Source: a virus
Reading direction: 5' to 3' (one strand)
Virus record (IMG/VR): IMGVR_UViG_3300042453_003477
Coordinates: 1 to 28,413 of that record
Length of the DNA: 28,413 nucleotides
Made by a program: the position numbers and the translations under genes
Notes under the pieces: generated by a model
The model's input: the letters and a program-made list of their open reading frames with translations, nothing else
Told to the model about the DNA's origin: nothing
The model's database searches: none
In this document: positions 1-28,413 of the stretch, one piece after another
Position numbering within the stretch: the first letter of the stretch is position 1
Layout of the letters: each line of letters opens with the position of its first letter

Positions 1-56
1 TGATTTTATCCACCTTCGCGCGCGCTCCCGATAAACTTTGAGGGAAAAACTACACA

Positions 57-419
57 ATGCCACGCAAGACCAAAGCGCCGGTAGCCCCTCAGAATGTAGC
101 TCGCGACGTATGGCTGCGCGAACAGCTAGCAGGGCTTGAATCCGATATCGGCGAGGCTCAGGAGTCGCGTTCGTGGCAGGCGGTCGCCGCGCTCCGCAGG
201 CAGGCGCACGCAACGCGGGACGCGCTCGATCAAGTGATCGCCGCAACCGCGCAGCACGCCGACCCGACGGCCGATCTGTCCGACGAGGAACTGATTGCCG
301 GGCTCGTGTCGGTACTCGGCGCCCTACCGGACCACGTCGTTGAACGTGTCGAGGATGCGATCGCCGCGCGGTGGTCAGGGCGCCCGGCGCTCGCCGTGCT
401 CCCGGGCGGTAGCTCGTGA
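57..419 (+). CDS. Putative terminase small subunit
   Basis: A 120-residue, mostly helical acidic protein directly upstream of the large terminase, which it overlaps by four bases (GTGA). Small terminase subunits recognise phage DNA and load it onto the large subunit. I see no clear helix-turn-helix motif, so the call rests mainly on position and size. The middle (about residues 20-65) is a charged helical segment of the kind that could form an oligomerisation coiled coil. A GAGGG element lies 10 nt before the ATG, a rather long spacing. Alternative: a hypothetical protein encoded beside terminase. Confidence 0.55.
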   Translation: MPRKTKAPVAPQNVARDVWLREQLAGLESDIGEAQESRSWQAVAALRRQAHATRDALDQVIAATAQHADPTADLSDEELIAGLVSVLGALPDHVVERVEDAIAARWSGRPALAVLPGGSS

Positions 420-1867
420 TCGAGCTCGCCGCGGCGTGGACCTACGCGCACGCGGTCGCCGACCGCGCCGAGGCGCAGCCCCTCCGGTGGATGCGTTGGC
501 TACCCGTGCAGCACCGGTACCTAGCTTCCGTTGAGCGGTTTCGCTTGCTGCGCGCCGGGAACCAAGCGCTCGGAAAGACGACGGTGGCCCTTGCCGATCT
601 GGCGTTACACGCGCTCGGCGAGCACCCGTACCGCCCGTGCGGGGAGGCCGGAGAATACTGGGTCATTTGCGCCTCGTGGTCGCAGAGCATCGCAATCCAA
701 GCGAAGCTCCACGCGCTGCTACCCGCGGCGAGGCTTCACCCTGACACCGTGTATACGTCGGCCCGTGGTTTCCGCGGCAAAAACCCTGCGGTCGAGGTGC
801 AGCACGCAGGCGGCGGATACTCCATGATCCGTTTCCGGACTACACAGCAGGGCACGCTAAACCTCGCCGGCGCCACGATCCATGGCGCTCTGTTTGACGA
901 GCCTCCGGCGTCGGAGGCCGTCTATGCCGAGGTCGTCAAGCGCGTGCTATCAACGGGTGGGTGGGTGTCGATCGCGATGACACCGATCGGGGCGCCGATT
1001 CAATGGATTCGTGAGGCGGCGCAAGACGGCCGCATTTGGGATTTGCACCAGCCCCTTACACCGGAGGCGTTGATCCCGATCGGGTCGTCCCGTCCGCGGC
1101 GACTCGGCGACGGCACCGTTTGCGATCAGGCGTGGATCGCGCAGATCGAGGCACAGACACCAAGTTACGAGATCCCGGTTCGCGTACACGGTGAATGGGA
1201 AGTGCGGACGACCGACCGCTATTTCGACGTGTTCCGCTCGTCGGGCGATCGGGCGCACGTCCACGCACGCGCCCCGGGCGGCGACGTCAAGTTGAGTCTC
1301 GGGATCGACCACGGGAGCCAGCCCGGTAAACAGATCGCGGTCCTCGTCGCGGTTACCGAGTCGAGCGCGTATCCGCGGATCTACGTCGTGGATCACTACG
1401 TCGATACTTCCGGAGCCGCGACACCGGAGGACGACGCCGCGGGGATCCTTGCCATGCTTCACCGGCACGGGCTCAAATGGCGCGATCTTAGTTTCGTCTA
1501 CGGTGATATTGTGCATATGAAAGGATCAGTCAGGCAGAAATCGAACGCGGACCTCGCGCGCCACCTATGCCGCAGACTGGGCCTCGCGCCCGATACCCTG
1601 TGGCCCTTGATCCGCACTGTGAAACAGGGGAGGGCGAACCAACGCGGCGCCATTCGGATCGCCTCGCGATGGCTTTACCATCAAGCGGTGCGCGACGAGG
1701 GGATCGGCGTGCATCCCCGTTGTACCCGGCTGATCGAGGCGATCGACCGCTACCATCCCGATCGCGACGACGACTACAAGGACCCGATCGACGCGCTGCG
1801 GTACGCGCTCGATCCGTGGATCTGGCGGCAGCCAGCGCGCTCGACCGCGACGATTCAGGTACAGTAG
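416..1867 (+). CDS. terL: Terminase large subunit
   Basis: ATP-driven DNA packaging motor and headful or cos nuclease acting at the portal vertex. The 483-residue length is usual for the family. The ATPase half shows a Walker A-type loop GNQALGKT at residues 48-55 (Lys54) and a Walker B ending ALFDE with Asp161-Glu162. The C-terminal RNase H-fold nuclease shows GIDHG (Asp298), VYGD (Asp364) and a final acidic motif KDPIDALRY (Asp456/Asp459), which together would hold two metals. The GTG start overlaps the stop of the upstream gene as GTGA, suggesting translational coupling. The portal gene follows after 14 nt. Family assignment is secure; the packaging strategy cannot be told from this. Confidence 0.95.
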   Translation: MIELAAAWTYAHAVADRAEAQPLRWMRWLPVQHRYLASVERFRLLRAGNQALGKTTVALADLALHALGEHPYRPCGEAGEYWVICASWSQSIAIQAKLHALLPAARLHPDTVYTSARGFRGKNPAVEVQHAGGGYSMIRFRTTQQGTLNLAGATIHGALFDEPPASEAVYAEVVKRVLSTGGWVSIAMTPIGAPIQWIREAAQDGRIWDLHQPLTPEALIPIGSSRPRRLGDGTVCDQAWIAQIEAQTPSYEIPVRVHGEWEVRTTDRYFDVFRSSGDRAHVHARAPGGDVKLSLGIDHGSQPGKQIAVLVAVTESSAYPRIYVVDHYVDTSGAATPEDDAAGILAMLHRHGLKWRDLSFVYGDIVHMKGSVRQKSNADLARHLCRRLGLAPDTLWPLIRTVKQGRANQRGAIRIASRWLYHQAVRDEGIGVHPRCTRLIEAIDRYHPDRDDDYKDPIDALRYALDPWIWRQPARSTATIQVQ

Positions 1868-1881
1868 CGCGTGGAGCCTAC

Positions 1882-3336
1882 ATGCTGAGCGATCCCCGAA
1901 TCCCGATCCCGCCCCTCCCCAACAACCCCGCCGAGCTCGCGCGGTGGCAGCACACCCGCCTGCGCCGCCGGATGCTCTATGGAGCTTGGCGCGAGGATCT
2001 TGTCGAGCGGATCGAGTGGGCGATCGGGTCGGTGCGCAGAGAGGCGTGGGGTGTCCCTGACCTTTCAAGCAACGTGTTTCGATCGGCGTTCTCGTCGCTG
2101 TCGGTGCTCTACGATCGGCGCCCGACGATCACACACGACAACGCGGCAGCCGGTGCCCGGGTGGCAGCGCTTGCGGCCGGCGCCGGATGGGCGCCCCTCA
2201 TGCAGCGCGTTCAGAGGGATACGCTCGGGATGCGCGAAATGCTCGTCAGGGTTGACGTGTCGATCGCGGCGAACGGGCAGCCAGAGGTAAACTATCGGCC
2301 GGTGTATCCGGACATGGTGCTCGCGGAGTCGAGCCCCGAACGGCCGGACGTTCCGGTAGAGATCTACGAGTTGCGGTTGCGCGCGGACCGAGGCGGGAAG
2401 CCGCGTTGGACCTATGATTATCTGTCGATCGAACCGGGCAAGGATCCGTACTACCGCGTGATTGCGGCGGGCGGCGACGAGTCGGGCGAAGATCTGTCCG
2501 CGGAATACCTCGGCGTCGAGGGCGGGCTTGTCGGCGACGCTTACCCGTATCGCCGGCTGGATGGTACGGTCTACCTGCCTTATGTCCTGTACCATGCCGC
2601 AAAAACGGGTGCGCTATTCGACCCCTTTGAGGCATCGGAGCTTGTCGAAGGCTCGCTAAACGTCGCGGTGCTTTGGACGTTTTGGGGCCATACCGTTCGA
2701 CAAGCGTCGTGGCCACAACGCTACGCGATCGGCGTGCAGGCGCCGGGTGCCACGATCGAGGGGTCGGACGCCTCGACGCTGCGCGAGTCGATCATTCCAG
2801 ACCCGGCGACCGTTTTGCTCTTTGCACCGACTGACGAGAGCATGAGCCCGCAGATCGGTCAATGGGAAGCGGGAGCGGATCCGAACACGTTGCAGGAAGC
2901 GATTAGCCACTACGAACGCCGCATCGCCGCGTTTGCCGGGGTATCGGCCGCGGACGTGATGCGGGTTGCTGGGGACCCGCGCTCGGGGTTCGCGCTCGCG
3001 ATCACACGCGAGGCGGCGCGAGAGGCACAGCGTCGTTTCGAGCCGGTGTTTCGACCAGCTGACGAGGAACTTATGCAGATCACCGCGGCGATGGTCAACG
3101 CGGCGACCGGGGCCAACGACCTCCCCGAATACGGATATCGGGTGCAATACGTCTCCCTCCCGCCGAGCGCGGAGGAACGACAGGGCGAACGCGAACACGT
3201 CCTCGGGCTAATCGGCGCCGGGTTGCTAGATCGGGTCAGCGCGTATCAGCAGCTGCACCCGGGCATTAGTCGCGCGGACGCGGAGTTAGCGTTAGCCGAT
3301 ATTGCGTCGGTAAACGCACGCTATCGTCCGACATAG
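1882..3336 (+). CDS. Portal protein
   Basis: A 484-residue protein placed directly between terminase and scaffold/capsid, the standard portal position. It would form the dodecameric DNA gate at one capsid vertex and dock terminase. The N-terminus is Pro-rich and then Arg-rich (residues 5-40), followed by mixed alpha/beta sequence. A C-terminal helical region carries ERRIAAFAGVS and a long charged helix, as in SPP1 gp6-type portals. The frame stays open further upstream, but that part lies inside terL; the ATG 14 nt after the terL stop fits the compact layout. Family assignment rests on general resemblance and synteny. Confidence 0.85.
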   Translation: MLSDPRIPIPPLPNNPAELARWQHTRLRRRMLYGAWREDLVERIEWAIGSVRREAWGVPDLSSNVFRSAFSSLSVLYDRRPTITHDNAAAGARVAALAAGAGWAPLMQRVQRDTLGMREMLVRVDVSIAANGQPEVNYRPVYPDMVLAESSPERPDVPVEIYELRLRADRGGKPRWTYDYLSIEPGKDPYYRVIAAGGDESGEDLSAEYLGVEGGLVGDAYPYRRLDGTVYLPYVLYHAAKTGALFDPFEASELVEGSLNVAVLWTFWGHTVRQASWPQRYAIGVQAPGATIEGSDASTLRESIIPDPATVLLFAPTDESMSPQIGQWEAGADPNTLQEAISHYERRIAAFAGVSAADVMRVAGDPRSGFALAITREAAREAQRRFEPVFRPADEELMQITAAMVNAATGANDLPEYGYRVQYVSLPPSAEERQGEREHVLGLIGAGLLDRVSAYQQLHPGISRADAELALADIASVNARYRPT

Positions 3337-3345
3337 GGAGGCATC

Positions 3346-3981
3346 ATGGTAGATCCGCAGGCGCAGGCACCCGAACCCGTCGAAGCGACGGAGGATAAGG
3401 CCGTACCGTACGAGCGTTTCCAGCAGGTTACCAAGGGGCGGCGTGAGGCGCTCGCCCGGGTCGCCGAGTTGGAGGACCAGCTCCGCACGTTGCAGGCGGA
3501 AGCGGGGACGGCGCGAACGCTTGCCGACTCCCTGCGCGACGCGGAGGGCCGGTTGTCCGCGCAGGCGGCGGAATGGCAAGCGGAGCGCGACCTTTGGCGG
3601 GCTGGACTCACCGACCCCGAAGGGATCGAGGTGGCCCGCATGTTTTACGGCAAACTCGACGCGGACAAACGCCCCCCTATGGGCGAGTGGTTGAACCAGC
3701 TCAAATCCGATCCGTCGTCGGCACCGCGGGCGCTCGCCGCATACCTCGCCGCGAGCGGCGCCCCGGCGCCGGCGCCCTCGGCGGCGGAACCGGAGCCGCC
3801 CGCCCGGCCGGCGCCCCCGAACCCGAACCGGGGCGCGGCGTCGAGCTCGGCGGCCGCGGCGGCGACCGCGCAGGGGTTCGACGCGGCCACGATAAAGCGG
3901 CTCGCCGACGAAGCACGACGGACCGGCGATTATTCCAAGCTACGCGAGGCCATGCCGGCGATCCGCGCGTCGCTCCGCTGA
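3346..3981 (+). CDS. Putative capsid scaffolding protein
   Basis: A 211-residue acidic protein preceded by a good ribosome-binding site (AGGGAGG). It has a heptad-like coiled coil (about residues 28-82), then a globular or helical section (about 85-135), an Ala/Pro-rich disordered linker (about 140-178) and a short basic C-terminal helix ending in RASLR. A coiled coil plus a basic C-terminal helix between portal and major capsid protein is the usual scaffold architecture; the basic tail typically contacts coat protein. No serine protease motif is visible, so a maturation protease is not evident here or nearby. Confidence 0.75.
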   Translation: MVDPQAQAPEPVEATEDKAVPYERFQQVTKGRREALARVAELEDQLRTLQAEAGTARTLADSLRDAEGRLSAQAAEWQAERDLWRAGLTDPEGIEVARMFYGKLDADKRPPMGEWLNQLKSDPSSAPRALAAYLAASGAPAPAPSAAEPEPPARPAPPNPNRGAASSSAAAAATAQGFDAATIKRLADEARRTGDYSKLREAMPAIRASLR

Positions 3982-4067
3982 TCCTCGGTACGGTGGATCG
4001 AGTATTCTCGATTCGCCCCCGTTACGGGCGTCGCCGACGATCACAAAGTTACTAGGGGGAACCTACC
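3982..4067 (+). promoter_or_regulatory. Pre-capsid leader with hairpins and strong RBS
   Basis: The 86-nt gap before the capsid gene holds a CGAG-TATT-CTCG hairpin, a CGCCC...GGGCG stem and an 11-bp palindrome CGTCGCCGACG at 4029-4039. An AGGGGG ribosome-binding site lies 8 nt before the capsid ATG. A -10-like TATTCT lies at 4003-4008, but no matching -35 element is visible 17 nt upstream. The structure may tune capsid expression or mRNA stability; this is inference. Confidence 0.4.
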
Positions 4068-4991
4068 ATGGCTGACGAGATCATCTATTCTGGCATCGCG
4101 GACCTTCGCACCGCGCAGGCGCTCAGCGCCGAAATTCTGTTGCTGCTCGCGGACCGAAATGCGCTTCCCAACCACCCTTCGCTCGTTTATGCGGGTGACG
4201 CGGTTGGCCGCGGCTCCGCGGTCTTGAAGGTGCCGGGCGTCGGCCTCGGCGGTTATGATCTGTTGACCGCCCCGGGCGATGGTAGCGCCGTCGCAAACAC
4301 CGCTCTCACCGACGCGGCGTACACGGTGACCGTCGCCCGATACAGCAAGAGCTACGAGGCCAGCGACCTCGCCCGCTTGACCGACCCGGCGAACGGCAAG
4401 ATCAAGATCGGCGAATTCGCGATGGATGCGGTGCAAAGCGCAAATAATACCCTCGTGTCGCTTGTGGCGAACGTCACCGATGATTTTACCGCGACGGTCG
4501 GTGCGACTGGCGTTGACCTCTCGGTGGCGAACTTCCTCGCCGCGATCCAGACTCTGGAAGTTGCGAAAAACGTTGGGCCTTACATGGCTATCCTGCACCC
4601 GCAACAAATGGGCGACCTCCGCACGGCGATCGCGTCGGTTACCGGTGGCGCGGTTCAATGGTTGCCGGCCTCGCAAGAGCAAATCCAGATCCTCGGCAAC
4701 GGGTACCGCGGCCAATGGATGGGCGTGGATCTGTTTAGCTCGTCATACGTCCCCACCGCGAACGCCGGGGCCGATCGGGCGGGCGGCATGTTCGCGCGCG
4801 GGGCGGTCCTTTGGGCCGATTCCTCGATCCCCGAAGAAAACGACGCGAACCAGCTGATCCTCGCGAACAAGATCATGTTTGAGCGTGAGCGTACCGCAAA
4901 GTCGGGGTTGACCGCCTATGTTACGCACTATTACGTCGGCGTGTCCAAGGGGATCGACGCCGCGGGCGTCTCGATCATCACCGACGCCTGA
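4068..4991 (+). CDS. Major capsid protein
   Basis: A 307-residue protein right after the scaffold-like gene, with its own leader and followed by a strong terminator, as expected for the most abundant virion protein. The sequence resembles HK97-fold coats: an N-terminal helix, a beta-rich E-loop-like stretch (about residues 45-95, with a Val/Ala strand leading into ARYSKSYEASDLARL), a spine-helix region around 120-145, a P-domain around 160-215 with AILHPQQMGDLR, and a C-terminal A-domain ending in beta strands. No protease-type delta domain is apparent. Particle mass spectrometry would settle it. Confidence 0.88.
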   Translation: MADEIIYSGIADLRTAQALSAEILLLLADRNALPNHPSLVYAGDAVGRGSAVLKVPGVGLGGYDLLTAPGDGSAVANTALTDAAYTVTVARYSKSYEASDLARLTDPANGKIKIGEFAMDAVQSANNTLVSLVANVTDDFTATVGATGVDLSVANFLAAIQTLEVAKNVGPYMAILHPQQMGDLRTAIASVTGGAVQWLPASQEQIQILGNGYRGQWMGVDLFSSSYVPTANAGADRAGGMFARGAVLWADSSIPEENDANQLILANKIMFERERTAKSGLTAYVTHYYVGVSKGIDAAGVSIITDA

Positions 4992-5057
4992 GTGAGTTAG
5001 CGGCGCCCCGGGCGGCGGTCCCCGCCTTCCGGAGCGTCCGCCCGGGCCGACGCTTTA

Positions 5058-5081
5058 CCCCGCCCCCGTGGCGGGGTTTTT
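5058..5081 (+). terminator. Intrinsic terminator after capsid gene
   Basis: A perfect seven-pair GC stem, CCCCGCC and GGCGGGG, encloses a five-base loop CCCGT and is followed at once by five T residues and then CGTTTC. It sits 66 nt after the capsid stop and 32 nt before the next gene. It likely ends or attenuates the capsid transcript and so helps keep capsid mRNA more abundant than downstream tail mRNA. Confidence 0.9.
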
Positions 5082-5113
5082 CGTTTCGGGCTACGGACTA
5101 CCCGGGAGGCTAC

Positions 5114-5803
5114 ATGGCGAAACTCAAAAACGCATCCACACCCGAATCCGCGCCGGCGCCGGCGAGCTCGCCGAGTGCGAACGCATGGTCGCCGACGTTC
5201 ACCGAGGAAGCGCGGGTCAATCTGCCCCGCTTGCCAGCTACGCCGCCGCGGCTGCTCATGTGGCATCCGGAGCGGTGGACGGTCATGCAGGGCAAGGTGA
5301 TTCCGCTCATGGGTTCGATCAAGCTGCAAGCGGGGATCAACCGGATGCGTCAGGGCGGCGACGGCCGGTTCCAGAAATTGGAGACCGAGGCTACCGCGGA
5401 GGAAGCGGGGTGGCGCGTGATCGCGACGGACGTGGACGGCCCGGGTACGAGCTACATTCAGCAGGTTGCCCCTGGCGTTTTCCTGTCTCGCTGGGAGCGC
5501 GCGTTCCCGGGGTCGAGTCACACCGAGGTGGATGAAGCCGGATACGCCGGGTGGTGCCGTAGTTTGATCGACCGTGGGATCGTCGCCCGGGCGGCGCCCT
5601 ACGTTCTCGAAATGCTACGGAGCAAGCGTCAGCGCGAACACGACGATCTGCTCGATAAGGTCGCGGTGTCGCCGAGTGTCCGCGCGTTGATCGCTCGACT
5701 GGCCGCGGATATCGCGGCGATCGACGACGAGCTCGCCCGGTACGGTAGGGGAGAGGCAGCGGCCGGGCAAGCGGTCGGCCTCGACGCGCTTGGGGTGGAA
5801 TAA
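5114..5803 (+). CDS. Hypothetical virion-module protein
   Basis: A 229-residue protein of unknown function just after the capsid terminator. The first 30 residues are Ala/Pro/Ser-rich and probably disordered. A central section (residues 45-140) has PRLLMWHPERW and several short strands. The C-terminal third is helical and highly charged with a likely coiled coil (about 170-215). The ribosome-binding site GGGAGG precedes the ATG by 5 nt. The stop overlaps the next gene as TAATG. Position suggests a head-associated role such as a decoration, internal or completion protein, but nothing in the sequence proves it. Confidence 0.8.
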   Translation: MAKLKNASTPESAPAPASSPSANAWSPTFTEEARVNLPRLPATPPRLLMWHPERWTVMQGKVIPLMGSIKLQAGINRMRQGGDGRFQKLETEATAEEAGWRVIATDVDGPGTSYIQQVAPGVFLSRWERAFPGSSHTEVDEAGYAGWCRSLIDRGIVARAAPYVLEMLRSKRQREHDDLLDKVAVSPSVRALIARLAADIAAIDDELARYGRGEAAAGQAVGLDALGVE

Positions 5804-5985
5804 TGCCGAACGAACCGGATCATAGCTCGCGGAAGGCCACCGAATCCAACGGCTACCAGCGGTTGCGCGAGGCGGGGATCCGACACTCCGACGCTGTGAG
5901 TATCGCACGGCAAGCGTCGGAAACGGTGCATCGAAACGCCGATAAGCAGAACAGCGATCGCGGGGGCAACGGTGGCCGCCGCTGA
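5803..5985 (+). CDS. Small hypothetical protein (60 aa)
   Basis: A short, very polar protein rich in Arg, Asn, Ser and Gly with no Cys and no membrane segment. Its ATG shares a base with the preceding stop (TAATG) and its end overlaps the next gene by 14 nt, so it fits a tightly coupled operon. A helical middle (residues 18-45, around REAGIRHSDAVSIARQA) could be a small DNA- or protein-binding helix pair. Function unknown. Confidence 0.6.
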   Translation: MPNEPDHSSRKATESNGYQRLREAGIRHSDAVSIARQASETVHRNADKQNSDRGGNGGRR

Positions 5986-6730
5986 CACGCTCTATACCGC
6001 GCGGTTCCAGCTGCCTGAGTTGCTGGAAAGATCGCGGGATAACCTGATCAAGGTGCCGATCTATCGGGCCGGTGCGCTTGTCGCGCCGGCGTCGGCGACG
6101 GTGTCGGTGTACGATTCTGCGGGCGTCGCGCTGGTCAACGCGCAGGCCGCGACGATCACGGGGTCGATCGCGCAATACAACGTGCTCGCGACGGCGCTCG
6201 CAGGCAGCAGCTACGGCGAGGGCTACCGCGTCGAATGGCTGGCGACCATGCCCGACGGGACCACGCGGACGTTCGACGTCGAGGCGCTGCTCGTGCGGCG
6301 GGCGTTGTTCCCGGTCGTGACGGAGGCCGATCTTTACCGTGTTTCGTCGGCGCTCGATCCGTCGGGCCCGGCGTGCATCCACGCCGAAACGTCGTTCGCC
6401 ACGAAACTTGATGAAGCGTGGATCCAGATTCAAGGCCGGCTATTGGCGCAGGGGCGCAGGCCGAACCTCGTGCTCAGCCCGCAGGCGATGCGCGACCCGC
6501 ACCTGTATCTGTCGCTGGCATTGATCTACGAGGATTTTTCGACGCGGCTCAATGCGGCCTATGCGGCCACGGCCGGCATGTATCGCGCCGAGTATGAGGC
6601 GGCGCTGACGCGGGTTCGTTTCCTGTACGACGAAACCGACGATAATGGACGGTCGGGAAGCCGTGATCGGAAAGGCCCGGCGGTGTCCTCGCTGTGGCTG
6701 TCCTCGCGCGGGTTTCGCTCGTGGCCGTGA
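5972..6730 (+). CDS. Putative head-tail connector protein
   Basis: A 252-residue protein starting at GTG. The N-terminal half (to about residue 108) is a beta-rich segment, Ig-like in appearance, with VPIYRAGALVAPASATVSVYD at its core. The second half (about 110-215) is all-helical, beginning VTEADLYRVSSAL. It resembles the helical connector proteins (gp6/gp15-type) that form the ring under the portal. The last 35 residues are Arg/Ser-rich and look poorly ordered. Its end overlaps the next gene as GTGA. The call rests on fold impression and position. Confidence 0.55.
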   Translation: MAAADTLYTARFQLPELLERSRDNLIKVPIYRAGALVAPASATVSVYDSAGVALVNAQAATITGSIAQYNVLATALAGSSYGEGYRVEWLATMPDGTTRTFDVEALLVRRALFPVVTEADLYRVSSALDPSGPACIHAETSFATKLDEAWIQIQGRLLAQGRRPNLVLSPQAMRDPHLYLSLALIYEDFSTRLNAAYAATAGMYRAEYEAALTRVRFLYDETDDNGRSGSRDRKGPAVSSLWLSSRGFRSWP

Positions 6731-7176
6731 TCGCGGTATCGGCGCTGCGGCAGCGGGTAGCGGCGGCGGTCGAGGCGCTCGGCACGCCTAGCGCTTGGCG
6801 GGAATCGCGTTGGAACTACAACGATTTCCCTCGTGATCCCGGCACGTATGCACACCTTGCCTTTGCTGTCGGTGCGCCGATTACCCGATTCACGACGATC
6901 ATGGAGAGCTATCGCCACAAACGGGGTGCGGACGGCGGCCTCGTCGACACCGAGCTCGCGGTCCGGTGGACCTTCCGTTTACGAGGCGATCGGCAAGTCG
7001 GCGACTATGACGCGGCGCTCGACGCAGAGGCCGCGCTCGTGCAGGCGATCGCCGGGGCGTCGCTTGTGAACGCGCATATCGGCCAGACGCAGGCGCGTCG
7101 CTCGGTGGTCGGGGACGGCGCTTGGTTGCTTGGTGAGGTGTCGGTGATTGCGCAGCACCGGCTCGCGCTGCAATAG
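6727..7176 (+). CDS. Putative tail terminator / completion protein
   Basis: A 149-residue alpha/beta protein immediately upstream of the tail tube gene. It starts with a helix (ALRQRVAAAVEALGTP) followed by alternating strands and a C-terminal helix-strand, matching the general shape of phage tail terminator proteins (lambda gpU-like or gp37-like), which cap the tail and bind the head. The frame extends upstream to GTG at 6694, but the GTG at 6727 makes a GTGA overlap with the previous gene, the junction type used repeatedly here, so I prefer it. Function is inferred from position. Confidence 0.5.
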   Translation: MIAVSALRQRVAAAVEALGTPSAWRESRWNYNDFPRDPGTYAHLAFAVGAPITRFTTIMESYRHKRGADGGLVDTELAVRWTFRLRGDRQVGDYDAALDAEAALVQAIAGASLVNAHIGQTQARRSVVGDGAWLLGEVSVIAQHRLALQ

Positions 7177-7210
7177 CCGGCGGTCGGTACAGTACGCACA
7201 GGGGGATATC

Positions 7211-7714
7211 ATGCCGAATAGCACAGTTGTAAAGAATATGGCCGATGGAACCATCGTTCTCAAAGACGGGACCGGCACGCCGATCAGCGTGACGGTCAAG
7301 TTTGACAACGCGGATTTTTCGATCGACGGCCTCAAAGCTAAGCTGCGCGAGACTACCGCGTACCAACATCGCGGCGTTCTTTCGTCGGTCCGCCACACGA
7401 CGCGAACCTTCCCCACCGGCACGCTTACCTGCTCCATGTCGGAGTTTACCTCAGCGACGGCGACGAGCGTTTCCGATGCGATCCTCAAAAACGGCGCGTT
7501 CACCTCGGCGGTTTCGACGTTGGGCGCGAGCGCTGACGTATACACCCTCGATATCGTGGTTACCGAGGAGGGGACTAACTTCGGCGATAGTGCGGATCAT
7601 ACGTTCACTTTGGAAGACTGCGAGTGTTCGCTTGCGTATTCCGAAGGCGATCCCAACACGTTCTCGATCAGCTTCACCTGTTACGGTGCGGTGTCTGGCG
7701 ACCTCGCGATCTAG
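7211..7714 (+). CDS. Major tail (tube) protein
   Basis: A 167-residue beta-rich protein with few long helices, preceded by AGGGGG eight bases before the ATG. Alternating strands, a central loop around residues 45-70 and a C-terminal beta segment (NTFSISFTCYGAVSGDLAI) are as in siphovirus tail tube proteins, which stack as hexamers around the tape measure. The order tube protein, frameshifted chaperone, tape measure supports the call. The frame is open upstream to 7148 but that part overlaps the previous gene and lacks an RBS. Two cysteines lie close together (ECEC-like, DCECS) near the C-terminus. Confidence 0.8.
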   Translation: MPNSTVVKNMADGTIVLKDGTGTPISVTVKFDNADFSIDGLKAKLRETTAYQHRGVLSSVRHTTRTFPTGTLTCSMSEFTSATATSVSDAILKNGAFTSAVSTLGASADVYTLDIVVTEEGTNFGDSADHTFTLEDCECSLAYSEGDPNTFSISFTCYGAVSGDLAI

Positions 7715-7741
7715 CCCGTCGACCGCCGCTCGTGCTATGCT

Positions 7742-7768
7742 GGCCCGTGGCCCCTTTGGGCGCGGGCC
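7742..7768 (+). promoter_or_regulatory. GC-rich hairpin between tube and chaperone genes
   Basis: A nested hairpin: outer arms GGCCCG/CGGGCC and inner arms GCCC/GGGC around a CTTT loop, with a small asymmetric internal loop. It is followed by a short T-containing stretch (CTTACTTT) rather than a clean T-run. It could be a leaky terminator or attenuator lowering expression of the chaperone relative to the tube protein, or an mRNA 3'-end stabiliser. A -10-like TATGCT overlaps its 5' edge. Confidence 0.5.
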
Positions 7769-7788
7769 GCTTACTTTGGGGGGAAGGC

Positions 7789-8169
7789 ATGGAGACGATC
7801 ACGGTCAAACTCGGCGAACGGACGATCGAGGGCGCGCTTCCGGCGTCCTACGCGGTGCGGCACGAGGTAGTTGCCACCGGCGGACAGAACGTACAGCGGG
7901 CGTTTGCCGCGGCGTTGGGAGTATGCTGTCCGCGCGTGGAGCGTATGGTGTCCGCGCAGCGGCCTACGAAGCTCAGCTACGAGGCGTGTAACTACCAGCC
8001 GCTTCGGTATGGCGGCGAGCTGATCGACGCGCTGGTTGGGGCCGGTGTACCGCTCGCGCAGGTTCTGGAAGCAGGCGCCGAGTGCTTCCGGCGCATGGCG
8101 GAAACTTTGATCACCGAGGCCGAGGTCGTCGCGGCGGTGGGAAACTCCGAGCCCCCGACGGGGGGCTAA
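7789..8169 (+). CDS. Tail assembly chaperone, short form (gpG-like)
   Basis: A 126-residue zero-frame product, the G-type chaperone that coats the tape measure during tail assembly. The N-terminus is a small beta segment (METITVKLGERTIEG), followed by helices. Preceded by GGGGGGAAGG, a strong ribosome-binding site. The reading frame ends at TAA directly after a run G GGG GGC that is a perfect -1 slippery heptamer, and the -1 frame stays open for another 60 codons. Known biology: lambda G and GT are made in a fixed ratio by this mechanism. The four cysteines are scattered and do not suggest metal binding. Confidence 0.85.
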   Translation: METITVKLGERTIEGALPASYAVRHEVVATGGQNVQRAFAAALGVCCPRVERMVSAQRPTKLSYEACNYQPLRYGGELIDALVGAGVPLAQVLEAGAECFRRMAETLITEAEVVAAVGNSEPPTGG

Positions 8170-8348
8170 GCCTCGACTACGTCGTGCTCGACATATGCGG
8201 CGCGCTGGGCTGGTCGCTGAGTCGGTGGCACGAGCTCGCGCGCGACGAACAGGTACGCTGGATCGCGTGGTGGAGGGTGAAGCACGTCCCGCCCGCCGAG
8301 GCGAAACCAGCGAAGGCGCCCCGGGCGGTAAAGTCTGCACGGGGGTAG
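7789..8348 (+). CDS. Tail assembly chaperone, frameshift fusion (gpGT-like)
   Basis: The extended product predicted from -1 slippage at 8160-8166, about 186 residues. After the slip the reading continues LSLDYVVLDICGALG and then a Trp-rich helical T domain (WSLSRWHELARDEQ, then WIAWWR), ending in a Lys/Ala/Pro-rich tail. That T domain lacks a convincing start codon and RBS of its own. Known biology: the T domain recruits the tube protein to the chaperone-coated tape measure. It is followed after one base by the next gene. Confidence 0.8.
8160..8166 (+). other. Programmed -1 ribosomal frameshift site GGGGGGC
   Basis: In the zero frame the codons read acG GGG GGC TAA, matching X XXY YYZ with X and Y both G, immediately before the stop. 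Slippage gives continuous reading into the T-domain frame. Location (between tube and tape measure genes) and direction (-1) match the conserved tail-chaperone frameshift of long-tailed phages. I did not identify a clear downstream pseudoknot; upstream GAGCCCCCGA could act as a stimulator, which is only speculation. Confidence 0.85.
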
Positions 8349-8349
8349 C

Positions 8350-8856
8350 ATGGGCCGCGTGGTGATCGGGCGAGGGTCGACCTCGATGGAGATCAGCGGT
8401 GAGCTCGCACGGCAGATCGAGGCCGCGGTGAGAGCGATCGCGCCGGCCGTTTTTGACCGGGTCGAAACGGAGATCGAGGAAATCCGAAGCAACGCGCAGG
8501 CCCGGTGGCCGCGCGGCGATGAAAAAACTGATCCGAGGGCGCGAAACAAACGTCAACCGTATCACTCCGGCGATTCCTTTGAGTCTGGCGTTCGCATCGT
8601 TTCAGACGGGATCGAGGGGTTTATCAGTAACTTTGCCGTAAATATACGCGGGAAACCTTACTGGTTCTACATAAAGACGACACAAGGCGGGTTGCGGGCG
8701 GGTAGCACGATCCGGAAAAGCAAGGTGCAGAGCGCGACGCCGGATAATGAAGCCGGATCGCCGATCAATGCTTACGTCAAGACACCGCTAAAAGAACGAA
8801 CGAAGATCGTAGCCGTCGAGCTCGCCGACGAAATTCGCGCGCTGGTCAGGGGGTAG
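8350..8856 (+). CDS. Hypothetical protein, weakly HK97 gp10-like
   Basis: A 168-residue basic protein lying between the chaperone and the tape measure, a slot that is usually empty. It opens with a helix (ELARQIEAAVRAIAPAVFDRV), then a basic loop (RWPRGDEKTDPRARNKRQ), strands with YWFYIKT, and a C-terminal helix. The pattern helix, Arg-rich loop, strands, helix loosely resembles the gp10-like tail completion family, but the match is weak. The codon usage is less GC-rich than the flanking genes, especially 8560-8830, which hints at later acquisition. Both ends are TAG-C-ATG junctions. Confidence 0.6.
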   Translation: MGRVVIGRGSTSMEISGELARQIEAAVRAIAPAVFDRVETEIEEIRSNAQARWPRGDEKTDPRARNKRQPYHSGDSFESGVRIVSDGIEGFISNFAVNIRGKPYWFYIKTTQGGLRAGSTIRKSKVQSATPDNEAGSPINAYVKTPLKERTKIVAVELADEIRALVRG

Positions 8857-8857
8857 C

Positions 8858-10708
8858 ATGGCGACCGAAGATATCACCTTACGAGTACGCATTGATCAGA
8901 TCGAGGCGGAGCTAAAAAAACTCCCGGGCATAACTGAGCGCGAAGGCAAGAAAATGCTCGCCGCGATCAGCAAGACCTATCGCGAGGAAGAAAAAGCCGC
9001 AAAGAAAGCAGCGGACGAGCAGATCAAGCAGGCCGAACGCGCCGCGCGCGAGGCGGCGCAGGCCGCGGAAAAACAGCTCGGCGCGTTGGAGCGGGTGAGC
9101 GATCGGTTTACCGGCGGGCTCGCCGGCGATTTGAAGGATATGGCGGAAGTTTTGGGGCCGGTTGGCGCCGCCGGAACGACCGCCGCGATCGGGGTGGCCG
9201 CGGTAGCGACGGCAATCGCTGGTATCCCGATTGTCGTCGGCGCCGCGGTGTACGCGCTGTCAGAGCTCACGAGCGTAGCCGCTGACACCGTGGCCCGGCT
9301 CGACGAGCTCGGGGCGAGCGACGTGCTTAGGCCGGACCAGATCGAGTCGGTGTACCGCGCTCAGGCCGCATTTGAGGGGTTGCAGCAGGCGGTGGGGATC
9401 GTGGCCGTCGCGCTGGTGGATAACTTCGCGCCGGACATTGAACAGGCGACGCTCGCCGCTCTTGAATTTGCCTTCGGGATCGCAGAGGTTTTGGACGGCC
9501 TCGCGGATACCTCGATCCTTGAAAACTTCATCATTTCGGTAGTCACACTCGCGACGAAAACAAGCGACCTCCGGTTCTCGCTGGCGCTGCTTGCTGCGGG
9601 GCTCGGCACGATCGAGGAAGCGGCTACCGGGTCGCGCTCCGCGATGCGTGCGTGGGGCGACGGGGTGATCGCGGAGGGTAAAGCGGCGACGGCGGCGATG
9701 CTCGGGATGGACGGGCTAGCCGATGCGACGGCCGATGCGTCGGCGACGCAAACGAGAGCTAGGGCGACGCTCGACTCGATCACGGAGGGGCTGCGAAAAC
9801 TTCGCGAACAGACCGACAAGACGCGCGAGGCGACGAAAAAAGCACGCGAGGAGGACGCGATCACGTTCCTTCCTTCGACGCCCGATCAAGAAATCGTGCT
9901 GCTACCCTCTGAACCGACGATCATTGAACTCGGCAAGATACAGGAAAAAGCGTTTGAGATCACGAAGAATCTGGAAATGTGGTCCGAGGAATGGCTCAAA
10001 AAGCAGGCCGAAAACGCTACGAAACTTGTCGATCAGATAGCTGCTACCTATGGCCCGTTGATCGACATCGTCGGCGACCTCGGGCGATCGTGGGAGCGTT
10101 ACCAGCGGCAGCGGCTTGACGAAACCATGGACCTCCGCGACAAACAGATCGAAACGGTGCGATCGCTGCGCGGGGAGGAACGCGCCGCGGCGGTCGAAAA
10201 ACTGAAAGACCTCACCAAAGAGGCGAACGAACGCCGGCGCCAGATCGCCGCAGCGTTCAAGGCGCAACAGGCCGCGCAAGTGGCGCTCGCGTTGATCGAC
10301 GGCGCTCGGGCGGCGATATCGCTGATCCCGGCGTTTGCGTTCTTGGGGCCGGGTGCCCCGGTCGCCGCGGCCGCGGTGGCGGGCGTCGCGACGGCGGCGC
10401 AGGTTGCCGCGATCCTCGCGCAGAAACCCAAGTTTCACACGGGGTTGGACCCGTCCGAAATGCCGGCGATTCTCACGCGCGGCGAGGGCGTCGCGAACCA
10501 GCGGGCCATGGCGACCCCCGGGTTTCGCGAGCAGCTGCGCGCGGCGAACGCAGGCACCGCGCCCGCGGCGAGTATGGGCCCGGTGGTGATCGCGCTCAAC
10601 GATCGCGTGCTCGCCCAGCTCGACGCCCGAGCGTCGAAGCTCACGGGCCGCGCCCGGGGCGGTACGATAAGGCTATCGGCAGGCACGGCGACGGCATACG
10701 GGGGATAG
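8858..10708 (+). CDS. Tape measure protein
   Basis: A 616-residue protein that sets tail length and is ejected with DNA. N-terminal charged coiled coil (about residues 10-85), a long hydrophobic Ala/Val/Ile segment (about 102-141), helical middle with heptad-rich Lys/Glu stretches (about 300-335 and 410-470), a second hydrophobic region (about 470-523), then a C-terminal segment FHTGLDPSEMPAILTRGEG, which is characteristic of tape measure C-termini. No lytic transglycosylase or peptidase motif was noticed. If it scales like lambda gpH (roughly 0.15 nm per residue), the tail would be near 90-100 nm; that is an estimate only. Confidence 0.9.
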   Translation: MATEDITLRVRIDQIEAELKKLPGITEREGKKMLAAISKTYREEEKAAKKAADEQIKQAERAAREAAQAAEKQLGALERVSDRFTGGLAGDLKDMAEVLGPVGAAGTTAAIGVAAVATAIAGIPIVVGAAVYALSELTSVAADTVARLDELGASDVLRPDQIESVYRAQAAFEGLQQAVGIVAVALVDNFAPDIEQATLAALEFAFGIAEVLDGLADTSILENFIISVVTLATKTSDLRFSLALLAAGLGTIEEAATGSRSAMRAWGDGVIAEGKAATAAMLGMDGLADATADASATQTRARATLDSITEGLRKLREQTDKTREATKKAREEDAITFLPSTPDQEIVLLPSEPTIIELGKIQEKAFEITKNLEMWSEEWLKKQAENATKLVDQIAATYGPLIDIVGDLGRSWERYQRQRLDETMDLRDKQIETVRSLRGEERAAAVEKLKDLTKEANERRRQIAAAFKAQQAAQVALALIDGARAAISLIPAFAFLGPGAPVAAAAVAGVATAAQVAAILAQKPKFHTGLDPSEMPAILTRGEGVANQRAMATPGFREQLRAANAGTAPAASMGPVVIALNDRVLAQLDARASKLTGRARGGTIRLSAGTATAYGG

Positions 10709-10709
10709 C

Positions 10710-13700
10710 ATGGCTTCGACGCGGTACACGGGGGCGGACGCGACGCCGCGGGGTTGGATCCTTCACGACACACGGATCGCCGTCGAAAATCTCAGCGCCA
10801 CACACAGCAGCTATACCGAGGCGGCGCCCCGGGCCGCGGGGGCCGGCGACCCGATCACGGTGGACACAGCGGCGGTAGTGGAGCTCAGCGGCGATCAGGA
10901 TACCGAGATCCGTGTATGGGCGCTCAATGCCGGACTGCCCCGGCTCGACTCGGGCATGACGGTGGGGTATTCGACGACCGCCGAAGTGAACGACGTGATC
11001 GGGTACCAGAACGCGACGCACCTGACCGGCGTGACGTGCCCGGCGTTCACGACCACGCCGCTGCGTGACCTGACGGTTTGCGCGCTGCTCGACGGGCAGC
11101 TGGTCCAGACGCAACGGAATACCTCGACCGGCGCGATCACCCTGCGTCGCTTCGACCCCTCGACAAATGCGTGGACCTCGATCGTCCCGACCTTCGACGC
11201 GCCGATCAGCGGCACGGCCCGGGGGCAGGGCATCGCACAATGCGTCGACGCGCTCGGGCGGCATCTGTTGCTGATCCGCACGTCGACCGCCGCACCTTAT
11301 GACTGGTTGCTGCTTCGGAACGACGCACCACAAACGTCTAGCCTCTGGTCCTACATCGCGAACGCTTCCGACCTCGTGAGCGGTCTGAGCGCGGCACCCG
11401 ATCGCCTGCGCTTGTTTTCCATGCGGAACGGCGACCTCTGTCTGATCGAGGTGTACGCGAACGCCGTTAGTGGGTATATCCGGCAGTTTGCCAGCGCGGA
11501 CGGCGGTGCGACGTGGCGGCAGATTTCGTCGCTGGTGAACGCGACGACGAACCTATCGGAAGCGGCACAGGCCGCGGACGGCTCGATCGTGATCTTCCGG
11601 CTCGACGCATCGAACGATCTAGCGGTGTACCGCACCGGTAGCGCGTGGGTATCAGCGACCTTGTCGGCCGCCACGTATACCTTCGCCGGCGACGACGTCG
11701 AAGTATGGGCGTGGTCCGACCCGGGCGGGCGGTTGTTCTACGGGAGCCGGGCATCAGCGGGAGTGAGGCGCCCGCTGTGGGTGACGTGGTCGGATGACTA
11801 TGGTTCCACGTGGAACACCGAGGGGCTGGTTCTCGGGACGAACAACGACACCGACTGTTACCCTACTCGCGGCCAAGCGTGTTTTTCGATGGGTTTCGGG
11901 TTCATTTTGCACCAGTCGGAGAGCCCGGGTGTAACGACCGACGATTCGCCGATCTTGCTGCGGCTCGGAGGCTGGCAAAACTGCGTGTTCCCGGTTTTCT
12001 CGTCGGGTTTACAGACACAGAACGCCGCGAGCTGGTGGCCGATCGGGGAGCCCGACGATCTTGCGTGCTGGACGTCGACGGGCCTCGACGGCGCGGATTC
12101 GATTACTTCGACGGGCGAGCTCCTGATCAATAGCGGCGCAGCTGCGACCCGTTTTCATACGCACGCCCCGGCGCTCGCGACGACTGACGGCGCGCATATC
12201 TTTGAGTGCGAGGTACGCATTTCGGCGGGCGGCACGTCCGAGCAGGCGCGGATCGAGAGCCAGCTATCGAACGGTGCGAACGGAAGCCGCGTCGATATTA
12301 GGTTTCAATCGGGGCAGTTTTCGATCTACACGAACGGAACGCTAAACCAGACGATCACGATCGACATGTCAACGTACATGCAGATCCGGATGGTGCATCG
12401 CCGGGCCGGTGCGGCCGCGGGATTCGTCGAGGTTTTCTATCGTCGAGCGACGGGCCAGCGATGGACAACGTGTGGGCAGCAGCTCGCGATTACCGCGTCC
12501 GCGGCGTACCTGACGAGCACAGCCAGCTGGGGCAATACCGCCACGACCGGCGGGACGGCGACCTCGTCGCGTTGGCTATATGTCTGGTCGCTCGCTGTCG
12601 CGGAAACGTCGGTGCCCCGCGCCCTTTACTCGACGCGCGTGACGAACGGCACCGCGGAATACTACGCGCTCGTGGGTAAACCGTTGACCGGCCTCCCGAC
12701 CCCTCTACCGCTTGCGGCAGCGACGACCGTCGGGAGCGGGCGACGTATCGCGTACATTCGCGGCGGCGACGGTCCCGCGGCGTGGGAAGATCAATGGACG
12801 TGCCGCCCGGCCTACGAGTACCCGATCGAGGCGCTGCATCCGTTGACCGAGCCTAGCCCGCGGCGCTCGTGGCGGTCGACCGCCGATAACGTGATCGCAA
12901 ACATCGCGTGGTCCCTCGGGAGCGGCCCGGGGTCGTGGCTGTCGAACTACGTCGGCGTCGCGGTATTCGGCACGAATGTCGAAACGATCAACGTGCAAGC
13001 GCTGGTTTCGGCGGTATGGACGACGATCGGGACGATCACGACCACGCAGGGATTCTCAGGGCTGTCGTGGGCGCGCTCAGGGCGGGTCGTCCGTCCGAAC
13101 GGCTCGCCCGCCGGAGCGCGGTACATCTTCCGCGGCGAGCTCGTCGGGAGTTACTTCGACTTCGGCGGTGGCAATATCGGGCGTATCGTGCGGCATACAG
13201 AGGGTATCTGGTCGACGGCCGCGGGCCGCACCGTCGAGATCGAGGTCGACACCGTCGGCGCGGCGGGTGCGAGCGGGGCAGCCGGCGCGATTCGGGTGCA
13301 GAACGCGGTGCGGATCTTCCGGTCGACGCATACGAAGCCGTGGGAAGCGATCCGGCTGAACATACCGGCGCAGCAGGCTTACGGAGACTACTACGAGATC
13401 GGGACGCTGGTGCTCGGGCAAGTGGTTGCTGCGGGCCAAAGTCACGCTTGGGGCTCGACGCAAACGTACAACCGCAACGCGGCCGATGCGGTTTCTGGCG
13501 ACGGCGTACCCTCGACGCGCTCCCTCGGGCCGGTGGTCCGTAGCTGGGAGTGGTCGTGGTCGGACGGCACGGATCAATCCCGGCTGCTCGATGCGTCGCC
13601 GACGCCCGACTACCTCGCGTTTGCCGCGGTAACCGACGGCGTCGCGAACGTGAACGACGCGCCGTATCTGGTCGCCGGGCTATTGGAAGATTCGGCCTCG

Positions 13701-13877
13701 GGCGAGGTTCCGATCGTCGCATGTGACTACATGCAAGATCAGACGACGATCACGGACCGCCGCCTGTTTATTCTCGGTCGGATCGTAGGCTCGGTCGGTG
13801 TCGAGCATGTGCAGGGCGACCCAGAGGCCGATAGCGTGCTGCGCGTTAGCCCGGTGTCGATGCGGGAGATCGTCTAA
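10710..13877 (+). CDS. Large tail-tip protein with Asp-box repeats
   Basis: A 1055-residue, mostly beta protein directly after the tape measure. Two exact Asp-box motifs (SxDxGxTW) are visible: SADGGATW from residue 262 and SDDYGSTW from residue 361. Asp-boxes mark bladed beta-propellers of sialidase/BNR type and carbohydrate-binding proteins. A second beta-sandwich, possibly LamG or concanavalin-like, occupies about residues 500-637. The C-terminal 400 residues are also beta-rich. A tail tip or side-fibre protein that binds surface glycans is likely. I see no complete sialidase catalytic set, so binding rather than cleavage is the safer reading. It overlaps the next gene as TAATG. Confidence 0.75.
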   Translation: MASTRYTGADATPRGWILHDTRIAVENLSATHSSYTEAAPRAAGAGDPITVDTAAVVELSGDQDTEIRVWALNAGLPRLDSGMTVGYSTTAEVNDVIGYQNATHLTGVTCPAFTTTPLRDLTVCALLDGQLVQTQRNTSTGAITLRRFDPSTNAWTSIVPTFDAPISGTARGQGIAQCVDALGRHLLLIRTSTAAPYDWLLLRNDAPQTSSLWSYIANASDLVSGLSAAPDRLRLFSMRNGDLCLIEVYANAVSGYIRQFASADGGATWRQISSLVNATTNLSEAAQAADGSIVIFRLDASNDLAVYRTGSAWVSATLSAATYTFAGDDVEVWAWSDPGGRLFYGSRASAGVRRPLWVTWSDDYGSTWNTEGLVLGTNNDTDCYPTRGQACFSMGFGFILHQSESPGVTTDDSPILLRLGGWQNCVFPVFSSGLQTQNAASWWPIGEPDDLACWTSTGLDGADSITSTGELLINSGAAATRFHTHAPALATTDGAHIFECEVRISAGGTSEQARIESQLSNGANGSRVDIRFQSGQFSIYTNGTLNQTITIDMSTYMQIRMVHRRAGAAAGFVEVFYRRATGQRWTTCGQQLAITASAAYLTSTASWGNTATTGGTATSSRWLYVWSLAVAETSVPRALYSTRVTNGTAEYYALVGKPLTGLPTPLPLAAATTVGSGRRIAYIRGGDGPAAWEDQWTCRPAYEYPIEALHPLTEPSPRRSWRSTADNVIANIAWSLGSGPGSWLSNYVGVAVFGTNVETINVQALVSAVWTTIGTITTTQGFSGLSWARSGRVVRPNGSPAGARYIFRGELVGSYFDFGGGNIGRIVRHTEGIWSTAAGRTVEIEVDTVGAAGASGAAGAIRVQNAVRIFRSTHTKPWEAIRLNIPAQQAYGDYYEIGTLVLGQVVAAGQSHAWGSTQTYNRNAADAVSGDGVPSTRSLGPVVRSWEWSWSDGTDQSRLLDASPTPDYLAFAAVTDGVANVNDAPYLVAGLLEDSASGEVPIVACDYMQDQTTITDRRLFILGRIVGSVGVEHVQGDPEADSVLRVSPVSMREIV

Positions 13878-15550
13878 TGCCGATCACGCTCGCCCGCCCG
13901 CAGCTGGTTCGTTCCGCGCATTGGCTGCTCGATCTTACCATCGGCGGCACGGTGTACCGTTTCGCCGACGAGGGGCTGATCGTAGCAGCCGGCGCGCTGA
14001 CGTACCGCTATCTGGCGGGCGTCGGCGGGCTCCGCGTGGAACTCGGGGCGCCCGGGCTGTCGGTCGCGATCGAGCTCGACCCCGGCGCCGGTGGCGCAAC
14101 GTGGGCCGAACTGATCGCTCGGGGCGCGGATCTGGAAGCGGGGAGCGCGCAGCTGCGGTACTGGACGGAGGGCATGGACTACGCGGAAGCGCTCATGGTC
14201 GCAGCCGGGCCCGTGGTTGCGCCCGAATACGGCGGCGCCGACGAGTCCTTAGCGTTCTCCATCGAAGGGAAAAGGTACGATTCGACCGCGACGATCCCGC
14301 CGCAAGGTGCGTCGATCAACGAACAAACGTGGCCGATCACGACGAGCCCGTTTGCGTTGCAGCCCGATCCGCAGGTGATAGGAGCGGCCTACCCGTGGAT
14401 CTATGGGCGCCCGGGGCGGGATGGAATTTCGGTCTGGGGCCGCTGGTCGTTCGCCGCGCCCGCTTCCCCGGCCTACGTCGGCGAGTGGGGCGACGGCGCG
14501 CACACGATCAATGATTCCAAGCTCGTGATCGCAGGGCACCCGGTGGTTGCGGGCACCGTTTTGGTAACCGATACCTCGGGCGGATATGCGCCGGGGCCGC
14601 GGCCGTCGACGCCGCCGACGGTGTCCAGCACGCTGACGGTGGAGCTTGCGACGGACGGGCAGGGGCGGCAAGTGTCGATCGTGCAGCGCGCGGACGGGGA
14701 TGCGCTGCGGATCATCGCCGGGAATGAATACTGGATCGGCTGGACGAGCGGCGGCGGGCGCGTGGACCCGATCACGGGTGGCGAGCTCCGCGGCGCCGGG
14801 GCGGTGATCGAGGATCTTTTGCTTTCGGCGGGCGTGCCATATGACCGTGGGCGTATGTCCGCGGCGCGGGCTGAGCTCGACGCGATCGCGCTCGATGCCG
14901 CGATAACGGAACCGACCACGCCGCAGGATTGGATCGAATCCTCGATCGGCGGGTTGGTCGACCTTGTACGCCAAGAATCCTCAGATGGAGTATGGTACGA
15001 GCTGCGGCGGTGGCACGGGCTGGCCGTCGACGCGGCGCTCTTTCTCTCGGCAGACACGGCCTCGGGCGGGCGGCTCCGCGTTCAGCGGACGTCGCGGGTC
15101 GGTCTGACAGGTCGGGACGCCGTCGAAAACGATATGCTGCTTCGATACCGCAAGTGCAGACAGGGATTTGCGCGGACGCTTCGCATGTACGGCGCCATGG
15201 ACCCGGCGATCGGCGACTACGAGGCCGCGTCCCAGCTGGCCGCGGTGTCCGAGTTGCGGTATGGACGGCGCCCCGTCGAGATCGAGACGGCGATTATCGC
15301 CGATGATAGCGCGGCGGCGCGCGTGCTGACGCTCCGGATGCAAGCCCGTGCGATTGTTCGTCGTCGCTTCACGGTGAGCGGACCGATCGAGCTGCTTCGG
15401 GCCGGGCTAAATTCGATCGTGCTCTACTCGGAGGCGGTGCTAGGGTTGTCCGACGCGGTCGCGCTCGTGACGGGGATGCAAGTGGGTCTGACCGAGTGTG
15501 TCGCCGAGCTCGTGCTGCTCGATGAGCCGCTCGATCGAGGGAGGGCATAG
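13877..15550 (+). CDS. Putative tail hub / tail-associated protein
   Basis: A 557-residue protein in the position of the tail hub or Tal-type protein. The N-terminal half is beta-rich (ITLARPQLVRSAHWLLDLTI, then repeated short strands). A Pro/Gly-rich linker sits near residues 235-250, and the C-terminal part (about 310-557) is mixed alpha/beta with ENDMLLRYRKCRQGFARTL and RARAIVRRRFTV-like strands. These features loosely recall phage baseplate hub domains, but I recognise no diagnostic motif and no peptidoglycan-degrading site. Function is from synteny with the tape measure and fibre genes. Confidence 0.6.
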   Translation: MPITLARPQLVRSAHWLLDLTIGGTVYRFADEGLIVAAGALTYRYLAGVGGLRVELGAPGLSVAIELDPGAGGATWAELIARGADLEAGSAQLRYWTEGMDYAEALMVAAGPVVAPEYGGADESLAFSIEGKRYDSTATIPPQGASINEQTWPITTSPFALQPDPQVIGAAYPWIYGRPGRDGISVWGRWSFAAPASPAYVGEWGDGAHTINDSKLVIAGHPVVAGTVLVTDTSGGYAPGPRPSTPPTVSSTLTVELATDGQGRQVSIVQRADGDALRIIAGNEYWIGWTSGGGRVDPITGGELRGAGAVIEDLLLSAGVPYDRGRMSAARAELDAIALDAAITEPTTPQDWIESSIGGLVDLVRQESSDGVWYELRRWHGLAVDAALFLSADTASGGRLRVQRTSRVGLTGRDAVENDMLLRYRKCRQGFARTLRMYGAMDPAIGDYEAASQLAAVSELRYGRRPVEIETAIIADDSAAARVLTLRMQARAIVRRRFTVSGPIELLRAGLNSIVLYSEAVLGLSDAVALVTGMQVGLTECVAELVLLDEPLDRGRA

Positions 15551-16344
15551 TGGGCGTTTTCGGACGGCGAACGGCCGGGCAGGGGATCGGGGCGCTCCAC
15601 GGGGACGGGCCGGACCACGGGATCGGGCTACCGTTCTCGGTGGGGTTTTCGTTCCATGACGATTTCCTTCCGACGTACAATAAGAACGGGGCGGGCGAGA
15701 TCGGGGAGCAGCAATGGGACCACACGCATGTCGGCGCGAATGGCTCGTTTTCAAGCGTTACGCCGAGCGCGGATACGGAGGCCGGGTTGCTCCGGGTCGT
15801 GACGGCGAATCAAGCGAACAGCGCGACGATCGTACATCAGGGCACGATCGGCGCGTTTTTCCGCTGCCCCGCTCCGGGCTCAATATGGGCGTGCAAGCTC
15901 CGACTCGGTATCAACACACCGACGTATGAAGTGTGGTCAGGCTTCGCGAACCTGACGTCGGCACGGGTGCGCGTAACCGACACCACGCAGTTTATCGGGG
16001 TTCGCGCGCTAAATGGCAACGTGTTTGGGGTAGTGAAGGATGGTTCCGGTGCGGCAAATGAGAGCACGGTGGACCTCGGCTCCGACTACGTCGGCGTGTA
16101 CCGCATTTTCGGGTTTCGCGTCGAGGGTACGACGGCGTCCCCGTCGATCCAGTTTTTTGAGATCAATCAGTTGGGCAGCGACCGCGCGATCTACGATCGC
16201 GTCGATATTGGCGCTCCGATCACAACAAACCTGCCGAACACGACCCTTTGCCTTATTGGAATGGGCCTCACCGGGGTATCGCAGGTCGGGCAAGCGGAGG
16301 GGTTTCTGGACTGGTGGAGCATCGGCGGGCGGGTAGCGCGGTGA
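15550..16344 (+). CDS. Beta-sandwich tail protein (lectin-like appearance)
   Basis: A 264-residue protein starting at GTG, one base shared with the preceding stop. After a Gly-rich N-terminal 30 residues (possibly an attachment segment) it is almost entirely beta strands with aromatic residues (FRCPAPGSIWACKLRLG, WSGFANL, FGFRVEG) and a terminal FLDWWSIGGRV. This layout is common in concanavalin/LamG-type sandwiches used as fibre or receptor-binding domains. No specific family is proven. It is followed by a gap of 27 nt holding a GGTACGAT motif and a ribosome-binding site. Confidence 0.6.
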   Translation: MGVFGRRTAGQGIGALHGDGPDHGIGLPFSVGFSFHDDFLPTYNKNGAGEIGEQQWDHTHVGANGSFSSVTPSADTEAGLLRVVTANQANSATIVHQGTIGAFFRCPAPGSIWACKLRLGINTPTYEVWSGFANLTSARVRVTDTTQFIGVRALNGNVFGVVKDGSGAANESTVDLGSDYVGVYRIFGFRVEGTTASPSIQFFEINQLGSDRAIYDRVDIGAPITTNLPNTTLCLIGMGLTGVSQVGQAEGFLDWWSIGGRVAR

Positions 16345-16371
16345 GCGGTACGATAGGGGCAGGGGGCCAGC

Positions 16372-16665
16372 ATGGCGGTAACCATTACACAGTTTTTTGC
16401 GCCGGATACGTTTACCCTCGGGTCGGCCGATGTTTTGACGGAGGTACGGCCTCCGGAGGGCACGCGCTACCTGTGGATCACCTTCGCCGCCAACGCCGGG
16501 AAGTTGGCGTACAGCGGCACCGACGGCGGTGCGATCGGCGCTGATTTTATCCCGCTGTCCGCGGATACCGGCGTCGAGCTCCAACATCAGGGCGATCGGC
16601 GCGTGTACCTCGCGAGCGCCACCGGCGCCACCGTGGTAACGGTTGCCGCTGTGGACCGGAACTAG
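16372..16665 (+). CDS. Small beta-rich virion protein (97 aa)
   Basis: A compact 97-residue beta protein ([49 protein letters not shown]) with no membrane segment and no Cys. Preceded by AGGGGGCC before the ATG. It ends one base before the collagen-like gene (TAG-C-ATG). It resembles the short beta-sandwich proteins often found among phage fibre genes; a decoration or fibre-trimer component is plausible but unproven. Confidence 0.65.
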
Positions 16666-16666
16666 C

Positions 16667-16903
16667 ATGGCCCGCGTATTTTCGGGCGGTGTAGGCGGGG
16701 GCGGGGCTGGCCCGACGGGACCGACCGGACCAGCGGGCGCGACCGGGGCGACCGGACCAGCGGGTGCAACGGGTGCGACCGGCGACACCGGGCCAGCTGG
16801 CCCAGCAGGCGCAACGGGTGCCACCGGACCAGCAGGCGCAACGGGTGCCACCGGACCAGCGGGCGGCGGTGATTTTTTGACGCTTATGGCCGGGATCGGC
16901 TAA
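16667..16903 (+). CDS. Collagen-like short fibre protein
   Basis: A 78-residue protein made of a 14-residue Gly-rich N-terminus, about 17 Gly-X-Y triplets ([12 protein letters not shown]), and a short C-terminal cap [12 protein letters not shown]. Gly-X-Y triplets form collagen triple helices and are used in phage fibres as rigid linkers. The abundance of Thr and Pro at X/Y is typical of bacterial and phage collagens. It is short for a free-standing fibre. The start is the ATG of a TAG-C-ATG junction; the frame is open further upstream (16643) inside the previous gene. Confidence 0.8.
16805..16858 (+). repeat. Perfect 27-bp tandem duplication in collagen gene
   Basis: Two identical adjacent 27-bp units (16805-16831 and 16832-16858), each coding nine residues in three Gly-X-Y triplets. 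Similar but diverged units extend upstream from about 16712. Exact identity points to recent duplication or slippage, so the number of triplets may vary between related phages. Confidence 0.9.
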
Positions 16904-16912
16904 GGGGGAATC

Positions 16913-17335
16913 GTGGCGACTAATGCACAGTTTGGCGCGCAGCCGTTTATCGAAGTGGCGCAGGTATCGACGGCGAACACAAACCGCGACGGCACGGGCA
17001 CCACGGTGCTTGTAACCTCTGGCCCGTCGGCCGCGGCCGCGGACGGGGTCGGCAAGCGCATCTCTCGGGTCTGGGTTGCCCGGCCCGGTACATCGACAAA
17101 CACGATTGTCACGTTCTTTTATTCCACCGACGGCGGCACCACGAAGCGTCTGCTCAGCGAGTGGAACATCCCGGCGTATACGGCCTCGACCACGTCGCAG
17201 CAGGCGATCCATTACTGTATGGATCTGACGGGCCTCGTGCTCCCGGGCTCCACCGGGGGGCAGGCTGTGCAGTTGTACGCCGCGACCACGATCGCAACGA
17301 CGCTCAATATCTGCGTCGAATCGGCATCGCTGTGA
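16913..17335 (+). CDS. Beta-rich head/fibre-associated protein (140 aa)
   Basis: A 140-residue protein with a GTG start, nine bases after the collagen gene stop, preceded by AAGGGGG. Almost wholly beta: ISRVWVARPGTSTNTIVTFFYS, then DGGTTKRLLSEWNIP and a closing strand pair. The pattern of charged loops and an IP-turn is one I associate with small phage jelly-roll proteins of fibre or decoration type. It ends in a GTGA overlap with the YadA-like fibre gene, suggesting coordinated production. Confidence 0.65.
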   Translation: MATNAQFGAQPFIEVAQVSTANTNRDGTGTTVLVTSGPSAAAADGVGKRISRVWVARPGTSTNTIVTFFYSTDGGTTKRLLSEWNIPAYTASTTSQQAIHYCMDLTGLVLPGSTGGQAVQLYAATTIATTLNICVESASL

Positions 17336-18552
17336 ATCGGTCATTTTTTCCGATAGCGTCGGCGGCGCGAGGCGTTGAGTTTACGCCGAACTCGGCGCGT
17401 CCGCTTACGCCGGGGATGCAAGTGGAGTGGTCGCCGGCCCTTTGGTGGGGCACGACGGCGGGGCAAGCGGCGACCGGCGCGGCTATGTCTGAGACAACGG
17501 GCGTAAACCGCGGGACGGTGGTTTCGTTCTCGCCGCCGGTTTTCGCCACAAATTCCGACCCAAATAGTGGCGATCGCCAGAACGTGAACGCGCTGGTGTT
17601 TTCGGTTGGGGCGAATCAGACTCCATTCATTGTGACGCCGATGCGCCACGATATCACGTCAAGCAACACCACGACGGCGATGTATACTGCCGGCAACGCG
17701 CGCGGCGTCGCTGCGGTATGTATCCAGTCGGGCCGCGGAGACGCGGCGCAGGTCGCCAGCGGAGCACGCGCAACCGCGATCGGATCGAGCTGCACCGCGA
17801 ATAGCTCAATGGCGGTGGCGATCGGTTTTGGCGCTTCGGTTACGGCGCAAAACGCGGTGGCGATCGGCCCCCAGCCGTCCGCGAGCTCCGCAGGGGCGGT
17901 AGCGATCGGAAACTCGGCAAACGCGAGCGGCTCAAATTCGGTCGCACTCGGCGGCGGCAGCGTAACCGCTTCGGGGTCGGCAGCGATCGCGATCGGCGAA
18001 GTCACGTCAGCTACCGGGGCGGGCTCAACGGCAATCGGCCAAGGAAACACGACCAACAACCTGACGCGCGCGGTCGCGCTGGGCTGGACAAACACTAGCG
18101 TGTATCAATGCACGCTAAGTTTTGGCGCGCATAACTTCGCGGCGGCCGGCGATGCGGCGTTCCACCTCGCCCAACAATGCGTCGAGACTTCGACGGCGAA
18201 CCCGCAAGAAATGCTGTTTCGCGAGGCCGGAAACCAGCGGGTCGGTGTCTCCGTATCGACGGCCATACAGTTTCGCTGCACCGTGATCGGCCGCCAGCGG
18301 GCGGGAGCGGCGGGGACGATCAACGACGTCGCGGGGTGGTCCTTTGAGGGCGTGATCAAGCGGGCGGCGACCGGGGCCCCGGTGCTCGTGGGTCAGACCA
18401 CGGTACACACCGCGGCCGACGCGGGCGCCTCGGCGTGGACCGCAGTTGTCTCTGCCGACACGACCAACAATGCTCTGATTGTTACGGTGACGGGCGAAGC
18501 GAACAAAACGATTCGGTGGCTGGCCTACTGGCAGCTAACACGGGTGGCATAA
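17332..18552 (+). CDS. Tail fibre with YadA-like head repeats
   Basis: A 406-residue protein. Residues about 145-252 hold eight repeats with a conserved AIG or ALG: the Gly residues fall at 151, 165, 179, 193, 207, 222, 236 and 251, a 14-15-residue period. This is the left-handed beta-roll head repeat of trimeric autotransporter adhesins such as YadA. The N-terminus (1-60) is unique, and the C-terminal 150 residues form a beta domain ending TVTGEANKTIRWLAYWQL, of a type common at phage fibre ends. A trimeric receptor-binding fibre is the best inference. The start is GTG in a GTGA overlap; the longer open frame upstream lies in the previous gene. Confidence 0.8.
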   Translation: MNRSFFPIASAARGVEFTPNSARPLTPGMQVEWSPALWWGTTAGQAATGAAMSETTGVNRGTVVSFSPPVFATNSDPNSGDRQNVNALVFSVGANQTPFIVTPMRHDITSSNTTTAMYTAGNARGVAAVCIQSGRGDAAQVASGARATAIGSSCTANSSMAVAIGFGASVTAQNAVAIGPQPSASSAGAVAIGNSANASGSNSVALGGGSVTASGSAAIAIGEVTSATGAGSTAIGQGNTTNNLTRAVALGWTNTSVYQCTLSFGAHNFAAAGDAAFHLAQQCVETSTANPQEMLFREAGNQRVGVSVSTAIQFRCTVIGRQRAGAAGTINDVAGWSFEGVIKRAATGAPVLVGQTTVHTAADAGASAWTAVVSADTTNNALIVTVTGEANKTIRWLAYWQLTRVA

Positions 18553-18824
18553 TGGCGATCAAAGGGGTTTTTTCGTTTGACGGGTTGACCGTGTCCGAGT
18601 GCTACGGCCGGTTTGAGTTTTTCAACGGCCGGAACAAAGTTGAGTATATTGCGATGCTTTCGCTGTATGCGAGCCCCGAATATGCGTCCGACCGGGGCGC
18701 GTCGGCGTTTACCTCGGTGGGGATCGCGTTTCAGTATGACCCGCACGCGACGGCGTCCGTCAACGCGCAGGCATACGAGGCGGCGAAACTCGATCCACGG
18801 TTCGCGGGTTGGGTTGACTGCTAG
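18552..18824 (+). CDS. Small conserved-looking protein after fibre (90 aa)
   Basis: A 90-residue protein whose ATG shares one base with the fibre stop (TAATG). It has strand-rich N-terminal sequence (FSFDGLTVSECYGRFEFF), a region with AMLSLYASPEYA, and ends QAYEAAKLDPRFAGWVDC. Small proteins with a terminal AYEHLK...F.G..DC-like signature follow fibres in many phages, but no function is established that I can name. It may be a fibre assembly helper or a tail protein. Confidence 0.65.
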   Translation: MAIKGVFSFDGLTVSECYGRFEFFNGRNKVEYIAMLSLYASPEYASDRGASAFTSVGIAFQYDPHATASVNAQAYEAAKLDPRFAGWVDC

Positions 18825-18850
18825 CCCGCGGCCCGCCGGTATGATGAGGT

Positions 18851-19171
18851 ATGCTCAGCCTTGACTCCATCTCCGATCGTTTGACTCGCGTCGAGGACGC
18901 GGTCGACGAGCTCCGCGCCGAACTCACCGACGAACGGGTACAGCTCGCGGGCGTCGTTTCTCGTGTGGATGCGCACGAACAACGCGGCCAAGAACGGCAC
19001 GCGGAGGTCATGACGCAGCTTGCGTCGATGCGCGCTGACTGGCGAGCGACCCTCGGCGAGCTGGCCGCGCGTGATCAACATCGGGTCGACACCCTCGGAA
19101 AGATCGCCCTAGCTCTCGTGGGGCTAGGTTCAACCATCGCGGCCGGATACTACGGCCTATCGGGAAGTTAG
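18851..19171 (+). CDS. Putative holin-like / XhlA-type membrane protein
   Basis: A 106-residue protein with an N-terminal amphipathic coiled coil (about residues 5-75, heptad pattern through DRLTRVEDAVDELRAEL) and a single C-terminal membrane segment (about 83-103, KIALALVGLGSTIAAGYYG). This layout matches XhlA-type lysis-accessory proteins, which sit at the membrane and help holin or endolysin action. It is first of the lysis trio, one base before the next membrane protein. Alternative: an antiholin or other accessory. Confidence 0.6.
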   Translation: MLSLDSISDRLTRVEDAVDELRAELTDERVQLAGVVSRVDAHEQRGQERHAEVMTQLASMRADWRATLGELAARDQHRVDTLGKIALALVGLGSTIAAGYYGLSGS

Positions 19172-19172
19172 C

Positions 19173-19415
19173 ATGGATACCGACGTTTTGGCGCCTTCCG
19201 TCCCCTCTGTCGGGCCTGCGTCGCCGATGCCGCCGATCCCCTCGGCGCCGCCGCCACCCGTCGAAACGCATACCGCGCCGCCGTCAATCATTGATCCCGG
19301 GGTTGTCGGCGCCGTCGCCGCACAGGATCCGGTGCTCGGTGCCTTGTTGCTCGTCGTCGGTGTCGTCGGCGGCTGGATCGCGCAAGGCGTCCGCAAGCGG
19401 AAAAGCAAGCGGTGA
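19173..19415 (+). CDS. Putative single-pass holin (80 aa)
   Basis: An 80-residue protein with a Pro/Ser-rich N-terminus (residues 7-38), a single hydrophobic helix (about 53-73, PVLGALLLVVGVVGGWIAQG) and a highly basic C-terminus KRKSKR. It lies directly upstream of the M15 peptidase, and its stop overlaps that gene as GTGA. One-helix holins or pinholins have this size and basic tail. Pro-rich N-termini are less usual, so an alternative is a spanin-like or anchoring protein. Membrane topology is inferred only. Confidence 0.6.
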   Translation: MDTDVLAPSVPSVGPASPMPPIPSAPPPPVETHTAPPSIIDPGVVGAVAAQDPVLGALLLVVGVVGGWIAQGVRKRKSKR

Positions 19416-19888
19416 CCGCGCTAAGCGAACGCCTCACGCCCCACTTTACTTGGGGCGAGTTTACCGGCACCGGCCGCGTTACACTCGTGCACCAGAACCG
19501 CCAAGAGGCCGAATCGTTCAAGCCCGCGATCGTCGCGACGGCGCACCTGTTGCAGGTCGTCCGAGAGCGCTGGGGCCGTATCCGCGTGTCCAGCGGCTTT
19601 CGCGGGCCGACTGTCAACGCCGCGGTGGGCGGATCGAAAAACTCGCAGCATATGAAAGGCGAGGCCGTCGATTTCATCCCGCTCGACGCATCGCTGCCGG
19701 CGGTGTTCGACTGGATTCGCTTAGATTCGCAGCTTCCATATGGACAAGTCATTCTAGAAAGTATGGGAACGGCCGACCCGTCGTGGATCCATCTGTCGTT
19801 GGGGGAGCCATGGCGCCCGCGCAACCAAAGCCGTCAGGCGTTGCGCGCCGTCGTCGCGAACGGCACCGCGACGTATACGCGGGTCTAA
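19412..19888 (+). CDS. M15-family endolysin (zinc D-Ala peptidase type)
   Basis: A 158-residue single-domain protein with the M15 signature SQHMKGEAVD: His80 and Asp87 bind zinc, and His127 in WIHLSL supplies the third ligand. SGFRG around residue 62 and the WG element before it match family active-site surroundings. It would cut peptide bonds in the peptidoglycan stem or cross-bridge at the end of infection. No signal peptide, SAR anchor or cell-wall-binding domain is present, so export is likely through a holin, which fits the two membrane proteins upstream. GTG start in a GTGA overlap. Confidence 0.9.
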   Translation: MTALSERLTPHFTWGEFTGTGRVTLVHQNRQEAESFKPAIVATAHLLQVVRERWGRIRVSSGFRGPTVNAAVGGSKNSQHMKGEAVDFIPLDASLPAVFDWIRLDSQLPYGQVILESMGTADPSWIHLSLGEPWRPRNQSRQALRAVVANGTATYTRV

Positions 19889-19889
19889 C

Positions 19890-20195
19890 TTGCCTTATCC
19901 GAACGAACATGCCGCCCGGCAGCGCGAGCCGGAAAACTTCGACCGCTTCATCCGGCAATCGCCGGCGTCATGGCCCGCGGGCGTCGAAGCGATCATCGGG
20001 TTTCGGCGAGTTGGCCGGCGAGAGGTGGGCGAGCTCCAAGCGATCCGGTTCGATGCCGCGCGGTGGACCGTGGAGCGCGCCCGGCGCTGGTTGCGCGCGG
20101 GCGGGTTTCGTATCGTGATCGAGCCGGCGACCGGCGATGATCAATCGGAAGGCGGCGATAACGACGGCAGCAGCCGAACGGAAACGAGCTCGTAA
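19890..20195 (+). CDS. Small protein with YPNEHAAR domain
   Basis: A 101-residue protein starting at TTG one base after the endolysin stop. It reads PYPNEHAARQREPENFDRF, and later RWTVERARRWLRAGGF. I recognise this arrangement from phage and prophage proteins, where a YPNEHAAR...W..EARAWL unit can stand alone or be fused to capsid-module proteins; its function is not established. The C-terminal 20 residues are Gly/Asp/Ser-rich. The 3' end overlaps the converging minus-strand gene by 55 bp. Start choice is uncertain because no in-frame ATG with an RBS was seen. Confidence 0.6.
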   Translation: MPYPNEHAARQREPENFDRFIRQSPASWPAGVEAIIGFRRVGRREVGELQAIRFDAARWTVERARRWLRAGGFRIVIEPATGDDQSEGGDNDGSSRTETSS

Positions 20196-20428
20196 CCGGC
20201 GAACGGTACGCGCACGCGCTCCATCCGTTGATCGGACGATTCGACCTCGTCAACGACGGCGCCGGGCAACGAAACGAGCGGCGAAGGAAACTGTTCCGAG
20301 AAAAACAGCTGGATCGAAGCGCGATCCGAGTTTCGGTAGAGGCACCAACCGGACGCGCCAAGTTGCTGCGCGGCTAGATCCCCGGCGGCGATCGCCGAGT
20401 CGAGGCCGTATTTCAGGATCGGATTCAT
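20141..20428 (-). CDS. Hypothetical protein, last gene of recombination operon
   Basis: A 95-residue protein; the ATG giving NPILKYGLDSAIAAGD makes an ATGA overlap with the upstream gene, so I prefer it over an ATG eight codons earlier. N-terminal helix, then strands with ASGWCLYRN and a long loop-rich tail with Leu/Pro/Ser. The end overlaps the convergent plus-strand gene. No family recognised. Position at the end of an SSB/ERF operon suggests a DNA-metabolism or host-interaction accessory role. Confidence 0.55.
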   Translation of the reverse strand: MNPILKYGLDSAIAAGDLAAQQLGASGWCLYRNSDRASIQLFFSEQFPSPLVSLPGAVVDEVESSDQRMERVRVPFAGYELVSVRLLPSLSPPSD

Positions 20429-20649
20429 CCTTCCCCCTTTGCGCGGAGCCATGCTTCCGCGCGTTCAATTTCAAGCACCGATACGTTGAACTTTTCGGCC
20501 CACCGCCACCGCGGCAGGTCGGGACCGAGCCGCGCGAGGACGTCGAGCTCGCCGTCAGTCAGAGCGGGCGGGCGGGCGAGCAACCAGCGGGTGCGGGCCT
20601 CCGCGACGATAGACTGACCGAGCGACGCCGTTGGAACGCCGGGGATCAA
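20425..20649 (-). CDS. Hypothetical protein (74 aa)
   Basis: A 74-residue helical protein. The C-terminal half reads LARLGPDLPRWRWAEKFNVSVLEIERAEAWLR and looks like a small helix-turn-helix-type unit with two aromatic-rich helices. It is joined to SSB upstream and to the next gene downstream by ATGA overlaps, so it is surely translated as part of the operon. No function is recognised; a nucleic-acid-binding accessory is a guess. Confidence 0.55.
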   Translation of the reverse strand: MIPGVPTASLGQSIVAEARTRWLLARPPALTDGELDVLARLGPDLPRWRWAEKFNVSVLEIERAEAWLRAKGEG

Positions 20650-21005
20650 AACGGCGTCTCGTCGTCGGCGAACGCCGGCGCAGGGCGGGCGGTGCCGTGG
20701 TCGACCGCGGGGGTGGCGCCGCGATCGCTTAGGAGCTCGACCTCGTCGGCGCGCAGCTCCATGTATGTTTTCCCGTCGTGTTCGCGCGTTTCAAGGCTTC
20801 CGCGCACGGCGACCCGCGACCCCTTGGATAGCATCGGGAGCAGCGTGGTTCCGCGTTTCCCCCAAACGGTCACACGAACCCAGTTGGTGCGGCGTTTATC
20901 GCCGAACCCTTGATCGCTGGCGATGCTGAATGAGCACCCGCCCGCCTCCGCCTTCACAGGTTCAGCGTCGCGGCCTAGTCTCCCGATTACAGTAGCATGT
21001 ATCAT
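20646..21005 (-). CDS. ssb: Single-stranded DNA-binding protein
   Basis: A 119-residue OB-fold protein. The start ATVIGRLGRDAE and the strand pair TNWVRVTVWGKRG, followed by GSRVAVRGSLETREHDGKTY, are classic for bacterial/phage SSB (NWVRVTVWGK is the hallmark strand and loop). The C-terminus ends DDETPF, an acidic tip like the DDDIPF of host SSB that docks partner proteins. It protects single-stranded DNA during replication and recombination and fits with ERF and the exonuclease upstream. Confidence 0.93.
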   Translation of the reverse strand: MIHATVIGRLGRDAEPVKAEAGGCSFSIASDQGFGDKRRTNWVRVTVWGKRGTTLLPMLSKGSRVAVRGSLETREHDGKTYMELRADEVELLSDRGATPAVDHGTARPAPAFADDETPF

Positions 21006-21670
21006 TGATCACTCCCGGGTTTTTTCTCGGTTACAGCAAGGATATTGTGGATATCACGGACTAACTCAACGTCGCGACGGCAATACTCGCGGATGCGATC
21101 GTGCTCGCCGCGCAGGTACGCCGGGTAGACCTCGGCGCCTGTCATGCCTTCGCTTTTGGCCCCGACATAGAAATACGCGGCCAGTTTCGCGAGGCTAACC
21201 CGCTCCCGGGTCGGCCCGCCGGCGATGAGCATCGTGTCGCTGAGCCACGGCCGCTGCCAGATGTGCCACGGAAGCGCGCGCGCGAGGCCGTGCTGTCCGT
21301 AGGCGAGGGCGCGAAACCAAAGGAACCGAAGGTCGAACGCGGCGAGGTTGTGCCCGACGAAACCAAGGGACCCGTGGGCGCGCGTTGCCGCTTCGTGGAC
21401 CACGCCAGCAAAACGAGCGATCAATGCTTTCTCGTCGCCGTCCTCGGCGTACAGCACCGCGGCCGGTTCGTCCTCGAACGCATACCCGATGCAGAGGATG
21501 CGCCCGGCGAGCGGGTCGAGGGCCGTCGCGCGGTACGCTTCCTCGCGATGTTCCTCGATGTAGGCGGCAATTTTCTCAGGATCTTTGTAGTTGGCCGGCG
21601 CCTTCGGTGCTGGGACCGATTCGCGGTCAGCAGCAGGCAACGTCTCGATATCGACAAACAGGTACATCAT
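21002..21670 (-). CDS. DEDDy 3'-5' exonuclease
   Basis: A 222-residue RNase H-like exonuclease. Catalytic carboxylates are visible: VDIET (Asp7, Glu9, Exo I), GHNLAAFDLRF (Asp113, Exo II) and EYCRRDVELVR (Tyr196, Asp200, Exo III, so the DEDDy subtype). The family removes 3' nucleotides, as in proofreading or stand-alone PolB-like exonuclease. Here it lies between ERF and SSB in one operon, which suggests end processing for strand annealing. It is not the usual 5'-3' exonuclease partner (RecE, lambda Exo or YqaJ). Confidence 0.88.
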   Translation of the reverse strand: MMYLFVDIETLPAADRESVPAPKAPANYKDPEKIAAYIEEHREEAYRATALDPLAGRILCIGYAFEDEPAAVLYAEDGDEKALIARFAGVVHEAATRAHGSLGFVGHNLAAFDLRFLWFRALAYGQHGLARALPWHIWQRPWLSDTMLIAGGPTRERVSLAKLAAYFYVGAKSEGMTGAEVYPAYLRGEHDRIREYCRRDVELVRDIHNILAVTEKKPGSDQ

Positions 21671-22326
21671 GGCTTAGATCCTCCGATAAATGCGTCGAGC
21701 TTCGCGCGGAAGGCTTGCCCCTGTTCTAACGCGGCGAGCAATTTCGCCCGGCGATCGGCCGGCAGTTGCGCCGGAAGGGGCTGGTTCTGATCTACGAGGT
21801 ACGCGGTCAACGCCTCGTAGTCGACTCCGAGTGCCTGTACCGCGCTGACGAACGCCGCATCTATTGTGCCCAGCGACTTTGACTTCACCGGCGATTCTTG
21901 CGCGCTACTGTGGTGGTGATCTGGATCATCGCCTGTTTCTAACATCAATAGCTGACGGATCGCATACTTGTATGCGCCGGTCATGGCTTTATACGCCGCC
22001 TTATCACCTACGTCGATTCCACAGCCGAGTGAGCAAACTTGTAGTGTCTCGCCTGAGCTGTGTGTCAGCTCGTATTCCGCATGTATGTCACAACGAAACT
22101 GGCGCGATCCTTGCTTGGTCGGAGCGTGCTCCGTCACCGTCGATACGATGCTCAGCGGTCGAAGCACTAGCCCGTTTTTGACCATCGAATCGCGAACAGC
22201 ACCGATAAACGCTGCCTCTGAGGCGTATTTGTACCGATCGCCGAACTCCGCACGACGATCTTTCTGGACATACGCAACAGAGCGCATCACTTCGGTTAGC
22301 GCCGCGCTTATCTTCGCGATCGTCAT
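21667..22326 (-). CDS. erf: ERF-family ssDNA annealing protein
   Basis: A 219-residue recombinase. Residues 1-140 match the ERF core (YKYASEAAFIGAVRDSMVKNGL, with the GDKAAYKAMTGAYKYAIRQLLML hallmark near 108-130). A His/Ser-rich linker (about 132-152, GDDPDHHHSSAQES) leads to a helical C-terminal domain. It would anneal homologous single strands and may circularise or repair phage DNA. Base composition is clearly lower in GC than in most of the window, especially 21900-22300. Its start overlaps the upstream 31-residue membrane peptide gene (ATGA). Confidence 0.9.
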   Translation of the reverse strand: MTIAKISAALTEVMRSVAYVQKDRRAEFGDRYKYASEAAFIGAVRDSMVKNGLVLRPLSIVSTVTEHAPTKQGSRQFRCDIHAEYELTHSSGETLQVCSLGCGIDVGDKAAYKAMTGAYKYAIRQLLMLETGDDPDHHHSSAQESPVKSKSLGTIDAAFVSAVQALGVDYEALTAYLVDQNQPLPAQLPADRRAKLLAALEQGQAFRAKLDAFIGGSKP

Positions 22327-22418
22327 GCCAGCACCAACAAGATGCCCAGCAGCATTGTGCAGGTGAAAGAATACGTTGCGACGTCAATAAACTCAGACCA
22401 TGTGAGCTCGCGTTCCAT
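22323..22418 (-). CDS. 31-residue membrane peptide before ERF
   Basis: A very short gene read as MERELTWSEFIDVATYSF then a hydrophobic stretch ending CTMLLGILLVLA, i.e. one predicted membrane helix at the C-terminus. It has an excellent ribosome-binding site (GGAGG, six bases before the ATG) and its TGA overlaps the ERF ATG as ATGA, so translation is coupled. The size and coupling argue for a real gene. Possible roles: leader peptide, inhibitor of host membrane function, or simply an RBS-providing leader for ERF. No family recognised. Confidence 0.7.
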   Translation of the reverse strand: MERELTWSEFIDVATYSFTCTMLLGILLVLA

Positions 22419-22454
22419 CTCGCCTCCGCTTGCGGGGGTTTCTCTCGCCCGCCC

Positions 22455-22483
22455 TTGACCTCTATTCGGGGACTGTTTACAAC
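22455..22483 (+). promoter_or_regulatory. Sigma-70-type promoter of the replication operon
   Basis: A -35 TTGACC (22455-22460), a 17-bp spacer and a -10 TACAAC (22478-22483), with the start codon of the regulator gene 21 nt after the -10. The next gene has RBS GGAGG. Good match in sequence and spacing, in a GC-rich genome where such a site is rare. It drives the regulator, zinc-ribbon, primase and helicase genes. A corresponding minus-strand promoter for the ERF operon was not convincing. Confidence 0.75.
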
Positions 22484-22490
22484 GCAAACA
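22474..22490. promoter_or_regulatory. Candidate operator palindrome
   Basis: TGTTTACAACGCAAACA is an imperfect inverted repeat (TGTTTAC and GCAAACA around AAC, six of seven arm bases pairing). It covers the -10 of the promoter above, the place for a repressor that blocks RNA polymerase. The first gene of the operon encodes a ribbon-helix-helix protein, so autoregulation is a reasonable inference. Confidence 0.5.
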
Positions 22491-22504
22491 CCAACGGAGG
22501 AAAT

Positions 22505-22741
22505 ATGGACGACACACACGACGACCGACCGGGAGGGCCGACGACCGTCGTCGCGCTGCGGCTCGCACCAAGCACGGTCCAGCGCGCGGACCGCATGATC
22601 GCACGTATGGGCGCGCTCGGCCTCGGCGCCGAGCACACGCGGTCGACGCTACTACGGTTGGCCCTGCGGTACGGGCTCGCCGACATTGACGACCGCCTGC
22701 GCGAGCTGGAAACGCTTGGTGGCAAGGTGGACGAAACATGA
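22505..22741 (+). CDS. Ribbon-helix-helix regulator
   Basis: A 78-residue protein. Residues 12-60 fit a ribbon-helix-helix fold: strand TTVVALRLAP, helix STVQRADRMIARMG and a second helix around RSTLLRLALRYGLADI. Such dimeric proteins bind palindromes in their own promoter, and the candidate operator just upstream fits. An acidic N-terminal tail (DDTHDDRP) precedes the ribbon. RBS GGAGG lies 4-5 nt before the ATG. It is first in an operon with a 4-nt overlap to the next gene. DNA-binding role is inferred from fold pattern. Confidence 0.7.
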   Translation: MDDTHDDRPGGPTTVVALRLAPSTVQRADRMIARMGALGLGAEHTRSTLLRLALRYGLADIDDRLRELETLGGKVDET

Positions 22742-22938
22742 GCCGGCTGCACTACGCGGGCGGCCTCCGCTACCGGAGCCGCGGCCGGCTGGTGCGCGTG
22801 CTCGCCGGGTGGGCGGCGTGCTGCACCGGCGAGGCCGCACAGCGGGTCGCGGACCTCGGGCTACACACCGACGATCCCGACGAAGTATCGTGCGCGAAGT
22901 GTCGGCGGTTGCTCGACCGCGCCGAGCTCGCGGAATGA
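22738..22938 (+). CDS. Small zinc-ribbon-like protein (66 aa)
   Basis: A 66-residue basic protein linked by ATGA overlaps to the genes on both sides. It contains paired cysteines: CC around residues 28-29 and CAKC near 52-55 (EVSCAKCRRLL), enough to bind one zinc if the first pair takes part. Small CxxC proteins like this are common in phage early operons and have no single assigned role. It probably acts with the regulator, primase and helicase genes that share its transcript. Confidence 0.65.
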   Translation: MSRLHYAGGLRYRSRGRLVRVLAGWAACCTGEAAQRVADLGLHTDDPDEVSCAKCRRLLDRAELAE

Positions 22939-23888
22939 CCCCGACCCCCGCACCACGCGAGGGCCGGGGCTTCCCTGTCGGGGACGCGCCCAGCCCAAGC
23001 GCCCCCACCGGCACCGTACCGGCGTGGGGGTGGAGCCGCTATCGCTCTGCGCTCGATGCGACGCCGACACGGGTGCGCGGAAGCTACCGCGACCTCGTCG
23101 CCATGCTGACGACACCACTCGACGGCAGCGCGATCGAGGACAAGCGTCGGTGCGCGGCGTGGTCGCCGGCCGTGCTGCACGAGGGTCGGCGCCGGGGAAA
23201 CGACCACGTCGAGGCCGTGTCGTGCATTGTCCTCGACTATGACGATGGAACTGACCTGCTCACCGCGCTGGACCCGTGGCGGGACTGGCCGTGCATCTAT
23301 CATACGTCGTGGAGTTGCACCGACGACGTCGCCAAGTATCGACTGGTCGTTCCGCTCGCGCGGCCGGTGCCGGCGTTGGCGTGGCGGTGGGTATGGAGGT
23401 GGGCGGCGCAGCGGGCTGGCGGCACGATCGATCCGGCGTGCTCGGATGCAAGCCGCCTTTATTTTCTACCGCATCGCCGGCCGGGGGCGCCGTTCGATAC
23501 CGGCACGCACGACCCGGGCGGGGCGCTGTGCGACCCCGACTGGCATCTGGTGGACGCTGGCACGCTGGCCGCGGTGGGGCGCTCCACGGACTCCGTAGCG
23601 CGAGAGCGGGACTGGGAGGGGCGCGACTACCGGGCCACGGCGTCGACGGCGCAGAGGGTCGCAGCGGAGGCGCTGCGGGCCGATCCCGCGGTGCGCGAAC
23701 GGGTCGGGTCGGCGCTACGAGGGGTAGTGAGGGGGACGCGGTGCCATGGGATCCGGTGCCCTGCCTGCGGGCGGGCGTCGGTCTGGTTTTTGATCGACCC
23801 AAGGGTGAAGGCCACAGCGGAATGTAACCATCGGAATAGTTGCGGGTGGTACGGGCATCTCGACCAGCTGCTAAGGGGGCAGGCATGA
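22935..23888 (+). CDS. AEP-like primase/polymerase
   Basis: A 317-residue protein resembling archaeo-eukaryotic primase-type replication proteins. A DYDDG motif (Asp101-Asp103, with the family's DhD metal pair) follows a hydrophobic strand CIVLD. A His-Thr-Ser segment at 123-125, KYRLVVPLARP from 134 and SRLYFLPHR at 173-181 match the conserved strands and helices of phage primases that accompany VapE helicases. A zinc-ribbon-like C-terminus (Cys275, Cys278, Cys297, Cys303) ends the protein. It would lay RNA or DNA primers at the phage origin. An ATGA overlap joins it to the helicase gene. Confidence 0.75.
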   Translation: MTPTPAPREGRGFPVGDAPSPSAPTGTVPAWGWSRYRSALDATPTRVRGSYRDLVAMLTTPLDGSAIEDKRRCAAWSPAVLHEGRRRGNDHVEAVSCIVLDYDDGTDLLTALDPWRDWPCIYHTSWSCTDDVAKYRLVVPLARPVPALAWRWVWRWAAQRAGGTIDPACSDASRLYFLPHRRPGAPFDTGTHDPGGALCDPDWHLVDAGTLAAVGRSTDSVARERDWEGRDYRATASTAQRVAAEALRADPAVRERVGSALRGVVRGTRCHGIRCPACGRASVWFLIDPRVKATAECNHRNSCGWYGHLDQLLRGQA

Positions 23889-25111
23889 CGGAAGCGGAGA
23901 TCATCGAACTCGTCGGCGTGCGGGTGGACGGCGGGCCGGACCCGCGGGTGCTCGCTCAGCTGAAAATGGGCGGGTCGGGTGACGAACCACGCCCACGGGC
24001 GATTCTCGAAAACTTGGCGACGATCCTCGGCGAAGATCCGCGGTGGCGGGGCAGGGTTTACTTGTCGGACCACGACGGCCGGACCTACCTCGACGGGAAG
24101 GCGATCACGGACGGCGACGAGTCTGAGGCGGCGTTATGGCTGTCGAGAAACTACGATGTGGCGCCCGGGTCGGCGCTCGTCGGCGAGGCGTTGCGGTTGG
24201 TCGGCCGGGCGAACCGCCGGCACCCGCCGCGGGACTACCTCGATCGGTGTCGGGCGGCGTGGGACGGTTGCGAGCGGATCGATCGTTGGCTGGCGACGTA
24301 TCTGGGTGTCGCGCCAGATCCGCTGTCGTCGGCGATCGGTCGGTGTTTCCTGTTGTCGGCGGTCGCTCGGTTACGCGCTCCCGGGTGCAAGGTCGATACG
24401 GTTTTGATCCTCGTCGGTGGGCAGGGCGCCGGGAAATCGACGGCGTTGCGGGTGCTTGCGGGCGAATGGTTCTCGGACACGCCGATCACGGTAGGGTCGA
24501 AGGACGTGTACGAGCAGCTGTCGGGGATTTGGATCTACGAGCTCGCGGAGCTCGACGCCTTCCGAAAGGCAGAATGGCCCGCGATCAAGGCGTTGATCAG
24601 CTCGCCCGCCGATAACGTGCGGCGCGCGTATGCCCGAAACGCGGTGATCGTGCCGCGTCAGAGCGTATGGGTCGGGACGTCGAACCGCAAGGATTTTCTC
24701 GCCGATAGCACCGGGAGCCGCCGATTCTGGCCCGTCGAGGTAGCGGCGACCGGGCCGATCGACCTGACGAACCTGCGGCGCGAGCGGGACCAACTTTGGG
24801 GCGAAGCGGTGGCGCGGTACGAGGCGGGGGAGGCGTGGTGGTTGCCCGGCGACCTCGACGCGGCCCTCGCCGATCGTGCGGAGGAATATGAGCAGGCCGA
24901 CCCGTGGGCCGCTCGGGTGGCCGCGTTCGCGAAGGGGCAGTCCGAGATCGAGATCGGCGACCTGCTTGCTCGGGCGCTCGACCGGCCCGCACACGCACAG
25001 ACACCGCATGACTCGGCGCGTGCCGGGAACCTGCTTGCCGAGCTCGGGTTCGTTCGTCGCCGTCGGCGGCGGGACGATGGATCCCGCCCGACGGTATGGG
25101 TTCGCGGCTAG
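23885..25111 (+). CDS. VapE-like replicative helicase/ATPase
   Basis: A 408-residue protein of the virulence-associated E family. Walker A GGQGAGKST (residues 178-186, Lys184), Walker B-like IYELAELDAF (Glu222, Asp224), sensor GTSNRKDF (264-271) and a GSRRFWPV arginine finger (Arg279-Arg280) appear in order. These mark superfamily-3-like ring helicases used by phages and satellite islands to start replication after priming. The N-terminal 165 residues are helical and may load DNA or bind the primase. The gene overlaps the convergent minus-strand regulator by 4 nt. Confidence 0.88.
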   Translation: MTEAEIIELVGVRVDGGPDPRVLAQLKMGGSGDEPRPRAILENLATILGEDPRWRGRVYLSDHDGRTYLDGKAITDGDESEAALWLSRNYDVAPGSALVGEALRLVGRANRRHPPRDYLDRCRAAWDGCERIDRWLATYLGVAPDPLSSAIGRCFLLSAVARLRAPGCKVDTVLILVGGQGAGKSTALRVLAGEWFSDTPITVGSKDVYEQLSGIWIYELAELDAFRKAEWPAIKALISSPADNVRRAYARNAVIVPRQSVWVGTSNRKDFLADSTGSRRFWPVEVAATGPIDLTNLRRERDQLWGEAVARYEAGEAWWLPGDLDAALADRAEEYEQADPWAARVAAFAKGQSEIEIGDLLARALDRPAHAQTPHDSARAGNLLAELGFVRRRRRRDDGSRPTVWVRG

Positions 25112-25491
25112 GCGCCGACGCACGCAAGGTAGTACGCGAGCCCGTGCCGGGCCGCGTCGGATATCGACATACCACGCTGAGCCGCGAACGCCCGCAGCGC
25201 TCGCGCCTCGGAGGCGGTGAGCCGCACGGTGACCGCGGTGTCGAGCGCTTCGGTGTCGCGACGTGGGCGACCCGCCCCGGCGCGCTTGCCACCACGAGGG
25301 GCCGACGTATCGCCGTTTATGTCGTTGACGAGCTCGACGACCGCGGCGCGCTGGTCGGCGGTGAGGCGCCCGTTGCTGGCGACCTCACGCGCGGCAGCGA
25401 TCGCGGCCTTCCGGCGCTGCGCGATCGTCATATCTTCCTCGGTCGCGAAATAACGTGTCCAGCGGATCTGTTCAGCGTTTAGAATGTCCAT
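25108..25491 (-). CDS. Second ribbon-helix-helix protein with basic linker
   Basis: A 127-residue protein. The N-terminal half is helical (RRKAAIAAAREVASNGRL); the middle has a basic Gly-rich linker GGKRAGAGRPRRD, similar to AT-hook-like sequences. The C-terminal 45 residues fit a ribbon-helix-helix domain (TAVTVRLTASEARALRAFAAQRGMSIS). Preceded by GGAG at 7 nt. It is the last gene of the minus operon and converges with the helicase gene. It is a likely DNA-binding regulator, candidate partner or antagonist of the other RHH protein. Confidence 0.7.
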   Translation of the reverse strand: MDILNAEQIRWTRYFATEEDMTIAQRRKAAIAAAREVASNGRLTADQRAAVVELVNDINGDTSAPRGGKRAGAGRPRRDTEALDTAVTVRLTASEARALRAFAAQRGMSISDAARHGLAYYLACVGA

Positions 25492-25520
25492 GTTTGTGCT
25501 CCTAAGTTGGAAACGTTCAG

Positions 25521-25826
25521 CTAGAATGTGAGCGTTACGCTTTCACTATTTGCATTTCTGATAAATAAGGCGGTTGCCCCGGCGTCTCTCGCGATGGTTG
25601 CACACGCATCAAGCGTGGTCCGGGAAATGTCGTTGTACGCCTGTCGCCAGACGCACGAGTCAATCTTGCCAAACCCGTCGCAACCGCAGATTTCCCAAGG
25701 CGTGTGCCGCCCGTTGTCCGCCGCGGCTAGAAAGGATTTGACCTCGGCGATGCTTGTGTTTTGGAATGGCAAAACTACTGAAATCATTTGCCCTCCTTGC
25801 GTTTCGTTTTCGGCGTTGTGGCTCAT
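25521..25826 (-). CDS. Hypothetical protein (101 aa)
   Basis: A 101-residue alpha/beta protein with helices around EVKSFLAAADN and TTLDACATIARDAGATALF, and a C-terminal strand SVTLTF. Cys residues at GCDG and SCVW may bind metal but no clear motif exists. The first ATG gives an ATGA overlap with the upstream gene, and GGAG precedes it; another ATG 13 codons later has a very strong AAGGAGG four bases upstream, so the true start could be either. The AT-richer composition sets it apart from the rest of the window. Confidence 0.6.
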   Translation of the reverse strand: MSHNAENETQGGQMISVVLPFQNTSIAEVKSFLAAADNGRHTPWEICGCDGFGKIDSCVWRQAYNDISRTTLDACATIARDAGATALFIRNANSESVTLTF

Positions 25827-26047
25827 ACACCGAACTCCAACATTTCAAGGCGGGTTGCCAGATCCCGCCGATAAGCCCAAAGAGACGCGAGCCGTTCTTC
25901 GGTCTGCCGTTGTGCCGGCCGCTCGCCAGCCTGCGCGATCTTGATCGTTTCGTCGATTTGTCGACTAATCTGACGCATTTCTTCGATCACGATAGAGGCG
26001 CGCTCTTGGTTTTTCAGCGGGATATCGGCAATATTCGGCGTATACAT
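25823..26047 (-). CDS. Small coiled-coil protein (74 aa)
   Basis: A 74-residue protein that is nearly all helix and charge-rich: NQERASIVIEEMRQISRQID, then an acidic/basic helix RQTEERLASLWAYRRDLATRL. It looks like a helical hairpin or coiled coil. RBS AAGGGGG lies four bases before the ATG, and the promoter at 26098-26126 lies upstream. First gene of the minus operon. The function is unknown; an anti-repressor or regulator-partner role is possible only by position. Confidence 0.6.
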   Translation of the reverse strand: MYTPNIADIPLKNQERASIVIEEMRQISRQIDETIKIAQAGERPAQRQTEERLASLWAYRRDLATRLEMLEFGV

Positions 26048-26072
26048 CGGTCCCCCTTGTCTCGTTTATCGT

Positions 26073-26091
26073 CGTCGGCGACGCTGCCGAC
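26073..26091. repeat. Inverted repeats at the minus promoter start site
   Basis: Two overlapping inverted repeats: CGTCG-G-CGACG at 26073-26083 and GTCGGC/GCCGAC (26074-26079, 26086-26091) around a 6-base loop. They sit at and just after the expected transcription start of the minus operon. They could be an operator or an mRNA hairpin. The first is the reverse complement of the 11-mer at 4029-4039 in the capsid leader. Confidence 0.5.
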
Positions 26092-26097
26092 ACAGGT

Positions 26098-26126
26098 AGA
26101 ATACTGCATCGGTATTCAACGTGCAA
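26098..26126 (-). promoter_or_regulatory. Minus-strand sigma-70-type promoter
   Basis: Read on the minus strand: -35 TTGCAC (26126-26121), 17-bp spacer, -10 TATTCT (26103-26098). Both hexamers and spacing are good. It drives the three-gene minus operon that starts at 26047. The transcription start should fall near 26091, which places the inverted repeat below in the early transcribed region. Confidence 0.75.
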
Positions 26127-26227
26127 GGGAAAAGCACAACGTGGACAGAGTGGACAAGCGATGGACTGATCCCTGTCCACGGCGGCACAAGGTGAAACCT
26201 ACGTTTTCGAGGTGGACGACTGGAACG

Positions 26228-26269
26228 ATTGAATCTGACAAGATCCTCATAAAAGAGAAATTATATATA
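26228..26269. other. AT-rich island in divergent region
   Basis: A 42-nt stretch with only about 24% G+C in a genome near two thirds GC, ending ATTATATATA just before the G-rich run. It lies between the left and right groups of hexamers. Such islands serve as DNA unwinding elements in iteron origins. A -10-like TATATA is present but I found no -35 element 16-18 bp away, so a promoter here is not supported. Confidence 0.65.
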
Positions 26270-26297
26270 GGGGGGTGGGTGGGGGTAGGGGTCAGGG
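26270..26297 (+). other. G-quadruplex-forming motif
   Basis: Plus-strand G-runs of 6, 3, 5 and 4 separated by loops T, T and TA (26270-26291), with another GGG at 26295-26297. Loops of one to two bases predict a very stable parallel quadruplex. It abuts the AT-rich island directly, so melting there would free the G-rich strand to fold. Confidence 0.8.
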
Positions 26298-26446
26298 CTC
26301 ACCGCCCGGTGGACGTCAGAGTTTTGGACGTTTTCAATCGTCCACCTGTCCACCGGCGCAAAGTGGCGCTATACCTAGTCTGTCGCTGGACAGGGGGCTG
26401 TCCACCGCCCTGTCCACGCCTGTCCACGCTGTCCAGAGGGGGCCGC

Positions 26447-26764
26447 ATGCCGATACCGCCGGAAACCGTCGCCGCGCAGGCTCGCCGCGGACTCGCGCTG
26501 CGGGCCAGTCTCCCGCCGTCGCGTCGTGGGGGAACCTCGATCGGGCTCGCGCGGGCGAACCAGCTGGCGAACCGGGAGGAAGTTTCGATCGACACGATTC
26601 GCCGGATGATCAGCTACTTCGACCGCCACGAAGTCGACAAAGAGGGCGAGGGCTGGGGCCGGGACTCGCGAGGCTACCAAGCGTGGTTGCTCTGGGGCGG
26701 CGACCCGGGCCGTCGTTGGGCGCGCGAGGTATGGGCGGAGTATGTTCGCGAGGGGGGCGCATGA
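26447..26764 (+). CDS. Hypothetical phage protein with WLLWGGD signature
   Basis: A 105-residue protein starting PIPPETVAAQARRGLALRAS, followed by VSIDTIRRMISYFDRHEVDK and GYQAWLLWGGDPGRRW. I have an impression of this architecture from other phage proteins, where it appears alone or as a domain in larger proteins, with no assigned enzyme activity that I can name. AGAGGGGGCC upstream is a good RBS. It is the first gene right of the repeat-rich region and ends in an ATGA overlap, so it may respond to whatever binds the array. Confidence 0.65.
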   Translation: MPIPPETVAAQARRGLALRASLPPSRRGGTSIGLARANQLANREEVSIDTIRRMISYFDRHEVDKEGEGWGRDSRGYQAWLLWGGDPGRRWAREVWAEYVREGGA

Positions 26765-27093
26765 TCCGACCGTTTGCTGCACCGACCGATGCAGAGGCCG
26801 CGGCCGTCGGCCGGCGCGAGCTTGTGCTACGCTGGATCGCTGAGTCTCGGGGCTGGGATGCCTCGCACGGCGTATTGTTCTGGAAAACGTCGGAGGGCTG
26901 GTGCCTTTCTGTCGTCGAGGGGTTCGTCATTACGAGTGCCGAGGGGGCGACTCGGGATGATGCGATCCGCGACCTCTGGCGGCGCACCGTCGAAGCGCGG
27001 CAGCTGCGGCACTACGTCGAGGACCGCAGCGCTGACCGGGCGCAGCTGGCAGCGCTCGGTGAACAGCTCGGGCTGGTCAAGGGGGGCGCATGA
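26761..27093 (+). CDS. Hypothetical protein (110 aa)
   Basis: A 110-residue protein joined by ATGA overlaps to both neighbours. It has a helix (AAVGRRELVLRWIAESRGW), a beta region with HGVLFWKTSEGWCLSVVEGFVITS and a C-terminal helical half (RDDAIRDLWRRTVEARQLRHYVED). The mix suggests a small enzyme-like or regulatory domain, but I do not recognise a family. The RBS GGGGGG sits three bases before the ATG. Confidence 0.6.
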   Translation: MIRPFAAPTDAEAAAVGRRELVLRWIAESRGWDASHGVLFWKTSEGWCLSVVEGFVITSAEGATRDDAIRDLWRRTVEARQLRHYVEDRSADRAQLAALGEQLGLVKGGA

Positions 27094-27269
27094 TCGGGCA
27101 GTACGTGGAATGGTGGGTCGCGGACGGTGGGGGCTATCGGCGTCACCCGGCGCGGCCGGGTTGTTCGACGCCGGCTCGGTGCGCGGCGTTGTCCCGCGAG
27201 CGGCTGGCGCTGTGGGGTTGCCTTTGTGCGCAGGCCCAGCGTGAGGCCGAACTGTTGAGCCGCGCATGA
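27090..27269 (+). CDS. Small Cys-containing protein (59 aa)
   Basis: A 59-residue protein with ATGA overlaps at both ends and a G-rich RBS (AAGGGGGG) before its ATG. It begins IGQYVEWWVADGGGYRRHP and has Cys25, Cys31, Cys44 and Cys46 (C-x5-C...C-x-C), which could hold one zinc. The C-terminal half is helical (LSRERLALWG, then AQAQREAELL). No family is recognised. Overlap structure and codon use favour a real gene. Confidence 0.6.
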   Translation: MIGQYVEWWVADGGGYRRHPARPGCSTPARCAALSRERLALWGCLCAQAQREAELLSRA

Positions 27270-27847
27270 GTCGGCGAGCGGCGCCGCGGCCGGTGCGCAC
27301 GCCTACCGGGGACTGGCAGGTAGCGATCGACCCGGGGAACAATGGGGCGATCGTTGCGGGGCGGGTGGTTGACGGGCGGCTATGTGTCGCGGCGGCGGTG
27401 ACGTGGACGCACCGCGTCCGGAAGGCGGGGCCTTGCTGGGCGGTGCGGGCCGGTGGTGAGGGCTGGGGGTCGCACGAGCGGACGACCGGATCGCTTTACG
27501 CGGTGGGCGAGGGGTTCGCTCGATGGTGCGACGAGCTTAGCGTCGGCGCGTACCGGCTCACGGTCGAGGGCCTATTCGGTCGAGGGCCGACGTTGGAGCG
27601 GCTCTCGTGGTATGCGGGCCTTGTGGCTGGTCCGTTGCTCGACGGGGCGGTTGGGCCGGTCGAGCGGCCGCTGGCGACCTCGTGGCGCTCGGAGGTGCTC
27701 GGAGTCCGCGGGGGTACACCCGCCGACGAGGCGGAACAAGCGGCGATCGAGTGGGCACGGTCGAACGTGCTTGGGGCGGGTGGCGTCGCCGGCGTGGGCC
27801 ACGTCGCCGAGGCGTGCGCGATCGCGTGGTGGCGGGCGTGTCGGTAG
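27266..27847 (+). CDS. RuvC-like Holliday junction resolvase
   Basis: A 193-residue RNase H-fold protein. IDPGNNGAI (Asp22) matches RuvC motif I, VEGLFGR (Glu101) the second acidic site, and GHVAEACAIAWW (His179, Glu182) the C-terminal motif, where RuvC usually has two Asp. The His/Glu variant is still plausible for metal binding. It would cut four-way junctions left by ERF-driven recombination or replication, before packaging. The ATG overlaps the previous gene by ATGA. Alternative: a related RNase H-like nuclease of other role. Confidence 0.7.
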   Translation: MSRRAAPRPVRTPTGDWQVAIDPGNNGAIVAGRVVDGRLCVAAAVTWTHRVRKAGPCWAVRAGGEGWGSHERTTGSLYAVGEGFARWCDELSVGAYRLTVEGLFGRGPTLERLSWYAGLVAGPLLDGAVGPVERPLATSWRSEVLGVRGGTPADEAEQAAIEWARSNVLGAGGVAGVGHVAEACAIAWWRACR

Positions 27848-28338
27848 GGCTGGACGTCGGCGCGAAGTTTGCCGACATTCGGCGGTTGACGCGCACGCAT
27901 CCCTTGTGGCGGGTGGCGGTTGCGCGGGGGCTGGATCCTGACGACGTGCTGCAAAGTGTCGTCCTTGGTCTACTCACGAGGCAGCAGGGGCGATCGCGGT
28001 ATGACCCCGCTCGGGCGTCGTTCTCGCGATACGTCTACCTCGTGGCGGGCTCGGTGATCGCGAACCTGCTCGACTCGCAGCGGGGGCGGAACCGGCGCGA
28101 GGTGCTCGGCGACCTCGACGACGCGGCGCGCTCGGCGAGCGGGGAGGCGGTCGACGACGAGGCCGATCTAGTCGTGCGGTTGTTCGCGCTGTTGGTTGCG
28201 GACGGGCACGAGCCGCGGATCGTTTTGCTGCTCGTGGACGGCGGCTCGGTCGCGGTCGCACGTCGTCGGCGCGGCGGGCAGCTTGCGGACTCTATCGCCG
28301 CGCGGATACGCTCAGAGCTGGGGGCGGGCGATGCGTAG
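27838..28338 (+). CDS. Sigma-factor-like protein
   Basis: A 166-residue protein. Residues 33-85 resemble sigma-70 region 2: DPDDVLQSVVLGLL, then RYDPARASFSRYVYL and SVIANLLDSQRGR, which map onto regions 2.1-2.4 where -10 DNA and core RNA polymerase are contacted. After an acidic linker, residues 115-160 are helical and might be a degenerate region 4 (VVRLFALLVADGHEPRIVLLL, then DSIAARIRSELG). It overlaps the resolvase gene by 10 nt; GTGs at 27826 and 27829 are alternative starts. A late-gene sigma or host RNA polymerase modifier is inferred. Confidence 0.6.
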   Translation: MSVGLDVGAKFADIRRLTRTHPLWRVAVARGLDPDDVLQSVVLGLLTRQQGRSRYDPARASFSRYVYLVAGSVIANLLDSQRGRNRREVLGDLDDAARSASGEAVDDEADLVVRLFALLVADGHEPRIVLLLVDGGSVAVARRRRGGQLADSIAARIRSELGAGDA

Positions 28339-28347
28339 GGCTGGGGC

Positions 28348-28413
28348 ATGGCAGCGCAGGCGATCGGGCGAAAACCATGGGAAAACCTAGGCCGCATACC
28401 CCGGGGTGACCTT
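28348..28413 (+). CDS. Partial ORF running off the window end
   Basis: An ATG nine bases after the previous stop, preceded by a TGGGG run, opens 22 codons (AAQAIGRKPWENLGRIPRGDL) with no stop before the last base. Whether it continues cannot be seen. If the sequence is a closed circle, the next codon at the window start would be TGA and the peptide would be only 22 residues. No family can be assigned. Confidence 0.35.
   Translation, partial: MAAQAIGRKPWENLGRIPRGDL

Follow-up and report, generated by a model that had tools for sequence, protein, structure and literature searches.

A two-sided iteron array as a probable VapE-bound replication origin of the SaPI/PICI-like type in a phage contig

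The repeat array at positions 26141-26436 of the window (the whole stretch of DNA analysed here, 28,413 nucleotides of IMG/VR virus record IMGVR_UViG_3300042453_003477) is probably the replication origin of a tailed phage, of the SaPI/PICI-like rep-ori type, to which the phage's own VapE protein would bind with its winged helix, a reading to which we assign a probability of about 0.8. With their C-terminal winged helix, hexamers of this VapE-family AAA+ helicase would bind both sets of TGTCCAC iterons; they would then melt the intervening AT-rich island and load onto the opened strands, whereupon replication would begin with the neighbouring primase. An origin bound by a phage initiator had already been put forward in the preliminary description of this DNA; it is well supported by the presence of iterons 3′ of VapE in many relatives and by co-variation between iteron bases and VapE residues. 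From such sequence evidence we infer that the window VapE binds its own array; melting, loading, and origin function at the array are likewise putative. Because of these limits, and because the cumulative GC skew, which had been suggested as a check, shows no switch at the array and lends no support, we class the array with the SaPI/PICI rep-ori module as a variant, not as a strict member.

Exact counting across the window bears out the roughly ten exact and four near copies of the GTGGAC/GTCCAC hexamer that had been reported for some 300 bp: ten exact and four near copies lie within 26141-26436, and the near copies are considered real because 14 GTCCA/TGGAC cores are counted in the array. The whole record contains 28 exact hexamers per 28,413 bp (shuffle mean 15.6), ten of which fall within 26141-26427. 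The densest 300 bp of the record hold ten exact hexamers, as opposed to four at most in 200 first-order Markov shuffles, which places the array far above chance, as claimed. Nor is the hexamer equally dense elsewhere, an objection that had been anticipated: its density is 33 per kb inside the array versus 0.64 per kb in the rest of the record, and the array is the top-scoring bidirectional hexamer cluster of the record.

The extended repeat unit is mostly CTGTCCAC[G/C], and the 14 GTCCA cores are split between two sets of short iterons, which, like the array itself and the island between them, carry no strand assignment. The left set (26141-26217) comprises exact copies at 26141, 26150, 26175, and 26212 and a near copy at 26162; the right set (26309-26436) comprises exact copies at 26309, 26340, 26348, 26400, 26412, and 26422 and near copies at 26325, 26387, and 26431. 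Spacings within clusters (9; 8; 12, 10, 9) agree with the 8-12 bp given previously. The description of the copies as mainly opposite in orientation on the two sides of an AT-rich island also holds, because three of the four exact copies to the left read GTGGAC and five of the six to the right read GTCCAC. The island itself, TCATAAAAGAGAAATTATATATA at 26247-26269, has a G+C content of 13%, the lowest of any 23 bp of the record, and is the proposed melting site. It is adjoined on the plus strand by a G-run stretch, GGGGGGTGGGTGGGGGTAGGGGTCAGGG (26270-26297), that fits a G-quadruplex pattern.

The record is a virus contig with genes for a major head protein, endolysin, Erf, SSB, exonuclease, a primase-like protein, and the VapE helicase, together with a weak large-terminase match (gene 416-1867). 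PICI satellites are marked by the lack of a full structural gene set of their own, and the head protein and endolysin genes and the weak large-terminase match place the record outside that definition. No named phage matches positions 20141-28413 by megablast. The VapE gene (PF05272, Pfam E 5.5e-73), encoding the proposed self-loading initiator, occupies 23885-25111 on the plus strand. It is preceded on the same strand by a primase-like gene of uncertain start (22686-23888; phrog_9765, E 1.5e-16); among the 19 loci with a relative of this gene, many have that relative upstream of VapE. The intergenic region that houses the array (26048-26446) is divergent, as had been noted, and is flanked by a minus-strand ORF (25823-26047) and a plus-strand ORF (26447-26764), the latter being the first gene of the right-hand operon, with a phrog_2859 domain (E 5.4e-18). 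Further along this side, the reading frame 27844-28338 has a weak match to sigma-70 region 2 (E 2.3e-4, under the Pfam cut-off).

The array begins 1,030 bp beyond the VapE stop and hence is not directly 3′ of the rep gene, the position that it takes in most relatives having an array. Three minus-strand ORFs (25108-26047) intervene: a gene for an RHH-like small protein (25108-25491; weak RHH_1, NikA-like, and Arc-like matches), which is a candidate rival binder or autoregulator, and two small ORFs (25521-25826 and 25823-26047). Since the nearest VapE relatives carry their array at the stop codon (+8 in L325 and +11 in L326), an insertion or rearrangement in the ancestry of this phage is the likely cause.

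The structure predicted for the window VapE is that of a SaPI-Rep-like helicase with a C-terminal DNA-binding domain, as judged from PF05272, the closest solved structure, and the predicted fold of the C-terminus. The AF2 model (pLDDT 95) is most similar to PriRep1 with dsDNA (7pds; Foldseek E 1.6e-27, TM 0.81, 23% identity), which we take to be a SaPI-type Rep and whose entry is named ‘similar to D. nodosus vapE’. The C-terminus (residues 342-408, encoded at 24908-25111 on the plus strand) is predicted to form a winged helix with helices at 342-349, 357-364, and 374-386 and strands at 389-393 and 403-407, and is the proposed iteron reader; searched in isolation, it has weak fold matches, several of which are winged-helix regulators.

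The placement of arrays was surveyed in loci gathered by VapE alone (80 viral, 80 bacterial, and 13 from named phages), which, with a few from an array scan, amount to 187 loci and 68 representatives at 80% identity. For each representative, the top bidirectional cluster of exact 6-8-mers was compared with a null threshold. A cluster above the threshold is present in 46 of the 68 representatives, and the remaining 22 have no array by this exact k-mer test. In 36 of the 46, the top cluster falls between 60 bp before and 900 bp after the VapE 3′ end, and in many cases begins less than 100 bp past the stop; in ten, including the window (+1030), it lies elsewhere. The array words are lineage-specific, e.g., CCACACC, TGCCACA, and GTGTGTCA, or, among named phages, GATGCAAC in Staphylococcus phiSa2wa, GTATCCA in Enterococcus phiFL4A, GGTTGTTA in APSE-1, CGGGACAA in Corynebacterium CL31, and CACCCCAC in Marinobacter PS3. 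A fixed place combined with a changing word is what is expected of a co-evolving initiator and origin.

Short words bearing on the island and on the G-run stretch recur within the VapE-linked arrays. TATATA occurs inside the arrays of 10 of 39 loci (0.86 expected), and TATAGG (8 versus 0.77 expected) and TAGGGG (7 versus 0.64 expected) are likewise enriched in these 39 arrays. The test for an AT island in other VapE arrays gave a moderate result (14 of 34 below 0.1). We claim no sharper core motif, because a motif search in masked spacers recovered a TATATA-rich patch alone (likelihood 98, against 61-72 for random regions).

Evidence for VapE as the reader comes from a Pseudomonas-type VapE clade whose iteron is either TGTCCCA or TGTCCTA, i.e., has C or T as base 6. 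Residue 699 (L341 numbering) is arginine in all 55 TGTCCCA loci and lysine in all 34 TGTCCTA loci, and is the sole perfect splitter of the 89 loci among 738 VapE columns; these loci represent 42 unique proteins (28 TGTCCCA and 14 TGTCCTA). Two tied loci with mixed arrays and equal counts of both words (L359 and L390) each have lysine at the specificity position. The base-6 trait switches three times on a core-domain tree. In one locus (L348), the core groups with the lysine/T lineages, yet the C-terminus is of the arginine type and the iterons are TGTCCCA, which suggests that reader domain and origin were exchanged together, as in a recombinant. The best predictors of iteron base 1 (columns 700, 703, 706, and 677) also all belong to the C-terminal domain, which makes up 12% of the columns. 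Residues 699-706 of the clade map to the wing region of a winged helix that is predicted with confidence, and the window residue that aligns with residue 699, R391 (25055-25057), lies in the first wing strand of the predicted fold. The link between base and residue derives from a single clade with three switches; in the iteron of the window, base 6 is A. Across all lineages, motif similarity and C-terminal similarity correlate weakly (rho 0.12, permutation p 0.06, Mantel test), so the rule is demonstrated for this clade only. Among the families of neighbouring ORFs, the only other perfect split occurs in ORFs that overlap the array, where the splitting codon is the iteron itself; a neighbouring ORF family was rejected as specificity partner on this ground.

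The same comparisons bear on an operator cluster, by which a phage regulator such as the RHH-like protein (25108-25491) would switch the two divergent operons. The array does lie between divergent genes, the RHH-like gene is located two genes away, and a dual use is conceivable, since an origin-bound helicase may also silence flanking promoters. However, the arrays of relatives lie 3′ of VapE whichever genes come next, no relative of the three intervening ORFs, or of the two genes that come first to the right of the array, occurs in other VapE loci, and in the related clade the iteron bases track residues of VapE. We consider regulation as the main role of the array unlikely. Of the binders named in the preliminary description, the VapE-like protein is the likely one, whereas no finding points to the RHH or small helical proteins.

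Arrays of the window's own word are not confined to VapE loci. IMG/VR was scanned for three TGTCCAC at short gaps and, as a control, for the reversed word, each yielding at least 120 matches; arrays were defined by at least five copies with at least two per strand. Among the matches listed, bidirectional arrays account for 56 of 120 with TGTCCAC versus 1 of 120 with the reversed motif, whereas all spacings are multiples of 3 in 106 of 120 control matches versus 25 of 120 TGTCCAC matches; the control-word matches are in-frame coding repeats. Among the matches listed, 62 bidirectional TGTCCAC arrays were compared with genes of at least 350 aa: 17 are no more than 300 bp away from the 3′ end of such a gene, and none is at a 5′ end. 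The array-abutting genes examined encode mostly replicative helicases (with VapE, DUF3987, DUF927, AAA_25, or DUF5906 domains) and one integrase. A tyrosine integrase gene (L062:4970-6787) has a TGTCCAC array 7 bp from its 3′ end. Helicases unrelated to VapE are abutted at their 3′ ends in DUF3987-like (L046, L064, L067, L109, and L118), DUF927 (L048 and L121), and AAA_25 loci (L054 and L076), with group-specific flanking bases, such as C at +7 in 80% of the sites of the DUF3987 group. Because TGTCCAC arrays also adjoin such unrelated helicases, the motif alone cannot name the binder.

A separate, podovirus-like group of about 25 loci (L006, L009, L012, L014, L074, L102, and about 20 others) has arrays of TTGTCCACA in tandem, spaced at exactly 9 bp, in which TATCCAC is the commonest variant, near genes read as small and large terminase subunits. 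These arrays could be origins, pac sites, or DnaA boxes. If the window array likewise served the small terminase subunit as a packaging (pac) site, the tandem arrays of this group would be its precedent, and the right-hand operon could reach the large-terminase-like gene (416-1867) in a circular genome. Yet no terminase gene adjoins the array (neither flanking ORF, 25823-26047 or 26447-26764, matches terminase), VapE-linked arrays mostly abut the helicase, and no terminal repeat indicating a circular record was found, which makes packaging very improbable. Equally remote is the notion that the repeats are host DnaA boxes from which DnaA recruits the phage helicase: the TTGTCCACA type of DnaA box includes TGTCCAC, and TATCCAC variants occur in the podovirus-like arrays, but the ninth position is not A in any of the ten exact window sites, so that 9-mers ending in CACA (TTATNCACA or TTGTCCACA) are absent from all ten, and the motifs of VapE-linked arrays differ widely by lineage (GTATCCA, GATGCAAC, GGTTGTTA), unlike a conserved host box.

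The VapE-bound origin proposed for the window may be one case among many. The odds seem about even that VapE tailed phages form a large class with lineage-specific iteron origins just past the 3′ end of the helicase gene, that the wing of the C-terminal winged helix reads these iterons under a rule that pairs arginine with TGTCCCA and lysine with TGTCCTA, and that the TGTCCAC word shared beside VapE, DUF3987, DUF927, and AAA_25 reflects exchange of iterons plus reader, or convergence, between unrelated helicases. A helicase-bound origin layout known to date from parasitic genetic islands is apparently common in ordinary phages. For most tailed phages, the origin has yet to be mapped. If the proposal is true, the origins of such VapE phages could be identified and assigned to their own helicase from sequence alone, and a two-sided array of a single 7-mer immediately after the VapE stop would mark the origin in many of them. 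Ordinary phages would then join SaPIs and PICIs in using the rep-ori layout, and the base-residue pair would allow helicase-origin specificity to be tested using natural variants.

In theta plasmids (iterons) and in lambda (O sites), repeats bound by an initiator are likewise clustered close to an AT-rich region that melts; there, a non-helicase initiator recruits the host helicase. In the window, by contrast, the helicase would itself read the repeats, which are shorter and occur in both orientations. The alpha protein of phage P4 is a primase-helicase initiator that reads short iterons; its repeat, GGTGAACA, resembles GTGGACA, a likeness that serves as a lead only.

Further parallels exist among staphylococcal elements and related islands. 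The C-terminal domain of the SCCmec helicase Cch2 (D5-type) binds direct repeats directly downstream of its gene at a putative origin (PMC7581432), but it belongs to a different helicase branch and has three 5-nt iterons, as opposed to the 14 cores in two sets of the window. SaPI Rep reads, with its C-terminal domain, iterons directly downstream of its own gene (PMC7581432), and PICI origins consist of two iteron sets around an AT-rich region 3′ of rep (PMC6092414). The window shares with the pri-rep-ori of SaPIs and PICIs the two iteron sets, the AT-rich middle, and the Rep-like helicase, but differs in belonging to a phage with head and endolysin genes and in its iteron, CTGTCCAC; moreover, the SaPI/PICI array adjoins rep, whereas that of the window lies 1 kb from the helicase gene, with three opposite-strand genes between. 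The theta-plasmid and lambda O parallels drawn in the preliminary description are less close than this SaPI/PICI rep-ori module (PMC6092414, PMC7581432).
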